64,000 nucleotides of DNA from Candidatus Desulfofervidus auxilii (GTDB lineage Bacteria; Desulfobacterota; Desulfofervidia; Desulfofervidales; Desulfofervidaceae): positions 1,681,667-1,745,666 of the forward strand of contig NZ_CP013015.1 in NCBI RefSeq assembly GCF_001577525.1, read 5' to 3'. The notes beneath the pieces were generated by a model, which ran no database searches, was not told the DNA's origin, and saw only the letters and a program-made list of their open reading frames with translations. Of this stretch, positions 1 to 64,000 are shown one piece after another (position 1 is the stretch's first letter; every line of letters begins with the position of its first letter). The position numbers and the translations under genes were made by a program.

Positions 1-2
1 CC

Positions 3-389
3 CTTATGATTGATATTGATTACTTTACTAAATATAACAACATTTACGGACATCGGTTTGGAGATAGTTTGCTTCAAACTCTGGCTGTTTTCTGGAAAGG
101 TGCCCTCCGTCCTACTGATGCTATATTCCGATATAAGGGTCCATCCTTCGTAGCTATCTTGCAAGATACACCTTTAGAACAAGGGATAAACGCTGCCGAG
201 AGGTTGCGTCGCATCACTTATGAAAGGAGTTTACCCCATCAGCAGGGACTCAACAACGTTGTTACTATTAGTATCGGAGTCACCGCTTTTAAGAAAGGCG
301 ATACTCCAGGCATAATCTTACATAGGGCTGCTAGTTACTTAACCAAAGCGAAAAAGTCGGGTAGAAATGTGGTAAAATCAGGAATATAA
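3..389 (+). CDS. GGDEF-domain protein, C-terminal part, degenerate active site
   Basis: This is the end of a gene that begins before the window; the reading frame is open to the left edge. The visible 128 residues are a GGDEF (diguanylate cyclase) domain, recognised by the MIDIDYF opening, YGHRFGD and the late TISIGVT strand. Where a working enzyme has GG(D/E)EF this protein reads KGPSF (about residue 44), so cyclase activity is unlikely. The upstream RxxD inhibitory-site motif survives as RPTD, five residues before the signature, which is the usual spacing. A c-di-GMP-binding receptor role is therefore possible but inferred. It converges on the uvrA-like gene with only 1 nt between the two stops. 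Confidence 0.85.
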   Translation, partial: LMIDIDYFTKYNNIYGHRFGDSLLQTLAVFWKGALRPTDAIFRYKGPSFVAILQDTPLEQGINAAERLRRITYERSLPHQQGLNNVVTISIGVTAFKKGDTPGIILHRAASYLTKAKKSGRNVVKSGI

Positions 390-390
390 T

Positions 391-2763
391 TCATATCCAG
401 CCACTATTTATTAAATAACCCCCCTTTCCCCCGCCTTCAGGCCCAAGTTCAATAAGATAATCTGCTGCCTTTATAATTTCGGGATGATGTTCGGCAATGA
501 TAACCGTATTCCCCTTTTCAATCAGCTTATCCAAAAGAGACAACAAATGGTTTATGTCTTCTAAATGAAGTCCTATGCTGGGTTCATCTAAGATATAAAT
601 AGTTTCTCTCTGAGTTCCTGGTATTAATTCTCTAGCTAATTTTAATCTTTGGGCCTCTCCACCAGAAAGGCTAGGGGCAGGTTGACCCAGTTTTAAATAC
701 CCTAATCCTACTTCTATCATAGTATAAAGATACTTTTTTATAGAAGGTATATGGCGAAAAAACTCATAGGCTTCTATAACACTCATATCTAAGACTTGGG
801 CTATATTTTTTCCTTTAAATATAATTTCTAAGGTATCCGGATTAAATCGCTTTCCTTGGCAAGCATCACAGGGGATAAAGACATTTGGTAAAATACCCAT
901 TTCTATCTTTACTACCCCTTCTCCCTTACAAACCTCACACCTGCCTCCTTTAACATTAAGGCTAAATCTTTCTGCAGTATAACCTCTAGCTCGGGCCTCT
1001 GGTATTTGAGCAAACAATTGTCTTATATGAGTAAAAACCCCTGTATAGGTAGCAGGATTAGACTTGGGTGTTTTTCCAATGGGATGAGCATCTATTGAAA
1101 CTACTTTTTTTATTTTTTCTATTCCTTTTATATCTATCGTGAAATTTACTCCTTTTCCCTGAAGTTTCTGTTTTAATCCCTGATAAAGCACATTGATTAT
1201 TAAACTAGTTTTGCCACTTCCACTCACACCACAAATGCAGGTAAGACAATTTAAAGGAATGGAAACAGTAATATTTTTAAGATTATGGGCAGCGGCTCCT
1301 TCTATCACCAAATAATCTTTTTTCTGTAGATGTTTTTTGCGGGAAAGTTTTTTTCTTCCTGAAAGATACTGACCTGTGAGTGTAGGGCTCTTTTTTAATG
1401 CTTCAGAATTGCCTACAAAAACAATTTCTCCACCTTTCTCTCCTGCCCCTGGTCCTAGTTCTATCACATAATCTGCATTTAAGATTACTTCAAGGTCATG
1501 TTCTATCACAATTATGGTATTGCCTAATGCCTTTAACAGTCTTAGAGTAGAAATAAGCCTTTTTACTTCCTTAGGATGAAGACCAGTAGTGGGTTCATCC
1601 AAGACAAAAATCACATCACTAAGAGTATTTATAACATACAGAGAAAGGATAAGCCTTTGATACTCACCGCTAGATACCTGGGTGATACTCCGGGAAAGGG
1701 AAAGATAATTTAAACCTATATTTAATAATTGAGTTATTCTTTTTTCCATTTCTTCTAAGATAGGAGAGGCAATACGTCTTTGCCTAGAAGATAAATTAAG
1801 GCCTCTTAAAAAAATCATTAGGTCTTCTAAAGGTAAATTGGAAACAGAGAAGATGTCCTTGCCCCCAATTTTTACTGCTAAGGCTTCTGTTTTTAACCTT
1901 TTTCCTTCACAAACAGGACAGATTTTTTCTCCCTTTTTACCCAATCCCTTACAGGCAGGACATGCACCTAAAGGAGAATTGAAAGAAAAAAAGGCAGGAG
2001 AAATCTGAGGGAAAAAAAATCCACATTGGGGACAAATAGGGGCCAGTGTAAAAAATAATGTTTTTTTATCAGGGCGTTCTATGGTTAAAATATTTCCCAG
2101 TCTGAAGGCCAATTCTACTGAATCCCTAATTCGTCCTTTTATACCCTCCTTAACTATAATGCGGTCAACCATTATTTCTATCCTCTGGCCTTTATCTGGA
2201 AACCTCTCTTCAGTCATATCATACACACAGCCATCTATCCTTATTTTGGTAAATCCTTCTTTTAAATATCTTTTCCACCATTGTTTTTTCTTTTTAGGAA
2301 AGATGGGAACTAAGAAAGTTAATTTTTCGCCTTTAGGTAAATTTAGAATTTCCTTCACTATTTCAGGCACAGTCCAAGTAAGTAAGGGGAAATTACAGGA
2401 AGGACAATGAGGTATGCCAATTTTAGCATAAAGAACTCGTAAAAGGCCATATATCCCTGTCAAAGTCCCTATGGTAGAGCGGGAATTAAATGGGGTTGGA
2501 TGTTGTTTTAGACCCAATGTGGGTGAAAGACCAGTAATCTCTCTTACCTTTGCCTTTTCAAATCGGGGTAAAAGTCGATTGCCCCCAGGTAGAAGTGTGC
2601 TCAAATATCTTCTTTGTCCTTCTTTATATATAATATCAAGGGCTAAACTAGATTTCCCTGAACCACTTACACCCGTGATAGCAATAATCTTTTGCTTTGG
2701 GATAGTAATATCAAAACCCTTTAAATTATGTTCGGCGGCACCTTCAATTATAAGCTCAGACAT
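391..2763 (-). CDS. uvrA: UvrA-family excinuclease ATPase, short form
   Basis: A tandem ABC ATPase of the UvrA DNA-damage recognition family. Both halves have Walker A (GVSGSGKSS near residue 31, GVSGSGKTS in the second half) and Walker B (LDEPTTGLH, LDEPSIGLH). Zinc-binding Cys pairs occur at CPSC, CPQC, CPAC/CPVC and CEVC/CDAC. Residues of about 130-245 could hold the UvrB-binding region. At 790 residues it is well short of the usual ~940. The first ABC signature reads VSSGE instead of LSGGE, and the C-terminus stops soon after the last LGPEGG. These traits point to a specialised paralogue more than the housekeeping UvrA, though it could be the only copy. The start ATG lies 2 nt from the upstream Spy-like gene's stop. 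Confidence 0.88.
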   Translation of the reverse strand: MSELIIEGAAEHNLKGFDITIPKQKIIAITGVSGSGKSSLALDIIYKEGQRRYLSTLLPGGNRLLPRFEKAKVREITGLSPTLGLKQHPTPFNSRSTIGTLTGIYGLLRVLYAKIGIPHCPSCNFPLLTWTVPEIVKEILNLPKGEKLTFLVPIFPKKKKQWWKRYLKEGFTKIRIDGCVYDMTEERFPDKGQRIEIMVDRIIVKEGIKGRIRDSVELAFRLGNILTIERPDKKTLFFTLAPICPQCGFFFPQISPAFFSFNSPLGACPACKGLGKKGEKICPVCEGKRLKTEALAVKIGGKDIFSVSNLPLEDLMIFLRGLNLSSRQRRIASPILEEMEKRITQLLNIGLNYLSLSRSITQVSSGEYQRLILSLYVINTLSDVIFVLDEPTTGLHPKEVKRLISTLRLLKALGNTIIVIEHDLEVILNADYVIELGPGAGEKGGEIVFVGNSEALKKSPTLTGQYLSGRKKLSRKKHLQKKDYLVIEGAAAHNLKNITVSIPLNCLTCICGVSGSGKTSLIINVLYQGLKQKLQGKGVNFTIDIKGIEKIKKVVSIDAHPIGKTPKSNPATYTGVFTHIRQLFAQIPEARARGYTAERFSLNVKGGRCEVCKGEGVVKIEMGILPNVFIPCDACQGKRFNPDTLEIIFKGKNIAQVLDMSVIEAYEFFRHIPSIKKYLYTMIEVGLGYLKLGQPAPSLSGGEAQRLKLARELIPGTQRETIYILDEPSIGLHLEDINHLLSLLDKLIEKGNTVIIAEHHPEIIKAADYLIELGPEGGGKGGYLINSGWI

Positions 2764-2765
2764 AC

Positions 2766-3245
2766 TTATTTGTCTTCTAAACCTCTCTTTTGCATTCTAT
2801 GCATACGTAAGGCTTCTCTCATCATTCTAGGAAAACGCTCCATAAACAACACATATTTCCCTATTTCTCTTATAGAAAACACCTTAGAAAGTGCCTTTAT
2901 TTCTTTTCCCTTTAGCTCTGCAAGTTGTGCATCTATTTCTTTAACTTCCTTTATAAGCTTAGTTAACTCCTCCTCAGGGATAGCCGGATTTTCTACTTTC
3001 TCTTTTAAATTCTTTAAAATCTGTCTTCTTTTAACAAGTATTTTTTCTCTCTCATCATCGTATTTTTTCAGGATATTAAACACCTCTGTTGCCCTTTCCC
3101 CTTCTAAATTAAACTCTTGCATTAATTCCCAGTTTCTTAAAGTGATAACCTGTTTTTTGACATCCTTAAACGTCCTAAACGATTCTCCCCAGGAAATACT
3201 CATTGTTGCTAAAACACAAATTAATAACATTACTAATTTTTTCAT
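2766..3245 (-). CDS. Spy/CpxP-like periplasmic protein
   Basis: A 159-residue exported protein. A signal peptide (MKKLVMLLICVLATMSISWG) is followed by a long, charged, mainly helical region rich in Lys and Glu, ending in a Met- and Arg-rich tail. This is the layout of Spy/CpxP/heavy-metal-resistance helical periplasmic proteins, although the family assignment rests on overall pattern rather than a clear LTxxQ motif. Its ribosome site (aaaggaggg) and first codons lie inside the 3' end of the anti-sigma gene, in another frame. As the third gene of an ECF sigma / anti-sigma set it is probably the envelope-stress or metal-responsive effector of that regulon. Confidence 0.65.
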   Translation of the reverse strand: MKKLVMLLICVLATMSISWGESFRTFKDVKKQVITLRNWELMQEFNLEGERATEVFNILKKYDDEREKILVKRRQILKNLKEKVENPAIPEEELTKLIKEVKEIDAQLAELKGKEIKALSKVFSIREIGKYVLFMERFPRMMREALRMHRMQKRGLEDK

Positions 3246-3753
3246 AACTATCCCTCCTTTGTTTTATTTCTTGAACCTCATCTAGTAAAGAAATCCAAGG
3301 GTCTGAAATCCCCCTCATAACATCAGCTTCATTTTCTTCTTCAAAATCAAATAAATTAACCTCTTCCCATGTAATATTAGGTGTCCCCCCAACTAATAAA
3401 AAAATATCTTCTCTTTCTAATGAAGTCCTTTTATGGACAATAGGTGAAATAAACACCACCATAAGCAATAAAAAAGCCATAGCTATTCCTAACCCAAAAC
3501 GCCAGTTGAAACCCCATTTAAAAAAAGGAGACTTTATTCCCAGTGTCTTTCTCAATTCTTCTCTTATTTCCTGGCGCAATGATAATTCTTCTTTTTCTAT
3601 TTCTTCCTTTAAAAGGAATATTCCGTTAGTAATAGCCTCAAATTCAGAGCGACATTTAGGGCAGTGCTTAAGATGGGTATTTAATTCTTCTGGCAACTCC
3701 TTTTTTTTCCCCCAATAATTACTCAAGCTCTCCCAAAATTCTTCACATTCCAT
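3175..3753 (-). CDS. Zinc-finger anti-sigma factor, single membrane segment
   Basis: 192 residues. The N-terminal anti-sigma domain carries the zinc-binding Hx3CxxC arrangement (HLKHCPKC, near residues 28-35), a hallmark of ZAS anti-sigma factors that hold their ECF partner. A hydrophobic segment near residues 86-107 should anchor it in the inner membrane, with a short outer part. It lies 1 nt after the ECF sigma gene. The reading frame runs 71 nt into the Spy-like gene, and the last ~20 residues look unlike the rest, so the true stop may have been lost by a small frameshift near 3255-3265, or the overlap may be real. Confidence 0.78.
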   Translation of the reverse strand: MECEEFWESLSNYWGKKKELPEELNTHLKHCPKCRSEFEAITNGIFLLKEEIEKEELSLRQEIREELRKTLGIKSPFFKWGFNWRFGLGIAMAFLLLMVVFISPIVHKRTSLEREDIFLLVGGTPNITWEEVNLFDFEEENEADVMRGISDPWISLLDEVQEIKQRRDSYEKISNVINLCFSNNEYFLGRIV

Positions 3754-3754
3754 G

Positions 3755-4273
3755 TTAATCCTCTCTCAACAATTGTTTTAAATTTCTCACACCAAAATAA
3801 AAATTGGTGCGGGCTGTTTCCGGTTTAAAATCGAGGATTTCACTAATTTCATTGAAACTAAGTCCCTGAAACACCCGTAAAATGATTACTTCCTTCTGTC
3901 TTGGAGGTAGTAAAGATAATGCCTTTTTTGTCTTTTCTTTTAAATCTCTTTTTATTACTTCTTCCTCAAAAGAAGTAGCTGGTTCCCTATCTGTTTCTAA
4001 GGATATAATTGACTTCTTATTCTTTAAATAATCCCTACAAAGATTTAAGATAATTTTAAAAAACCAGCTCCGAAAACGGTTTCTTTGTCTTAGAGAACTT
4101 AATCGTTTAAAGGCTTGAATAAAGGCTTTTTGAGTAATATCCTTTGCCTCCTCCCTATCATTTGCTATGGCCCTTGCTAAACAATAGGCTTGGGGTTGAT
4201 AACGCTTCATCAATCTTTCAAATCCCTTCTCATTTCCTTTTAAAAATTCTGCTATCAATTCTTCATCTGTCAT
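3755..4273 (-). CDS. ECF-family RNA polymerase sigma factor (RpoE-like)
   Basis: A 172-residue sigma factor with the two regions of ECF sigmas. Region 2 binds core polymerase and the -10 element (residues ~1-95, with DREEAKDITQKAFIQAF and RSWFFKI). Region 4 is a helix-turn-helix that reads the -35 (residues ~110-172, LPPRQKEVIILRVFQGLSFNEI). Regions 1.1 and 3 are absent, as expected. The zinc-finger anti-sigma gene follows by 1 nt, then a periplasmic Spy-like protein, the usual sigma / anti-sigma / target order. The regulon is likely envelope or metal stress. I could not identify its own promoter in the 200 nt it shares divergently with acs. Confidence 0.9.
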   Translation of the reverse strand: MTDEELIAEFLKGNEKGFERLMKRYQPQAYCLARAIANDREEAKDITQKAFIQAFKRLSSLRQRNRFRSWFFKIILNLCRDYLKNKKSIISLETDREPATSFEEEVIKRDLKEKTKKALSLLPPRQKEVIILRVFQGLSFNEISEILDFKPETARTNFYFGVRNLKQLLRED

Positions 4274-4474
4274 ATCTGTTCTATAAATTAGACCATAATA
4301 ATTATGAAAATGTTTAAAAGATTTTTATAAACATGACAATCACAAAAAGAGATTAGTCATTTATCTTTTTAAAAGACCGTTTATTGGTATAAATTGTCCG
4401 TTCAAATACTTGCAAAATTGTATATTTTATAATATTCATTATAATATTTTTTAAATCACAACAGGAGGAAAAAA

Positions 4475-6523
4475 ATGGCAGAGGAAAGAATTTATGAGGA
4501 ATTTGAGCACTATTTGACACCTCCCTCTTGGAAAGATCGCGTCTGGGAAATTGAAGAATACAAGGCTTTTTATGAAGAAACAATCAAAGACAAAGAAAAC
4601 CTTGAGAAGTGGTGGGCAAAATGGGCAAATGAGCTTCCCTGGTTCAAGAAGTGGAATAAGGTTCTCGATGATAGCAATCCTCCATTTTATAGATGGTTTG
4701 TAGGAGGAGAAACAAATCTAGCTTATCTTTGTTTGGATCGCCATATTGAAGAGGGAAGAAAAAACCAATTGGCCTTGATTTGGGAAGGAGAACCATGGGA
4801 TGAAATGATTAGAAGACCTAAAGAAATCAGAAAATTTACTTATTATGACCTTTATCGAAGGTCAAATCGTATTGCTTATGCCTTGAAGGAAAAATTGGGG
4901 GTAAAAAGGGGTGAGATTTTGACCTTTTATTTACCCATGATTCCTGAACTCCCACTTTACATGCTAGCTGTTCAAAGGTTAGGGGCCAAACATAGCATTG
5001 TTTACAGTGGATTCAGCGCCTTTGCCCTAGCTCAAAGGGCCATGGCTGCTGGTTCTCGCATAATTGTTACGGCAGATGCCCTATATAGAAATGGGAAAAT
5101 AATACCTTTAAAGGAAATTGTGGATGAGGCCATAGAAATATGTGAAGAAAAGGGTCATAAGATAGAGCATGTAATTATGGTCAAAAGAACCAATAGAGCA
5201 GCTATACCCTGGATTAAAAAGAGAGATATTTGGCATCACGAGTTTATTAGATATATTTCTGAGAATGCAAGAATTGAACCAGTAAAGTTAGGTTCTGAAG
5301 ATATGTCCTACATCCTTTACACATCTGGCACAACAGGCGCTCCTAAAGGTGCGCAACACAGTATTGGTGGATATGCAGTGGGGCTTTATACCACTATGAA
5401 ACTCATATTCGATATAAAGGAAACAGATATTTACTGGTGTGCAGCGGACATAGGTTGGGTAACGGGGCATTCTTATATCGTGTATGGTCCCCTTATAACC
5501 GGTACCACAACGCTCATGTATGAAGGAGCACCAACTTATCCTGGGCCGGATAGATGGTGGAACATCATAGAAAGATATGGAGTAAATGTGTTTTATACCT
5601 CTCCTACCGCTATTAGAATGTTAATGAAATTCCCATTAGACTATGTGAAAAAACACGATTTATCTACGATAAGAATCTTCCATTCTGTAGGAGAGCCAAT
5701 CAATCCAGAAGCATTCCGTTGGTATTATAAAAATATAGGTAAGGAAAACATTGTGGCCTCCAGCACCTGGTGGATGACCGAAACAGGCCAGATGTTAACA
5801 GGGCATTTTCCAGGCCTGGGAAAAATCTTTCCTTTAAAACCAGGCACAAATGGTTACCCTTTACCTGGTGTAAAGATGGAAGTATTGGATGAAGATGGGA
5901 ATCCCTGTAAACCTGGAGAAAGAGGTTATTTTGTCATCACCAATCCCTGGCCAGGGATGTTTATGACATTATATCAAGATGACCAGAGATATATTGATGT
6001 ATATTGGTCAAAGTTTTCTAAAGACAACAAATGGCGCTTTTATACAGGAGATTTTGCAGTTAAAGACCAAGATGGATATTTGTGGGTTTTAGGAAGGGCA
6101 GATGATGTGCTTAATATTGCCGGTCATCGTGTTGGCACTGCTGAAGTGGAATCAGCAATGGTCATGCACCCAGCGGTAGCTGAAGCAGCTTGTGTAGGTA
6201 AACCTCACGAAATTAAGGGAGAAGTAGCCTTTGTCTTCACTGTGCTTAAACAGGGATTTGTGCCCAGTGATGAGCTTGTAGGAGAACTGAGAAACCACTT
6301 AAGAAAGACCATTGGCCCTATAGTGGCATCAGATGCTACTATTCTCTTAGTAGATATGGTACCTAAAACCAGAAGTGGAAAAATCATGAGGAGATTGTTA
6401 AAAGCGGTGATCACTGGTCAAAAACTAGGAGACGTTACCACTTTAGAAGATGAAAGTGCTATTAAAGAGGCAGAAAAGGCCTATGAATACCTAAAAACAA
6501 CCTTGGAGAGAGAAATGGCTTAA
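4475..6523 (+). CDS. acs: Acetyl-CoA synthetase, AMP-forming (copy 1)
   Basis: 682 residues. It activates acetate with ATP and CoA to acetyl-CoA, AMP and PPi in the cytoplasm. Visible motifs: the phosphate loop YTSGTTGAPKG (~residue 282), CAADIGWVTGHS, EPINPEAFRWYY, TWWMTETGQ, the hinge YTGDFAVKDQDGY and the C-terminal PKTRSGKIMRR whose Lys is the classical acetylation-control site. The acetate-pocket Trp of TWW is kept, but the Gln normally after it is Met. A strong aggagg ribosome site precedes the ATG. It stands alone on the plus strand, convergent with an operon holding a second acs; the two differ widely, so they are not a recent duplication. Confidence 0.95.
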   Translation: MAEERIYEEFEHYLTPPSWKDRVWEIEEYKAFYEETIKDKENLEKWWAKWANELPWFKKWNKVLDDSNPPFYRWFVGGETNLAYLCLDRHIEEGRKNQLALIWEGEPWDEMIRRPKEIRKFTYYDLYRRSNRIAYALKEKLGVKRGEILTFYLPMIPELPLYMLAVQRLGAKHSIVYSGFSAFALAQRAMAAGSRIIVTADALYRNGKIIPLKEIVDEAIEICEEKGHKIEHVIMVKRTNRAAIPWIKKRDIWHHEFIRYISENARIEPVKLGSEDMSYILYTSGTTGAPKGAQHSIGGYAVGLYTTMKLIFDIKETDIYWCAADIGWVTGHSYIVYGPLITGTTTLMYEGAPTYPGPDRWWNIIERYGVNVFYTSPTAIRMLMKFPLDYVKKHDLSTIRIFHSVGEPINPEAFRWYYKNIGKENIVASSTWWMTETGQMLTGHFPGLGKIFPLKPGTNGYPLPGVKMEVLDEDGNPCKPGERGYFVITNPWPGMFMTLYQDDQRYIDVYWSKFSKDNKWRFYTGDFAVKDQDGYLWVLGRADDVLNIAGHRVGTAEVESAMVMHPAVAEAACVGKPHEIKGEVAFVFTVLKQGFVPSDELVGELRNHLRKTIGPIVASDATILLVDMVPKTRSGKIMRRLLKAVITGQKLGDVTTLEDESAIKEAEKAYEYLKTTLEREMA

Positions 6524-6537
6524 TAAATTAAAGAGAA

Positions 6538-6562
6538 AAAGGCCACCTTAAAGGTGGCCTTT
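6538..6562. terminator. Bidirectional intrinsic terminator between convergent operons
   Basis: A perfect inverted repeat, aaaggccacctt / aaggtggccttt, with A-rich flank on the left and T's on the right, so it can work on both strands. It lies just after acs copy 1 and overlaps the stop codon of the cNMP-CBS-DUF294 gene. Confidence 0.85.
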
Positions 6563-8285
6563 AGTATGCTTTAGCTAAGAAATCCTTAAATTTTTTTAAA
6601 CTTCTTAAACAGTCTTCTAATAATATCTTTTCTTGATTAGAAAAAATACCAGGATCAAGCCACTCAGCTTCAAATTTAATCCTAAAATGATTTAAAAAAT
6701 TATAAATTTCTTTAAATTCAGTTACTTTTTCTTCACTTAAAATTTTCTTTTCTCTCAAAACATCCAGACGGTCAAAGGTATTAGTTTCCCTTATCTCTTT
6801 TAAAAAGGATAAAAATCGCACCCCATGGACAACCATTTCTGAAATCTCTGTTAAATTCAAACCTTTGGCAAAATCTCCAGAAGTTAATAATACCTGATCA
6901 CGCACAAAACCCAAAGGCAAGTTTATCTTTGAAATATGTTCATATAATAAACTCAATATTTGATCTTTAGGAAAAGCAATCGCCTCTATTTCTTTAAAAA
7001 TCCTTTCTTCTCCTCCAATTCTTCTCCTATCCAGAAAAGCACAAATTTTATCTACTTCTTTATTTTCTAGCCACTTTTTAAAATGAATATTAAGTTTCTC
7101 AACAGAATTCAAAAAAACACTATCTTTGTGAGCAGTAAAACCCGACTTTTTAAATACTTCCCTAAACTGGTTTATAGAAAAATCCCCTTTATATATCAAA
7201 CAGAGTTTTAAGGGTAATAACCAACTTTGCTCCATCCGTCCTAGTTCTCCTAATCCCATTAAACAACAGGAAGAACATTTTAAAGAAGAAAAAAGTCTAC
7301 ATAAGATGCGGTCAACAAACTCCGAAGTGAGTTTCCTAATTACCATGGGGCTTGCACCTTCATTAAATAATACCTTAATTACTTTATCTATGTTGGTAAT
7401 TAACTCAGCCAGCCCTGCAATGGCATTTTTTCTCTCTATCTCAGTAACAAAACTAATGAGATTTACCCCTTGAAGAAGGATTAAATCATGTAAGGAAATT
7501 ACGCCAATTAAACGTCTGTTATCTAAAACACAGAGATGATGGCAATTATATTTAGCCATTTGTAAAAGAGCTTCAAAATAAGAGGCTTCTTTATCAACTC
7601 CCACTATAGAAGTGGTCATAATGTGGCTTATAGGTTTTTTAAAATCAAGGTTTCTAGCAACTACTTTTTGGGTCAAATCTGTTTTTGTCACAATTCCTAA
7701 AGGTTTGTTACCTTCATCAATGACCACAATGGAACCCACTTTGTATTTTGCCATCTGTTGGGCAGCAGCAATAATAGAAGTTTCTTTATTGCAGGTTACA
7801 GGAGGTTGCTTTATAAGGTCACTCAATTTTACAGTAAGGTGAGACACCAAAGGCTTTTGTTTTCTCAATTGGTGCGCTAGTGGCTTAATTCGGGTCTCAA
7901 AATGTTCTTTAAAAATAGAATATTTATCACAGAGTTTTAAAAAAGTTCCTTTAGGAATTAGATAACATACCACATCTTCTATAGCCATGGCCTTGTATCC
8001 CTTTTCTCCTTTTATAAGGTTGATACCACCTATGTAATCTCCCTCACTTCTGTATTCCACTCTTTCTCTTTCAATTTTTACGATGCCTGAATAAATTAAA
8101 TAGAGAAATGAAATTAAAGAAGTTTCCTCCAAAATTGCAGTCCCTTTAGGATAATATTCTATTAAAATCTCTTTTGCCACTTCTTTTATTACTGATTTAG
8201 GGAGAAGATTAAAAGGAACCACGGTAACCAAAAATTCTTCAATACGCTGAAGGGGAAGGCTTAAACTCGCTACTCGATGTGGCAA
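6561..8285 (-). CDS. cNMP-binding / CBS / DUF294-type protein with dead nucleotidyltransferase
   Basis: 574 residues. Domain order: a cyclic-nucleotide-binding-like beta roll (~20-130), two CBS domains (~155-275; adenine-nucleotide sensing), a GlnD-like DUF294 nucleotidyltransferase region (~300-420) and the helical DUF294 C-domain. The intact neighbour has GSEGRREQ followed by TDQDN, but here the region reads GLGELGRMEQ and then leucine-rich residues with no Asp pair, so transfer activity should be lost. It probably acts as a regulatory sensor of the acetate symporter/acs operon. The start is TTG, backed by aaaggag 7 nt upstream; the first ATG is far inside the cNMP domain. It is the last gene of the operon. 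Confidence 0.85.
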   Translation of the reverse strand: MPHRVASLSLPLQRIEEFLVTVVPFNLLPKSVIKEVAKEILIEYYPKGTAILEETSLISFLYLIYSGIVKIERERVEYRSEGDYIGGINLIKGEKGYKAMAIEDVVCYLIPKGTFLKLCDKYSIFKEHFETRIKPLAHQLRKQKPLVSHLTVKLSDLIKQPPVTCNKETSIIAAAQQMAKYKVGSIVVIDEGNKPLGIVTKTDLTQKVVARNLDFKKPISHIMTTSIVGVDKEASYFEALLQMAKYNCHHLCVLDNRRLIGVISLHDLILLQGVNLISFVTEIERKNAIAGLAELITNIDKVIKVLFNEGASPMVIRKLTSEFVDRILCRLFSSLKCSSCCLMGLGELGRMEQSWLLPLKLCLIYKGDFSINQFREVFKKSGFTAHKDSVFLNSVEKLNIHFKKWLENKEVDKICAFLDRRRIGGEERIFKEIEAIAFPKDQILSLLYEHISKINLPLGFVRDQVLLTSGDFAKGLNLTEISEMVVHGVRFLSFLKEIRETNTFDRLDVLREKKILSEEKVTEFKEIYNFLNHFRIKFEAEWLDPGIFSNQEKILLEDCLRSLKKFKDFLAKAY

Positions 8286-8297
8286 ACAAATCTCCTT

Positions 8298-8999
8298 TTA
8301 AACTTTAGCTATTCTTACTAAATCCTTTAGGGTCATATTTTTATCTTCTGCTTCCGTTAATAATTTCTGAAAGAGCATGGCTGTACCTAGCACATCCCCA
8401 ATAACACTATGTCTATCAAACAAAGGGACTCCTAACTCTTTAGCTACCGCATCCAGTGAAAGGTCATGATTTTGGGGCTCAAGACTATAATTGGCATATG
8501 GTTTTTTAATAAAGAGAAATAACTTTAAAACATCAAGAGTAATATTAGGCAACCGAATTCCAAAATAATTTTCCATCTCTTTGTTAATAAACATCAAATC
8601 AAAACCTGCTTGATAACCCACAAGTATATCTTGGCCACAGTATTCAATAAATTTTATCAAAATTTCATCTGCTTTGGGTCTATCTTCTACCATGGAAGGA
8701 GTAATCCCGTGCACAAAAATAGATGGGGCTGGGATTTCCGCTCTAGGTTGAATTAACTCATAAAACATATCTGAAAGCACTACCCTTCCTTTGGTGATAC
8801 CTAACGCCCCTATAGCTACAAGTTCTGCTTCTTTCTTCAAACCAGTAGTTTCTGTATCAAACACTACAAATCTAGGGGTTTTAATCCCTATATTAAGCTT
8901 TGGAGGTATTGTTTCTAAAATCTCCTTAATATGTAAAGGTAGGCGTCTTTTTGGTTTTTTCTTGGTAAATCTTTTTTTAAAGATTGTCCAAAATGACAT
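8298..8999 (-). CDS. DEDDh 3'-5' exonuclease, DNA polymerase III epsilon-like
   Basis: 233 residues. Exonuclease motif I is DTETTG (~residue 48), motif II lies around HGITPSM and YQAGFDLMFIN, and motif III is DRHSVIGD with the His and Asp that define the DEDDh class. The basic N-terminus (KKRFTKKKPKRR) precedes the domain. Proteins of this type are regularly encoded between DUF294 proteins and ActP-like symporters in bacteria; their role there is unknown and probably not replication proofreading. It lies 11 nt after the CBS-DUF294 gene and 12 nt before the cNMP-CBS-DUF294 gene, with an aaggaaag ribosome site. Confidence 0.88.
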   Translation of the reverse strand: MSFWTIFKKRFTKKKPKRRLPLHIKEILETIPPKLNIGIKTPRFVVFDTETTGLKKEAELVAIGALGITKGRVVLSDMFYELIQPRAEIPAPSIFVHGITPSMVEDRPKADEILIKFIEYCGQDILVGYQAGFDLMFINKEMENYFGIRLPNITLDVLKLFLFIKKPYANYSLEPQNHDLSLDAVAKELGVPLFDRHSVIGDVLGTAMLFQKLLTEAEDKNMTLKDLVRIAKV

Positions 9000-9010
9000 G
9001 ACTTTCCTTT

Positions 9011-10450
9011 TTAAATTATTGGTGAAAGATAAAATTTCTCCCGCAAAACAGCCTGAAATCTATTAATTGCCTTTAGTGCTCCTTTTAGAAAGCCGTATTC
9101 CAATGAACTTAACTCTCTCAGGTCTATTATATTATCAGGAATTCCCTCTCTTCCCACACATTTCAGCTGATGCTGTAGCCGGATGCGCATCAAAAAATCA
9201 AAAGCTCCAAGTAAATCTTGGGCATCCTGCTCACTAATTACTCCTTTTTCTTTAAGTTTATTTAAACGCTGCCAAGTATTTTTATCTTCTATGTCTTCCA
9301 TTAAGGCATAAAGCCGGATGCCATTAACAATTGCAGAAATTCCATAAAGCTTGATATTAAGCAAATTTCTTCCTCCACTTGCCCTTTGAGCAGCAAACCA
9401 CTCTAAAAAATTGCTTGGGGCATTGATTAGGGCAGTTTGGGCTAAATTCCTAAATATCCCACGCCAGCTTTTTATAGTCTTGACAAAAATGTGATATAAA
9501 TCCTTTGCTAAGGAAAAATTTCCCCATATTGGTCTCAAATCTGCTATCACTGTTAACCATATAACTGTATTTTCATTCTGATTAATTATCCATTTCTTTA
9601 ATGCTTTTTCCCATGAAGAGATAGAACGGCACCAGTTAGGCTGATTGGCCATTATCCCTCCTGAGCAAATAGGGTAACCACACTGAAGAAGATAATTTAC
9701 TGCTTTATCCCCAAAAGAATTAGCTATCTCAATAGGAATATTGCTAAAGACTATTCCGTTATCTTGGTCTGTAATTAAAGTTTGCTCTCTACGCCCTTCA
9801 CTGCCAAATACTAGCCAACAAAGATGCCCTGATAAATCTTTTATACCTTTTTCTTGAATAAGAGATGAGGTAGTTAATTCTAAAATTTTTCTAATAATAT
9901 GGTCATGAATTTCAGTAATTAATAAACATAAATGATACATACTTAACCCTGATCTAAGCAAAGAAGCTGCTACCTGCGATGTTTGTTTAAATAGAAAACT
10001 TAAACCTTCTAGTGAATTTTGTTCCCCAATTTCCCTAATAAAGGCAATGGGATGAGGAGTGCTCAATAACATCAAGTCATGACTGGAGATCACACCTTTA
10101 ATTCTTCTTGTTTCATTCACAACAGGCAGGTGGTGAATATCATTTTTCATCATAATCCGTAATGCCTCAAAGGCAATTGTCTCAGTAGAAATAGTTACCA
10201 CTGGTTTGGACATAATGCTTTCAACAGGTATCTCAGTGCCTAAATTATGGGCCAGAACTTTATTCCGTAAGTCCTTATCAGTGACAATACCCAAAGGAAT
10301 CTCCTGCTCATCCACCACCACCACAGAACCTATTTTGTTTTTCACCATCATTGAAACTACTTCATGAACCTTTATATCAGCCTTACATATTACAGGTGGA
10401 CGGGAAACAAGTGAAATTACAGATGAGTTCAAAAGATCCAGATTATGCAT
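9011..10450 (-). CDS. CBS-pair / DUF294 nucleotidyltransferase, motif intact
   Basis: 479 residues. Two CBS domains (~15-135) are followed by a GlnD-like nucleotidyltransferase domain with the full motif GSEGRREQTLITDQDN (~residues 218-233), FGDKAVNYLL and a later LRPIWG, then a helical substrate-binding DUF294 C-domain. By analogy with GlnD and GlnE it may transfer a nucleotide to a partner protein; the target is unknown, and symporter, acs and the inactive paralogue are candidates. The start ATG has no good ribosome site, and a stable hairpin lies just upstream, so expression is probably set below that of the symporter. Confidence 0.88.
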   Translation of the reverse strand: MHNLDLLNSSVISLVSRPPVICKADIKVHEVVSMMVKNKIGSVVVVDEQEIPLGIVTDKDLRNKVLAHNLGTEIPVESIMSKPVVTISTETIAFEALRIMMKNDIHHLPVVNETRRIKGVISSHDLMLLSTPHPIAFIREIGEQNSLEGLSFLFKQTSQVAASLLRSGLSMYHLCLLITEIHDHIIRKILELTTSSLIQEKGIKDLSGHLCWLVFGSEGRREQTLITDQDNGIVFSNIPIEIANSFGDKAVNYLLQCGYPICSGGIMANQPNWCRSISSWEKALKKWIINQNENTVIWLTVIADLRPIWGNFSLAKDLYHIFVKTIKSWRGIFRNLAQTALINAPSNFLEWFAAQRASGGRNLLNIKLYGISAIVNGIRLYALMEDIEDKNTWQRLNKLKEKGVISEQDAQDLLGAFDFLMRIRLQHQLKCVGREGIPDNIIDLRELSSLEYGFLKGALKAINRFQAVLREKFYLSPII

Positions 10451-10462
10451 CTAAGAATTTTA

Positions 10463-10492
10463 AAGGGTCTTACCTTTAAAGGCAAGACCCTT
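10463..10492 (-). terminator. Intra-operon hairpin, partial terminator or processing site
   Basis: An inverted repeat, aagggtctt / aagaccctt (9 bp), whose loop region contains a further cctttaaagg palindrome, so almost the whole 30 nt can fold. On the minus strand it follows the 28-residue peptide gene and precedes the CBS-DUF294 gene. Only a short T run follows, so partial termination or mRNA stabilisation is more likely than full termination. Confidence 0.6.
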
Positions 10493-10497
10493 CTAGA

Positions 10498-10584
10498 CTA
10501 ACCAAACGCTCCTGCGCCTAGTAAAAAGATAAATATAATAGTAAAGGCTAAAACCAAAATTAAGGTAATATCTTCCCCTTTCAT
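10498..10584 (-). CDS. 28-residue single-span symporter accessory peptide
   Basis: A very small gene: ATG at 10584, TAG at 10498-10500, and a strong ribosome site (taggaggag) 4-5 nt upstream. The 28-residue product begins MKGEDITLILVLAF, continues as one hydrophobic helix and ends GAGAFG. It begins 10 nt after the stop of the symporter gene. Small one-span peptides encoded directly beside sodium:solute symporters are known as symporter small accessory proteins, and length, topology and place all fit. It probably sits in the inner membrane with the transporter; the exact role is not established. Confidence 0.8.
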   Translation of the reverse strand: MKGEDITLILVLAFTIIFIFLLGAGAFG

Positions 10585-10593
10585 ATTCTCCTC

Positions 10594-12402
10594 CTACTTG
10601 CTTTTAGTAGGCAATACCTTAGCTACACCTACCGGGGCCTTTATCTCTTCTATAACAATATTCTTTTCTACTTCAGCCCGCTGAATCTGTTCATCTGTTA
10701 TATATGACAACCCTGCCTTAAAGCAAAGTGCCCACATCATAACAATCCCTATTAACCACCAAGTGATTTGCCATGACCAAAGAGGGGGAAAGCCAGCAAA
10801 AGAAAAGCCCTTGTTCCCTAAAATAGCCAAAGGTCCGATGGCAAACAGATACCATAAAGGAACACCTATTTTCAAAAACCTTCTCCAATTCCTTTGTGAA
10901 GGAGTGGGGCTATCAATACTATCTAACCACTGACGCATCTCTTGTTGTCGATTTTTAATCTCTGGCGAATCTTTTACTCCCAAACCCCTACAGAGATAAG
11001 CTACTAATAAGGCTGCAAAAATCCCCCATCCAGCACAGTGAATTGTAAGAGGATATTTAATTATCTTATAAGTGATAAACACAGCAACCATTCCTGCTAA
11101 TACTCCAAGCGCTGCCCCTATTCCAGGGAATCTAAATCCCCAAATAGTTCCTAAAAGAGGTAAATACATGATGAATCCAAAGGCAGTAGCTAGCCCTCCT
11201 AACATAACCAAGGCAGCCTTTGAAGTTAAACCTACAATTAGGGCTACCGCAGTAATTAACACCGCTAATAATCTGGAAGTCCAAATCTGCTCAGCATGAC
11301 CAGCATTAGGCCTCATAAAACGAAAATAAACATCACGACATATAATCGTAGCACCGGTTCCTACATAAGGAGCAGCTGTGGAATGCATGGCAGCGATGGC
11401 ACCTATAAACACCAGTCCTAGCCAGAATCCTGGTATATAGTTTTTCATAAGCAAGGGTACCAAGTCAGAATCCTTAGTAATACCTAATACATCGGTAAGA
11501 AGCACACCCCCCAATCCCTGAAAAGCAGTAAAAAAGAACAGGGCAAATCCAACTACAAATGTAGATGCAAATGCCTGTTGCCAGGGAAAAGGACGAGGGT
11601 TTTTATTGCCAAATTGCCACATGGTAAAAGCTGGTGATGCCTGAATGCCCATCAGGGCAAACATATAGGTAAGGATCATAACCCCAGTCCATATAGTTTT
11701 ACCTGAAGTAAACTCTATCATGGATGGAATTTCCAAATACTTAGATGGTAATTTAGCTATTTTAGCGCTAAAATCTGACCAGCCACCAAATTGTTTTAGG
11801 GTAAATAACCCAATAATAATAATACCTGCTACTAGCAATATACATTGAAGCATTCCCACCCAGGTACTAGCACGTAAACCACCTGCTGCCACATAAAATA
11901 ACACTACTCCAGCCAGAAATACAGCCCCCCATTCGAAAGGAAATCCTGTTACCCAGTGAAAGAGGGCACCAGCAGCCATAAATTGAACAGCAGAATAGAA
12001 ACAGGAATAAAGGAAAGCGGTGATAACTACCAACCATCTCATAGCTTCATTTCCAAAATAATAAGCATACATATCCCCAGGGGTGATAAATCCATATCTT
12101 TTTCCCAAAAGCCAAACTCGTTTAGCGAAAAAAGTGCCAGTTATAGGAATGGTTAAAACATAAAAAGATGCAAAAGCATAAGGAAGTCCATCCCTCCAGA
12201 TCAGCCCAGGATGACCAATGAATGTCCATCCACTAAAAGAAGCAGCAGTGGCCGCTAAAAGAAAGGCTATCATAGGAATCTGTCTACCAGCAATAGTATA
12301 TTGGGCCGTGGTTTTGGCCTTGATAGCCCCTTCTATGCCCCAATAAATACAATAAACAATGTAACCAATAAGTAGTATCCAAACCCACGTCACTCCGCTC
12401 AT
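10594..12402 (-). CDS. Sodium:solute symporter, acetate permease (ActP)-like
   Basis: A 602-residue inner-membrane protein of the SSS family with about 13 hydrophobic segments. The N-terminal stretch YTIAGRQIP and AAATAASFSGWTFIG, and YGFITPGDMYAYYFG, are typical of the ActP/PutP-like core. A longer loop near residues 470-500 and two late membrane segments extend it. Placed directly after acs copy 2 (18 nt gap), it most probably imports acetate or another short carboxylate with Na+ for activation by that enzyme. An aaggagg ribosome site precedes the ATG. Substrate is inferred from context, not from a substrate motif. Confidence 0.9.
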   Translation of the reverse strand: MSGVTWVWILLIGYIVYCIYWGIEGAIKAKTTAQYTIAGRQIPMIAFLLAATAASFSGWTFIGHPGLIWRDGLPYAFASFYVLTIPITGTFFAKRVWLLGKRYGFITPGDMYAYYFGNEAMRWLVVITAFLYSCFYSAVQFMAAGALFHWVTGFPFEWGAVFLAGVVLFYVAAGGLRASTWVGMLQCILLVAGIIIIGLFTLKQFGGWSDFSAKIAKLPSKYLEIPSMIEFTSGKTIWTGVMILTYMFALMGIQASPAFTMWQFGNKNPRPFPWQQAFASTFVVGFALFFFTAFQGLGGVLLTDVLGITKDSDLVPLLMKNYIPGFWLGLVFIGAIAAMHSTAAPYVGTGATIICRDVYFRFMRPNAGHAEQIWTSRLLAVLITAVALIVGLTSKAALVMLGGLATAFGFIMYLPLLGTIWGFRFPGIGAALGVLAGMVAVFITYKIIKYPLTIHCAGWGIFAALLVAYLCRGLGVKDSPEIKNRQQEMRQWLDSIDSPTPSQRNWRRFLKIGVPLWYLFAIGPLAILGNKGFSFAGFPPLWSWQITWWLIGIVMMWALCFKAGLSYITDEQIQRAEVEKNIVIEEIKAPVGVAKVLPTKSK

Positions 12403-12420
12403 TTTCTCCTCCTTTTCTAT

Positions 12421-14346
12421 TTAGTCTGCTAATGTTGTTAAATCCCCTGGGTCTAAACCTAACTCCTTTGATTTCAATACCCTACGCATAATCTTACCAC
12501 TGCTGGTCTTAGGTATATTTTTCACAAATTCAATAGATTTAATAATAGCTATTGGACCAAGTTCCTTTTGCACATATTGTCTTAATTCTCTATCTAATTC
12601 ATCGGTGGGCTTATATCCCTTTTTCAAAACTACAAACACTTTAGCCACTTCCCCTTTAATAGAATCAGGAATACTTATACAAGCTGCTTCAGCTACCGCT
12701 GGATGAGAAAAAAAGGCATTTTCTACATCGGCTGTGCCTATACAATGCCCGGCTATCTTCATAATATCGTCAGCACGGCCTTGAATCCAGAAATAACCAT
12801 CTTCATCTTTTCTGGCCACATCACCTGTAGTGTAAACATTACCAGGAATAATCTCCCAGTATTTTTTATACCCATCTGGGTCACCCCATAAGGTGCGGAA
12901 CATAGCTGGCCAGGGTCGTTTAATGACTAAAAATCCCCCTTTACCTTGTGGTATAGGATTCCCTTCTCTATCCACAATTTCTACATGAATAGCTGGAAAT
13001 GGTTTGGCGACAGAACCTGGCTTTAAAAGAGATATGGGGAAAGGAGTAATCATAAACATCCCTGTTTCTGTTTGCCACCAAGTATCCATAATAGGACATC
13101 TTTCCCGTCCTACATTTTCATAATACCATAGCCAGGCTTCTGGATTGATGGGCTCTCCTACTGTACCTAACAAACGGAGTGTCTTTAGATGATGACGACG
13201 AGGCAACTCAGCCCCAAATCGCATGAGCATTCTAATAGTAGTAGGAGCAGTATAAAGGATATTAACACCAAATTTATCCACAATTTGCCATAATCTGTCT
13301 GCTTTAGGACAAAGGGGATGCCCTTCATACATTAATGTGGTGGCACCACATAAAAGGGGACCATAAAGTAGACAACTATGACCCGTTACCCAACCTATAT
13401 CTGCGGCACACCAATAAATATCCGTCTCCTTCAAGTCAAAAACCCACTTCAAGGTGCGATAGACACCTACCATATAGCCACCATGAACATGCAATACCCC
13501 TTTAGGTTCTCCAGTGGTGCCTGAGGTATAAAGAATATAAAGGGGATGTTCGGCGTCCAATATTTCTGTTTCACATTCTTCTGATGCCCCTTCCATTAAA
13601 TCATCCCACCAAAGGTATCGGCCATCACTCATATCTATTGGTTCCCCTGTTCTTTTTACTACAATCACGTGTTCTACACTAGGACACTCAATAATAGCTT
13701 CATCTACCGCCTTTTTAAGATTAATGATCTTGCCATTCCAATAGGCTCCATCACTGGTAACTATTACCCTTGCTTTGGCATCATTAACCCTCTTTTTTAA
13801 TGCTATAGCACTAAAACCAGAATGAATTACCGTATGAATTACCCCTATCTTAGCACATCCTAGCATAGCAATAGCTGTTTGTAATAAATTGGGCATATAA
13901 ATAGCCACTCTATCACCTTTCTTTAAACCTAGAGACTTAAGCACACTGGCAAATTGGTTTACACGCCGATAAAGCTCATAATAAGTCAATTTTTTCTTCT
14001 CTCCCAGTGGCTCACCTTGCCAGATGATAGCCACCTTATTTTTCCTAAAAGACTTGATATGCCTATCTAGGGCATTATATACAATGTTGCACTTTGCCCC
14101 TACAAACCATCTGTAAAATGGAGCATGGCTCTCATCTAAAACCCGATCCCATTTTTTAAACCATTCTAGTTTTTCTGCTGCTTCTTCCCAAAATCCTTCT
14201 AAATCTCTTTGCCCTTTTTCTAAAGCCTTCTTATAATCTTTAGGACTTATATTTGCCTCTACTACTATTTCTGGTAAGGGACGGAAGACACGTTCTTCTG
14301 ATAAAAGGGTCTCTGTAGGTTCTTTGAACCTAAAACTCTCTTCCAT
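12421..14346 (-). CDS. acs: Acetyl-CoA synthetase, AMP-forming (copy 2)
   Basis: 641 residues, first gene of the minus-strand acetate operon. Key motifs: YTSGTTGEPKG (P-loop), CAADIGWVTGHS, EPINPEAWLWYY, the standard TWWQTETG acetate-pocket motif, YTTGDVARKDEDGY and PKTSSGKIMRR with the regulatory Lys. It is the more canonical of the two acs genes in the window. Coupling with the symporter, small peptide and DUF294 proteins suggests a dedicated acetate uptake-and-activation unit, perhaps with different affinity from copy 1. A gggag ribosome site lies upstream of the ATG. Confidence 0.95.
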   Translation of the reverse strand: MEESFRFKEPTETLLSEERVFRPLPEIVVEANISPKDYKKALEKGQRDLEGFWEEAAEKLEWFKKWDRVLDESHAPFYRWFVGAKCNIVYNALDRHIKSFRKNKVAIIWQGEPLGEKKKLTYYELYRRVNQFASVLKSLGLKKGDRVAIYMPNLLQTAIAMLGCAKIGVIHTVIHSGFSAIALKKRVNDAKARVIVTSDGAYWNGKIINLKKAVDEAIIECPSVEHVIVVKRTGEPIDMSDGRYLWWDDLMEGASEECETEILDAEHPLYILYTSGTTGEPKGVLHVHGGYMVGVYRTLKWVFDLKETDIYWCAADIGWVTGHSCLLYGPLLCGATTLMYEGHPLCPKADRLWQIVDKFGVNILYTAPTTIRMLMRFGAELPRRHHLKTLRLLGTVGEPINPEAWLWYYENVGRERCPIMDTWWQTETGMFMITPFPISLLKPGSVAKPFPAIHVEIVDREGNPIPQGKGGFLVIKRPWPAMFRTLWGDPDGYKKYWEIIPGNVYTTGDVARKDEDGYFWIQGRADDIMKIAGHCIGTADVENAFFSHPAVAEAACISIPDSIKGEVAKVFVVLKKGYKPTDELDRELRQYVQKELGPIAIIKSIEFVKNIPKTSSGKIMRRVLKSKELGLDPGDLTTLAD

Positions 14347-14609
14347 AATCAGTCTCCCTTTAAAAAATCTATGGTTAGATCTAATTTAAACCAGCTAAAA
14401 CAAGAATGTCTAGAGACCGCCAGATAAAAGGACTGTTTTAAAGACAGACGGTTAAAGAATACGGTAAAAGGCAAAAATCAAAATAACTCTTCCAAAATTC
14501 AAACACAGTCAAATATATAAGTATATAAGGCAAGCGGTAGTGTGGAGTGCTCGCTCGTGGTTGGAATTTTTTCCAAAAAACAATCGCGGATTTTAGGTTG
14601 CCAAAATTA
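14347..14609. other. Divergent intergenic region with inverted repeat
   Basis: A gene-free region between the acetate operon (minus) and the CsgG-like lipoprotein (plus). It holds a 16-nt perfect dyad, ttggaa-tttt-ttccaa, at 14561-14576, and an AT-rich tract (about 14510-14530) that could hold the acetate-operon promoter, though I see no clear -35/-10 on the minus strand. I see nothing else. Confidence 0.5.
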
Positions 14610-14638
14610 TTGAAATTGTGTTTATATTCTGATATAAA
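14610..14638 (+). promoter_or_regulatory. Sigma-70 promoter for the CsgG-like lipoprotein gene
   Basis: TTGAAA at 14610-14615, 17-nt spacer, TATAAA at 14633-14638. This is 5/6 in both boxes with ideal spacing, giving a transcript start about 20 nt before the ATG at 14665. Confidence 0.7.
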
Positions 14639-14664
14639 TTAGAAAAATCTGTTTGGAGGAGGAC

Positions 14665-15405
14665 ATGAAAAAGCAGTTTTTGTTCTTTTTATTGGTTTTT
14701 GTAGGTATGGGAATGGTTTTGGCATGTGGTCCTGAAATAAGCACTAATGTGCAAACAGCAGGGCCTACTGTACAGCAGGCAGTTACCTATGAAGGGCCAA
14801 AGGCCCGAATTGCTGTAGCCAGGTTTAAATGTAAAGCGGCCAAATGCAGCGGGGAAATAGGAGATGGTTTGACTGATATGTTAGCTACTGCTCTTTTCCA
14901 GACAGGAAGGTTTGTGGTTTTGGAAAGGGGAGAAGGGTTAGAGGATATTAAAGAAGAACTCAATTTAGGCCAATCAGGGTATGTAAAACAAGAGAAGGCA
15001 CCTCAAATTGGTCTCATGGAAGGAGCAGATATCCTAGTCATGGGTGCCATCACTGCTTTTGAGCCAAAGGCTTCTGGTATAGGAGGTGGTGGTGTGGTTG
15101 TGCCCTTTAAAGTGCCATTTATTGGTGGGGCAACTATAGGCAAAAAGGAAGCATATATTGCTGCTGATATAAGACTGGTAGATGTGAGAACAGGAAGGAT
15201 AATAAATGCTACTAAGGTGGAAGGTAAGGCTTCTAGTTGGAAAGCAGGAGGAGGGGCTGGGTTCCTAATTGGTTCTGTGGCCTTAGCTGGTGGTTTAGGA
15301 GGTTATAAAAATACTCCTATGGAAAAAGCAGTTAGAGTGATGTTAGATAGTGCGGTTCAGGCTATTGCCCAAATGGTGCCTGAAAGTTACTATAGACAAA
15401 AATAA
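14665..15405 (+). CDS. CsgG/HfaB-family lipoprotein
   Basis: 246 residues. The signal peptide ends in a lipobox (MVLAC), so Cys20 should be acylated and the protein anchored in the outer membrane. The body (IAVARFKCKAAKCSGEIGDG, LATALFQTGRFVVLERG, AYIAADIRLVDVRTGRII) is a CsgG-type domain; in E. coli CsgG forms the curli secretion pore. No curli subunit genes lie nearby, so this may serve another surface role. I chose ATG 14665 because ggaggagg lies just before it; a TTG 12 nt upstream would start inside the ribosome site. It is monocistronic with its own promoter. Confidence 0.85.
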   Translation: MKKQFLFFLLVFVGMGMVLACGPEISTNVQTAGPTVQQAVTYEGPKARIAVARFKCKAAKCSGEIGDGLTDMLATALFQTGRFVVLERGEGLEDIKEELNLGQSGYVKQEKAPQIGLMEGADILVMGAITAFEPKASGIGGGGVVVPFKVPFIGGATIGKKEAYIAADIRLVDVRTGRIINATKVEGKASSWKAGGGAGFLIGSVALAGGLGGYKNTPMEKAVRVMLDSAVQAIAQMVPESYYRQK

Positions 15406-15493
15406 TAAAATTAGTCCTAATTGTCTTCAGCAACTCCAGGATGCAAACAAAGGGGTTGTAAATCTCAAGATAGTTTCACAGTCCTGGGATTGC

Positions 15494-15521
15494 TTGACAA
15501 GAAAACAAAGAGTGTTAAATT
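15494..15521 (+). promoter_or_regulatory. Possible promoter of the aminotransferase-serA operon
   Basis: TTGACA (15494-15499) followed after 16 nt by TAAATT (15516-15521). The -35 is perfect and the -10 is 4/6. It lies 40 nt before the aminotransferase ATG. Confidence 0.4.
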
Positions 15522-15560
15522 TTGCTTTTATGTTATTTTTCATTATTTTGAGGCAAGGAT

Positions 15561-16703
15561 ATGTTTAAATATTATCTTTTTACCCCTGGTCCTACACCTG
15601 TGCCTCCCAAGACTTCTTTAGCTATGGCTGCCCCTATTATTCACCATCGCTCTCCCCAATTTGCTACAGTTTTGGCAGAAGTAAAGGAAAATTTAAAATA
15701 TGTCTTTCAAACTCAAAACGATGTCTTAATTTTGGCCTCTAGTGGAACAGGAGGAATGGAAGGTGTGGTTACTAATACCCTTTCTCCAGGGGATAAGGCA
15801 TTAGTGGTAAGGGCAGGAAAGTTTGGTGAGCGCTGGGCAGAAATCTGTAAAGCTTATGGAGTAGAAGTTCTTAATATTGATGTTGAATGGGGAAGATGTG
15901 TAAAGGCAGAGCAAATTGCTCATGGATTAGACAAAAATCCAGAAATAAAAGCTGTTTTTGTTCAGGCCCATGAGACTTCTACAGGGGTTAAATTTCCTTT
16001 GAAAGAAATTGCTGAGGTGGTCAAGAAAAGAGAAACCACTATTTTAGTGGTAGATGCCATATCAGCTCTTGGGGCTATGGAGATAAAAACCGATGAATGG
16101 GGTTTGGATGTGGTAGTAGGTGGTTCCCAAAAGGCCTTAATGTTACCTCCTGGCTTGGCCTTTGTTTGCTTGAATGAGAAGGCTTGGAGATTTGTGGAGG
16201 AATCCCGTTTACCCAAATATTATTTTGATTTTTCTAAAGAGAAAAAAAGCTTAGAGAAAAATCAAACCGCTTATACCCCTGCGGTTTCTTTAATTATAGG
16301 CTTGAGAGAAAATTTGAGGCAGATTAAACAAATAGGTTTGGAAAATATTGTTAAATATCACCAACGTCTTTCTGATGGGGTAAAAATGGCTGTTAAGGCC
16401 ATGGGACTTTCTATTTTTACTAAGGAAAATCCCTCTGAGGTCCTAACCGCAGTGGAAGCCCCAAAAGGAATTGATGCTCAAATGATTGTAAAAAAATTAC
16501 GAGAGGAATACGGAATTACCATTGCCGGAGGACAAAGTCAATTAAAAGGAAGAATTTTTCGCATTTCTCATATGGGATATACAGATGAGCATGAAATGGT
16601 GATGACTATTGCTGCTTTGGAACGGGTGTTGATTGAGTTAGGTTATGAGCTTATTCCAGGCACAGGCGTAAAGGCAATACAACAAATATTACTTCAAAAA
16701 TAA
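15561..16703 (+). CDS. Class V aminotransferase, probable phosphoserine aminotransferase
   Basis: A 380-residue PLP enzyme of the alanine-glyoxylate / serine-pyruvate aminotransferase branch. Visible: FTPGPTPVPP at the start, the ASSGTGGMEGV cofactor-phosphate region, VDAISALGAMEI with the pyridine-nitrogen Asp, and GGSQKALMLPPG with the Schiff-base Lys (~residue 193). By sequence alone it would be called alanine-glyoxylate aminotransferase. It lies 11 nt before serA, so conversion of 3-phosphohydroxypyruvate to phosphoserine is the better functional guess; related class V enzymes do this in some autotrophic bacteria such as Hydrogenobacter. Substrate is inferred. Confidence 0.85.
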   Translation: MFKYYLFTPGPTPVPPKTSLAMAAPIIHHRSPQFATVLAEVKENLKYVFQTQNDVLILASSGTGGMEGVVTNTLSPGDKALVVRAGKFGERWAEICKAYGVEVLNIDVEWGRCVKAEQIAHGLDKNPEIKAVFVQAHETSTGVKFPLKEIAEVVKKRETTILVVDAISALGAMEIKTDEWGLDVVVGGSQKALMLPPGLAFVCLNEKAWRFVEESRLPKYYFDFSKEKKSLEKNQTAYTPAVSLIIGLRENLRQIKQIGLENIVKYHQRLSDGVKMAVKAMGLSIFTKENPSEVLTAVEAPKGIDAQMIVKKLREEYGITIAGGQSQLKGRIFRISHMGYTDEHEMVMTIAALERVLIELGYELIPGTGVKAIQQILLQK

Positions 16704-16714
16704 GGGAAGAAGTG

Positions 16715-18307
16715 ATGGCTACCTATAAAATACTTATAACTGACAACATTGCTCCTCAGGGGATTGAATTATTAGAAAAAGTGCCTCAATTTGATGTGGA
16801 GGTAGCTGTTTCCCTCTCTCCTGAAGAACTTAAGAAAAAAGTAAAAGATGCACATGCTTTAATCATTAGAAGTGCTACTAAAGTAACCTCTGATGTAATT
16901 GAAGGAGCAAAAAAACTAAAAGTAATAGGACGAGCCGGTATAGGTTTGGATAATGTGGACGTGAGGGCTGCCACTAAAAAGGGTATTGTGGTCATGAACG
17001 CCCCAGAAGGAAATATGGTTACTACCGCCGAGCATACTATAGCCATGCTTATGGCCTTGGCTCGAAATATTCCTCAGGCCACAGCTTCCTTAAAATCGAA
17101 AAAATGGGAGAAAAAGAAATTCCAAGGCCGGGAACTTTACCGCAAAATACTAGGTATAATTGGTTTGGGCAGAATAGGTAGTATTGTTGCAGATAGGGCA
17201 AATGGATTGAAAATGAAGGTTATTGCCTATGACCCTTTTGTTCGTCCTGAGATGGCTGAAAAAATAGGTGTAGAATTAGTTTCCCTAGAGGAGTTGTATC
17301 AAAGGGCTGATTTTATCACCATTCATACCCCGTTGACTCCAGAAACAAAGTATTTAATAAACAAAAAGGCCTTTGCTCAAATGAAGGATGGGGTGATGAT
17401 TGTAAATTGTGCCCGGGGTGGGATTGTTAAAGAAAAAGACCTATATGAAGCTATTCAAAAAGGAAAGGTAGCTGGGGCAGCCTTAGATGTATTTGAAAAG
17501 GAACCACCTCAAGATAATCCTCTTTTAGATTTAGATAGAGTGATTTGCACTCCTCATCTGGGGGCCTCTACTCAAGAGGCACAAACTAATGTAGCCGTAG
17601 CCATTGCTGAACAAGTTACTGATTATCTTATTAATGGGGTAGTGCGGAATGCAGTTAATGTTCCTATAATTTCCGAAGAACTCCTTTCTGTTTTAGGCCC
17701 TTATCTTACTTTGGCCGAAAAAATAGGGGCCTTTCATGCCCAAGTAGTAAAGGCTCCTATAAAAGAAGTAGAAATAGAATATATTGGAGATGTAGCCAAG
17801 ACAGATACTAGACCTATTAAAATCGCAGGCCTTAAGGGTCTACTTACACCTATTTTGGGTGAGCAGGTAAATTTTGTCAATGCCGATTTTTTAGCTACTG
17901 AAAGAGGTATTCAGGTCAAAGAGTCCAAAAGAGAGATTCCTAGTGATTTTACTAATGTTATTATTGTAAATGTTCACACTGAATCTGGGGAAAAGAAATC
18001 TATTACCGGCACCATTTTTGGGAAAAAACAACCTCGGATAGTGCGTTTAGACGGTTTTGCCTTAGAAGCTGTCCCTGAAGGACACATGCTTCTAATTCAA
18101 AATGTAGACAGACCAGGTGTAATTGGCAATATAGGCACTATTCTAGGTAGACATCAAATCAATATTGGTCGGATGCACGTTGGTCAAGATGAGATTACAG
18201 GCCAGACTTTAATCTTACTCTCTACCAATATTCCTGTTCCTAAACCAGTGCTTGAGGAGATAAAGGAATTACCTCATGTTATATCTGCTATATCATTAGA
18301 ACTTTGA
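16715..18307 (+). CDS. serA: D-3-phosphoglycerate dehydrogenase
   Basis: 530 residues, the long form of the serine-pathway entry enzyme. The catalytic and NAD-binding domains occupy ~1-310, with [10 protein letters not shown] (Rossmann loop), [20 protein letters not shown], and Asp/Glu-His catalytic residues ([15 protein letters not shown]). An ASB domain (~315-445) and a C-terminal ACT domain (~455-530, [20 protein letters not shown]) follow and probably mediate serine feedback. GTG 16712 directly precedes ATG 16715 in frame; either could initiate after the aagggaagaag ribosome site. It is cotranscribed with the aminotransferase upstream and the DUF1844 gene downstream. Confidence 0.95.
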
Positions 18308-18318
18308 GGAAAGATAAG

Positions 18319-18669
18319 ATGGAAGAACCTAAAGGTTTTAAGGTAGAAGATAAAAGGCGTATTTTTAAAGAAGATAAAACAGAAAAAGAAAAACAAGAAA
18401 AATCACAAGCTACCTCCAAAACTGTGCTTCCTCCAGTAAATTTTTCTACTTTTATAGTGTCTTTGAGTTCTTCTACCTTAGTTCATTTAGGAGAGATACC
18501 AGACCCCATTACAGGGAAAAAGGAGAAAAATCTAGATTTGGCTAAACAGACCATAGAAATTCTAGAAATGCTTAAAGAGAAAACAAAAGGTAATCTAGAC
18601 AATGAGGAGGAAAGTCTTTTAAACAATATCTTATTTGACCTTCGCGTCAAATATGTGAAATTAAAATAA
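18319..18669 (+). CDS. DUF1844 domain protein
   Basis: A 116-residue cytoplasmic protein of unknown function. A very charged, Lys/Glu-rich N-terminal third is followed by a conserved-looking helical domain (NFSTFIVSLSSSTLVHLGEI, then two helices ending LLNNILFDLRVKYVKL). This pattern is the DUF1844 family, widespread in Desulfobacterota and often found near unrelated housekeeping genes. The ATG at 18319 is preceded by gagg overlapping the serA stop, so it is translationally linked to serA. No catalytic motif is seen. Confidence 0.75.
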   Translation: MEEPKGFKVEDKRRIFKEDKTEKEKQEKSQATSKTVLPPVNFSTFIVSLSSSTLVHLGEIPDPITGKKEKNLDLAKQTIEILEMLKEKTKGNLDNEEESLLNNILFDLRVKYVKLK

Positions 18670-18809
18670 GAGTTTATTTGGGTGCACAATTTATAGTATT
18701 TCTGAGGTAATTAAAACAGGATAAACAGGAAAGTCTTAAGTAGAAAATTGATTGGGCAAAGGTGTTAAAATAAAGCCCGGTTGAGGAATAAAATAACGAG
18801 GAGAAAATA

Positions 18810-20264
18810 ATGCGCAAATGTAAATTTCCCTTGTGGTCTCTTATCTTAGTAGGAATATGCTCTTTTATTATAGGTATTGTCTGGCTTACCGGAATGCAAT
18901 TTACCCATAATTTGCCAGCTCGACCAACTACAACAGTAGAAACTAATTCCCTTCCTTCTTTAGCCCCTATGGTAAAGGAAGCTTCTAAAGCAGTAGTGAA
19001 CATCAGCACAATAAGGGTAATAAAGGGGCCTGGACCGGTATTTAAGTATTTCTTTGGTCCCTTTGGAGAAGAAGACCCATTTAGAGAATTTTTTGAAAGA
19101 TTTTTCGGAGAGATTCCACAACCTGAAATGAAGCAAAGAAGTTTAGGTTCAGGTTTTATTATTGATAAAGATGGTTATATCTTGACCAATAATCATGTGA
19201 TAGAAAAAGCTACTAAAATTACAATAAGACTATTAAATCACAAGGAATATAAAGCAGAGATAGTAGGGCGTGACCCTAAGACAGATATTGCTTTATTAAA
19301 AATAAATGCCCATAATTTACCTGTCTTGAGTTTGGGTGATTCTGATAAATTACAGGTAGGAGACTGGGTAGTAGCTATAGGTAATCCATTTGGCCTGGGT
19401 CATACCGTTACTATAGGAATTATTAGCGCCAAAGAGCGAATTATCGGTGCAGGACCGTATGACCATTTTTTACAGACCGATGCAGCTATTAACCCAGGTA
19501 ATAGCGGTGGGCCCTTGCTCAACCTGAGAGGTGAGGTGGTGGGTATCAATACAGCTATCGTTGCTCAAGCCCAGGGTATTGGTTTTGCTATTCCTATAAA
19601 TATGGCTAAAAAGATTGTTCCTCAATTAAAAAAACACCATCGAGTAGTTCGGGGTTGGTTAGGTGTGATGATTCAAGAAGTAACTCCTCAAATAGCTCAA
19701 GCCTTAGGAGTAAAAGAACCACAGGGGGCCCTGATAGCGGATGTTACTCCTAATAGTCCGGCGGAAAAAGCAGGACTGAGAAGAGGGGACATAATAATTG
19801 AATATAATGGTCATCCTATTAAAGAGATGAATGAACTTCCTAGATTGGTAGCTGTAACTCCAGTGGGAGAAAGGGTAAAAATAAAGGTTTGGCGTGATGG
19901 AAAGGAAAAAACTTTTACCGTAACTATTGGAGAGCTTAAAGAGGAAATGGCAGAAGAGCAAGGTGTGGTTCCTAGTGGGTATGATTTAGGAATAGAAGTA
20001 ACAGAAATTACACCTTCTATAGCTGCTAGACTGGGAATAGATAAAGGAGTGGTGATTTCTAGAGTGAGACCAGGTAGCCTAGCCTATGAAGCAGGACTGA
20101 GGAGAGGTGATGTGATTTTAGAAATAAATAAGAAACCTATAATAAAACTTGATGATTATTACCAAGCTATAAAAAGACTAAAGCCAGGAGAATCAGTCCT
20201 GTTTTTGGTAAAACGGCAGGAAGGCACTTTATTTATTCCTTTGCAAATACCAAAGGGAGAATAG
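18810..20264 (+). CDS. degP: HtrA/DegP-family periplasmic serine protease
   Basis: 484 residues. An N-terminal signal/anchor (LWSLILVGICSFIIGIVWL) is followed by a trypsin-like domain with the triad His (ILTNNHVIE), Asp (DPKTDIALLKI) and Ser (NPGNSGGPL), then two PDZ domains (~280-375 and ~395-480, GWLGVMIQEV and LGIEVTEITPSIA). It degrades or chaperones misfolded envelope proteins. The ribosome site cgaggag is well placed. The stop TAG at 20262-20264 is in the same frame as, and 6 nt from, the start of ispE. Confidence 0.93.
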   Translation: MRKCKFPLWSLILVGICSFIIGIVWLTGMQFTHNLPARPTTTVETNSLPSLAPMVKEASKAVVNISTIRVIKGPGPVFKYFFGPFGEEDPFREFFERFFGEIPQPEMKQRSLGSGFIIDKDGYILTNNHVIEKATKITIRLLNHKEYKAEIVGRDPKTDIALLKINAHNLPVLSLGDSDKLQVGDWVVAIGNPFGLGHTVTIGIISAKERIIGAGPYDHFLQTDAAINPGNSGGPLLNLRGEVVGINTAIVAQAQGIGFAIPINMAKKIVPQLKKHHRVVRGWLGVMIQEVTPQIAQALGVKEPQGALIADVTPNSPAEKAGLRRGDIIIEYNGHPIKEMNELPRLVAVTPVGERVKIKVWRDGKEKTFTVTIGELKEEMAEEQGVVPSGYDLGIEVTEITPSIAARLGIDKGVVISRVRPGSLAYEAGLRRGDVILEINKKPIIKLDDYYQAIKRLKPGESVLFLVKRQEGTLFIPLQIPKGE

Positions 20265-20270
20265 GCAAGT

Positions 20271-21095
20271 ATTGTTCGTTTTTTTGCACCGGCAAAAATA
20301 AACTTAATTCTACATGTCTTAGGTAAATACCCAGATGGGTATCACCAAATTTTTTCTGTGCTTCAAAGAGTGAGCTTATTTGATACCCTTTATTTGAATT
20401 TAGCTCCAGAAAAAGGCATTGAATTTACTACTAGTTGTTCAGATTTAGGCTGTGGAGAAGACAATTTGGTATTTGAAGCAGCTAAATTATTTTTTACCAA
20501 ATTAGATACTCATCAGGGTGTAAAAATCCATTTAGTGAAAAGGATTCCTATTGCCGCGGGATTAGGTGGGGGGAGCAGTGATGCGGCAACCACCTTGTTA
20601 GGATTAAATGTTCTTTTTAATAAACCTTTTTCTTCAAATGATTTGTTAGAAATGGCAGAAAAGATTGGTAGTGATATACCCTTTTTTTTATATAAAAAAC
20701 CCGCTATAGCTATGGGGAGAGGTGAAAAAATTCTCCCCCTCTCTTTTACCCTCCCATTTTGGTATATTATAATTTGCCCCCCAGTCAGGGTCTCAACCGC
20801 TTGGGTTTATAATCAAGTAGCGTTGACAAAGAAGGAATTTCAAACTAAAATTGATAAACCTGAGGTAATTATAGAAAATTTATACAATGATTTAGAAAAA
20901 TGGGTTATAGAAAAAATTCCAGAAGTGGCTCAAGCAAAGGGAATTTTAAAAAAAGCAGGTGCAAAGTATATATCCATGAGTGGAAGCGGTGGTAGTGTAT
21001 TTGCTGTATTTTATAAAAAACAAGATGCATTAAGGGTAAAGAAAAAACTGAGGCTTCCACAAAGGTGGCAGAGTTTTTTGGTTAAAGGGTTGTAA
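20271..21095 (+). CDS. ispE: 4-diphosphocytidyl-2-C-methyl-D-erythritol kinase, apparent ATT start
   Basis: A GHMP kinase of the MEP isoprenoid pathway, 274 residues from 20271. The N-terminal family block FFAPAKINL and DGYH is encoded at about 20280-20345, upstream of the first in-frame GTG (20358). The only codons between the degP stop and that block are GCA AGT ATT GTT CGT, so the best alignment start is ATT at 20271. The ATP loop LGGGSSDAA and the late GSGGSVFA motif are present. A purine-rich agggag lies ~11 nt before the ATT. AUU initiation is rare but known; a base error is the alternative. Confidence 0.85.
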   Translation: MVRFFAPAKINLILHVLGKYPDGYHQIFSVLQRVSLFDTLYLNLAPEKGIEFTTSCSDLGCGEDNLVFEAAKLFFTKLDTHQGVKIHLVKRIPIAAGLGGGSSDAATTLLGLNVLFNKPFSSNDLLEMAEKIGSDIPFFLYKKPAIAMGRGEKILPLSFTLPFWYIIICPPVRVSTAWVYNQVALTKKEFQTKIDKPEVIIENLYNDLEKWVIEKIPEVAQAKGILKKAGAKYISMSGSGGSVFAVFYKKQDALRVKKKLRLPQRWQSFLVKGL

Positions 21096-21100
21096 TTTAC

Positions 21101-21175
21101 TGGGGTGTGGCCAAGTGGCAAGGCACGGGACTTTGGATCCCGCATTCGGAGGTTCGAATCCTCCCACCCCAGCCA
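21101..21175 (+). tRNA. tRNA-Gln (anticodon TTG)
   Basis: A complete cloverleaf: acceptor TGGGGTG/CACCCCA, anticodon stem CGGGA/TCCCG around loop CTTTGGA, TpsiC arm GGAGG-TTCGAAT-CCTCC, discriminator G and an encoded CCA (21173-21175). Its place between ispE and prs is common in Desulfobacterota. Confidence 0.97.
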
Positions 21176-21203
21176 TTTTTTGTCTAAAGAGATGAAAAGT
21201 GAA

Positions 21204-22133
21204 ATGAAATTATTCACAGGTAATTCTAATTTCAGTTTAGCCCAAAAAATTGCTGCTTATTTAGACCTTCCATTGGGAAAGGCTTTGGTAAGCACGTTCA
21301 GTGATGGTGAAACAAGAGTAGAGATTGGGGAAAATGTCAGAGGAGATGATGTTTTTGTTATTCAGTCTACCTGTCCTCCAGTGGACCACAATTTAATGGA
21401 ACTTCTCATTATGATAGATGCCTTAAAGAGGGCATCAGCAAGGCGAATTACCGCGGTTATTCCTTATTATGGGTATGCTCGTCAGGATAAAAAGGTCAAG
21501 CCCCGAGTGCCTATCTCAGCTAAATTGGTGGCTGATTTAATCACTACCGCCGGGGCAAATCGGGTGCTTTCTATGGATTTACACGTAGGGCAAATCCAAG
21601 GATTTTTTAATATTCCAGTGGACCATTTATTTGCTGCTCCAGTAATGTTAGAATACATTAAAACCCACTTTAAAGACCATTTAACTATTGTCTCGCCAGA
21701 TGCTGGTGGAGTAGAAAGGGCTAGGGCATTTGCCAAACGCTTGGAGGCAGGTTTGGCTATTATTGACAAACGCCGTGATGCTCCTAATTTGGCAGAAGCA
21801 GTAAATATTATTGGAGATATAGAAGGAAGGACAGTAGTTATTTTGGATGATATGGTAGATACAGCCGGGACCCTCACTGAAGCCGCACATGTGCTTATGG
21901 AACACGGAGCAAATAATGTTTATGCTTGCTGCACCCATGCTGTGCTTTCTGGACCAGCTATAGATAGATTGATAAATTCACCTATAAAAAAATTAGTAGT
22001 TACTGATACTATTCCCTTAAAAGAACGGGCGAAAGATTGTGGTAAAATAGAAGTGTTATCTGTAGCACCACTTTTAGGAGAAGCAATTAAACGCATACAT
22101 GAGGAAACTTCTATCAGTACATTGTTTGTATAA
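21204..22133 (+). CDS. prs: Ribose-phosphate pyrophosphokinase
   Basis: About 309 residues. It makes PRPP from ribose 5-phosphate and ATP for nucleotide, His and Trp synthesis, so it supplies purF and pyrBC also in this window. Motifs: [20 protein letters not shown] (ATP-binding flexible loop), [13 protein letters not shown], and the PRPP loop [15 protein letters not shown] start at ATG 21204 (MKLFTGNSN), which fits the family N-terminus; an in-frame ATG at 21192 would add MKSE. An in-frame upstream extension through the tRNA is excluded. Confidence 0.93.
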
Positions 22134-22154
22134 AAACATTTGTGGGGAGTGAAT

Positions 22155-22778
22155 ATGGGAGATATTTTATTAAAAGCTCAAATTAGGGAAAAAACAGGTA
22201 AAGAAATCTCACGTAAGTTGCGGGCTAAAGGATTGATTCCTGCCATTCTTTATGGTCCTTCTGTTCAACCTATCCCTTTGGCTGTCAATCCAATTGCTGT
22301 TTTGAAGGTTTTGGAAAAGGAGCAAAGTGCTTCGTCTTTTTTGGACTTAGAAATAACAGATGGTAAAACTTCGCAAGTCAAAAAGGCCTTAATCAAAGAT
22401 GTTGACTTCCATCCTACAACCGACCAATTAATACATGTAGATTTCTATCAGATTACCGTGGGTAAGGAGTTAACCCTGGATGTTCCTATTGTTATTGTGG
22501 GTAAGGCTAAAGGGACAGAAAAAGGGGGTATTTTAGAGCAAAACCTGAGAGAATTGACTATTTCTTGTCTTCCCAAATTGGTTCCCTCTCATATTGAGGT
22601 AGATGTGACGGATTTAGACATTGGAGATTCAATTCACGTGGCCGACATCTCTGTAGATGAAGGGATTAAGATAGAGAACGATCCCCAAGTACCGGTGGTT
22701 ACTCTAGTGGCTCCTGAGGAAGAAGAGGTGAAGGTTGAAGAAGAGGAAGTAGAGGAAACAGGAGAAGCAGAAACATAA
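22155..22778 (+). CDS. rplY: 50S ribosomal protein L25/general stress protein Ctc
   Basis: 207 residues, the long CTC form. The L25 domain (~1-95; EKTGKEISRKLRAKGLIPAILYG) binds 5S rRNA, followed by the TL5-type C-domain (GILEQNLRELTISCLP, DIGDSIHVADI) and a very acidic Glu/Val tail. ATG 22155 is chosen because ggggag lies 6 nt upstream; alternative TTG/GTG codons before it overlap this ribosome site. It sits between prs and pth, the normal order for this group. Confidence 0.93.
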   Translation: MGDILLKAQIREKTGKEISRKLRAKGLIPAILYGPSVQPIPLAVNPIAVLKVLEKEQSASSFLDLEITDGKTSQVKKALIKDVDFHPTTDQLIHVDFYQITVGKELTLDVPIVIVGKAKGTEKGGILEQNLRELTISCLPKLVPSHIEVDVTDLDIGDSIHVADISVDEGIKIENDPQVPVVTLVAPEEEEVKVEEEEVEETGEAET

Positions 22779-22780
22779 AT

Positions 22781-23377
22781 GTGCCAGAAGAACAAGTTAA
22801 AATTTTAGTAGGATTGGGGAATCCTGGGTTAAAATATCAATGGACAAGGCATAATTTTGGTTTTTTGGTTATTGACAAATTAATTTCTGCTTATCCCCTC
22901 AAGGAAGAAACACGAAATGGCTTAGTCTGGTGGGGAAAAATTAATATAGCCCACCAGGAAGTTATAGTAGCCAAACCGCTGACCTTTATGAATCTTAGTG
23001 GTGAGGCAGTAAGATGGCTAAGTTTTGGTTTTAAAATTCCTCCTTGCCAAGTATTAATTATTCACGATGACCTTGATTTAGATTGGGGAAGAATTAAGTT
23101 AGTTAAAGAAGGAGGTCCAGGTGGGCATAAAGGAGTGATATCCATTCAAACATTATTAGGCACTAAAAGGATACCAAGATTAAAGATAGGTATTGGCCGA
23201 CCGTTTTCAGAATCTACCATTGACTATGTATTAAGTGAGTTTTCACCCAAAGAAAAGGAAGATTTGGGTATCATCCTTAATCAAGCTCAATCAGCCATAG
23301 AGACAATATTAAAAGAAGGATTAAATAAGGCCATGTCTATTTTTAATGTAAAAAATTCTTTGCTAAAAGATAATTGA
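22781..23377 (+). CDS. pth: Peptidyl-tRNA hydrolase
   Basis: 198 residues. It releases peptides from stalled peptidyl-tRNA. Family motifs: VGLGNPGLKYQWTRHNFGF with the catalytic His (~residue 23), KPLTFMNLSGEAV, IHDDLDL with the essential Asp, and GGPGGHKGV. The start is GTG at 22781, 2 nt after the rplY stop; the overlapping ATG at 22779 is out of frame and hits a stop within ten codons. The GC-rich hairpin downstream probably ends this transcript. Confidence 0.95.
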   Translation: MPEEQVKILVGLGNPGLKYQWTRHNFGFLVIDKLISAYPLKEETRNGLVWWGKINIAHQEVIVAKPLTFMNLSGEAVRWLSFGFKIPPCQVLIIHDDLDLDWGRIKLVKEGGPGGHKGVISIQTLLGTKRIPRLKIGIGRPFSESTIDYVLSEFSPKEKEDLGIILNQAQSAIETILKEGLNKAMSIFNVKNSLLKDN

Positions 23378-23410
23378 TTTTTGAATATTCCCCAAAATTT
23401 AGGCGTTAAT

Positions 23411-23476
23411 CTTTAAAAATATTCCTGTCTGCCCCTGCCCGCAGGCAGGCGGGCAGGCAGGTGGGTTTTTTAAAGT
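23411..23476 (+). terminator. Terminator formed by a GC-rich palindromic repeat
   Basis: A copy of the window's GC-rich repeat (23424-23465) holding the 9-bp stem cctgcccgc / gcgggcagg. The outer arms ctttaaaaa and ttttttaaag also pair, so the whole unit folds and ends in a T run. It lies ~35 nt after pth and before purF. Confidence 0.7.
23424..23465. repeat. GC-rich palindromic repeat, copy 1
   Basis: Strongly GC-rich against an AT-rich background. It consists of cctgtctgcccctg and gcaggcaggcgggcagg blocks. The related copies are at 35389-35408, 46624-46650 and 58288-58307. Confidence 0.75.
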
Positions 23477-23577
23477 TATTACGGTTTTGAGGAACTTACC
23501 TTACTTTTCTTTTTCTTGTTAAAAGAAGTGAACAATCTTGTTGCTTTTCTCGGAGAGATAGTTTATAAAACGGCATC

Positions 23578-24981
23578 ATGCAAAGATTCCCAAGAGAAAA
23601 TTGTGGCATTTTTGGTGTGTATGGTCATCCAGAGGCAAGTAAGCTGACCTACTTTGGTCTTTATGCCTTACAACATAGAGGGCAAGAAAGTGCAGGTATA
23701 GTGGTTTCTGATGGAAAAGAAATCCATGAGCATAAAGGTATGGGGCTTGTCCCGGAAGTGTTTGATGAAAGTATATTAAACTCCCTACCTGGACACATTG
23801 CTATTGGGCATGTGCGTTATTCTACCACTGGTTTCTCCCTCTTGCGTAATGCCCAACCCTTCGTAGTTTACCATCTAGGAATGACTTTAGCCATTGCTCA
23901 TAATGGTAATTTAATAAATGCCTATGACTTGCGCAAACAATTGGAAGAAGATGGGGCTATTTTTCAATCTACTATGGATAGTGAAATCATTATTCATCTT
24001 TGGGCCCATTATTTTTATTTAGGAATGGAAGAAGGACTAGCAAAGGCGTTAAGTAAAGTAAAAGGCGCTTATTCCTTAGTCCTTATGACCGAAGATACCC
24101 TTATCGCTGCTAGAGACCCCAACGGATTCCGTCCTTTGTGTTTAGGTAAGCTAAAAAATGGTGGATATATCATTGCCTCTGAAACCTGTGCCTTAGATTT
24201 AATAGAGGCTAAATATATTAGAGATGTAGAACCAGGTGAAATTTTGTTTATCAATGATAAAGGACTGCATTCTATTTATCTGCCTCCAGCCCCACGGCAT
24301 TCACACTGTATTTTTGAATTGATCTATTTTGCTCGTCCAGATAGCCGCATTTTTGGGCGCAATGTCTATCTTTTTCGCAAAGCCCAGGGAGAAGAACTGG
24401 CAAAGGAAACAAAAATAGAAGCAGATCTGGTCATGCCCTTCCCTGACTCTGGTAATTATGTAGCCATTGGTTATGCCCAAGCCGCCAACTTGCCTTTTGA
24501 GATTGGCATGATTCGCAACCATTATGTTGGCCGTACCTTTATTCAACCGTCTCCTACAATGCGTGATTTTGGAGTAAAAATAAAGCTCAATCCAGTAAAA
24601 GAATTACTCAAAGATAAACGCATTGTTATCTTAGAAGACTCTATTATCCGGGGGACTACCTGCCGGAGTAGGATAAAAACATTGAGGGAAATCGGAGTTA
24701 AGGAAATTCACCTTTTGGTAAGTTGCCCACCTCATTGTTTCCCCTGTTACTATGGTATAGATTTTTCCTCTAAGGGTGAATTGATTGCTGCCAGCAAAAG
24801 CATTGAAGAAATCAGGAAATTTTTGAATTTGGATAGCTTACACTATTTAAGTATGGATGGTTTACTTAGAGCTTCAGATATTCCCAAACAGCAACTTTGT
24901 CTAGCTTGTTTCAATGGTGAGTATCCCATTCTTTTAGAAAGGGAGTTTTCTAAAACCTGGTTAGAAAGGCATGGGGCCTAA
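23578..24981 (+). CDS. purF: Amidophosphoribosyltransferase
   Basis: 467 residues, first committed enzyme of purine synthesis, using PRPP and glutamine. After an eight-residue propeptide (MQRFPREN) comes the N-terminal nucleophile Cys of the Ntn glutaminase domain (CGIFGVYG). The phosphoribosyltransferase half carries VILEDSIIRGTT. Cys residues in HCIFELIYFARPDS, CFPCYYG and CLAC match the positions that bind a [4Fe-4S] cluster in the Bacillus-type enzyme, so an oxygen-sensitive cluster is expected. No strong ribosome site or purine riboswitch is visible upstream. It overlaps the next gene by 11 nt. Confidence 0.95.
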   Translation: MQRFPRENCGIFGVYGHPEASKLTYFGLYALQHRGQESAGIVVSDGKEIHEHKGMGLVPEVFDESILNSLPGHIAIGHVRYSTTGFSLLRNAQPFVVYHLGMTLAIAHNGNLINAYDLRKQLEEDGAIFQSTMDSEIIIHLWAHYFYLGMEEGLAKALSKVKGAYSLVLMTEDTLIAARDPNGFRPLCLGKLKNGGYIIASETCALDLIEAKYIRDVEPGEILFINDKGLHSIYLPPAPRHSHCIFELIYFARPDSRIFGRNVYLFRKAQGEELAKETKIEADLVMPFPDSGNYVAIGYAQAANLPFEIGMIRNHYVGRTFIQPSPTMRDFGVKIKLNPVKELLKDKRIVILEDSIIRGTTCRSRIKTLREIGVKEIHLLVSCPPHCFPCYYGIDFSSKGELIAASKSIEEIRKFLNLDSLHYLSMDGLLRASDIPKQQLCLACFNGEYPILLEREFSKTWLERHGA

Positions 24982-25951
24982 TAAGATTAGTCATATATTA
25001 AAAAGGGCTAAAGAAGTATTACAAATTGAAGCCGAAGGCATCTTGGGTGTGGTGGATAAGCTCGGTTCTAATTTTGCAGAGGCAGTAAAAACTATACTTA
25101 AGGCAGAAGGACGGGTAATTGTAACTGGTGTAGGAAAATCAGGGATTATTGGCCGAAAAATCGTGGCTACTTTAAATAGCACCGGCACCCCTGCACTTTT
25201 TTTACACCCCGTAGAGGCTATGCATGGTGATCTAGGAATGGTAACCCAAAAAGATGTGATTTTAGCTATTTCTAATAGTGGGGAGACCGGAGAAATTACC
25301 ATTCTTATTCCCAGTTTTAAGCGTTTGGGGGCCCCATTGATTGCATTTACAGAAAATCCTGATTCAACCTTGGGTCGGCATAGTGATATTGTTATAAATA
25401 CCGGGGTAAAAAGAGAGGCTTGCCCTTTGGGTTTAGCTCCAACAGCCAGTACCACCGCTGTTTTAGCAACTGGAGATGCCTTGGCTGTTGTTTTGTTGGA
25501 ACAAAGGCGGTTTACTCCTGATGATTTCCGGCGTTTCCATCCTGGAGGCTATTTAGGGAAAAAGTTAAGCTGGAAAGTAAAAAAAATTATGCACAAATCC
25601 CAAGAGTTGCCTAAGGTGGGACCAAGGACAAAATTAAAGAATATTCTGCCTAAAATAGGCGAGAATGAAATTCTTTGGGTAGTGGCTAGGGGACGCTTAT
25701 ACGGAATAATAGATGCTAAAACCACAATTAAATTATTTATTAAAAAAAACAAATTGGAAATGTATGTTAAAGACTTGATCAAGCCCATAGAAGTCATAAA
25801 TCCTGAGACCTCTGTAAACGAGGCCTTAGACAAAATGCGTGAAAAGGAATTGAATGTTCTAGGAATTGTGAATGAAAAAGGACATTTTGTAGGAGCTGTT
25901 TTCCTCAAAGATTTATTAAAAAAAGCCACATTTTCCTTTCTTCAGGAGTAA
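24971..25951 (+). CDS. kdsD: Arabinose-5-phosphate isomerase (KpsF/GutQ/KdsD family)
   Basis: 326 residues. A sugar-isomerase SIS domain (~1-190) with GVGKSGIIGRKI, the HPVEAMHGDLGMV stretch and SNSGETGEI is followed by two CBS domains (~205-325). The family turns ribulose 5-phosphate into arabinose 5-phosphate for Kdo and lipopolysaccharide. The first CBS domain is somewhat divergent. It overlaps purF by 11 nt and precedes the DapA-like gene by 5 nt, so the three form one transcript, though purine and Kdo synthesis are not otherwise linked. Confidence 0.9.
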   Translation: MGPNKISHILKRAKEVLQIEAEGILGVVDKLGSNFAEAVKTILKAEGRVIVTGVGKSGIIGRKIVATLNSTGTPALFLHPVEAMHGDLGMVTQKDVILAISNSGETGEITILIPSFKRLGAPLIAFTENPDSTLGRHSDIVINTGVKREACPLGLAPTASTTAVLATGDALAVVLLEQRRFTPDDFRRFHPGGYLGKKLSWKVKKIMHKSQELPKVGPRTKLKNILPKIGENEILWVVARGRLYGIIDAKTTIKLFIKKNKLEMYVKDLIKPIEVINPETSVNEALDKMREKELNVLGIVNEKGHFVGAVFLKDLLKKATFSFLQE

Positions 25952-25956
25952 TATAA

Positions 25957-26871
25957 ATGTTACCTAAAGGTCTAATTTGTCCTCTATTAATACCTTTTAA
26001 AGCAGACGGTCAGATAGATGCCGTGGGCTTAAGACAATTATGGGAGTATGTTAATCCCTTTGTAGCAGGTATTTCTGTAGGAAGCAGTTTTTCTATCGAA
26101 GGTGTTTTTCTAAATTATGAAGATAAAAAAGCCTTATTTAAGCTCATTTTGGGATTATGGGAAGGTAATAAACCACTTTACTTTGATATCACTACTTCTG
26201 ATGAAGCATCTATGCTTGAGTTAGCCCAGTTCAGTGCTGATTTGTTGCGGTCACAGTTTGATGAACTAGTTATAGAGGTATTGCCTTTATGGTATAGAGG
26301 TAATCGGGGACTTCCCCAATCCCTTGAAGCACTCCATACCCAAACAGGGGCTGTTTTTTTAGTAGCCAACCATCCTAGATTGGTAAAAACTAAAAAAAAG
26401 CCCTTTAAACACTGTAATATTCGCACCGCTGTTTTTAAAAAACTAGCCCGATATGAGTTTATTAAAGGAATGATTTTTCAAGGAGAATTGAACAGATTTT
26501 TCAATTATCAAAGGGCATTAGGGGGGAGAAAGAATTTTTATTTTTACGAAGCAGATGAAATCAGTTTTTTGAAACAACCTACTAATGATGGGGTGGTGGC
26601 CTTAACAGCTAACCTGGTGCCCCAAATGTGGCACAAGTTAACTACCAAAGTATTAAATTTAAATGAAGGGAAAAAAGAAGAATTAAACGAAACTTTTATT
26701 CTAGGAGAAGCACTTAAAGAATTATGTGTCATTTGTCAGAATCATCCTGCCATATTAAAATGGGCCTTAAGAGAAATAGGCATTTTATCGGAAATTTTTA
26801 CTCCTTTTTCTGGAATTGTCACAGAGAGCGATTTAAATACCCTGAAATCCTGGTTACAAAAATATAAATAA
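25957..26871 (+). CDS. DapA/NAL-superfamily protein, divergent
   Basis: 304 residues with the TIM-barrel outline of dihydrodipicolinate synthase/N-acetylneuraminate lyase enzymes: ICPLLIPFKADGQID at the N-terminus and SVGSSFSIEGVFLNYEDKKAL matching the GTTGE region. The Schiff-base Lys can be placed in YEFIKGMIF. The usual YNxP Tyr is missing (VANHPR), and the GTTGES pocket is altered, so it is probably not a true DapA. An aldolase or lyase acting on a keto-acid sugar would fit the neighbouring kdsD and pfkA, but the substrate is unknown. Confidence 0.7.
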   Translation: MLPKGLICPLLIPFKADGQIDAVGLRQLWEYVNPFVAGISVGSSFSIEGVFLNYEDKKALFKLILGLWEGNKPLYFDITTSDEASMLELAQFSADLLRSQFDELVIEVLPLWYRGNRGLPQSLEALHTQTGAVFLVANHPRLVKTKKKPFKHCNIRTAVFKKLARYEFIKGMIFQGELNRFFNYQRALGGRKNFYFYEADEISFLKQPTNDGVVALTANLVPQMWHKLTTKVLNLNEGKKEELNETFILGEALKELCVICQNHPAILKWALREIGILSEIFTPFSGIVTESDLNTLKSWLQKYK

Positions 26872-26889
26872 AAAATATGGGGTGATTTT

Positions 26890-28215
26890 ATGTTGGACTT
26901 TGTGGATTCCATAGAAACAAAAATAGCTAGCTTGGGTCCTTCAAAAATAGATTCTCCTATTTTGAGTAAGAGAAAGGATGTTTCTAGACATTTTGTAGCA
27001 GAAAATGAGCGCATAATGGTAAACATTACCCAGAGTTATATAGAAGAATGTATCAGAAATAAAAAGTCTTTTCTTTCATTTGAGGTAGCTGGACCAAGAC
27101 AAAAAATCTATTTTGATCCTAGTAAATTAAAGTGTGGCGTGGTTACTTGTGGTGGTCTATGCCCTGGGACTAACGATGTTATTAGGGCCTTAGTGATGGA
27201 GTTGTATCATGTCTATGGAGTAAAAAACATTTATGGTTTTCAATATGGTCTGGAAGGATTTATTTCCCGTTATGGGCATCCACTTGTAGAATTGACGCCT
27301 GAAAGGGTAGCTAGTATCCATGAATTGGGTGGCACTATCCTGGGTACTTCGCGAGGTGCCCAAGATATAGGAGAAATTGTGGATACTTTAGATCGCTTGA
27401 ACATTGGCATCTTATTTATGATTGGTGGTGATGGCACTTTAAGAGCAGCGGCTAAAATTTCTGAAGAAGTTTTACATCGGGGCTTGAAGTGCAGTGTGAT
27501 TGCCATTCCCAAGACTATAGATAACGACATTTATTTAGTAGAAAAAAGTTTTGGTTTTGATACTGCTGTGGAAAAAGCTACTGAGGCCATCCGTGCTGCC
27601 CATACAGAAGCAATTGCCGCCTATAATGGTATTGGGCTAGTAAAACTTATGGGAAGATATTCAGGCTTCATTGCTGCATATGCTACCTTGGGCTTAAGGG
27701 AGGTAAATTTTACTCTAATTCCAGAAGTAGATTTTGATTTAGAAGGTGAACATGGATTTTTAGAAGCCTTACGTAAACGTTTAAAAAAACGGCGACATGC
27801 GGTCATTGTGGTGGCTGAAGGAGCAGGACAGAAATTTTTTGCTGACCAAGACTTAGGAACAGACCCTTCAGGTAATCCTCGTTTAGGAGACATTGGGAAG
27901 TTCCTAGTGGAAAAAATTAAAGAATACTTTGTTTCCATCAAGATGCCCATTACCCTTAAATATATTGACCCTAGTTATATAATTCGTAGTCTTCCTGCTA
28001 ATGCCAATGACCATGTCTATTGTGGTTTTTTGGCCCAAAATGCAGTGCATGCAGGAATGAGAGGGAAAACAGCCATGCTTGTCTCTTGCCGACACAATGT
28101 ATATGTGCATGTTCCCATTAAGGCGGCGGTCATTAAAAGGAAGATTATAAACCCCAATAGTACCCTTTGGTTTAGTGTTTTGGAAACTACTGGACAACCA
28201 AGATTGAAAAACTGA
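26890..28215 (+). CDS. pfkA: 6-phosphofructokinase, long ATP-type
   Basis: 441 residues. Core PFK motifs: VVTCGGLCPGTNDVIRA (nucleotide loop), IGGDGTLRAA, PKTIDNDIYLVEKSFGFDTA and MGRYSGFIA. The GGDGT pattern (Gly instead of Asp at the switch position) predicts ATP rather than PPi as donor, even though the second site is Lys (PKTIDND), a combination also seen in trypanosome and Treponema TP0108-type enzymes. The ~65-residue N-terminal extension before the nucleotide loop is typical of that long clade. It acts in glycolysis. Confidence 0.9.
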   Translation: MLDFVDSIETKIASLGPSKIDSPILSKRKDVSRHFVAENERIMVNITQSYIEECIRNKKSFLSFEVAGPRQKIYFDPSKLKCGVVTCGGLCPGTNDVIRALVMELYHVYGVKNIYGFQYGLEGFISRYGHPLVELTPERVASIHELGGTILGTSRGAQDIGEIVDTLDRLNIGILFMIGGDGTLRAAAKISEEVLHRGLKCSVIAIPKTIDNDIYLVEKSFGFDTAVEKATEAIRAAHTEAIAAYNGIGLVKLMGRYSGFIAAYATLGLREVNFTLIPEVDFDLEGEHGFLEALRKRLKKRRHAVIVVAEGAGQKFFADQDLGTDPSGNPRLGDIGKFLVEKIKEYFVSIKMPITLKYIDPSYIIRSLPANANDHVYCGFLAQNAVHAGMRGKTAMLVSCRHNVYVHVPIKAAVIKRKIINPNSTLWFSVLETTGQPRLKN

Positions 28216-28305
28216 GATGGGTTGTGTAAAAAATCAAAAAGTCTAATTAAGGGTCGCAAAAAGTGGGAGAAAGAGGTAAAATACTTGTCCTGAGATGGGT
28301 TGTCA

Positions 28306-29028
28306 ATGGAACAATTAAAGGTAAAAATAGAGGTTTTTGAAGGACCCTTGGATTTGTTGCTTCATTTAGTAAAGAAAAATGAGGTAGATATTTACAACAT
28401 TCCAATCTCTGTTATCACTGAGCAATATTTAGGATATCTTAAGTTTATGAAATCACTTAATATTGATTTGGCTAGTGAATATCTTGTTTTGGCTGCTACT
28501 TTAGTGAACATTAAATCTCGTATGCTATTAGCTTCGCCCAAAGAAGAAGACCCACGTGAGGAGATTACTCAAGCATTGCTTGATTATGTAAAAATAAAAG
28601 ATATGGCAGACATCTTAGAGCAAAGAGAGGTATTGCATCGGGATGTATTCGCAAGACATGCCATTGAGGACATAGTAGGTGAAAAAGCATTTATATTCCC
28701 CTCTATATTTGATTTGTTAGATGCCTTCAAAAAAACTATAGAAAAAACAAAATTACAAAAAACAGTCTCCTTAGAGCTAGAGCCCATCAACATAGAAGAA
28801 AAAATGAGAGAAATATTGTCTATTTTAGAAGTAGAATCTGAAGTATTCTTTGAGAGGCTCTTTGATGAAGCCATTACCAAAGAAGAAATGATTGTTACTT
28901 TTTTAGCCCTTTTACATCTAGCTAAAGAGGGTGAAGTTATTTTATATCAGGCGTCTCCTAATGCTTCTATTTATATAAAACGCCTTTTACCACCTGAAGA
29001 ACAAAGGCCCCATTTGGAAGTAGTATGA
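28306..29028 (+). CDS. scpA: Segregation and condensation protein A
   Basis: 240 residues, the kleisin of the bacterial SMC condensin. The N-terminal block FEGPLDLLLHLVKKNEVDIYNI is diagnostic, and a C-terminal winged-helix region (EAITKEEMIVTFLALLHLAKEG) binds the other SMC head. ATG 28306 is preferred over TTG 28300; neither has a clear ribosome site. Its partner scpB is not directly next: an MNT-HEPN gene pair lies between them. Confidence 0.92.
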   Translation: MEQLKVKIEVFEGPLDLLLHLVKKNEVDIYNIPISVITEQYLGYLKFMKSLNIDLASEYLVLAATLVNIKSRMLLASPKEEDPREEITQALLDYVKIKDMADILEQREVLHRDVFARHAIEDIVGEKAFIFPSIFDLLDAFKKTIEKTKLQKTVSLELEPINIEEKMREILSILEVESEVFFERLFDEAITKEEMIVTFLALLHLAKEGEVILYQASPNASIYIKRLLPPEEQRPHLEVV

Positions 29029-29120
29029 TACGTTGAAAAACAAATTTATGATTTGCTTCATTGAGGAAATACTGTCCTGCTTAGATATTAGAATCAGGGA
29101 ATATTATGTGGAGCTAAAAA

Positions 29121-29444
29121 ATGCCTAATAAAATTCAACAAGATACAATCATCAAAGAATTCACACAAAAACTAAGGCAACAACTTGGAGATAGATTAAA
29201 AGAGGTAATTCTGTTTGGCTCCAGGGCAAGGGGTGATTGGGAGGAAGGATCTGATTATGATTTCTTAATCATTGTGGATAAAAAAACAAAAGAAGTAAGA
29301 AATATTGTTTTAGATATAGAAAGTGAATTATTGAATAAAACAAATAAGTTATTATCTTCCTTAATTTCCTCAGAAAAAGAATGGGAAAACTCAAAAAACT
29401 TTCCTTTGGGAAGAAATATCTCTAAAGAAGGAATTAGATTGTGA
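29121..29444 (+). CDS. MNT-domain nucleotidyltransferase (probable antitoxin)
   Basis: 107 residues of the minimal nucleotidyltransferase fold: the catalytic motif GSRARGDWEEGSDYDFLI (~residues 33-50) holds the Gly-Ser and Asp-x-Asp pair. It overlaps the HEPN gene by 4 nt, the standard arrangement of MntA/HepT-type toxin-antitoxin modules, in which the MNT protein neutralises the HEPN RNase, in studied cases by modifying it with AMP. A tggag ribosome site precedes the ATG. The pair sits inside the scpA-scpB transcription unit. Confidence 0.88.
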   Translation: MPNKIQQDTIIKEFTQKLRQQLGDRLKEVILFGSRARGDWEEGSDYDFLIIVDKKTKEVRNIVLDIESELLNKTNKLLSSLISSEKEWENSKNFPLGRNISKEGIRL

Positions 29445-29824
29445 GAGATGAAATAAAAAATATGTTAGAAAAGGCTGAAAGGAAGTTAAAATCGGCAAAA
29501 AAATTGTTTGAAATAGGTGAATATGAAGATGCTGTTTCAAGGGCATATTATGCGGTTTTTCATGCCATAAGCGCAGTTTTACTTTCAAAAGGTTTAACCT
29601 TTTCAAAACATGCTCAGGTAATAGGGGCTTTTAATAAAGAATTTATAAAAACTGGCGTATTTCCTAAAGATTTTACCAAAATTCTTACTAGATTATATGA
29701 AGATAGACAAACAGGTGATTATAGCTATACAGAGTTTCCTGATGAAGAAACTACTGCTCAAGACATTGAGGATGCACAGAGGGTATTATCGGCATGTAAA
29801 AAATACTTACTGAAGTTAAAATGA
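29441..29824 (+). CDS. HEPN-domain protein (probable RNase toxin)
   Basis: 127 residues, all-helical HEPN fold. The RNase signature R-x6-H is visible in SRAYYAVFHAISAV (~residues 31-44), which predicts metal-independent RNA cleavage. It starts at GTG 29441 overlapping the MNT stop. Partner of the upstream MNT antitoxin; targets (mRNA or tRNA) are unknown. Some HEPN-MNT pairs defend against phage. It ends 49 nt before scpB. Confidence 0.85.
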   Translation: MRDEIKNMLEKAERKLKSAKKLFEIGEYEDAVSRAYYAVFHAISAVLLSKGLTFSKHAQVIGAFNKEFIKTGVFPKDFTKILTRLYEDRQTGDYSYTEFPDEETTAQDIEDAQRVLSACKKYLLKLK

Positions 29825-29873
29825 AGATTTCTAATTTTGACTTTAAAATTAATCCACTAAACATAAGATACCT

Positions 29874-30377
29874 ATGAATCTAAAAGCCATTCTTGAAGCC
29901 CTGTTGTTTGTTACTGATAAGCCCTTACATTTGGAAAAATTGAAAAAGTTATTATCTCAATGGAGTTTAAAGGAAATTAAACAGGCCCTATCTGAGCTCA
30001 AGAATAGTTATCAATCTCCAGACAGAGGGATAGAATTAGTAGAAGTAGCAGGAGGATATCGCCTTCAAACTAAGCCCGATTTTCGTTCTTATATTTTAAC
30101 CCTCAAGCAGACTTCGCCTTTTCGTCTAAGCCGCTCTGCTTTGGAAACATTGGCCATTATTGCCTACCGTCAGCCTATCACCCGTCGGGAAATTGAAACT
30201 ATCAAAGGTGTGGATGTTTCTGGGACTTTAAAAATGCTCCTCCGGCTTAATTTGATAAAAATTGCCGGGAGAAAAAAAGGTAGCACTGCCTTAATTTATG
30301 CCACTACTTCTCATTTTTTAGAAGTGTTTGGTTTAAAAAAACTTTCTGAATTACCTCAATTAACAGATTTTTCTTAA
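29874..30377 (+). CDS. scpB: Segregation and condensation protein B
   Basis: 167 residues, two winged-helix domains. The family motifs LEALLFVTDKPL at the N-terminus and LETLAIIAYRQPITRREIE-IKGVDV in the second domain are clear. It dimerises and bridges ScpA in the SMC condensin complex. The stop overlaps the rluB start (TAATG). It is somewhat shorter than many ScpB proteins, lacking the acidic tail. Confidence 0.93.
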   Translation: MNLKAILEALLFVTDKPLHLEKLKKLLSQWSLKEIKQALSELKNSYQSPDRGIELVEVAGGYRLQTKPDFRSYILTLKQTSPFRLSRSALETLAIIAYRQPITRREIETIKGVDVSGTLKMLLRLNLIKIAGRKKGSTALIYATTSHFLEVFGLKKLSELPQLTDFS

Positions 30378-31111
30378 TGAAGCAGAGATTACAAAAGGTT
30401 CTTTCTAGGGCAGGAATTACTTCTAGGCGCAAGGCTGAAAAATTGATCCTTGCAGGCCAGGTGAAGGTAGATGGTAAAGTAATTAAGGAATTAGGAACAA
30501 AGGTTGACCCAGAAACACAATTTATTGAAGTAGATGGTTGCCCTCTTGAAATTCCCCCTTTAGTCTATCTCATGCTTTATAAGCCCCGTAATTACTTGAC
30601 TACCCTTTCTGACCCCTTAGGTCGTCCTAAAGTAACAGATTTGTTGAAAAATTTGTCCACGCGGGTTTTTCCTGTGGGACGACTTGATTTTGATGCCGAG
30701 GGTCTTTTACTTTTAACTAATGATGGGGAATTTGCTAATTTGCTTATCCATCCTCGTTATAAAGTACCCAAGACATATTTGGTTAAGATAAAGGGAATTC
30801 CTACGCATAATGTTTTAAAAAAATTCAAAGAAGGCATAAAACTGGAAGACGGGAAAACACTACCTGCCCAGGTAAGGGTCATTCGCACTTTGAAAAATAA
30901 TACCTGGCTAGAACTTACTATTTGGGAAGGACGTTATCGTCAAGTTAAACGCATGTGTGCCGCTATAGGACATCCTGTTTTTCGTTTAAAACGCATTAGG
31001 ATAGGACCTTTAAGTTTGGGCCATCTAAGGCCAGGAGAATATCGTTTCCTCACCCCAAAGGAAATCAATAGCTTAAAAGCTATGGCAAGCAGACAGAGTG
31101 GGAGTCCATAA
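30377..31111 (+). CDS. rluB: 23S rRNA/RsuA-family pseudouridine synthase
   Basis: 244 residues. An S4 RNA-binding domain (~1-60, QRLQKVLSRAGITSRRKAEKL) is followed by an RsuA-type catalytic domain with the nucleophilic Asp in FPVGRLDFDAEGLLLLTNDGE. RluB modifies U2605 of 23S rRNA, and scpAB-rluB is a very common order. The last 32 nt overlap the end of the convergent potassium-channel gene. Confidence 0.92.
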   Translation: MKQRLQKVLSRAGITSRRKAEKLILAGQVKVDGKVIKELGTKVDPETQFIEVDGCPLEIPPLVYLMLYKPRNYLTTLSDPLGRPKVTDLLKNLSTRVFPVGRLDFDAEGLLLLTNDGEFANLLIHPRYKVPKTYLVKIKGIPTHNVLKKFKEGIKLEDGKTLPAQVRVIRTLKNNTWLELTIWEGRYRQVKRMCAAIGHPVFRLKRIRIGPLSLGHLRPGEYRFLTPKEINSLKAMASRQSGSP

Positions 31112-32093
31112 CAGATTCCAATTCTATTAATTTATCAGGTTTACCCAGCACGATGAGAATATCACCACAAGAAATTGTTGTTTGTGGGGATGGGTTAAAA
31201 ATCATTTCTCCAGAAGCCTTTCTAATGGCTATTACAATTACATCAAATTTTTGTCTTAATCCTGATTCTTTCAAGCTTACATCCTTTATTTTTGCCTCTT
31301 TCCCAATAGGTATCTCTTCCATTTGTAATTCAATACCTCGATGAACTGTTAATTCTATAAAATCAGTGACCAATGGGTGAGTAATGGTTTGAACAATCTT
31401 TCTCGCTCCTATTTCATAAGGTGAAATAACGGTATTTGCTCCTGCCCTAAACATCTTTTTTACTGCTCCTTCTTCTGCTGCCCTAGAGATAATTTTCAAA
31501 GAAGGATTTAATCCCCGTGCAGTTAAAATGATATAAACATTATCTGCGTCAGACCCAACCACGGTAATTAAACCTAAAGCATTTTTTGCTCCTGCTTTGA
31601 CTAAAGCCTCTTCTTTGGTAGCATCTTCTTGAATATAAAGAAAACCATGTTCTTCTACCTCCTGTAATAATTGGGAATCTCTTTCTATAATAACAAAGGG
31701 GACCTTATGCTCCTGCAGTTGTTTACAAACATATTGTCCTATCCGACCGTAACCACAAATAATATAGTGATTTTTTAAAGCACTTATTTTTTTCTCCATG
31801 GCCTTCCTCCCCAGAAGAAGTTTTAAACGACCCTCAAACATGACTTGCGCTATACTCCCAAATAAGTAGAGGACTGTTCCTACGCCTACTAAAATTAAAA
31901 TAACCGTAAACTCCTTTCCAGCAGGGCTCAAACTATAAGGCACTCCATATCCTACTGTGCTCAAAGTGATAACGGTCATATAGAGTGCGTCTAAAAATGG
32001 CCAGCCTTCAATAAGCATATAGCCAGATATACCTACAAAGAGGATGATAATAAACAAAAGAGCGGCTATAATAATAGGTCTAAAGCCTGACAT
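31080..32093 (-). CDS. Potassium channel with RCK (TrkA-N/TrkA-C) domain
   Basis: 337 residues from ATG 32093. Two membrane helices flank a pore loop with selectivity filter TVGYG (LYMTVITLSTVGYG), as in MthK-type channels. The cytosolic part has an RCK-N Rossmann domain (YIICGYGRIGQYVCKQL) and an RCK-C domain (~residues 255-337). It should conduct K+ across the inner membrane under ligand gating. An upstream TTG would add 16 hydrophilic residues; ATG 32093 has an aaagga site and is preferred. Convergent overlap with rluB is 32 nt. Confidence 0.9.
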   Translation of the reverse strand: MSGFRPIIIAALLFIIILFVGISGYMLIEGWPFLDALYMTVITLSTVGYGVPYSLSPAGKEFTVILILVGVGTVLYLFGSIAQVMFEGRLKLLLGRKAMEKKISALKNHYIICGYGRIGQYVCKQLQEHKVPFVIIERDSQLLQEVEEHGFLYIQEDATKEEALVKAGAKNALGLITVVGSDADNVYIILTARGLNPSLKIISRAAEEGAVKKMFRAGANTVISPYEIGARKIVQTITHPLVTDFIELTVHRGIELQMEEIPIGKEAKIKDVSLKESGLRQKFDVIVIAIRKASGEMIFNPSPQTTISCGDILIVLGKPDKLIELESVMDSHSVCLP

Positions 32094-32159
32094 AATTGAA
32101 TTATCCTTTTCAGTATTCAGTGGTCGGATAACAGAAGTCAAATTTTTCTATCTTCTGTT

Positions 32160-33542
32160 TCACAAACGTCCATAGACATCTTCAAAACGCTCAATATCGT
32201 CTTCACCTATGTATTCACCATTTTGGACTTCTATTAATTCAAGGTTGATCTTTCCAGGATTTTCTAATCTATGGAGGGTTGTTTTAGGAATATACACACT
32301 TTCATTTTCACATACATATTGTTCCTTGTCTCCGATTTGCACTTTGGCAGTGCCTCTAACTACTATCCAATGCTCACTGCGGTGATGATGCATTTGTAAG
32401 CTTAACTTTTCACCTGGGTAAACAATAAGTTTTTTTATTTTATATCTATCCCCTTCCTCTAATATAGTAAAACTTCCCCAAGGACGATAAATAGTGGTAT
32501 GTTGGGCATATTCTTTACGGTTAGCCTTTTTAAGCTGTTTGACAATTTGCCTAACTTTCTGGGTTTCTCCTCTTCTGGCAATTAGGATAGCATCATCTGT
32601 TTCAATAATTAAAGCATCTTCCAGGCCAATGGTAGCTGTTAATCTTTTATTCCCTAGAATAAGAGAGTTTTTAGTGTCAATATCTAATATATCCCCAATC
32701 TTGGCATTCCCATGTTTGTCTTTTTCTAAAATTTCATAAAGTGCATCCCAACAACCTATATCACTCCATGAAATATTCATGGGAACAACAGCTAGCTTGT
32801 CAGACTTTTCCATTACAGCATAATCAATAGATATATTAGGCATTTCTTTAAAGTGATGAATTAAGTCTTCAAAATTATTTTCTAGAAGCCGATAAATGCT
32901 AGGTGCGTGGCGATTAAACTCAGCTAAAACCGTGTCTAAGCAAAAAGCAAAGATGCCTGCATTCCAGTAATAATTACCAGACTTAACCATCCTTTTTGCC
33001 TTTTCAAAATCAGGCTTTTCAATAAATGCCTCTGCGGTGTAAAAATTGTCCTGTTTCTCTCTTAATTTAATATAACCATATCCTGTTTCTGGTTTGGCAG
33101 GCTTAACCCCAAAAGTCACTACATATCCTTTTTGAGCTATTTTTCTCCCCTGATTTATATAAGTGATAAATTTTTCCTTAGGTTTAATAATATGGTCAGA
33201 AGGAGAAACGAGAATAACTTCTTCTGGGTCACAGTTTAGTTTTTCTAAACAGTATTTTGCGGCAAGGGCAATAGCAGGGGCAGTATTTTTACTTACTGGC
33301 TCAAGGATGATGTGGGATAAATCTATTTTTTTTTCTTTTAAGTCTGATTTTACATGAAATACATAATTTTTGTTGGTAACGATGATTAAATCCTGCGGTG
33401 GAACAAGCGTTAAAAAATTGAGCACAGTCCGTTGAAGTAATGACTCATTGGAATTAATTTTAAGAAACTGTTTGGGATAAAACTCACGAGAGAGCGGCCA
33501 CAAACGCGTCCCACTGCCTCCAGCAAGCACAATTACTTTCAT
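32160..33542 (-). CDS. manC: Mannose-1-phosphate guanylyltransferase / mannose-6-phosphate isomerase
   Basis: 460 residues, bifunctional type II PMI-GMP. The nucleotidyltransferase domain starts LAGGSGTRLWPLSREFYPKQF (split here as the GTP-binding loop and the Lys) and holds FIEKPDFEKA. The C-terminal cupin (~residues 345-460; RPWGSFTILEEG, LQMHHHRSEHW) carries metal-binding His for the isomerase. It supplies GDP-mannose for surface polysaccharide. There is no other polysaccharide gene adjacent; it is divergent from prmA. Confidence 0.93.
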   Translation of the reverse strand: MKVIVLAGGSGTRLWPLSREFYPKQFLKINSNESLLQRTVLNFLTLVPPQDLIIVTNKNYVFHVKSDLKEKKIDLSHIILEPVSKNTAPAIALAAKYCLEKLNCDPEEVILVSPSDHIIKPKEKFITYINQGRKIAQKGYVVTFGVKPAKPETGYGYIKLREKQDNFYTAEAFIEKPDFEKAKRMVKSGNYYWNAGIFAFCLDTVLAEFNRHAPSIYRLLENNFEDLIHHFKEMPNISIDYAVMEKSDKLAVVPMNISWSDIGCWDALYEILEKDKHGNAKIGDILDIDTKNSLILGNKRLTATIGLEDALIIETDDAILIARRGETQKVRQIVKQLKKANRKEYAQHTTIYRPWGSFTILEEGDRYKIKKLIVYPGEKLSLQMHHHRSEHWIVVRGTAKVQIGDKEQYVCENESVYIPKTTLHRLENPGKINLELIEVQNGEYIGEDDIERFEDVYGRL

Positions 33543-33664
33543 TATTACTTTTCTCCTTCAAAAAGGAATAATTAAGCAAAAACACCAAAACTTTAGCAGA
33601 CAACATAAAAAATGTAAAGAACACATCTTGTCTTTCTGTTAACAGGCTGTTATTCATATTTTAC

Positions 33665-34507
33665 ATGCATAAAAATTGGTATAGAGGCAAATGGAGAGTA
33701 AGTAAAGAAGTAGCCCCCATAGTTGTGGAAATGCTCAATTCTTTAACCAAAAGGGGTTTAGAAATTAAGAGTGAAGGTGAGATTTACGAGTTTTTCAGCT
33801 ATCATCCTGTTGAGCATTGGGAAGGAGAAAAAAACATTATAGAACACCAAATTATTCTCTTTGCAGCGTTATTCCCCGATGCAGTTATTAATTGTGAGTG
33901 GGAGAAAATTCCTGATAAAAATTGGCAGAAAACTTGGTATAGGTATTTTAAACCCCAGCGGATAACTTCCAGGCTTGTCATCTTGCCTCCTTGGGAAAAA
34001 TATCAGGCCAAACCAAATGAAATTACCATTAGGATAAAACCAGGGATGGCCTTTGGCACAGGCACTCATGAAACCACCCAGTTGTGTTTAAAGAAAATGC
34101 TTGCCCTTTATCCTAAAGAAAAACCACAAAGTCTATTAGATGTAGGCACAGGAACAGGAATTCTGGCCATTCTAGGGGCAAAAATGGGGATCAAAGATAT
34201 TATGGCTATAGATACTGACCCAGTAGCCATAGAAGCAGCTAAAGAGAATGTAAAACTTAATAATATCAGAAATATCCAAATTTTATTAAGGAGTTTAGAA
34301 AAAATCGAAAAATCCTTTGATTGGGTAGTGGCCAATCTGGAAACCAGTTTAATCTTATCTCGGGCAAACTGTTTAAAATCTTGTACAAAAAAGACCTTGA
34401 TTTTATCAGGTATTTTGAAAGGTGAAGTAGAAGTCATTAAATCTGTTTTAGACTTACCTTGTCGAGAAATAAATAGCTTGAAAGAATGGGTATGCATGCT
34501 ATTTTAA
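33665..34507 (+). CDS. prmA: Ribosomal protein L11 methyltransferase
   Basis: 280 residues. An N-terminal substrate-recognition domain is followed by the SAM-binding domain with PGMAFGTGTHETT, LLDVGTGTGILAI (motif I), AIDTDPVAIEAA and VVANLETSLI (where many PrmA have NI). It methylates L11 in the cytoplasm. It overlaps rsmE by 22 nt, a common prmA-rsmE pairing. Confidence 0.9.
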   Translation: MHKNWYRGKWRVSKEVAPIVVEMLNSLTKRGLEIKSEGEIYEFFSYHPVEHWEGEKNIIEHQIILFAALFPDAVINCEWEKIPDKNWQKTWYRYFKPQRITSRLVILPPWEKYQAKPNEITIRIKPGMAFGTGTHETTQLCLKKMLALYPKEKPQSLLDVGTGTGILAILGAKMGIKDIMAIDTDPVAIEAAKENVKLNNIRNIQILLRSLEKIEKSFDWVVANLETSLILSRANCLKSCTKKTLILSGILKGEVEVIKSVLDLPCREINSLKEWVCMLF

Positions 34508-35220
34508 GGCGTTTTTATCTGCCCAAAGAAAAAATAGATAGAGAAGCAGTAATAACAGGAGATGAATTACACTATTTGCGAGATGTCTTGCGTTTAAAAA
34601 TAGGAGATAAAATTGAAATTACTAATGGAGTAGGACATCTTTATCATGGTTTTTTGTCATCTATAGGTAAAACCAGGGCCTTAGTTAGAATTGAAAAACG
34701 GATTTTTACTTCACCTCCTAAGGTAAAAATTTATCTTTGTCCTGCCTTTTTGAAGACAAAGGCCATGGATTTAATAATACAAAAGGCCACTGAGCTAGGA
34801 ACTTGGGGATTATATGTGTGTTTAACAGACTACACAGTGCCTATTTTGAAAAACAAAGAAAAGAAAATCATGCGTTGGAAAAAGATTGCCATTTCTGCCT
34901 TAAAACAATCAGGGAATAACTACTTGCCCCAAATTGGAATTATGTCCTTCAAAGAAGCTATCTCTAAAGCAAAAGGGTTGAAATTAATTGCTATTGGCCC
35001 CAGAGAAGGGAAAGCAACGCCTGTTATCTCCTATCTTAATAGTTCTTCCAGAGAAATCTGGATATGTATAGGACCTGAAGGAGGATTTACAGATGAGGAA
35101 ATTTGGTGGGCTAAACAAAACCGGTTTATTCCCGTATCTTTGTCCCCTTACATCTTACGGTCTGAAACAGCAGCAGTAGCGGTATTAAGTATAGTTCATG
35201 CATATTATAATTGCCATTAA
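34486..35220 (+). CDS. rsmE: 16S rRNA m3U1498 methyltransferase
   Basis: 244 residues, SPOUT-class methyltransferase. A PUA-like N-domain (RRFYLPKE, ELHYLRDVLRLKIGD) is followed by the trefoil-knot domain with QKATELG, IGPEGGFTDEEI and SPYILRSETAAVAVL, the usual RsmE signatures. The start may be ATG 34486 or 34492 (MHAILRRFYL); both lie within the end of prmA. Confidence 0.92.
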   Translation: MGMHAILRRFYLPKEKIDREAVITGDELHYLRDVLRLKIGDKIEITNGVGHLYHGFLSSIGKTRALVRIEKRIFTSPPKVKIYLCPAFLKTKAMDLIIQKATELGTWGLYVCLTDYTVPILKNKEKKIMRWKKIAISALKQSGNNYLPQIGIMSFKEAISKAKGLKLIAIGPREGKATPVISYLNSSSREIWICIGPEGGFTDEEIWWAKQNRFIPVSLSPYILRSETAAVAVLSIVHAYYNCH

Positions 35221-35551
35221 TGATCAGTCCTGAAGAATGAATTTTTTTCGCACCTTGAAGTCCAAAATATGCTGAAAATTCATGCTAAAATCCTGCCCCT
35301 TAATATTTTTCCCTGGCTATTTTATCTTATTTTTTGTTTTTAATTCTTCATACCCAAAATCCGTGATAACTTTAAAAGAAAACCCACCTGCCTGCCGTCA
35401 GGCAGGCAAATGTAGTAAAATAAACCAATTCAGATAAAACCAAAATAGAGGTTTTGCTGTCGAAGTTGAGTCAAAAGAGGATAAATAGCAAAGCAATACA
35501 TATCAGCATACCTTTTTTGTTCATCTTCCTTCCCCCTTCCGAAAAAATATT
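35221..35551. other. Gene-free region with one palindromic repeat
   Basis: No convincing reading frame. It is AT-rich apart from a copy of the GC-rich palindrome at 35389-35408, which forms an 8-bp stem but is not followed by a T run. I see no promoter for the plus strand. Confidence 0.5.
35389..35408. repeat. GC-rich palindromic repeat, copy 2
   Basis: tgcctgcc-gtca-ggcaggca, a perfect 8-bp stem with a 4-nt loop, preceded by acc so that its left side reads cctgcctgcc. Confidence 0.75.
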
Positions 35552-36811
35552 CTATGCCGGATATTGTCCGGTTTTTGAATATGTTTTTTCACCATTTTCC
35601 CAGATTATAATTGAATATGTGGCCACACCATCTGAATAACTGGTGATTTCAATCTTGAATGTGATATCCTTTTCTATATAAGTAAAATTACCTAAAATGA
35701 TGCCACCTGTGGGAATTCCTTGTTCATCGTAACAAAGATCCGCTACCTCATAAGATAAGGTAAAATCTGCATCAGCGTACGTTCCGCTGCCATTTACATA
35801 CTGGCCATCATAAGTAAAGTCATTATTCCAATCACATCTAACTGTTTGACCATTATAATATCCTGTATATTCCCCAAAATCATAAGAATATGTGTATTTT
35901 CCAGTGGTTTCGTTATATGTTATCAGACATGAGCCAGATATTGGTTGTCCACAAACATAAAAACTGTCGCCATAATCTATGGATATAGTATAATCAGCTC
36001 CCTCATAAGACACTGTCATAGTGACTAGGCCAGTAATGTCACAACTGCCACCATAATAGCTACATGTCAGGTCGTAATTGTAGTGCAAAACATAGGTACT
36101 ACCAGAAAAATCGTATGTAAAGTGTATTGATCCATCCAATCCGTAGCATTCATCATAGTAAATAGTTCCTGATCTATCCTCAATTTCAACCCTAACACAT
36201 CCATAGGTGTAAGTGTAATTAGCGAATTTGGAAGACATTTTGCTTGTTGTGCCTATCATCGGCGAAAAAGGTAAAAAAGACATAGTCTCCGAAGCTTTTA
36301 GATTTTTATATGTAGTGTCAAACAATGCCTTAGCCATTCTCTCCACACTATTCATATATCCAGACGCCTCACCACTTACAATATTGGCCACTACACTATC
36401 AACATACAGGCTATCCCATGTGACATCGCCATCCATATTAGTATCAACACCAAAGTAAATTGTATATCTGCCTGCTGGAAACCCTGAAACAGGCATGTTT
36501 AATACTTCAAACGGGGCTAGATGAAAAAGTGGACCTTGGTGTGCTGGTGCCCAATCAGTTGTCCAGCCATAAAATGTAAAAAAATAAAGCCCAAATGGGG
36601 TATCTGCTGCCAGCCACCAGTCGGCATTATCTGTTATCTGATTGTTATTTAATGACACGGTAATAGTTAAGGCATCTGATTGGTTCAGTGTAGTTGGTTC
36701 ATCTAAACCATTTACTTTGATGTCAGAGATGGGGGTTTGAGGAAAAACAATATTCTGCCATCCCAATAGTCCAAAAAATATAATTGAAATTATAATTATA
36801 TGCCGACTCAT
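35552..36811 (-). CDS. Secreted beta-rich protein of unknown function
   Basis: 419 residues, not recognised. A signal peptide (MSRHIIIISIIFFGLLGW...) is followed by an Ig-like region (~25-150: VNGLDEPTTLNQSDALTITV, PVSGFPAGRYTIYFGVDTN) of a type often seen at the start of bacterial surface proteins, then a long Tyr-, Thr-, Gly- and Asp-rich beta segment with repeated strand patterns such as YTYSYDFGEYTGYYNG. Cys pairs (CSYYGGSC) suggest disulfides. There is no anchor. It is probably exported or surface-located. Composition differs from the neighbouring housekeeping genes, and the decayed gene pair lies upstream of it. Confidence 0.6.
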   Translation of the reverse strand: MSRHIIIISIIFFGLLGWQNIVFPQTPISDIKVNGLDEPTTLNQSDALTITVSLNNNQITDNADWWLAADTPFGLYFFTFYGWTTDWAPAHQGPLFHLAPFEVLNMPVSGFPAGRYTIYFGVDTNMDGDVTWDSLYVDSVVANIVSGEASGYMNSVERMAKALFDTTYKNLKASETMSFLPFSPMIGTTSKMSSKFANYTYTYGCVRVEIEDRSGTIYYDECYGLDGSIHFTYDFSGSTYVLHYNYDLTCSYYGGSCDITGLVTMTVSYEGADYTISIDYGDSFYVCGQPISGSCLITYNETTGKYTYSYDFGEYTGYYNGQTVRCDWNNDFTYDGQYVNGSGTYADADFTLSYEVADLCYDEQGIPTGGIILGNFTYIEKDITFKIEITSYSDGVATYSIIIWENGEKTYSKTGQYPA

Positions 36812-36871
36812 TGCTTTTCCTTCCTTAATAGTTTTTTATAGACATGCATGTATCATATTGTTAGCCTTATG

Positions 36872-37333
36872 TCAAAGAATAGTAGGAGGTAGGGACTGGC
36901 TAACAATTATTGTAGCTACTTCATTTTTACGCCCAAAATATCCTTGGTCAACATAACTTACTATTCCTTGTCCCCACAGTTTATCAAGTAAATCGTCAAA
37001 ATCCATATCTTCTTCAGATTCTTGAGATATAGTTATTCCAAGCTCATTACTAAAAAAGTTACACAAGGTATCTATGTTATAACCATAATTATTCCTGATT
37101 TTTCTTAATGTCTGAGCTAACCCTGGGGCTACTTTTATTAAAGGTTTTTCAGATAAAAATCTTTTGATTTCTCTTTTTGCGTGCCTGACTTGCTCAAAAA
37201 AATTGCAGAATTCATCCTACTTGTATTTTTCCTTAATAGCCTGCTTAAATTTTTCTAGAAGCTCAGCATCTAATTTTTCAAAATTTTGGATCATTTTTCT
37301 TAATCGCCAAAATTCTTGGTTCTTGCTTACCAT
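36872..37333 (-). pseudogene. Unknown gene interrupted by an in-frame TAG
   Basis: From ATG 37333 the frame reads 38 residues (MVSKNQEFWRLRKM...) to TAG at 37217-37219. It then continues open in the same frame for 115 more residues to TGA at 36872, including RFLSEKPLIKVAPGLAQTLR, NNYGYNIDTLCNFF and DDLLDKLWGQGIVSYV. Composition stays protein-like across the stop, so this is most simply one helical protein broken by a nonsense change. The product is not recognised. It starts 14 nt after the also-broken nuclease-like gene. Confidence 0.55.
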
Positions 37334-37346
37334 TATTTGTTTCTTT

Positions 37347-37981
37347 TTACAGTTTAATTGTAGGCCTTAGCTGATATGAAAAATAGAGCTTAAGCCCCTT
37401 TTCTTTTATATATCTTCTTACCTGAGGAGATGTTTGATATGTAACTGTTATAAGAACCCTTTCACCAGGAAAAAGGTGCTCTATGCGAGAGACCCTTTTA
37501 AGAAAGCTATTTATATCCCTCTTTTTTAGCTGAGACTTACAATCACCAAGTATCCATATAGGATTCCATCCCTTTTTCCTTTTCCAATTATGTTTATTTC
37601 TTCATATCTGTTAGGTGAAATCTCAACATATTCCCTCTTTAGTTCCTCAACCTCTATTCCAAAGTCCCTCTTTAGAAGATAGGGAAGCCCTTCATATGCT
37701 CTGTCTTCAAGTACATATCCAACAGTATGGGATAGGGCTCCAAGCTCCTGCCTTGTCTTTCTGTGTTCTATTATAAGTTTTCTTAGCTCCTCTTCTGTTC
37801 TCTTCTGTGCCTGTGCAAGCTCAGAAACTATACCTTTAAGCTCATTAAACTCTGTCTTTGTAACAGTTTCTTCCCACTGCTTCCTCTGCCTTTCTATCTC
37901 TGCCAAAATCTCAATGAGGACTTCTTTTATAGTAGGTTCTACCTTTTCTAAAAGTCTTATTATTTTGACATTATATGGCAT
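37347..37981 (-). pseudogene. DUF3782-like PD-(D/E)XK nuclease-family gene, frameshifted
   Basis: The 5' part (MPYNVKIIRLLEKVEPTIKE... to GKGKRDG, about 140 residues) has a coiled-coil region with RTEEELRKLIIEHRKTRQEL and GYVLEDRAYEGLP, typical of DUF3782-type restriction-like proteins. It then runs into a stop. The expected C-terminal half is in the next frame: WILGDCKSQLKKRD, FLKRVSRI, FPGERVLITVTYQTSPQV and KGLKLYFSYQ, ending at 37347. One missing base near 37560, beside A and G runs, explains the break. The D-x-K of GDCKSQ would be the catalytic pair. Confidence 0.75.
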
Positions 37982-38034
37982 CTCTTATTGAAATTAGCAT
38001 GAAAGATAATTTTTTGCAATTATCAAGAACAAAG

Positions 38035-38108
38035 TCGGGACGACAGGATTTGAACCTGCGACCCCAGCGTCCCGAACGCTGTGCTCTTCCAAGCTGAGCT
38101 ACGTCCCG
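38035..38108 (-). tRNA. tRNA-Pro (anticodon CGG)
   Basis: Reading the minus strand: acceptor CGGGACG/CGTCCCG, D-arm GCTC/GAGC, anticodon stem CAGCG/CGCTG with loop TTCGGGA, TpsiC loop TTCAAAT, discriminator A. CCA is not encoded (the next bases are CTT), unlike the tRNA-Gln in this window. Confidence 0.95.
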
Positions 38109-38159
38109 TATCTTTAGATTACAGGATTTTATACCCTTTGGCAACTCAGGCCCCATACT

Positions 38160-38504
38160 GGCTAGGACTTCGTCAAAGTAATTTTAACGGATATCCAAAT
38201 GTTAAGCGCAATGGCTCAATGCAGAATGCAAATTGAAAAATGCAAAATCGCCTTCTGTTAAATTGGAACGTTAGCACGTTTACACGTCAGAACATTGGAA
38301 ATGGGAATTTCTGTTTTCCGTTTTCTATTTTCTTAACTGTATTTTGTAGGTTTGACCCTAATTCCACTACATTTGACTATTTCATTCCCTCACTATTTCA
38401 CTACTCACTGATTTAATGTTTTGGCATTTTGGCATTTGGATTTTGAAATTTGGATTTTTTATTTTATTAAATTACTTATGGCCTGACTTTGACGTAGCCT
38501 TGCC
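38160..38504. mobile_element. Possible MITE-like element with imperfect inverted ends
   Basis: A gene-free stretch bounded by ggctaggacttcgtcaaagt (38160-38179) and, inverted at 38484-38504, ggcaaggctacgtcaaagtc. The ends match at about 17 of 21 positions with cgtcaaagt identical. No coding capacity. Target duplication is not evident. The core also recurs at 58107-58122. Confidence 0.35.
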
Positions 38505-38528
38505 ATTAATGATTGACAATCTCCTTTC

Positions 38529-38569
38529 TTCTATGGTAATAAAATGAATTGATGAAATATACCATAGAA
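38529..38569 (+). promoter_or_regulatory. 10-bp inverted repeat in the pyrB leader
   Basis: ttctatggta (38529-38538) pairs perfectly with taccatagaa (38560-38569) across a 21-nt loop. It lies just after TTGACA, so it could be an operator over the promoter or the first hairpin of the pyrB leader RNA. Confidence 0.5.
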
Positions 38570-38587
38570 AAAAATGATTTTAACTTA

Positions 38588-38620
38588 AACCTCCTCACCT
38601 GAAGGTAAGGAGGTTTTTTT
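38588..38620 (+). promoter_or_regulatory. Attenuator-like hairpin sequestering a Shine-Dalgarno, pyrB leader
   Basis: aacctcctcacct (38588-38600) pairs with ggtaaggaggtt (38604-38615), 8 bp plus a mismatch plus 3-4 bp, followed by seven T's. It is an intrinsic terminator in form. Its right arm contains aaggagg (38607-38613), the only good ribosome site for what follows, so folding would block both transcription and translation. Confidence 0.7.
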
Positions 38621-38635
38621 ATGGATAAAAAATGA
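38621..38635 (+). CDS. Four-codon minicistron overlapping the pyrB start
   Basis: ATG GAT AAA AAA TGA. The aaggagg at 38607-38613 is 7 nt before this ATG, ideal spacing, whereas it is 18 nt before the pyrB ATG. The TGA overlaps the pyrB ATG (ATGA), so a ribosome ending here could restart on pyrB. The two frames differ, so this is not an extension of pyrB. Whether it is translated is inferred. Confidence 0.45.
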
Positions 38636-39558
38636 GAATATTCAGCAAGCACCACTTATTAGGTATCGAGGAACTCTCTCAGAAGGAAATAGAATTTATT
38701 TTGCATACTGCAGAGGCAATGAAAGAAATTTCCTTTAGAGATATTAAAAAAGTACCTACATTGCGGGGAAAAACTATAATTACCTTTTTTTATGAACCTA
38801 GCACTCGCACCAGAACTTCCTTTGAAATCGCAGCTAAAAGACTTAGTGCTGATACTATTAATATCTCTGCTAGCACTAGCAGTTTAGTTAAAGGAGAGAG
38901 TTTATTAGACACCGCTAAAAATTTACAGGCTATGCAACCAGATGTTCTTATCATTCGCCACCCCCAAGCCGGTGCTCCCCATTTTTTGGCTAAGCACATA
39001 GATGCTGCTGTAATCAATGCTGGTGATGGAATGCATGAACATCCTACTCAAGCCTTATTAGATGCCATGAGTATTATTGAAAAAAAGGGGAAAATTAAAG
39101 GATTAAATATTGCTATTATAGGAGACATTGCCCATAGCCGAGTAGCCCGCTCAGATATTCTTCTTTTCACCAAATTAGGGGCAAAGGTGACAGTTTCAGG
39201 TCCTTTAACTCTTATCCCCCCGTATATTGAGGCTACAGGAGCAAATTATTGTTTTCCTATAGAAAGTGCTTTAGAGAATGCAGATGTGGTCATTGCTTTG
39301 CGGGTGCAGCAAGAACGTTTAAAACAAACATATTTTCCAGATATAAGAGAATATGCCATTCGATTTGGTTTAAATAAAAAACGACTTTCTTTAACCAAAA
39401 AAGATGCCATTGTTATGCACCCAGGTCCTGTAAACTGGGGTGTAGAATTAGACCCTGAGATTATGGATATGCCTCAAACAATCATTCTGGATCAGGTAAC
39501 TAATGGTGTAGCTGTCCGCATGGCCATATTATACTTAGTAACAGGAGAAAAACACTAA
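38632..39558 (+). CDS. pyrB: Aspartate carbamoyltransferase catalytic subunit
   Basis: 308 residues. It makes carbamoyl-aspartate in pyrimidine synthesis. Carbamoyl-phosphate binding motif [13 protein letters not shown] (~residues 51-63), [20 protein letters not shown] and the late [12 protein letters not shown] are all present. ATG 38632 gives the family-typical opening ([13 protein letters not shown]). No pyrI or pyrR gene is adjacent. Expression probably depends on the leader hairpin and minicistron. pyrC follows by 10 nt. Confidence 0.95.
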
Positions 39559-39568
39559 GGGGCTTAAC

Positions 39569-40858
39569 ATGAGGTTGGTTATTAAGTCGGGTTATGTCAT
39601 AGACCCTAGTCAATCACTAGATGGAATATTTGATGTTTTAGTAGAAGACGGCATAATTAAAGCTATAGATACTAATATTGATATACAAGGAGCAGAAGTT
39701 ATTCATGCTCAAGGGAAAATTGTAACTCCTGGACTAATAGATGTCCATGTGCATTTAAGAGAACCTGGTTTTGAATACAAAGAAACCATCCATACCGGAG
39801 CAAAGGCTGCTGTAGCTGGTGGTTTTACTGCGGTATGTTGTATGGCCAATACCAATCCTGTCAATGATAATCAAGAGGTAACCCGCTATATTTTAAAAAG
39901 AGCAACTGAGTGTGGCTTAGCACGGGTTTATCCCATTGGTGCTGTGAGTAAACAACTAAAAGGAGAGGAATTGGCCTGTATTGGAGAATTAAAAGAGGCT
40001 GGGGTAGTGGCCCTTTCTGATGATGGGAATCCTATTGTAAATAGCGGTTTTTTAAGGCGAGCTTTAGAATATGCTAAATATTTTAATTTGCCTATTATTT
40101 CTCATGCCGAAGACAGGTCCCTCGCTCCTGCTGGAGTAATGAATGAAGGCAAGATATCTACCTTGTTAGGCCTACCAGGCATCCCTGCTATTTCTGAAGA
40201 AATTATGGTTTTTAGAGATATCAAATTGGCTGAATTAACCAACTGGCATATTCATATTGCCCATGTGAGCACTGCAGGGAGTATAGAGTTGATAAGAAGA
40301 GCAAAGGAGAAAAAAATTAAGGTCACTGCCGAAACCTGTCCCCACTATTTCACTCTGACGGAAGAGGCAGCAAAAGAGTTTAATCCTAATACTAAAGTCA
40401 GTCCTCCTCTACGCACTGCCACCGATGTAGAAGCCATTAAACAGGCCTTAAAAGAAGGTATTATTGATATTATTGCTACTGACCATGCCCCTCACCAATT
40501 TTTAGAAAAAGAAGTGCCTTTTGAACAAGCACCTAGTGGAATTATAGGTCTGGAATCAGCCTTGCCCATTTCTCTCAAATTGGTAGAAGAAGGAGTACTC
40601 ACTTGGCCTCAACTAATTACTAAAATGAGTTATGCACCGGCTAAAGTGTTTAATTTACCAGGAGGTAGCCTCAAACCAGGGAATTTAGCAGATATTACTA
40701 TTATTGACCCTAATTTTTCTTATAAAATTGATGTAAACCAGTTCTATTCCAAGGGCCGTAATTGTCCTTTTCACGGTTGGGAAGTAAAAGGGAAGGCGAT
40801 AATGACCCTAATTGGTGGGAACATAGTTTATCGAATCTCAGAAAAGCAACAAAAATAG
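39569..40858 (+). CDS. pyrC: Dihydroorotase, class I
   Basis: 429 residues, amidohydrolase fold. Metal ligands: HVHLREPG (~residues 61-68), His in ISHAEDRSL and IHIAHVSTAGS, and the Asp in ATDHAPH. It closes carbamoyl-aspartate to dihydroorotate, the step after pyrB, with which it is cotranscribed. The subsite MANTNPVNDN is typical. It is full length. Confidence 0.95.
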   Translation: MRLVIKSGYVIDPSQSLDGIFDVLVEDGIIKAIDTNIDIQGAEVIHAQGKIVTPGLIDVHVHLREPGFEYKETIHTGAKAAVAGGFTAVCCMANTNPVNDNQEVTRYILKRATECGLARVYPIGAVSKQLKGEELACIGELKEAGVVALSDDGNPIVNSGFLRRALEYAKYFNLPIISHAEDRSLAPAGVMNEGKISTLLGLPGIPAISEEIMVFRDIKLAELTNWHIHIAHVSTAGSIELIRRAKEKKIKVTAETCPHYFTLTEEAAKEFNPNTKVSPPLRTATDVEAIKQALKEGIIDIIATDHAPHQFLEKEVPFEQAPSGIIGLESALPISLKLVEEGVLTWPQLITKMSYAPAKVFNLPGGSLKPGNLADITIIDPNFSYKIDVNQFYSKGRNCPFHGWEVKGKAIMTLIGGNIVYRISEKQQK

Positions 40859-40867
40859 AGCAAAGTT

Positions 40868-41473
40868 ATGTTCTTCCCTAAAGGGAACGATATATGGGTA
40901 AATCTCAGGACTTTATTTATAGATATGGATAGATTTTTGATCTTTCTTAAAAAAGAAGGGTTTACTGGTTATGTCCATTTTATTTTTTCGGATAGGCAAA
41001 GCATGATTTTCTTTCAAGAAGGAGATGTAATTAATGGAATAGAAGAAATAGAGGAAGAAAGAAAAAGTGGACCAGGGACGGTAAAAGAGATTTTAGAGCA
41101 AGCGCGGAGAGAAAAAAATGGGAAAATTACAGTTTCTAAGTTATCTTTAGATTTGGTTCTCACACTCTCAGAAATATTTTGCTTCCCCGTTAAGCTTGTC
41201 TATAAAAGTATCTCTTCTGAGTTCTCTCACTTAGGCCTTTTTATAGCCAAATTAAAAAACGAGGCTTTTACAGGTTATATAGAAGTTCGCTTTCCTGATG
41301 AAAAACAGGGAATAATTTCTTTAGACAGAGGCAAAATTAAAAATATTCTTATTCAAGAAAGCCAATTTAGGATAAAAAAAGAAAGGCAAACCTATTTAAA
41401 ACTTGCTAATTTGAAAATTGTAGAAGAAGCACAAAGGAAAGGGGCCATTTTTGATGTTTTTTCTGCGTACTAA
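40868..41473 (+). CDS. Duplicated PATAN/DUF4388-like domain protein
   Basis: 201 residues. Two similar halves are visible: FLIFLKKEGFTGYVHFIF with FFQEGDVINGI near the start, and LFIAKLKNEAFTGYIEVRF with SLDRGKIKNIL in the second part. This F-TGY-x-G-x-I pattern resembles DUF4388/PATAN domains linked to two-component and gliding-motility regulation. No enzyme motif. It follows pyrC by 9 nt but is unlikely to act in pyrimidine synthesis. A larger protein of related type is encoded convergently at 41808-43160. Confidence 0.5.
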   Translation: MFFPKGNDIWVNLRTLFIDMDRFLIFLKKEGFTGYVHFIFSDRQSMIFFQEGDVINGIEEIEEERKSGPGTVKEILEQARREKNGKITVSKLSLDLVLTLSEIFCFPVKLVYKSISSEFSHLGLFIAKLKNEAFTGYIEVRFPDEKQGIISLDRGKIKNILIQESQFRIKKERQTYLKLANLKIVEEAQRKGAIFDVFSAY

Positions 41474-41490
41474 ACTACTATTAAAACAAA

Positions 41491-41787
41491 TCATCTTACA
41501 AAGAATTTCAAGCCACCTATCGCCAGACAAGTCAAAGCAATGATTTTAAAGATTACATGGATTGTATAACTGATGACAAAACCATAATTGGGAATAAGAA
41601 AAAGAGCAATATCAGCCACTAAAAGAAAACCAGTGGTTGCTATAATAAAATTAATAACTTTTTCAACTACTCCACCTTTGTATTTTCGCCTTGCATAAAA
41701 AAACACAATAAGAATAAACACATATACTACTATCGCCAGGAAACTTAACAATACTATTTGAGTAATGTCAAAAGTAGGTTTTGTCAT
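41491..41787 (-). CDS. Small three-span membrane protein
   Basis: 98 residues with three hydrophobic segments (~9-32, ~45-65, ~70-95). A polar RRKYKGG stretch after the first segment should face the cytoplasm. Not recognised. It lies 20 nt downstream of the DUF4388-like gene on the same strand and is probably cotranscribed with it. Confidence 0.6.
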   Translation of the reverse strand: MTKPTFDITQIVLLSFLAIVVYVFILIVFFYARRKYKGGVVEKVINFIIATTGFLLVADIALFLIPNYGFVISYTIHVIFKIIALTCLAIGGLKFFVR

Positions 41788-41807
41788 TAGATTCCTCCAA
41801 TTACTCC

Positions 41808-43160
41808 TTAATATTTTTTGACTATTTCATCTAAAATTCTCAACAAACGTTCTTTTAAAGAAATATCTATATCAAATCTCTCAATATTTTTTCTCATTTT
41901 TTCAATTTCACTAATAGTTTCTTTAGCCAACCCTAAACCTAAAAATTTCTTTAATTCATCTAGAATATTGATGTAAAGGTCATGAAAGGCATCAATGAAT
42001 ATAAACCTATGTTGAGGAGAAGGAAAATAAAAAGCTATATTTTTCCGAACTGCGTTTATGTCCAGTTTATCTGGATCTTCCAAAGAAACATCTACAAATA
42101 TTTTCCGATATTCTGATTTCAAACCCTGCCGTGCTTTCCCAATGATTTCCTTACCTTTTAATCCTATTTCATAAAAGAGATTACTCACAATAAGGTTAAA
42201 AATATCCACTAATGTATTTAAGGTAGTAGATATATCCATAAATTCTTTATCTTGATATTCACCTACTTCTTTGGTTTTCCTTATCAGCCCCATAGAGCTA
42301 AGGCGATAGAGGGCATTGATCACAGATACTTCATCGCAACCACTAAAATTTATAAGTTGATCTATATTTCGCACACCATCTATTAGAGAAAAAATGAATT
42401 GTTCATTTGCATCAAGTTTTTTTAAAATCTCTTCTCTTTCTTTTTCGACATAAGGAGAAAGGCGAAAAATAACTTTATTATTAGGAATTTGTTTTCTAAA
42501 ACGGGTGAAATTAAAGCCCCTTTGAGCTGCCGTTAATGCAATTTTAATCGGTGTATAATTGGTAATTATCTCTTCATTTATGGGAGTTTCAAAAAAATAA
42601 AACTGCCCTTTTTGCCAGAAGAAAATATCACTTACAATTTCTTCAATTTGAAGGGTGAGAAGTTCTCGCAATGTTTTTGCAGAAAGAAACCCTTTTTTTA
42701 CTAAAAATTTACCTAATCTTTCCCCAGTTTGTTTTGCTTCTATAACTAACTGCTCCAATATTTCGGGAGTGATATTGCTCCTCTTCACTATAAAATTACC
42801 TATTCTCTCTTCTCTCCTGGTAGTAGCTGCAGAAATAAGTAACCCGCCTTTAAACATAAGTTTCTTAGATATTTCTTTGGTCTTTACTACAGCTATACCT
42901 GTGGCCATATTGCTATAAATAGCATACAGAAAAAATAAAAAAGGTATTTCTTTGAACACACTTCCACAAAATATTCGTCCCTCTGTTTTTTCCAAATTTA
43001 TAGGTTCTGTAAAATGAAGTTTATTGGCTACATTCCATTCTTCAATAGCTCTTTCAAAATGGCGTCTTTGATAATATTCAGTTCCTTTTAGAAGATGTTT
43101 AAAAAAATCATTAGAAGGAAAATCTTTCTTTCTTAAGACTTGGATTTTCCACATATTCAT
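41808..43160 (-). CDS. TPR plus DUF4388/PATAN-like protein
   Basis: 450 residues. The start holds a TPR-like segment (LLKGTEYYQRRHFERAIEEW). The middle (~100-210) reads MFKGGLLISAATTRREERIG, LGKFLVKKGFLS and DIFFWQKGQFYFFE, the pattern of DUF4388 domains. A winged-helix-like portion (SLIDGVRNIDQLI, ALYRLSSMGLI) and a helical C-terminus follow. Such proteins act in Myxococcus- and Geobacter-type signalling, but the role here is unknown. Confidence 0.55.
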   Translation of the reverse strand: MNMWKIQVLRKKDFPSNDFFKHLLKGTEYYQRRHFERAIEEWNVANKLHFTEPINLEKTEGRIFCGSVFKEIPFLFFLYAIYSNMATGIAVVKTKEISKKLMFKGGLLISAATTRREERIGNFIVKRSNITPEILEQLVIEAKQTGERLGKFLVKKGFLSAKTLRELLTLQIEEIVSDIFFWQKGQFYFFETPINEEIITNYTPIKIALTAAQRGFNFTRFRKQIPNNKVIFRLSPYVEKEREEILKKLDANEQFIFSLIDGVRNIDQLINFSGCDEVSVINALYRLSSMGLIRKTKEVGEYQDKEFMDISTTLNTLVDIFNLIVSNLFYEIGLKGKEIIGKARQGLKSEYRKIFVDVSLEDPDKLDINAVRKNIAFYFPSPQHRFIFIDAFHDLYINILDELKKFLGLGLAKETISEIEKMRKNIERFDIDISLKERLLRILDEIVKKY

Positions 43161-43292
43161 TATTGAATTTACTACCAGTTTTTCAAATAAATGTCAAAAT
43201 ATTTTGGGATTTTTTAGATCAGGCTCAAATAGGGGTAATTTTGATGATAATGAAGGTTATGTTGACTTTTTGGTAAAGAAAGGTTAATTAAA

Positions 43293-43308
43293 TCAATCGT
43301 TTGATTGA
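43293..43308. promoter_or_regulatory. Palindromic operator for the TetR-family repressor
   Basis: tcaatc-gttt-gattga, a perfect 16-nt dyad 14 nt before the tetR-type ATG and just after a TTGACT at 43262. Position and symmetry fit autorepression by the adjacent regulator. Confidence 0.65.
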
Positions 43309-43322
43309 ACTTATAAGTAAAG

Positions 43323-43886
43323 ATGAAAAATAAAAATACTAAAGCCAAGATACTAAATGCCTCTATAAAACTCTTTGCTCAATACGGCTACGATGGGGTG
43401 GGTATTAGGCGGATTGCTAAAGAAGCAGGGGTAAACAGTTCTATGATCAGCTACTATTTTGGGAATAAAGAAAATTTATATAAAACCGTGCTTTCTCTCT
43501 ATTTAGACGAGTTTAAAACAATTGTAATGCGTTTGCCTATAAAAAATGAAGAGCAATTCCTAAAAGAATTTATTAAACATCACATTCGTATTTTGAAAAA
43601 AAGAGGGAAATATATCGCCCTTATTATAGCTAGAGAATCTGTGGAAGATTTTGAAAGGTCTAAGGATTTTTTTAATGAGTTTTTAAAAGAGATAAAAAAT
43701 AAGATAGAGACTGTATTTAGGCAAGGTATAAAAAAGGGGTTTTTAAAAGATATAGACCCCGTGGTGTTAACCAGAATATTGATAGGGATCGATATAATAT
43801 TTGCGTTTAAAATAGAGAATTTAGATGAAAAAACTACCAGTCACTTAGCTTACCATATACTTATGGATGGAATTAAGAGAACATAA
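43323..43886 (+). CDS. TetR-family repressor of the efflux operon
   Basis: 187 residues. The N-terminal helix-turn-helix (KILNASIKLFAQYGYDGVGI, IAKEAGVNSSMISYYFGNKE, ~residues 8-55) is standard for TetR/AcrR. The C-terminal helical ligand domain resembles CecR/YbiH-type regulators. It overlaps the following HlyD-type gene (ATAATGG) and is the first gene of a three-gene operon, with a palindromic operator upstream. It probably senses the drug or metabolite exported by the EmrAB-like pump. Confidence 0.88.
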   Translation: MKNKNTKAKILNASIKLFAQYGYDGVGIRRIAKEAGVNSSMISYYFGNKENLYKTVLSLYLDEFKTIVMRLPIKNEEQFLKEFIKHHIRILKKRGKYIALIIARESVEDFERSKDFFNEFLKEIKNKIETVFRQGIKKGFLKDIDPVVLTRILIGIDIIFAFKIENLDEKTTSHLAYHILMDGIKRT

Positions 43887-44878
43887 TGGCTATTAACCGA
43901 TGGCGATTATTAAGATTACTGGTTTTTGGCATTTTGTTCCTGGGATTGGTTTTAAGTATCATCTTTTTTATCTATTATAAAAAAACCCATATTACTACGG
44001 ATAATGCTTATGTTCGTGGGCACATTCATTGGGTTTATCCTAGAATAAATGGCAGTGTAATACAGGTGCTAGTTGAGGATAACCAATCGGTAAAGAAGGG
44101 GCAAATCCTCGTTCTCCTTGACCCAGAAGAATATAAGGTGAAGTTATTGGAAAGTAAGGCCGAGCTTGGTTTGGCCCTATCAAGGTTAAAAGAAGCAGAA
44201 GTCCATGTGAAGGCAGTGAAGGCAGAGGTAAATCTAAATAAGGCTGAATTTGCTAAAGCAAAGGCCGATTTTCGGCGCGCTAAAGTGCTTTATCAAAAGA
44301 GGGTGATATCTAAAGAAAAATATGAGAGGTATTTAACAAACTATGAGGTAAGCCAAGCTAAACTAATGGCCATTAAAGAAAGTTTAAAACAGGCCAAAAT
44401 GCAAATTAAAACAGCCAAGGAAAATGTAAATCTCTGTAAGAGAAAGGTAGAGGTAGACCAGTTAAATTTAAAATACACTACTATTATAGCGCCAGTTTCT
44501 GGTTACGTTACTAAAAAATCTGTGGAAGTAGGGCAAAGGGTAAATCCAAATAGACCCCTTTTGGCCATTGTGCCCTTAGATGAAATTTGGATAGAGGCCA
44601 ATTATAAAGAAGGCCAATTGGAAAAAATAAGGCCTGGGCAAAGGGTAAAGATAAAGATAGATGCCTATCCAGATAAAAGATTTTATGGGCAGGTAGAGAG
44701 TATTCAGGCAGGCACAGGAGCAGTATTTTCGCTTTTCCCTCCTGAAAACGCCACAGGTAATTGGGTGAAGGTTACCCAAAGGATACCGGTAAAGATTGTT
44801 TTTACTCACCCCAATAATAAAGATAACAAGGTTCTGAGAATTGGCATGTCTGCCGTGACTACCGTCTTAGTAAAATAA
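43886..44878 (+). CDS. HlyD/EmrA-family membrane fusion protein
   Basis: 330 residues. One N-terminal transmembrane segment (LLVFGILFLGLVLSIIFFIY), then TTDNAYVRGHIHWVYPRING, the first lipoyl half-motif of EmrA, a long coiled-coil hairpin (~85-185, Lys/Ala/Glu-rich), and the second lipoyl half with TTIIAPVSGYVTKKSVEVGQ. It links an inner-membrane MFS pump to an outer-membrane channel. No TolC gene is adjacent. Confidence 0.9.
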   Translation: MAINRWRLLRLLVFGILFLGLVLSIIFFIYYKKTHITTDNAYVRGHIHWVYPRINGSVIQVLVEDNQSVKKGQILVLLDPEEYKVKLLESKAELGLALSRLKEAEVHVKAVKAEVNLNKAEFAKAKADFRRAKVLYQKRVISKEKYERYLTNYEVSQAKLMAIKESLKQAKMQIKTAKENVNLCKRKVEVDQLNLKYTTIIAPVSGYVTKKSVEVGQRVNPNRPLLAIVPLDEIWIEANYKEGQLEKIRPGQRVKIKIDAYPDKRFYGQVESIQAGTGAVFSLFPPENATGNWVKVTQRIPVKIVFTHPNNKDNKVLRIGMSAVTTVLVK

Positions 44879-44879
44879 G

Positions 44880-46385
44880 ATGGAAAAAACTTCTGTAAAT
44901 AAGTGGCTAGTGGTAGGCACGGTGATGCTACCTACCATGATGGAAATTATAGATACCACCGTAGTTAATGTCTCTTTGCCTCACATTCAGGGTAGTCTTA
45001 GCGTAGGAGTAGAAGAAGTTACTTGGGTGCTTACTTCTTACCTGATTTCCAATGCCATTATCATTCCTATGACGGCATGGCTAGCAAGCATTTTTGGCAG
45101 AAAGAGATATGTGCTATTTTCTATTTCCCTTTTTACCTTTAGCTCTCTTATGTGCGGCACTGCCAGCAGCCTGTCTTTTTTGGTTTTTTTTCGCTTTTTA
45201 CAGGGTCTTGCTGGAGGGGGATTACAACCTACCTCCCAAGCTATATTACTGGAATCCTTTCCTTTAAAAGAAAGGGGGATGGCCATCTCTATTTATATGA
45301 TGGGCACGGTGATGGGACCCACCATAGGACCAATTTTAGGGGGTTGGATTACTGACCACTGGGGATGGCGGTGGATATTTTATATTAATCTTCCAGTTGG
45401 AGTAATCTCCTTGTTTATGGTCACCTTTTTTATCTTTGACCCTGCCTATATTAAACGCAAAATAAAAAAGGTTGACTATTGGGGATTATGCTTTTTATCT
45501 ATAGGATTAGCTAGCCTCCAGACTGTTTTAGACAAAGGACATCTAAAAGATTGGTTTAGCTCTAGGTTTATTGTCGTCCTTTCAGTTATTTCTTTTAGTC
45601 TTCTTGTTCTATTTGTAATAAATGAAATTAGAACAAAACAACCGCTGGTTCAGTTGAGGATATTTAAAAAACGCTCTTATGCCATAGGGTGCACCATTAT
45701 TTTTCTGGGCTTTTTTGCCTTTTTTGGAAGTGTAGTTTTATTGCCCCTTTATGTACAAAAATTAATGGGTTATACAGCCTTTCTTGCAGGATTGGTCATG
45801 GGGCCTGGAGCTATAGCCAGTATCTTCTTTTTACCCTTGGTAGGTAGGCTGACAAAGTTTATTGATGCTCGTTATTTGCTGGCAATAGGTTTTATGGGAC
45901 AACTTCTTGCTCTTTATCTAATGTCTCATTTCACACTCCAAATTGGTTTTTGGCAAATTATTTGGCCCCGATTGATCCAAGGGGCAAGTCTGGCCTTCTT
46001 TTTTGTGCCTCTGGCAACAGTGGCCTTTATGGAAGTAAAAAAACAAGAAATGGGTAATGCCACCGCAATTTACAATTTGTTGCGTAATCTAGGAGCTAGT
46101 TTTGGCACTGCTATTGTTACTACTATTCTTTCTCGCCGGGCTCAATTTCACCAAAACCGCTTAATAGAACACTTATCTCCTACTGATATACCCTTTCAAC
46201 AGAGTTATGAGCAACTAAGACACTATTTCCCTTCTGATTTTCATGCCCTTGGTGGTATATATAGAGAATTATTACACCAAACAAATATGCTTGCCTTTAA
46301 TGACGCCTTTTTCTTTTGTTTTTTTCTATTTTTAATCCTGTTGCCTAGCTTAATCATTCTCAAAAAGGCTAAAAAAACATTTTAA
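44880..46385 (+). CDS. EmrB/QacA-family (DHA2) MFS efflux transporter
   Basis: 501 residues, 14 predicted membrane segments. MFS/DHA2 signatures include MMEIIDTTVVNVSLPHIQ at the first helix, SIFGRKRYVLFSI (motif A) and GTVMGPTIGPILGGWITD (motif C of antiporters). It exports lipophilic drugs or other toxicants using H+. It starts 1 nt after the EmrA-like gene and is the last gene of the TetR-controlled operon. Confidence 0.92.
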   Translation: MEKTSVNKWLVVGTVMLPTMMEIIDTTVVNVSLPHIQGSLSVGVEEVTWVLTSYLISNAIIIPMTAWLASIFGRKRYVLFSISLFTFSSLMCGTASSLSFLVFFRFLQGLAGGGLQPTSQAILLESFPLKERGMAISIYMMGTVMGPTIGPILGGWITDHWGWRWIFYINLPVGVISLFMVTFFIFDPAYIKRKIKKVDYWGLCFLSIGLASLQTVLDKGHLKDWFSSRFIVVLSVISFSLLVLFVINEIRTKQPLVQLRIFKKRSYAIGCTIIFLGFFAFFGSVVLLPLYVQKLMGYTAFLAGLVMGPGAIASIFFLPLVGRLTKFIDARYLLAIGFMGQLLALYLMSHFTLQIGFWQIIWPRLIQGASLAFFFVPLATVAFMEVKKQEMGNATAIYNLLRNLGASFGTAIVTTILSRRAQFHQNRLIEHLSPTDIPFQQSYEQLRHYFPSDFHALGGIYRELLHQTNMLAFNDAFFFCFFLFLILLPSLIILKKAKKTF

Positions 46386-46498
46386 AAACTAAATTCGTTA
46401 AACTATCTTGACGCTATTTTTTAACTCAACTTTGCCACCTAAAAATCAAAACTTACCTATATCAGGAAACTTTTCGCCTATAAACTCAGACGTACCCA

Positions 46499-46895
46499 CT
46501 ACATTTTTCCTATCTCAAGCACCCCTGGAGGTATTCTTCCTGTTGCCCTAACCCCCAAGTAGGCTTTGCCATTTAATTCAGTCCTTACTAAATAGGATTT
46601 GTCACCACACTTAAACCTTACCACCCTGTCTGCCGACAGGCAGGCAGGCATAACTCCCTATAGGCCAAGGCTATCTCCTCTGCCTTAAGTTCTGTGTTAC
46701 TGGTAATTACATATTTACCATCGTATTTCTTTTCTGCTTCTATTTTTTTTAAGGTTAATCTTGATACCTCCCCTTTCTACGGTTAGGTATCTTTTATATC
46801 CCCTGTTTTTGATCAATTCCTTGGGCTCCTCTTTAAGCCGTTGTTTGAGTTTCTCTAAAAGCATTTCTCTATCCAGGGCATCTACGAGTTGTTAG
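46499..46895 (-). pseudogene. IS1634-like transposase remnant with internal deletion
   Basis: Reading the minus strand, fragments in different frames spell DALDREMLLEKLKQRLKEEP, NRGYKRYLTVERGG, then after an A8 run IEAEKKYDGKYVITSNTELK and AEEIALAYREL. Next comes the GC-rich repeat, then VVRFKCGDKSYLVRTELNGK and AYLGVRATGRIPPGVLE to a TAG at 46499. This is the order of the late catalytic part and C-terminus of IS1634/IS4-superfamily transposases. Roughly 100 residues normally lying between LAYREL and the C-terminal piece are missing, and the repeat sits exactly at that joint. Confidence 0.65.
46624..46650. repeat. GC-rich palindromic repeat, copy 3
   Basis: cctgtc-tgcc-gacagg (46625-46640) followed by caggcaggca. 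The same unit as copy 4 read on the other strand. It interrupts the transposase remnant. Confidence 0.75.
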
Positions 46896-47109
46896 GCTTT
46901 AATTATAATTATGTTACAAAACATCTCTGTAAAATGTATTTTGTAGGTTAGACCCCCCATTACAGACCCCCAGAAAGGCAAAAATCGTCTTCTCTTTTTT
47001 CCTTCTAATCTCCTCTGTGGCCTTGCGAATGTATGAGTCAATTCCATTTTTAGTTGATATTTCCCCCTTTTTGGGATAAAATAGATGAGATTTTAGGATA
47101 AGCTTGTTT

Positions 47110-48525
47110 ATGAAAATCTTGATTGTTGGAGCCGGGAAGACAACACGAGAGATTCTGCGGCGCTTGGGTGAAGCGTGGTCGGTGACTTTAGTTGATATTG
47201 TTTCTGATCGCCTGAATTTACTTAAAAAAAATTTCAAACAGGTAACTAAAACTGTCTTGGGAGATGCCTCAAGTCTTATAACTCTTAAAGAAGCAAATCT
47301 TGAAAACCAAGACTTCGTTGTGGGTGTCACCAATCATGATGATGTAAACTTAGAAGTCTGCCGACTAGCCAAGGAGAGAGGGATTAAAAATATTGTTGCC
47401 TTGGTAAATGATAGTCTTAACCTTAAAGAATTTGACAGATTAAACGTAAGACCCGTCTGTTGGAGTTACTTGGCAGCTAGGGAAATCGAATTGTGTTTGG
47501 AAAACCCTCGGTTATTTGTTACTACTATTGGAGGGGGCAAAGGCGAAATAATGGAGATAGAGGTCAGCCGCTATGCACCCGTAGTAGGTAAAAAAATACG
47601 GGAATTTAGGGCCAGAAACTGGCTAATTGCAGCTATTTACCGCAAAGGCGAGCTAATAATTCCCCATGGAGATACTATTATTCAATCTAATGACTGGATA
47701 ACCATTATTGGCCACCCTGACCTCTATCAAGCTATTTCTCATCTCTTCAAATACCAGGAACCTTCCTTCCCCCTAGTTTATGGACAAAATATTTTAATCC
47801 CAGTTGAAGATATTGAAATTTTTGAAGATGCTCTTTCTGAAGCCTTTTACTTAATAAGAAATACCAGGGCTCAAAAAGCTGTTATTTTGGTTCCCAAAGA
47901 ACTAGAAGAAACAATTTTTAAAAAAGTTCAAAAAATTGAAGAGCCACGAGAGGTGGAAATTAGAATTTTTCGGGAAAAAATGGAACATACTCTTATTACC
48001 ATTACTTACCATGAAAGTGTTGGGTGCGTTCTTATCCCTCCTCCTTCGCCGGGGATTTTAGACCGCATATTTAGCCATAGCAGAGTAATACCATTGGTTC
48101 ATAAATTAGGTTCACCTCTATTGGTGTTTAAGGCTACCTATCCTTATAACCAGATTCTAGTCCCTTATAACGCCACTCAAAGCTCAGCTCTTGCTCTAGA
48201 AATAGCAATTGATATTGCCAGACAGACAGATGCCAGTATTTCAGTGGTAGTAGTGTTAGAACCGACTTTTATTAGAGGAGAGGAGTCCAGTGGTTGGGCT
48301 GAAGATGTACTGGACCATGCTAGAGAAATTGCCCAAATTCATAAATTCCCTATCAAAGAGATTAAACTCGAGGGGAATCCTGTAAAGGAAGTAACTAAAT
48401 TAGCTGAAAATTATGACCTCCTTATTTTAGGTAGTACTACTCAAAATGTACCTTTCTTAAAACCTCATATTGGGGAACTATTGATTGAAAAGAGCCCATG
48501 TTCGGTAATGGTGGTGGCTTATTGA
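47110..48525 (+). CDS. TrkA-type Rossmann/RCK-C protein fused to a UspA domain
   Basis: 471 residues. The NAD-binding TrkA-N domain (~1-130; MKILIVGAGKTTREILRRLG, VLGDASSLITLKEA) and TrkA-C domain (~145-215; VGKKIREF, GDTIIQSNDWITII) are followed by a region ending in a universal-stress-protein fold (~335-471; NQILVPYNATQSSALALEIA and LLILGSTTQN with an ATP-loop-like ending). It is probably a regulator of the CPA2 antiporter encoded 6 nt downstream. A TTG 6 nt before ATG 47110 is less likely. Confidence 0.85.
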   Translation: MKILIVGAGKTTREILRRLGEAWSVTLVDIVSDRLNLLKKNFKQVTKTVLGDASSLITLKEANLENQDFVVGVTNHDDVNLEVCRLAKERGIKNIVALVNDSLNLKEFDRLNVRPVCWSYLAAREIELCLENPRLFVTTIGGGKGEIMEIEVSRYAPVVGKKIREFRARNWLIAAIYRKGELIIPHGDTIIQSNDWITIIGHPDLYQAISHLFKYQEPSFPLVYGQNILIPVEDIEIFEDALSEAFYLIRNTRAQKAVILVPKELEETIFKKVQKIEEPREVEIRIFREKMEHTLITITYHESVGCVLIPPPSPGILDRIFSHSRVIPLVHKLGSPLLVFKATYPYNQILVPYNATQSSALALEIAIDIARQTDASISVVVVLEPTFIRGEESSGWAEDVLDHAREIAQIHKFPIKEIKLEGNPVKEVTKLAENYDLLILGSTTQNVPFLKPHIGELLIEKSPCSVMVVAY

Positions 48526-48531
48526 GGATTT

Positions 48532-49692
48532 ATGCACCTTAATCAGGCCTTTTCTTTGATGATTATCACCATAGGGGCTGCCTTACTGCCCAATATAAGC
48601 TATCGGCTAAAACTCCCTCCTGTAGTGGCTGAAATTCTTTTTGGAGTCCTCATCGGAAAGACTTTCCTAAATGTGACTTTTTCTGGTGAGTGGCTGCCAT
48701 TTTTGGCCAACCTTGGGTTTTTAATGTTGATGTTCCTGGCCGGAGTTGAAATCAACTTTTCAATGTTAGAGAAACAAAAACCAAGACAATTGCTTCTTTA
48801 TGGAGTGATTTTTATAGCAACACTTACCTTGGCTTATATTTTTTCTTTATCTATGGGACAAGGATTATTTTTGGCTTTAATCCTATCAACCACCTCTTTG
48901 GGATTAGTAGTACCCACTTTGCATGATGTAGGAATCAGTAAAGCTCCTCTAGGGCAGAGTATCCTCATTTCTGCTACCCTAGCTGATTTTTTAACTTTTT
49001 TTGGAATTACCTTTTACCTTCTTTTTCAAAAACATGGATTTAGTTGGCAATTTATAATTCCTGTTCCGCTTTTCATCTTTTTTGGTTTATTGCTATGGAT
49101 TGCACGGTTATGGTTCTGGTGGAACCCTGAAAAGGCTGCCAGCCTACTTGGGAAATCCGGTCCCAGTGAATTAGGTGTTCGGTTTTCTATGGCCCTCCTC
49201 TTTATTTTTGTGGCCCTTTCAAGAGTGGTTGGTCTTGACCCTTTATTAGGAGCCTTTATGGGAGGCTGCCTGTTATCTTTTATCTTCAGAGAGAAAAGGC
49301 TTCTTGAGGAAAAGCTTACAGCCCTTGCCTATGGATTTTTGATTCCATTCTTTTTCATTTATGTAGGCATTCAATTTGAATTGAAAAATATACTAGATAA
49401 AAATCAGCTTTTGTTAATAGCTAAAATTTTATTAGCTGCTTTTGTTATAAAAATAATTCCTTCACTGCTTCTTGTTATAAACAGGTTTCCATGGAAATGT
49501 GCTCTAAAAGCTGGAATTCTACTTTCGGCTCGTTTAAGTCTGATTGTTGCAGCTGCCTCTATTGGTGTTCAGCAAGGTTTTATCACACCCCATCTTAAGG
49601 ACAGTATTATCCTCCTAGCAATTATTACTTCCACCTTGGCTCCTACCATTTTCAAACAAATTTTTAATCATGAAACAAAATTGGAAATGTGA
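48532..49692 (+). CDS. CPA2-family Na+(K+)/H+ antiporter
   Basis: 386 residues, about 11-12 membrane segments. Typical CPA2 features: PPVVAEILFGVLIGKTFLNV near the N-terminus, MFLAGVEINFSMLEKQ, and LSTTSLGLVVPTLHDVGI in the ion-site region. It lacks the TrkA-N tail of KefB/KefC; that regulatory function is probably provided by the adjacent TrkA-Usp protein. It exchanges monovalent cations for protons at the inner membrane. Confidence 0.88.
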   Translation: MHLNQAFSLMIITIGAALLPNISYRLKLPPVVAEILFGVLIGKTFLNVTFSGEWLPFLANLGFLMLMFLAGVEINFSMLEKQKPRQLLLYGVIFIATLTLAYIFSLSMGQGLFLALILSTTSLGLVVPTLHDVGISKAPLGQSILISATLADFLTFFGITFYLLFQKHGFSWQFIIPVPLFIFFGLLLWIARLWFWWNPEKAASLLGKSGPSELGVRFSMALLFIFVALSRVVGLDPLLGAFMGGCLLSFIFREKRLLEEKLTALAYGFLIPFFFIYVGIQFELKNILDKNQLLLIAKILLAAFVIKIIPSLLLVINRFPWKCALKAGILLSARLSLIVAAASIGVQQGFITPHLKDSIILLAIITSTLAPTIFKQIFNHETKLEM

Positions 49693-49826
49693 CAAACTTT
49701 TTGGAGAAGGTGACAACAAGATTCAGCGGCGCTTTTAAAAGTTCGCTGGAGAACTTATTAGGTTTTTTATCTTCTCTTCTGTCAAATGTGGAGACCCGAC
49801 TCCTCTAGACTTTCTAAAATTGAAAT

Positions 49827-50411
49827 CTAAAAAATTAATTTCTTAACCTTTTCTAATATTTCCAACAAGTTGCTGAAACCTGATATAGATGTAAAAATTG
49901 TTGCAAATATAGTTTTTAATATACTTGTTTTTCTTTGTTCTTTTGGTATAGATAACTGTTCAGTAATAAAGGCCAATTGTTCTAAAATTTCATTTTTTTG
50001 ATTCTCAACTATATCCTTATTTTTTATTATTTCTTTAGTTAGAATTTTAATTAATTCAGCAATTTCTTCATTTCCTTGTTCTTTTAAAAAAGTTAATGAT
50101 ACATCTATTGATTCCACATTACCAGTGTTGATGACACCAACATTACTATTTTGAATATTAATATTATTCAAGATTAAATCTCCTTTATAATAAACTGGTG
50201 AGGATACTTTATATCTTGGGAATAATCTTGGCAATCCACCAACTGCTTCTATTTCAGCGGTTAAATAATTTAACATTTTTACATTTCTTCTAAATATTAG
50301 CTCTTGCGCTTGTTGGAATTTGAGATTACAATCTAAACAAAGTGCAAGTTTACCATTATTATATGTTACTATGGCTGGTTTACCACAATTATGACATTTC
50401 GTTTTCTTCAT
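49827..50411 (-). CDS. Zinc-ribbon protein of unknown function
   Basis: 194 residues, not recognised. The N-terminal zinc ribbon is CHNCGKP and CLDCN (residues ~6-31). The middle has NINIQNSNVGVINTGNVESI, a low-complexity Asn/Ile/Gly strand followed by LTFLKEQGNEEIAELIKILT, a pattern seen in several uncharacterised bacterial proteins. The C-terminal ~40 residues hold a hydrophobic segment (LKTIFATIFTSISGFSNLLE) that could touch the membrane. It is divergent from the zinc-finger gene at 50495. Confidence 0.55.
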   Translation of the reverse strand: MKKTKCHNCGKPAIVTYNNGKLALCLDCNLKFQQAQELIFRRNVKMLNYLTAEIEAVGGLPRLFPRYKVSSPVYYKGDLILNNINIQNSNVGVINTGNVESIDVSLTFLKEQGNEEIAELIKILTKEIIKNKDIVENQKNEILEQLAFITEQLSIPKEQRKTSILKTIFATIFTSISGFSNLLEILEKVKKLIF

Positions 50412-50494
50412 ATAAATTACCTCCTTGATTTTTTATATTTATAAGATAAGGACTATGCGGAAAAATTGGAGGTAACCGTAACACAAAAAAATAT

Positions 50495-51445
50495 ATGGGG
50501 AATAGGGAGCTTCCACCAACTATAACACAGATGAGTGTCCCAATGGCACTTAAAACGTTTGTTTCCCCTTCTAAATTAAAGGGTGAATTAAAGAAGTTTA
50601 TTTTATATATGCCCTATTGTATTGAGTTTGGGAAAGTTACTATAGACCTGGAAAGAAAAGAGGTTAAGGCTGCCTATCCCTTCCCTGAAAGGGAATATAA
50701 TCAATATTTGAAAAAGCTATATAACCTTGAAGAGTTAATGAAAGTATGGGGCTTACTGGAAAAATTGACCAAGCATATCTACACCTTTTTTGCCACTAAG
50801 GAAGGATGGTGTAAGAAGCCTGAGACCTTTTACGACTCCACTATTTATAGAGTTCCATTTTTAGCAGAAGGCCTAACTTTAGGTGGAAGCCTGGCTTTAA
50901 GTGAAGCTCTAGGGTTAGACGAGACTTTAGAATTAAGGATAAAGGTAACTAGTTTTGCTTCCGAGGAAGATTTAAAAAAGGCTGTATATATGCTTTTAAC
51001 TTTTATTAATGAGGATAAAGTTCGAAAAATAAGTAACGCTGAGGTATTGGAACTGGTCCACCGTTCAAGAATTTCTGTCCATAAGCTTGAGGATCCTTTA
51101 CCTTCAGATGACGAGTTGAGGAAAAAATATGGGGAAGCATGCAGAAAAGCATGTAGGGATTGTAGCGAAGAAGCTATTAATAAAGGTGTTGAATATTCGG
51201 TTTGTCGTGCAAAAGAGAGAAAGAAGGTTTACAATGAACTTGTTAAACAGGGAGTGATAAGACCTGACCTTTTGCCCTTGAAGCCTTTAGATGAGGTGAA
51301 GCGTTATATCTATGCTTTGGTAAATAACGAACAGCCTAAAATATGTGATGTCTGTGGAAAAGAGCATTATAGAAGGAGTAAGTATTGCTCTGACGCATGT
51401 AAACAAAAGGCTTATCGTATCCGTCAGCTAGGAGGTGAGGTATGA
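50495..51445 (+). CDS. Zinc-finger protein of unknown function
   Basis: 316 residues, not recognised. A mostly helical body is followed by a C-terminal zinc finger CDVCGKEHYRRSKYCSDAC (~residues 288-306) and a basic end (KQKAYRIRQLGG). That finger type (C-x2-C-x11-C-x3-C) with AYR resembles those at the ends of phage- and plasmid-encoded DNA-binding proteins. ATG 50495 is 20 nt from a ggaggtaac site, so the start is uncertain. It overlaps the next gene by 4 nt. Confidence 0.55.
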   Translation: MGNRELPPTITQMSVPMALKTFVSPSKLKGELKKFILYMPYCIEFGKVTIDLERKEVKAAYPFPEREYNQYLKKLYNLEELMKVWGLLEKLTKHIYTFFATKEGWCKKPETFYDSTIYRVPFLAEGLTLGGSLALSEALGLDETLELRIKVTSFASEEDLKKAVYMLLTFINEDKVRKISNAEVLELVHRSRISVHKLEDPLPSDDELRKKYGEACRKACRDCSEEAINKGVEYSVCRAKERKKVYNELVKQGVIRPDLLPLKPLDEVKRYIYALVNNEQPKICDVCGKEHYRRSKYCSDACKQKAYRIRQLGGEV

Positions 51446-51786
51446 AAGGATTACTTTTAGTAATAGCATTAGTACCAGCAATATCGCTGTTGGTTGATGG
51501 TGTTTTTGCTTATGATGGCTATATCTGGAACCCTGATAGTGGAGAAGTAAAAGGTTATATCTACCGTTTGGGTCCTAATACAAAATATATATGGGACCCT
51601 GATAAGGGAGAAGTGCGAGGCTATATCTATGAGAGGCCTATGCTTGAGATGGATGAAATACATCCATCTCGTAAGTATTTTAACGAATTTACACCTAAAT
51701 CCCATTGGCTAAATAAACAACAACCTATTTTTAATCCTCCTTTGGGGAAAGAATCTCCTTTGCGGCCTATTTTTAATGGTAGGTAA
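51442..51786 (+). CDS. Small secreted protein with two YIWxPDxGEV repeats
   Basis: 114 residues, not recognised. A signal peptide (MKGLLLVIALVPAISLLVDG, cleaved near VFA) is followed by two near-identical 15-residue repeats, YIWNPDSGEVKGYIY and YIWDPDKGEVRGYIY, then a Pro-rich tail (IFNPPLGKESPLRPIFNG). Repeats of this form look like surface or ligand-binding beta units. The start overlaps the end of the zinc-finger gene (GTATGA), so the two are coupled. Confidence 0.6.
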   Translation: MKGLLLVIALVPAISLLVDGVFAYDGYIWNPDSGEVKGYIYRLGPNTKYIWDPDKGEVRGYIYERPMLEMDEIHPSRKYFNEFTPKSHWLNKQQPIFNPPLGKESPLRPIFNGR

Positions 51787-51941
51787 GTTTTATTCACTGC
51801 CACATACTATCTATTTTTTACCTGTCATAGACCACCCAAAATCACCATATCTATCGCTATCTTGATTGGCTTGAAGCGTTGCTATCCTCTTGCCGTGCTT
51901 GTTGTATATATTAAGAATGTTAAGAATGCCTTGTTCTTAAC

Positions 51942-52631
51942 TCACTCAAATAAAATAGCCTTCCTTAAAGTTACTATGGCTTTAAAAGGATTTAAGCCCT
52001 TAGGGCAGGCCTCTACACAGTTAAATATACCATGGCACTGCCACAATCCGGGTTGTGCCTTTAAGCTCTTTTTTCTTTCTTCTTTGGCCTCATCCCGGCT
52101 GTCCATAAGAAAACGGCAGGCCTGAATTAGGGCAGTAGGTCCTAAAAACTCTTGATTGGCCCAAAAAGTGGGACAGGCACCTGTGCAAGCACCACAAAAA
52201 ATGCAATCATAAAGACCGTCTAATCTTTTGCGTTCAGAAGGTAACTGTAATCTTTCCTTTACTGGTGGTGTTGTTTTAGTGATTAAATAAGGTTTAATGG
52301 CTTCTACATGCTCATAAACAGGGGTTAAATCTACTACCAAATCCCTTATGATAGAAAATCCAGGCAAAGGTCTAATCTTAATCTTGTCAGGTAAATCGGC
52401 CAATCGTGTTTCACAGGCCAATCGGTTTATACCATTGATGTTGATGGCACAAGACCCACAAATGCCGTGGCGGCAGGCCCTCCGATATGCTAGGGATAAA
52501 TCTTTTCTGTGTATGACTTCTAAGGCATCTAATACCACCCAAGAAGGCTTACATTCCAGGACATATTTTTGCCAATAGGGCCTTTTGTCCTTTACTGCTG
52601 AAAAACGTTGGATGAAAAAAATTTTGTGCAT
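51942..52631 (-). CDS. sdhB: Succinate dehydrogenase/fumarate reductase iron-sulfur subunit
   Basis: 229 residues. The [2Fe-2S] motif CRHGICGSC with a later CETR (~residues 55-77), and the [4Fe-4S]/[3Fe-4S] motifs CIFCGACTGACP and CHGIFNCVEACPKG are all complete. It passes electrons between the flavin of SdhA and quinone in the membrane anchors. It is the last gene of the sdhCDAB operon and overlaps sdhA by 1 nt. Confidence 0.95.
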   Translation of the reverse strand: MHKIFFIQRFSAVKDKRPYWQKYVLECKPSWVVLDALEVIHRKDLSLAYRRACRHGICGSCAININGINRLACETRLADLPDKIKIRPLPGFSIIRDLVVDLTPVYEHVEAIKPYLITKTTPPVKERLQLPSERKRLDGLYDCIFCGACTGACPTFWANQEFLGPTALIQACRFLMDSRDEAKEERKKSLKAQPGLWQCHGIFNCVEACPKGLNPFKAIVTLRKAILFE

Positions 52632-54364
52632 TAAAATTGCCTTTCCTCTGGTTCAAACCTAGTAATGACTACTGGCTTGTAGTCTAATTTGTATTTTTCG
52701 TCTTCTATAAAGACCAGTGTGTGTTTCAGCCAATTTTTGTCATCTCTATGGGGAAAGTCATTCCGATAATGGGCACCACGGCTTTCTTTTCTGGCCAAGG
52801 CACATCTCACTATTGCTTCGCTTAAATTCAGCATGTGTTTTAACTCCAAAACTTCCTGTAAAGCCAAGTTATACTCTTTAGGCATACCTTTTAATCCTAT
52901 TTCTTGGTAAGCGGTCTTTAGCTGGTGAATAAGTTCAAGTTGATTTTTAAGTGAACTTTCATCACGTAAGATACCACAATTTTTTGTCATCCCTTCCTCC
53001 AGTGCCTCTCTAACTTCAGCTAGGGATGTTTTAGGAGTACGATTTAGAAGGGTGTTAATTTCTCCTAATCTTTCTTTAATTTGTCCTTGAGGTAAAGGGA
53101 GAAAATTCACTTTTTTTGCTATTTTTGCCATATACTTTCCAGCTCTACGACCAAAAACAGCACATTCCATAGTTGAATTTGTGCCCAATCGGTTAGCCCC
53201 ATGGATAGAAACACAGGCACACTCTCCGGCGGCAAAAAGTCTTGGCACAATGGTCTTTTTTCCATCTGCAAGCACCTCACAGTTTATGTTTATGGGAATG
53301 CCCCCCATGGTATAGTGAGCCGTTGGGGCCACAGGAATAGGTTGTTTTTTGGGATCAATGCCTGCAAATTTAAGCACCATTTGGCGAATTTGGGGTAGTT
53401 TTTCCCTTATCAATTGGTCTTCTAGATGGGTAATATCCAGATAGACATAAGGCTTCCCTCTTATACCTCGCCCTGCTCGTATTTCTCCTTGAATAGCTCG
53501 AGAGACAACATCTCTAGGTGCTAGCTCTAGTTTAGCTGGGGCATAGATTTTCATAAACCTTTCACCATCTTGATTCAAAAGGTAGCCACCCTCACCTCTC
53601 ACACCTTCACTAATCAGGAAACCCCAAGGATAGAGGCCAGTAGGGTGAAATTGGATAAATTCCATATCCTCCAGAGGAAGGCCAGCTGCCAAGACCATCC
53701 CCATACCGTCTCCGGTATTTATGCTTGAGTTGGTGCTTATTTTAAACAGGCGTGCACATCCCCCGGTAGCTAGAAGGGTCAATTTCCCTTGAAAGATATG
53801 CATCTCTCCCCGCACTATATCCCAGGCTATCACTCCGCTGCATCCTTCATCTTGCAATAGAATGTGGGTAACCAGAAACTCTTTATAAAACTTCACTTGT
53901 AAACGTAAACATTGACCCCATAATGTATAAAGTATGGCTTGGCCAATCCTATCTGCTGCTAAACAACTTCTTTTTATGTAAGGTCCCTTCCCGAATTCAC
54001 TATAATGCCCACCAAAATGCCGTTGGAGAATGCGGCCATTCTCTCCACGGCTAAAAGGGACACCAATATGTTCCAGGAAATAAGCTGTCTCTATAGCCTC
54101 CTTACAAAATAAGGCTTGGGCATCCTGGTCTCCTAAAAAATCACTTCCCTTAACGGTATCATAGAAATGCCATTCCCAGGAGTCAGGTTCCATATTGCCC
54201 AAGGCAGCCGCTGTGCCTCCTTGAGCAGCTACAGAATGGGAATGGAGCGGAGTGACTTTAGAGACTACTGCTACATCATTACCTGCCTGGGCTGCTTCTA
54301 AGGCAGCAGATAATCCAGCAATACCCGCACCAACAATTATAATTTGGTGTTTGTGTTTTATCAT
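52631..54364 (-). CDS. sdhA: Succinate dehydrogenase/fumarate reductase flavoprotein
   Basis: 577 residues. FAD-binding IIVGAGIAGLSAALEA, the flavin-linked His in HSHSVAAQGGTAAAL, active-site IQFHPTGLYPWG, RGEGGYLLNQDGERF, HYTMGGIPIN and the late ANRLGTNSTMEC. It oxidises succinate or reduces fumarate; direction cannot be told from sequence. It overlaps sdhD by 4 nt and sdhB by 1 nt. Confidence 0.95.
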   Translation of the reverse strand: MIKHKHQIIIVGAGIAGLSAALEAAQAGNDVAVVSKVTPLHSHSVAAQGGTAAALGNMEPDSWEWHFYDTVKGSDFLGDQDAQALFCKEAIETAYFLEHIGVPFSRGENGRILQRHFGGHYSEFGKGPYIKRSCLAADRIGQAILYTLWGQCLRLQVKFYKEFLVTHILLQDEGCSGVIAWDIVRGEMHIFQGKLTLLATGGCARLFKISTNSSINTGDGMGMVLAAGLPLEDMEFIQFHPTGLYPWGFLISEGVRGEGGYLLNQDGERFMKIYAPAKLELAPRDVVSRAIQGEIRAGRGIRGKPYVYLDITHLEDQLIREKLPQIRQMVLKFAGIDPKKQPIPVAPTAHYTMGGIPININCEVLADGKKTIVPRLFAAGECACVSIHGANRLGTNSTMECAVFGRRAGKYMAKIAKKVNFLPLPQGQIKERLGEINTLLNRTPKTSLAEVREALEEGMTKNCGILRDESSLKNQLELIHQLKTAYQEIGLKGMPKEYNLALQEVLELKHMLNLSEAIVRCALARKESRGAHYRNDFPHRDDKNWLKHTLVFIEDEKYKLDYKPVVITRFEPEERQF

Positions 54365-54666
54365 CTAAATAAAATCAATAATCCTATAAGGAACAAAAAA
54401 CATCCTACTAACCATAAACAAAAGGGTAATATTTTTCTAAAAGCCTTATTTGAAATGTATTCTTGGCCAATTTGCCAAAGGCCGTTTAAGGCATGGGATA
54501 TGGTGAATCCCAATAGAAAAAGGTCCAAGACTATCCAAACAGGAGAAGATAATCGCATTTGGATGTTTTTATAACTCAGGGGACGAAGATGAGTAACGCT
54601 CAAGTGAATAAAGAACAATATCAATAAAGCAATGCCACTGCACCTTTGCCAGAGCCAACTAGTCAT
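54361..54666 (-). CDS. sdhD: Succinate dehydrogenase membrane anchor D
   Basis: 101 residues from ATG 54666 (MTSWLWQRCSGIALLILFFI). Three membrane segments; His in IHLSVTHL and SHALNGLW are candidate heme or quinone ligands, as in SdhD. A longer frame upstream overlaps the end of sdhC and is rejected. It overlaps sdhC and sdhA by 4 nt each. Confidence 0.85.
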   Translation of the reverse strand: MTSWLWQRCSGIALLILFFIHLSVTHLRPLSYKNIQMRLSSPVWIVLDLFLLGFTISHALNGLWQIGQEYISNKAFRKILPFCLWLVGCFLFLIGLLILFR

Positions 54667-55019
54667 CTCAGATAAACAAAAAATATAGTTAAAATTAAAC
54701 TTAACATCATAATGACTATAAATAACGACTTTTGCCAGCGGATGCCAAGGCCTAAATCCATCAGGATAAGCCTTATACCATTGCCTCCATGATAACATGC
54801 TGCCCAAATAAAAAAGGTTTCTAAAATCCTCATTCCTGGATGCTTAGAAATTTGTAAAAATGTGGTAAAAGAAGCTGAATTTTTACCAAACCAAAAGATT
54901 ATTCCCAGATGACATCCCAGATAAATAGTCAAGACAATGCCACAAAGACGCATAAGTAGCCAGGCAACCGTACCAACATGCACATGGTATGAAATCAAGT
55001 ATTTCAAGTATTTGCTCAT
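54663..55019 (-). CDS. sdhC: Succinate dehydrogenase cytochrome b-type anchor C
   Basis: 118 residues, three membrane segments (WLLMRLCGIVLTIYLGCHLG, ILETFFIWAACYHGGNGIRL, SLFIVIMMLSLILTIFFVYL). His in GCHLG and in YHGGNGIR are likely heme ligands, a pattern of the SdhC family. First gene of sdhCDAB; it follows fabD by 30 nt. Confidence 0.85.
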   Translation of the reverse strand: MSKYLKYLISYHVHVGTVAWLLMRLCGIVLTIYLGCHLGIIFWFGKNSASFTTFLQISKHPGMRILETFFIWAACYHGGNGIRLILMDLGLGIRWQKSLFIVIMMLSLILTIFFVYLR

Positions 55020-55049
55020 ACCTAAATATATAAAAAATCAGTTAGATAT

Positions 55050-55970
55050 TTAGATGTCCTTCAGGTCTTTAATTTCTTTCATAGTTTCTACCGCAAATAT
55101 TTTGTAATTATAATCTTGGGGTAAGGTTTTTTGGATCAAGCCTGTAAGCACCTTTTTGGGTCCTACTTCTAAAAAAACATCTACACCAGCTTGATACATA
55201 TTTTTTACCTCTTCACACCATAGGACTGGTGAGCATAGCTGTTTCCACATCATTTCTCTAATTTTTTCTGGGCTGTTTTCTGCTTGGGCAGTGGTATTGA
55301 AGAATATTTCTATTTGAGGAGGGTTGAAGGGAATATCATCCAAAAATGCCTTAAACATCACTTGCGCATCTTTGACAAACGAGCTGTGCCAGGCCCCTTT
55401 GACCTTTAAGGGTATTCCCCGTCCTCCAGCGTCTTTTACTCTCTCACTGATATCTTTGAGGGTTTGAGGCGAGCCGCTAATTACTATTTGTTGAGGCGAA
55501 TTATAGTTGGCCAGTTCAGCTCCTTTATAATCTGCTAATATTTCTTTCACTTTGTCTATATCCAGTTTAACAATAGCCAGCATAGTTCCAGGGTGCTTTT
55601 CTGCAGCTTCCTGCATTAACTGTGCCCTTCTTCTAACTACCTTCAAGGTGTTTTCTAAAGATAAGACACCTGCAGCAAAAAGGGCTGGATATTCACCTAA
55701 ACTATGTCCTGCCACTGTATGGGGTAAAATTTTCTGGCGAGATAGACAGGAAAATATACTTATTTCCACTGTAGCCAGAGCAGGCTGTAAATTGATTGTT
55801 TCTGTCAATGTCTCCATAGGGCCTTCAAAACACAATTTAACCATATCTATCTCACAAATCTCACTAGCCAAAGCGAAGATATCTTTTACTTCAGAAGATT
55901 TTTCCCATAAATCTTCACCCATGCCTACATACTGTGAACCCTGTCCTGGAAAAACAAAGGCAACTTTCAT
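55050..55970 (-). CDS. fabD: Malonyl-CoA-[acyl carrier protein] transacylase
   Basis: 306 residues. FPGQGSQYVGMGEDL at the N-terminus, the active-site Ser in AGHSLGEYPAL (~residue 90), the AWHSSFV His and FLEVGPKKVLTGL near the end. It loads malonyl groups on ACP for fatty-acid synthesis. It follows era by 9 nt. Confidence 0.94.
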   Translation of the reverse strand: MKVAFVFPGQGSQYVGMGEDLWEKSSEVKDIFALASEICEIDMVKLCFEGPMETLTETINLQPALATVEISIFSCLSRQKILPHTVAGHSLGEYPALFAAGVLSLENTLKVVRRRAQLMQEAAEKHPGTMLAIVKLDIDKVKEILADYKGAELANYNSPQQIVISGSPQTLKDISERVKDAGGRGIPLKVKGAWHSSFVKDAQVMFKAFLDDIPFNPPQIEIFFNTTAQAENSPEKIREMMWKQLCSPVLWCEEVKNMYQAGVDVFLEVGPKKVLTGLIQKTLPQDYNYKIFAVETMKEIKDLKDI

Positions 55971-55979
55971 AATTTCCCC

Positions 55980-56876
55980 TCATTGCATTTTCAATCTCAA
56001 TTGTCCCCAAACCTTGGGGTTTTGACGCCAGTTTGGTTCCACCCTTACAAATAGGTCTAAAAAGACCTTTTGTCCCCAAATAAGTTCTAATTCTTCTCGG
56101 GCAGCTTGTCCAATGCTTTTCAATTTTTGTCCCTTTTTACCAATTATAATGCCTTTTTGGGATTTCCTTTCTACATGAATGACAGCCCTGATATAAAGCA
56201 TTTCTTTTTCAGGTATTTCTCTGAATTCTTCCACTGTAACAGCCACTACATAAGGAATTTCTTCTCTAGTAGTATTAATAATCTTTTCCCGGATAATCTC
56301 TGCTGTTATTTGACGTTCGCTCTGGTCGGTAATAAAATCTTCAGGGTAATATTGAGGGCCTTCTGGGAGACATCCCACAATTTCTTTTATTACATCTTCA
56401 AGGCCTGCCTCCTTTTTAGCTGAAATGGGAATAATGGCCTTAAATGGATAGATTTTATTGAACTCTTCAATAATGGGAAGTAGTTGAGGTTTGGAGATTT
56501 TGTCTACTTTATTAATTAATAATATAGAAGGTTTGTTAATTTGGCTAAGATAAGTGTTAATAATATAATGACCGTCTTTTAAGCCTTTGGGAAATGGCTC
56601 AATCATTAATAAAACCACATCCACTTCCTCTAAAGTTTCTATAGCCAGTTGCACCATGTATTTGTTGTATGGAATACTGGCATCGTGAATACCAGGGGTA
56701 TCAACAAAGATAATCTGCGCTTCTGGCAGATGGAGTACCCCTTTAATTTTGTATCTAGTAGTTTGAGGTTTAGCTGAAGTGATAGCCACTTTTTGGGAAA
56801 GAAGTGCATTAAGCAAAGTAGATTTTCCCACATTTGGTGCACCTATAATAGAAATAAAACCTGATTTAAAATCCAT
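55980..56876 (-). CDS. era: GTPase Era
   Basis: 298 residues. The GTPase G1 GAPNVGKSTLLNAL, G2 around TTRYKIKG, G3 DTPGI and G4 NKVDK are present, and the C-terminal KH domain (KGIIIGKKGQKLKSIGQAAR) binds the 3' end of 16S rRNA in 30S assembly. First gene of the era-fabD-sdhCDAB string. Confidence 0.95.
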   Translation of the reverse strand: MDFKSGFISIIGAPNVGKSTLLNALLSQKVAITSAKPQTTRYKIKGVLHLPEAQIIFVDTPGIHDASIPYNKYMVQLAIETLEEVDVVLLMIEPFPKGLKDGHYIINTYLSQINKPSILLINKVDKISKPQLLPIIEEFNKIYPFKAIIPISAKKEAGLEDVIKEIVGCLPEGPQYYPEDFITDQSERQITAEIIREKIINTTREEIPYVVAVTVEEFREIPEKEMLYIRAVIHVERKSQKGIIIGKKGQKLKSIGQAAREELELIWGQKVFLDLFVRVEPNWRQNPKVWGQLRLKMQ

Positions 56877-57026
56877 AGTCTGAAGTCTATCACAAATGAA
56901 TTTTTTTGCACATATATTTTAGATATTAGATGATTATGCCTTTTACTGTAAGAATATAAATTAAAAATAAATTGACGAAAACCCCTGTTTTGGGTTATGT
57001 TATCCAAAATAAAAAGGTATCTTAAA

Positions 57027-57962
57027 ATGCAATGTAGTATTGTTGTTCCTGTTTATAATGAGGCCCGTGTTTTGCCTATTTTTTTAAAAAGATTGACAGA
57101 ATTGTGCCAGAATTGGGAAAATCAGGGGATAATCACCCAAGTTATCTTAGTTGATGATGGAAGCATAGATGAAAGTGTAGAAATCATGCAAAAATCTGCT
57201 CCACCTAGTAGTGAAATTGTGGTTCTAGAACGGAACTATGGCCAGGCTATTGCCTTAAATGCTGGATTAGAAAGAGCCAAAGGTAATTATATTTTTACTT
57301 TAGATGCGGATATGGAATTTGACCCCCTTATTTTAAATAAATTTTTATCTAAATTAAAGGAGGGCTATGATTTGGTTAGCGGAGTGCGAGTAATTAGAAA
57401 TACTTCTATTCTGCGAAGGTTTGCCTCTTATAATATTAATTTTTTCTCTCATTATCTTTTACATATTTACTTGCGGGATTTGACTTGCCCAGTAAATGCC
57501 TATACTCATTCTTTATTAGAAAAGGTGAGAAAACACGGCTCTCTTTTGTTTTTAAAGGTAAAAGCAGCTAAGTGTGCCTCCAGGGTGACAGAAGTGGAAA
57601 TTGAACAGCTAAACCGGAATAAAGAAGGCTCAAAATATAATTTTTTAAAACTTTTTGCCTTGTTTTTAGAATTTATTGTGCATCATTCGCGACACATCTT
57701 TCAGCGTATTATACTTCTTGGCACAGGATTACTTATCTTTTCTTTGCTTACAGGAGGCATTTACCTTTTTCTGCGCATTTTAGGAGCCATATCTCCCTCA
57801 AAGATTTTTCAAGCATTGGTGATACTAATATTTTTCACTGGTTGGCAGACTTTGATTGTAGGTTTCATTGGAGAATATTTGCTAAGACTTCACCGATTGT
57901 TGGAAGAGAGCTTACCATCTTATAAAATTAAGCAAATTTTAGAAGTAAAAAACAAATTTTAA
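57027..57962 (+). CDS. Glycosyltransferase family 2, ArnC/DPM-like
   Basis: 311 residues. The GT2 domain starts at CSIVVPVYNE, with VDDGSIDES and the DXD-like TLDADMEFDPL; two C-terminal membrane segments (IILLGTGLLIFSLLTGGIYL, QALVILIFFTGWQTLIVGFI) are typical of polyprenyl-phosphate glycosyltransferases. ATG 57027 is chosen because a TTGACG lies only 20 nt before an upstream in-frame ATG (56997), and aaaagg precedes 57027. Sugar donor unknown; monocistronic. Confidence 0.85.
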   Translation: MQCSIVVPVYNEARVLPIFLKRLTELCQNWENQGIITQVILVDDGSIDESVEIMQKSAPPSSEIVVLERNYGQAIALNAGLERAKGNYIFTLDADMEFDPLILNKFLSKLKEGYDLVSGVRVIRNTSILRRFASYNINFFSHYLLHIYLRDLTCPVNAYTHSLLEKVRKHGSLLFLKVKAAKCASRVTEVEIEQLNRNKEGSKYNFLKLFALFLEFIVHHSRHIFQRIILLGTGLLIFSLLTGGIYLFLRILGAISPSKIFQALVILIFFTGWQTLIVGFIGEYLLRLHRLLEESLPSYKIKQILEVKNKF

Positions 57963-58287
57963 AACTCTAACTCCACAAAGTTTTAGGAAATAAGTTTAAT
58001 CCCAAAATCCTTCTTCTCAGCTTTTGCAGGAATCTCGCTCAATCTTTTCTCTTCATCACTATAATATAAGATACACTTTTGAAAGCTCAAATAGCACCTC
58101 ATTCAGGGCCACGTCAAAGTCACGAAATAATTTGTTTTTTAACAGATATTAAAACCCTCTGGCTTTTTCCCCTTTGTGTTAAAGGTAATGGCAAGCTTAA
58201 GGAATTTAGTAATTAGCATCTCTAGACTGCTTGGATTTAGATATGTGCCTAATTTGCTTTTTTAATCTTTTTTATTTAAAAAACCTT

Positions 58288-58307
58288 CCTGCCTGTCGGC
58301 AGACAGG
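58288..58307. repeat. GC-rich palindromic repeat, copy 4
   Basis: cctgcctgtcggcagacagg at 58288-58307, holding the stem cctgtc-ggca-gacagg (58292-58307). Reverse complement of the core of copy 3 at 46625-46644. Confidence 0.75.
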
Positions 58308-58385
58308 TTGTGCTACAAGAATTACCTCTTTATCTATTCTAATTAAACTACTTTGCCGTATCCCTGGGGTGTTGATTAAGACCTC

Positions 58386-58411
58386 TTGACAAAACCAATA
58401 AAATATATAAA
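58386..58411 (+). promoter_or_regulatory. Possible promoter for the permease gene
   Basis: TTGACA at 58386-58391; TATAAA at 58406-58411 gives a short 14-nt spacer, TAAACA a 16-nt one. A shared atattaata at 58423-58431 may be an ArsR operator. Confidence 0.35.
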
Positions 58412-58436
58412 CATATGTCAATATATTAATACTGAA

Positions 58437-59615
58437 ATGAAAATGGGTAATAAAGAGCTAAAATTATTTATTTTGTTTTTGTTTGTTTTTTTTCTATTCT
58501 ACTTTGTTCCCTTACATCATGTCCGCTGGCAATATGCCATTCTTGAGGGTTTATTTCTAGTTCAAGAATATGCAAGAGAACATATACTTTTTTGTCTTGT
58601 TCCTGCTCTCTTTATTGCTGGAGCTATTTCCTGTTTTGTCTCTCAAACTGCAGTATTAAAATATTTTGGGGCAAAGGCGAATAAAATCCTTTCTTATAGC
58701 CTTGCCTCGGTCTCAGGAGCTATTTTGGCAGTGTGCTCCTGCACAGTGTTGCCTTTATTTGCGGGTATCTATACTCAAGGAGCAGGTATTGGTCCAGCAA
58801 CGGCTTTTCTCTATTCAGGTCCAGCCATTAATATTTTGGCCTTGGTATTAACAGCTAAAGTTTTGGGCTGGCAATTGGGATTGGCTAGGGGGATATTTTC
58901 GGTATTTTTTGCTTTATTTATTGGTTTGAGTATGAATCTTATCTTTGGTAAGGCAGAAAAGGAGCGTATAGAAGGTTTTCAGATGATAGTTGAAGCTGAT
59001 CCAGAAAGACCATTGTGGCAGAATGCCTTTTTTATCTTCTCTCTAGTAGGTATGATGGTCTTTGCTGCCTGGGCAAGACCAAAAGAAATAAGTGGTCTTT
59101 GGTTTACTATTTATAAGTGGCATTGGCTACTTGCCCTACTATTTTTGTCAGTCACGATATTGATAGTAATTAAATGGTTTAAAAAAGAACAAATTTCCGA
59201 TTGGTTTCAATCTACCTGGTTTTTTGCCAAACAAATTTTACCTTTATTATTTTTTGGTGTCTTAGTGGCTGGCATATTATTAGGCAGGCCAGGGACAGAC
59301 AATGGACTTATACCTGCTTCTATTATTGAAAAACTGGTAGGTGGAAATAGTTTTACCGCAAACTTTTTTGCTTCAATTGTAGGAGCCCTTATGTATTTTG
59401 CTACTTTAACAGAGGTTCCTATTTTACAGGGACTTTTAGGGGCAGGCATGGGAAAGGGTCCTGCCCTGGCATTATTATTGGCTGGGCCGGCTCTAAGCCT
59501 TCCTAATATGTTAGTCATTGCCAGAATTATGGGGATAAAAAGAGCCATTACTTATATTATTTTAGTAGTAATCTTTTCCACTTTTGCAGGGATCTTTTAT
59601 GGAAATATTACATAA
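58437..59615 (+). CDS. UPF0718/ArsP-type permease (SO_0444 family)
   Basis: 393 residues, about 8-10 membrane segments in two related halves. The diagnostic CSCTVLPLF motif sits in the first half (VSGAILAVCSCTVLPLFAGI) with a matching TLTEVPILQGLLGAG in the second. This family (SO_0444, ArsP-like) exports organoarsenicals, Cu or Zn in studied members. No ribosome site is seen before ATG 58437 or 58443. A thioredoxin-like gene, then an ArsR gene, follow on the same strand, a common arrangement for the family. Substrate unknown. Confidence 0.88.
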   Translation: MKMGNKELKLFILFLFVFFLFYFVPLHHVRWQYAILEGLFLVQEYAREHILFCLVPALFIAGAISCFVSQTAVLKYFGAKANKILSYSLASVSGAILAVCSCTVLPLFAGIYTQGAGIGPATAFLYSGPAINILALVLTAKVLGWQLGLARGIFSVFFALFIGLSMNLIFGKAEKERIEGFQMIVEADPERPLWQNAFFIFSLVGMMVFAAWARPKEISGLWFTIYKWHWLLALLFLSVTILIVIKWFKKEQISDWFQSTWFFAKQILPLLFFGVLVAGILLGRPGTDNGLIPASIIEKLVGGNSFTANFFASIVGALMYFATLTEVPILQGLLGAGMGKGPALALLLAGPALSLPNMLVIARIMGIKRAITYIILVVIFSTFAGIFYGNIT

Positions 59616-59626
59616 AGGAGTCAAAA

Positions 59627-60139
59627 ATGAAGGATATAAGCAAAATCAATGTAAATGGTCAACTTATTGGTATCATTGGTTTAAAGACTGCCCTAGAAGA
59701 AATAGCCCAAATAAAAAATAAATATTCAGAAAAGGAATTAAAACAAAGGCTATTTCAGTGCCTTAAAAGAAAAAATTACATTCCTGCAAAACCTGAGATA
59801 GAAAAATCATATAAAGAGGCATTTTGGCGAGAGTTTAAAAAATATTTAGGAGAACCTGTCAAAGAGAAACCCACCCAAGGAATTATCATCTTAGGGCCTG
59901 GTTGTCCTAGTTGTGACCGTTTAATGGAAGAAGTTTTGCAGGTGTTAAATGAAATGAAGGTAGCTTTGTCCGTTGAGCATATAACTGACCCTACTGAAAT
60001 AAGAAAATATGGTCTTTTAGCTACACCTGCCCTGATTATTAATGGAAAATTAAAAGTAAGTGGGCGGGTGCCATCTAAAGGCATGATTAAAAAATGGATT
60101 GAAGAAAGCTTAAGGGAGGGAAGTCATGAAAAAAATTGA
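59627..60139 (+). CDS. Two-domain protein with thioredoxin-like CPSC domain
   Basis: 170 residues. The first ~80 residues (VNGQLIGIIGLKTALEEIAQ, then a KYSEKELKQRLFQ-KNYIPAKPE stretch) form a helical domain known from permease-linked redox proteins. The second half has a thioredoxin fold with GPGCPSCDRL (CxxC) and LLATPALIINGKL containing the cis-Pro. Such small redox-active disulfide proteins are regularly next to UPF0718 permeases and may hand over metal or reduce the pump's Cys. It starts 11 nt after the permease. Confidence 0.85.
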   Translation: MKDISKINVNGQLIGIIGLKTALEEIAQIKNKYSEKELKQRLFQCLKRKNYIPAKPEIEKSYKEAFWREFKKYLGEPVKEKPTQGIIILGPGCPSCDRLMEEVLQVLNEMKVALSVEHITDPTEIRKYGLLATPALIINGKLKVSGRVPSKGMIKKWIEESLREGSHEKN

Positions 60140-60166
60140 GGTTTTTGGTTGAGAAAGAGATATTTT

Positions 60167-60195
60167 TTGACAGCCAATATATAGAGATATATAAT
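60167..60195 (+). promoter_or_regulatory. Consensus sigma-70 promoter of the ArsR-FmdE-TauE-cytochrome operon
   Basis: TTGACA at 60167-60172, 17-nt spacer, TATAAT at 60190-60195: perfect in both boxes. The spacer holds the dyad atatat-agag-atatat, and an aatattaatatt palindrome lies at 60204-60215, so ArsR can block it. Confidence 0.88.
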
Positions 60196-60226
60196 TATGC
60201 AAAAATATTAATATTGTGAGGAGACT

Positions 60227-60562
60227 ATGGGTGAGGGTTTAAAAAAATGGATAAAGGCCTTTAAGGCCTTAGGGGATGAAAGCAGGCTTAAAATGCTGGC
60301 CTGTATTGCTAAAAAAAAGGAATTATGTGTTTGTGAACTGCAGGCATTGCTTAAGCTTAGTCAGCCTACTGTTTCACGCCACTTAAGGATTTTAGAAGAA
60401 GCAGATTTTTTGGAAAGTAGGAGACAAGGACAATGGGTGATATATACCTTAAAGGAAAATAAAATTTCTTCAATTTTTTTAAAACTTATTGATGAAATTT
60501 CAAAGGAAGATGAGCTTAAGGATTTAATTGAAAAGGCAAGGAAGATTAATTTGCGAGATTAA
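60227..60562 (+). CDS. ArsR/SmtB-family metal-responsive repressor
   Basis: 111 residues. A winged helix-turn-helix (ALGDESRLKMLACI, LKLSQPTVSRHLRILEEADF) with the metal-site motif ELCVCEL (~residues 34-40), identical in layout to the ELCVCDL of As/Sb- or Cd-sensing ArsR proteins. Metal binding at the two Cys should release it from DNA. It is preceded by a consensus promoter and probably controls both itself and the permease. Confidence 0.9.
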   Translation: MGEGLKKWIKAFKALGDESRLKMLACIAKKKELCVCELQALLKLSQPTVSRHLRILEEADFLESRRQGQWVIYTLKENKISSIFLKLIDEISKEDELKDLIEKARKINLRD

Positions 60563-60585
60563 AAATATCACTAGGAGGTCTAAAA

Positions 60586-61212
60586 ATGGCTATAGAGATT
60601 AAAGACAAGGAATTAAAAGAAATGTTTGAGCACGGTCTGTATTTTCATGGGCATCTTTGTCCGGCTATGCCTTTGGGATTAAGGGCAGGGCTTTTGGCTT
60701 TAAGAAAACTAAGGGTAGGACGCTCTCAGGATAAGGAGCTTATGCTTTTGGCAGAGACCGCCGAAGGTCATGCCATGGCCTGTTTTTTAGATGGTCTGAT
60801 GATGGCTACAGGGTGCACTTATGGAAAGGGGAATGTGAAAAAACTGCGTTATGGTAAGTTGGCCTTTACTTTAATAGATAGAAAGGGGAAAAGACAGGTC
60901 AGGGTGAATGTTAAGGGAGAATTTGTCTTAAATGCATTAAAGACCTCTCCTTTTATTGCCAAAAGGAAGGCAGGGGTACCTCCCCAAGAGGTAGAAAGGG
61001 AATTGGCAGAGATGGCAGTGAATAAAATAATAAATTTGCCTGAAGAAGAAATTTTTAATACAGGCGAAGTAACTCCCATTGAGCCAAAACCAGCCAAAGG
61101 GACATTTGAGGCCTATCCTTGTGAGGGTTGTGGTGAGGCAGTTTATGCAAAATGGATAAGGGTAAAGGATAAGAAATTTTATTGCATTCCTTGTAGTGGA
61201 TATAAGGAATAA
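60586..61212 (+). CDS. FmdE-family protein with C-terminal zinc ribbon
   Basis: 208 residues. The FmdE domain (~1-150) has FHGHLCPAMPLGLRAG with its His/Cys-containing H-x2-HLCP site and the later GCTYGKGNV. The C-terminus is a zinc ribbon CEGCGEAVYAKW ... CIPC. FmdE is encoded with formylmethanofuran dehydrogenase in methanogens; bacterial members are of unknown function and no such dehydrogenase is near. Ribosome site aggagg. It follows the ArsR gene by 23 nt and TauE by 2 nt. Confidence 0.85.
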   Translation: MAIEIKDKELKEMFEHGLYFHGHLCPAMPLGLRAGLLALRKLRVGRSQDKELMLLAETAEGHAMACFLDGLMMATGCTYGKGNVKKLRYGKLAFTLIDRKGKRQVRVNVKGEFVLNALKTSPFIAKRKAGVPPQEVERELAEMAVNKIINLPEEEIFNTGEVTPIEPKPAKGTFEAYPCEGCGEAVYAKWIRVKDKKFYCIPCSGYKE

Positions 61213-61214
61213 AG

Positions 61215-62027
61215 ATGCTTAGCTGGGGACAAATAGGGGTTTTATTTGCAGTTTTTTTTGGTGTTTCAGTCGTCTTTATGATGTTTGGTCAGGGTGGAGG
61301 AGCGATTTTTGTGCCTATGCTTTTGGCCTTTGGCCTGCCTCTTTATAAAGCAGCAGCTACCAGTCAGGTCTTGATTATAGCTGCTACTATTTCGGCTATG
61401 TTGGTGTTTCAAAAGGCCAAGATGATAGATTGGTGGTTAGCTTTAATTGTTGAACCACCTACCAATTTAGGGGCCTTTTTAGGTGGGTATTTTTCTCCAT
61501 ATTTTCCACCTATGTTTTCCAAACTGGTCTTTGCTGGCATTTTGCTCATTGGTGCCTATTTTATGATTAAGCCTATTCAAGAAGCTGAGAAGACCTATCC
61601 GGTCATTAAAAGGCACTGGTTTTGCTTACGCCGTAAAATAGGTGGATTTGAGTATCACTTAAATCTGCTGGTTATTATTCCCATTATGATTCTAGCAGGT
61701 TTTATTGCTGGTATGCTTGGGGTAGGTGGTGGGCTTTTCAAAGTGCCTGCACTGGTGCTTTTGGGTGGTGTGCCCATGAAGATTGCGGTTGGCTCTTCCA
61801 GTTTGATGATTGGTATTACGGCCTTAACTGGCCTTATTGGTCATACATTAGTAGGGCATTTTGATCCCAGATTGGCATTAGTTTTAGGTGGAGCTGTCTT
61901 TTCTGGCGCTCAGGTAGGGGCAAGATTAGGGGTAAAGATTGACAAAAAGAAACATAAAAAATATTTTGGCTATCTCCTCATCTTTATTGCCTGTTGGATG
62001 GTTTATATGGCGTTTAAGAGAGGTTAA
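61215..62027 (+). CDS. TauE/SafE-family anion exporter
   Basis: 270 residues, about 7-8 membrane segments. The family repeat is visible twice: FGQGGGAIFVPMLLAFGLPLYKAAATSQ near the start (split by the GGG turn) and GMLGVGGGLFKVPALVLLGG in the second half. Members export sulfite, sulfoacetate or similar anions. It lies between an FmdE gene and the octaheme cytochrome, so a sulfur-oxyanion substrate is plausible but inferred. Confidence 0.88.
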   Translation: MLSWGQIGVLFAVFFGVSVVFMMFGQGGGAIFVPMLLAFGLPLYKAAATSQVLIIAATISAMLVFQKAKMIDWWLALIVEPPTNLGAFLGGYFSPYFPPMFSKLVFAGILLIGAYFMIKPIQEAEKTYPVIKRHWFCLRRKIGGFEYHLNLLVIIPIMILAGFIAGMLGVGGGLFKVPALVLLGGVPMKIAVGSSSLMIGITALTGLIGHTLVGHFDPRLALVLGGAVFSGAQVGARLGVKIDKKKHKKYFGYLLIFIACWMVYMAFKRG

Positions 62028-62029
62028 AT

Positions 62030-63964
62030 ATGAAATACCTGCTCTATATGTTGCTTGCCCTTTTTGTAGGGGCAGCCATTGCTGTTATTATTGTTACTGG
62101 GGGTTCACAGTGTCCAAGAAAAATCTATTTACGTGACGAAAACGGAAATATTATCACTCCTCAAAGCACTGCCCCTTATAGTCCTCGCCAAACATGTGGT
62201 CTTTCTGATTGCCATGACTATGAGAAGATCGTTAAAGGCTACCACTTCACTCAAGGCTGGGGGGAAAAGGTAAAAAAAGAAGATAAGGTTATTTATCCGT
62301 GGCTTTTAAGTTATGGCAATTATGGTGGAAGATGGTGTCCTACAGCACCTAATTTCCACTGGGTAAGTCCTTTAAAAATCTCTTCTCCTTTACAGTCAGA
62401 CCTTACTTCCTTTACCTTTGCCGTAAATTGTGGTGTGTGTCATCCAGGTGGAAATACCATGGAGCATGACCGTCAAGGACATCGTTATGATGTTTACTTA
62501 AAAAAGCACCCTGAACTTGCTAAAGATCCCACAAATGGTGATTATTACCAAAGTAAATGGGATAAGACAGGTGTAATAGAAGCAGATTGCCTTTTGTGCC
62601 ACTTAAAAGGTTATAATTTTAAGATTCGCTGGAGTCAAATTAAGAATCTGAATTTTAAGTGGGCATCAACTGCAGCCAGTCATCTAGGAGAAGTGATTGG
62701 CACTGTAAAAAATGGACAAAAACCTATTGTTCGGTATAACCCACGGCTTTTTGATGAAAAAAATATGGTTTCTTTGACTATCACAAAAAAGGTAGATGAT
62801 AGAATTTGTATTGAATGCCATAAATTCTCTGATTGGAAAAAGCGGGGGGTGACTTGGAATGCTCAACATGATGTTCATCTTAAAAATGATATTCATTGTG
62901 TAGATTGTCATACTGCAGGCATGTTGGCCTTAGATTCCAGAATCAAAGGCAAGGAAAGACATCAATTTGCCAAAGGTGATGACCCAGGTATTTGGGTAAG
63001 GAATGATTTAGACAATACTTTAAGTTGTAAGACTTGTCATAATCGTGGATTAAAACGCATTTATATGTGGGGACACAAACTTATTTTAGGTAAGTGCTTT
63101 GAAAAGCTTGATTGCACTGTCTGTCATATTCCTAAGCACTATACTCAAGCAGCCTTGATTCAGGATAGCACGGTTTTTAATAAAGATGCAAAGATTCCCC
63201 AAGCTAAAAGGATATGGACATATTATGGACAGGAAGCAGGATATTACAATTATTATTTTGATTTATTGAGCTTTCTTCCTGACCAGCCTCCTCATTTTTG
63301 GTCACCTGAGCTTTGTGTTTATAAAGACAAAATATATCCTATTAACAAGACTCATTCTATCTGGATAGGCATAAAAGAGCCTGATAAAAAAGGCATCATG
63401 CAGATCTCCATGCATAGACTATTAGTAATGTGGCAAAAACATTTTGAAGAAGGTAAATACAAAACACTTGACTTAATTAAGGATGATAATGGAGATGGAC
63501 ATCCAGAGGTAAATACAGCTCAGGAAAGGGAAGCCATTATAAAAGCAGTGAAGGCATTTTTAGCTGATGAAAAAATTGATTTAGGGAAAAAACAGATTGT
63601 TTTGGTGGTAGATAACCTCCTTTATATTGACAGCAATCATTATAAAATTTTACCTAAAACTAGTTATGAGAACAGTCCTTATGCCTCAGCCTTTAAATTG
63701 ACTCACGATGTGGCTCCAAAGGAAAAAGCACTTGGTTATGAAACTTGTGAAGAATGTCACTCTCCTCATAGTAAATTTTTCTATCGCCCTGTGCTGGTCA
63801 GACTATGGGATGAAAATGGGAATGCCTTATGGGAGCCCCAATATAAAACATTAGGTTATACAAAAGAACAGGTGGAACATTTAACCCATCTCAAAATTTC
63901 TACTTTTAAGGAATATCTTCATACCTTATTTAACGCCTGGAATTCGTTCTGGAGAGGCGAATAG
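62030..63964 (+). CDS. Octaheme c-type cytochrome
   Basis: 644 residues. A short cytoplasmic end and one N-terminal membrane segment (YLLYMLLALFVGAAIAVIIV) serve as anchor. Eight c-heme sites: an unusual CX4CH (CGLSDCH, residue 56) and seven CXXCH at about 134, 187, 260, 290, 333, 362 and 573. The 210-residue gap before the last heme suggests an inserted domain. The layout is like octaheme tetrathionate/nitrite-reductase-type cytochromes but the active-site Lys is not identifiable here. It should move electrons in the periplasm. It starts 2 nt after TauE. Confidence 0.9.
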   Translation: MKYLLYMLLALFVGAAIAVIIVTGGSQCPRKIYLRDENGNIITPQSTAPYSPRQTCGLSDCHDYEKIVKGYHFTQGWGEKVKKEDKVIYPWLLSYGNYGGRWCPTAPNFHWVSPLKISSPLQSDLTSFTFAVNCGVCHPGGNTMEHDRQGHRYDVYLKKHPELAKDPTNGDYYQSKWDKTGVIEADCLLCHLKGYNFKIRWSQIKNLNFKWASTAASHLGEVIGTVKNGQKPIVRYNPRLFDEKNMVSLTITKKVDDRICIECHKFSDWKKRGVTWNAQHDVHLKNDIHCVDCHTAGMLALDSRIKGKERHQFAKGDDPGIWVRNDLDNTLSCKTCHNRGLKRIYMWGHKLILGKCFEKLDCTVCHIPKHYTQAALIQDSTVFNKDAKIPQAKRIWTYYGQEAGYYNYYFDLLSFLPDQPPHFWSPELCVYKDKIYPINKTHSIWIGIKEPDKKGIMQISMHRLLVMWQKHFEEGKYKTLDLIKDDNGDGHPEVNTAQEREAIIKAVKAFLADEKIDLGKKQIVLVVDNLLYIDSNHYKILPKTSYENSPYASAFKLTHDVAPKEKALGYETCEECHSPHSKFFYRPVLVRLWDENGNALWEPQYKTLGYTKEQVEHLTHLKISTFKEYLHTLFNAWNSFWRGE

Positions 63965-64000
63965 TGTGTGAAAAGACCATTTGGGTAGGGCTATCCTTAC
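63964..64000 (+). CDS. Possible start of a further gene, cut by the window edge
   Basis: GTG at 63964 overlaps the cytochrome stop (TAGTG) and is open to the end of the window (MCEKTIWVGLSL...), with a hydrophobic trend as in a signal peptide. Twelve codons are too few to identify. Confidence 0.3.
   Translation, partial: MCEKTIWVGLSL

Follow-up and report, generated by a model that had tools for sequence, protein, structure and literature searches.

Genes and features of the locus

The window, by which we mean the whole stretch of 64,000 nucleotides analysed here, belongs to a single-contig genome of 2.54 Mb. The gene of interest and its neighbors are listed below in the order of their coordinates.

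6561..8285, minus strand: gene for a cNMP-binding/CBS/DUF294 protein (domain matches)
8298..8999, minus strand: gene for a DnaQ-like 3'-5' exonuclease (PF00929; TIGR00573 above cut-off)
9011..10450, minus strand: gene for a CBS-DUF294 protein, no Shine-Dalgarno sequence (PF00571, PF03445, PF10335)
10462..10493, minus strand: hairpin between the peptide gene and the CBS-DUF294 gene (z -5.84; counterpart in the related genome G001)
10498..10584, minus strand: 28-codon gene for a predicted single-helix membrane protein, the proposed small subunit of the symporter (profile match, conservation, purifying selection)
10588..10595, minus strand: Shine-Dalgarno sequence AGGAGGAG, overlapping the TAG stop codon of the symporter gene (10596-10594)
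10594..12402, minus strand: gene for an SSS (SSF) symporter of 602 amino acids (PF00474, E 3.7e-32; SSS fold of the model)
12421..14346, minus strand: gene for acetate--CoA ligase (ACS), the upstream neighbor (NF001208 and TIGR02188 above cut-off)

The symporter matched PF00474 with 112 bits against a cut-off of 22.8, which places it in the SSS family, and it was the sole SSF match in the genome. Its structural model aligned to 5nva over 462 residues (Z 32.5, rmsd 2.8) and to SGLT2 (8hez_A) over 494 residues (Z 28.0, rmsd 3.5). In the latter alignment, model residues 3 to 559 were covered and residue 667 of 8hez_A was reached, these ranges being the first and last aligned residues only. Since the alignment extends to residue 667, which we take to be located within TM13 of SGLT2, the modeled symporter seems to contain a counterpart of TM13. 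The closest solved sequence was that of the monocarboxylate transporter SMCT1 (E 2e-8), and this match, together with the neighboring ACS gene, suggests that the substrate is acetate or a similar monocarboxylate. The symporter gene itself is ordinary, as is the hairpin.

A second acetate-CoA ligase gene was identified at positions 4475-6523 on the plus strand, and the 2 ligase genes flank the other genes of the operon on opposite strands. A perfect 12-bp hairpin, terminator-like on both strands, is located between the convergent genes at 6538-6562 and is probably a two-way terminator.

A conserved peptide beside one symporter clade

The DNA upstream of the peptide gene reads AAG TAG GAG GAG AAT ATG, with 9 nt between the stop codon of the symporter gene and the ATG codon of the peptide gene. 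The open frame around the gene comprises 31 codons only, which leaves the ATG at 10584 as the only sensible start, and Shine-Dalgarno-like stretches were also present 5' of the gene in the relatives whose sequences were compared. The 28-residue product, MKGEDITLILVLAFTIIFIFLLGAGAFG, contains one hydrophobic span (GRAVY 1.8), and a single helix of 21 residues was predicted by AlphaFold2. In a model of the symporter read through into the peptide, the pLDDT values of the peptide helix were about 63 to 65, too low for a confident docking on the symporter, and the mean for the model was 77.

A profile inferred from alignment A1, which contains the window's own peptide sequence, matched the peptide in the window's genome with an E-value of 5.8e-11, and the next best match was at 0.667. 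The peptide was 28 amino acids long in 33 of 35 loci and 26 amino acids long in the remaining 2 (L008 and L032), which also lacked the full glycine tail. The protein starts with the motif M-x-x-E-D and ends with the motif G-x-G-x-x-G. Residues E4 and D5 were invariant across the 24 members of the alignment, an invariance that is partly built in because the head motif was also used in the later tabulation of loci. The pair was missing in 2 members recovered by the profile search (L081 and L082), and the head motif is thus strong, not absolute. Residues G25 and G28 were invariant in the 29 sequences compared.

The codons of 35 genes of 28 codons each were compared, namely those of the window, G001 and 33 other loci. 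The third codon positions were the most variable, the mean pS was 0.70 versus a mean pN of 0.25, and the identity was 0.62 in frame 0 versus 0.38 and 0.35 in the other 2 frames. Among the 25 closest pairs listed, the dN/dS ratios were mostly in the range of 0 to 0.25; a single pair reached 0.74, and for another the ratio was not computable. The peptide gene is under purifying selection, with amino acid changes being far rarer than synonymous changes. Between the window (10498-10584) and G001 (L047), the peptide differed at 32% of its residues and the symporter at 10%, showing that the peptide helix changes faster than the symporter in this pair.

None of the 24 peptide members scanned matched a Pfam family over the cut-off, and the only 2 weak matches were to other families. 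The NCBIfam model for the NGO_0222 family membrane protein (NF042413) matched the window's peptide with 17 bits (E 0.0055), which is below the curated cut-off of 38 bits, and the G001 peptide with 14 bits; only 2 of the 24 members matched at all. The peptide family is covered by no Pfam or NCBIfam model.

To place the peptide in a broader context, the symporter was searched for in 84,980 species genomes, yielding 40 loci, of which 37 were examined and 36 contained DNA downstream of the symporter gene. A same-strand peptide open reading frame followed the symporter gene in 35 of the 36, the sole exception being L029. A script output suggesting a fusion of the 2 genes in L018 was rejected, as a TAA stop codon separates them. 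In Desulfosarcina cetonica (L037, 4001-5789), the symporter matches were in separate pieces, which suggests a frameshift or a sequencing error.

Within the order of G121, for which 146 genomes were searched, 49 matches to the close symporter clade (58% to 68% identity) included the C-terminus, and 46 of these had a same-strand peptide gene beside them, at a position between 5 nt short of the end of the symporter alignment and 238 nt beyond it. Two of the 3 misses are 6 and 30 nt away from the end of their contig, and the third (G116:C929) is the L029 locus, in a genome that contains a lone peptide gene on another contig. The window's genome and 5 relatives of the same family or order contained either both genes (2 genomes) or neither (4 genomes, of which 2 are just 81% to 82% complete). 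The gene pair was also found outside Desulfobacterota, in loci titled Desulfovirgula, Peptococcaceae, and Actinomycetota. In samples of the phyla of the latter 2, those of G103 (299 genomes) and G118 (296 genomes), the symporter was identified at E <= 1e-60 in the seed genome only.

No peptide gene accompanied the more distant symporters (34% to 44% identity, open frames of about 660 to 700 residues), either in 9 loci (L058-L066), of which L061 is truncated at its start by a contig end, or in 5 further genomes (L091-L099). An ACS match was adjacent to several of these distant symporters. The peptide is strictly associated with one symporter clade. The pairwise distances of the symporters and the peptides were correlated (r 0.82, n=29 loci), with none of 2000 permutations reaching as high a value, and the correlation was 0.46 (n=25; 0 of 2000 permutations) when the window, G001, L002 and L003 were omitted, although such a correlation could also be expected from shared descent alone.

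The peptide open reading frame is a real coding gene, beyond what chance could produce, and its protein sequence has been conserved next to this symporter across dozens of genomes. The initial annotation, made from the window alone, had described a 28-codon gene with a good ribosome site, which is confirmed by the Shine-Dalgarno sequence AGGAGGAG and by a protein family kept beside the same symporter; its description of a clean single-span product linked to the transporter is strongly supported by the comparative data.

Out of 57 peptide matches at E <= 0.01, 46 adjoin a symporter gene and 11 do not. Among the non-adjacent copies, G202:C141 adjoins a symporter fragment, the one in G230 adjoins a symporter remnant and has lost the E-D pair, and G233:C176 is located at a contig edge. 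The matches in G131, G248, and G234 were weak and were judged to be probably due to chance. Five lone peptide genes (L069, L072, L073, L075, and L077) had no symporter match within the fetched stretch. These 5 copies indicate that the peptide can exist apart from the symporter and, together with the symporter without a peptide at L029, that the pair is not absolutely obligate.

Solitary copies would fit a peptide that acts in trans, as a regulator that inhibits the symporter or passes it to a membrane protease in the manner of MgtS and MgtR, and not as a constant subunit. The peptide is in the same size class as known small regulators: MgtS (31 amino acids) is described as an inhibitor of PitA, and small proteins as steering FtsH-dependent turnover (PMC10710835). 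However, the tight 1:1 coupling of the 2 genes, with the Shine-Dalgarno sequence overlapping the stop codon, argues for their being produced together at all times and not conditionally, and the 3 symporter loci in G105 have each their own peptide gene. We consider a regulatory role unlikely.

The hairpin and the downstream genes

The hairpin at 10493-10462 consists of 14 pairs with a folding energy of -22.5 kcal/mol, compared with a mean of -8.5 for shuffled sequences, none of which was as good in 200 trials (z -5.84). It begins 4 nt past the stop codon of the peptide gene, and a gap of 11 nt (AAAATTCTTAG) with no Shine-Dalgarno-like stretch separates its end from the ATG codon of the CBS-DUF294 gene. 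The 64-kb window contains 15 inverted repeats of at least 11 nt with close arms, including this one, and the others are mostly A+T-rich. A search of Rfam with positions 8000-15000 yielded one match (E 0.27), which did not reach its gathering score and was not located at the hairpin.

In G001, the one family member with the locus, the symporter is 90% identical to that in the window and the corresponding position is occupied by a hairpin (-29.5 kcal/mol, z -6.08). Both arms have changed between the 2 genomes and the pairing has been retained. The hairpin sequences in the more distant loci were unrelated. We surveyed RNA structure in 37 loci (the window, G001, and 35 others), taking the top 5% of each locus's own stretches, a background that is mostly coding sequence. 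Such structures were found in 30 loci within the 100 nt that follow the peptide gene and in 2 loci within the 100 nt that precede it, a contrast that is weak as a control because most of the preceding stretch encodes the symporter. For a fairer comparison, we took the 100 nt past the point where the ACS alignment ends; a top-5% structure was present there in 13 of 26 loci, and gene-end structures are thus common in these genomes.

The stem is strong, structures recur after the peptide gene, and a -35/-10-like match at 10485-10457 overlaps the hairpin, as would be expected if it were an intrinsic terminator or attenuator, with the downstream genes having a promoter of their own. Intrinsic terminators combine a G+C-rich stem with a U-run; the stem is present, but no U-run follows it in the window (tail AAAATTCT) or in G001, and a terminator scan of positions 6000-16000 identified 12 sites, the hairpin not among them. 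T-rich tails were also rare among 35 strong hairpins identified in a looser 120-nt search, with at least 5 T in 8 positions in 2 of them and at least 4 in 10. Furthermore, promoter-like matches in the region numbered 20, compared with 28.7 expected by chance. Termination or attenuation at this site is somewhat unlikely. Because U-runs are rare and the ACS gene was followed by structures in half of the loci, the hairpin appears to be an ordinary one of the gene-end or processing type.

The initial annotation had placed a boundary between the transporter and the regulatory genes at the hairpin. As anatomy this holds, given its retention with pairing changes in G001 and the survey counts on either side of the peptide gene, weak as that control is; the proposed step-down in expression at the DUF294 and exonuclease genes is no more than plausible, given that the hairpin has no U-run and that strong structures are also frequent after the ACS gene. 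The poor ribosome site of the next gene was also recovered, as the DUF294 gene lacks a Shine-Dalgarno sequence in both genomes, the hairpin being separated from its start codon by 11 nt in the window and by 10 nt in G001. With a start so placed, low or regulated translation of DUF294 is plausible.

The same spacing, 4 nt from the peptide stop codon to the hairpin in the window and 10 to 11 nt from the hairpin to a start codon without a Shine-Dalgarno sequence in the window and G001, would also suit an open reading frame of which the translation matters and not the product, that is, a coupling or leader peptide that runs ribosomes to the hairpin and thereby sets the expression of the downstream regulators. 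We regard this as very improbable, since it is the amino acid sequence that is conserved and not the hairpin sequences, and since in 5 loci (L002, L003, L008, L011, and L026) the peptide gene is present but the 100 nt that follow contain no top-5% structure.

A candidate small subunit of the symporter

The peptide gene accompanies nearly all of the close symporter relatives examined, and the peptide is therefore probably an overlooked small subunit of the symporter. In our view it is likely a single-helix subunit dedicated to a symporter of the acetate/monocarboxylate type, MAP17-like but of a separate family. The peptide would be translated from the symporter's message and inserted beside the symporter, presumably with its N-terminus in the cytoplasm, as one hydrophobic helix with the M-x-x-E-D head at the membrane face and the G-x-G-x-x-G tail at the other end of the chain. 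It would most likely bind to the symporter by packing on the outer helices, and may stabilize it by aiding its folding, survival, or cycling. The 2 genes would form one expression unit closed by the gene-end hairpin, with the sensor-type CBS-DUF294 and exonuclease genes as a separately initiated part downstream.

SSS symporters are known to take a single-helix partner, since MAP17 (PDZK1IP1) serves SGLT2 and SGLT1 with a single transmembrane helix, as is proposed here for the peptide; the helix is described as contacting TM13 of SGLT2 and the protein as an essential auxiliary subunit (PMC10803289). The transporters are also alike, the window's symporter model being alignable to SGLT2 up to model residue 559. 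Unlike the peptide, MAP17 is an animal protein with parts outside the membrane, and it is by analogy that we infer a partner role for the peptide. No match to the MAP17 Pfam family was found in the 24 peptide members scanned.

Several bacterial transporters have small partners encoded beside them. KdpF, a single-helix subunit of about 29 residues in KdpFABC, resembles the peptide in size, in its single helix and in the location of its gene beside that of its transporter, but serves another type of transporter; none of the 24 members matched its Pfam family, and the neighboring genes encode ACS, SSF, DUF294, and exonuclease proteins, not Kdp proteins. The small DUF4212 subunit (PF13937) pairs with VC_2705-type SSS symporters and is encoded upstream of them. 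It is likewise a small membrane protein encoded beside an SSS symporter, but its model has 79 positions, and the Pfam scan gave no match in the 24 members. A search of 33 genomes with this model, including the window's, gave no match over the cut-off; the one weak match was to part of a 495-residue frame in G112.

YjcH (DUF485) is a small membrane protein, longer than the peptide, that is encoded beside the acetate-type SSS symporter ActP and an ACS gene. The gene arrangement is thus similar, but the window's symporter scored 43.3 bits against an ActP cut-off of 1099, and no Pfam or NCBIfam match to DUF485/YjcH was found among the peptide members scanned. The same scans gave no match to MetS, which together with MaAIMP_sms represents tiny single-helix small subunits of sodium symporters, although these belong to the NSS and not to the SSS family. 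The peptide would join the tiny single-helix proteins that assist transporters; by profile it is not DUF4212, DUF485, MetS, KdpF, or MAP17.

The titles and abstract openings found in searches of the open-access literature made no mention of a protein of 28 residues next to a bacterial SSS symporter. We give even chances to the more far-reaching proposal that the peptide is an undescribed subunit of 28 residues (26 in the outgroups) needed by a single clade of SSS symporters for monocarboxylates. It would then be among the smallest known subunits of any transporter and a bacterial counterpart of MAP17 with a separate origin, in the position that the larger DUF4212 or DUF485 proteins occupy in related systems.

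Because gene callers tend to miss open reading frames of this length, many sulfate reducers may have a near-constant transporter partner that is overlooked, and a symporter expressed without the peptide could fail. The pair could also provide a minimal bacterial system for the role of one added helix on an SSS symporter, which is the same question as for SGLT2 and MAP17.

A second conserved small open reading frame was observed roughly 190 to 280 nt past the stop codon of the symporter gene in 10 loci (L004, L006, L010, L013, L018, L024, L030, L035, L036, and L037). No Pfam or NCBIfam model matched over the cut-off in the 2 members scanned. The product of 75 to 79 amino acids contains an N-terminal CxCG...WCxxC zinc ribbon and one likely membrane helix.
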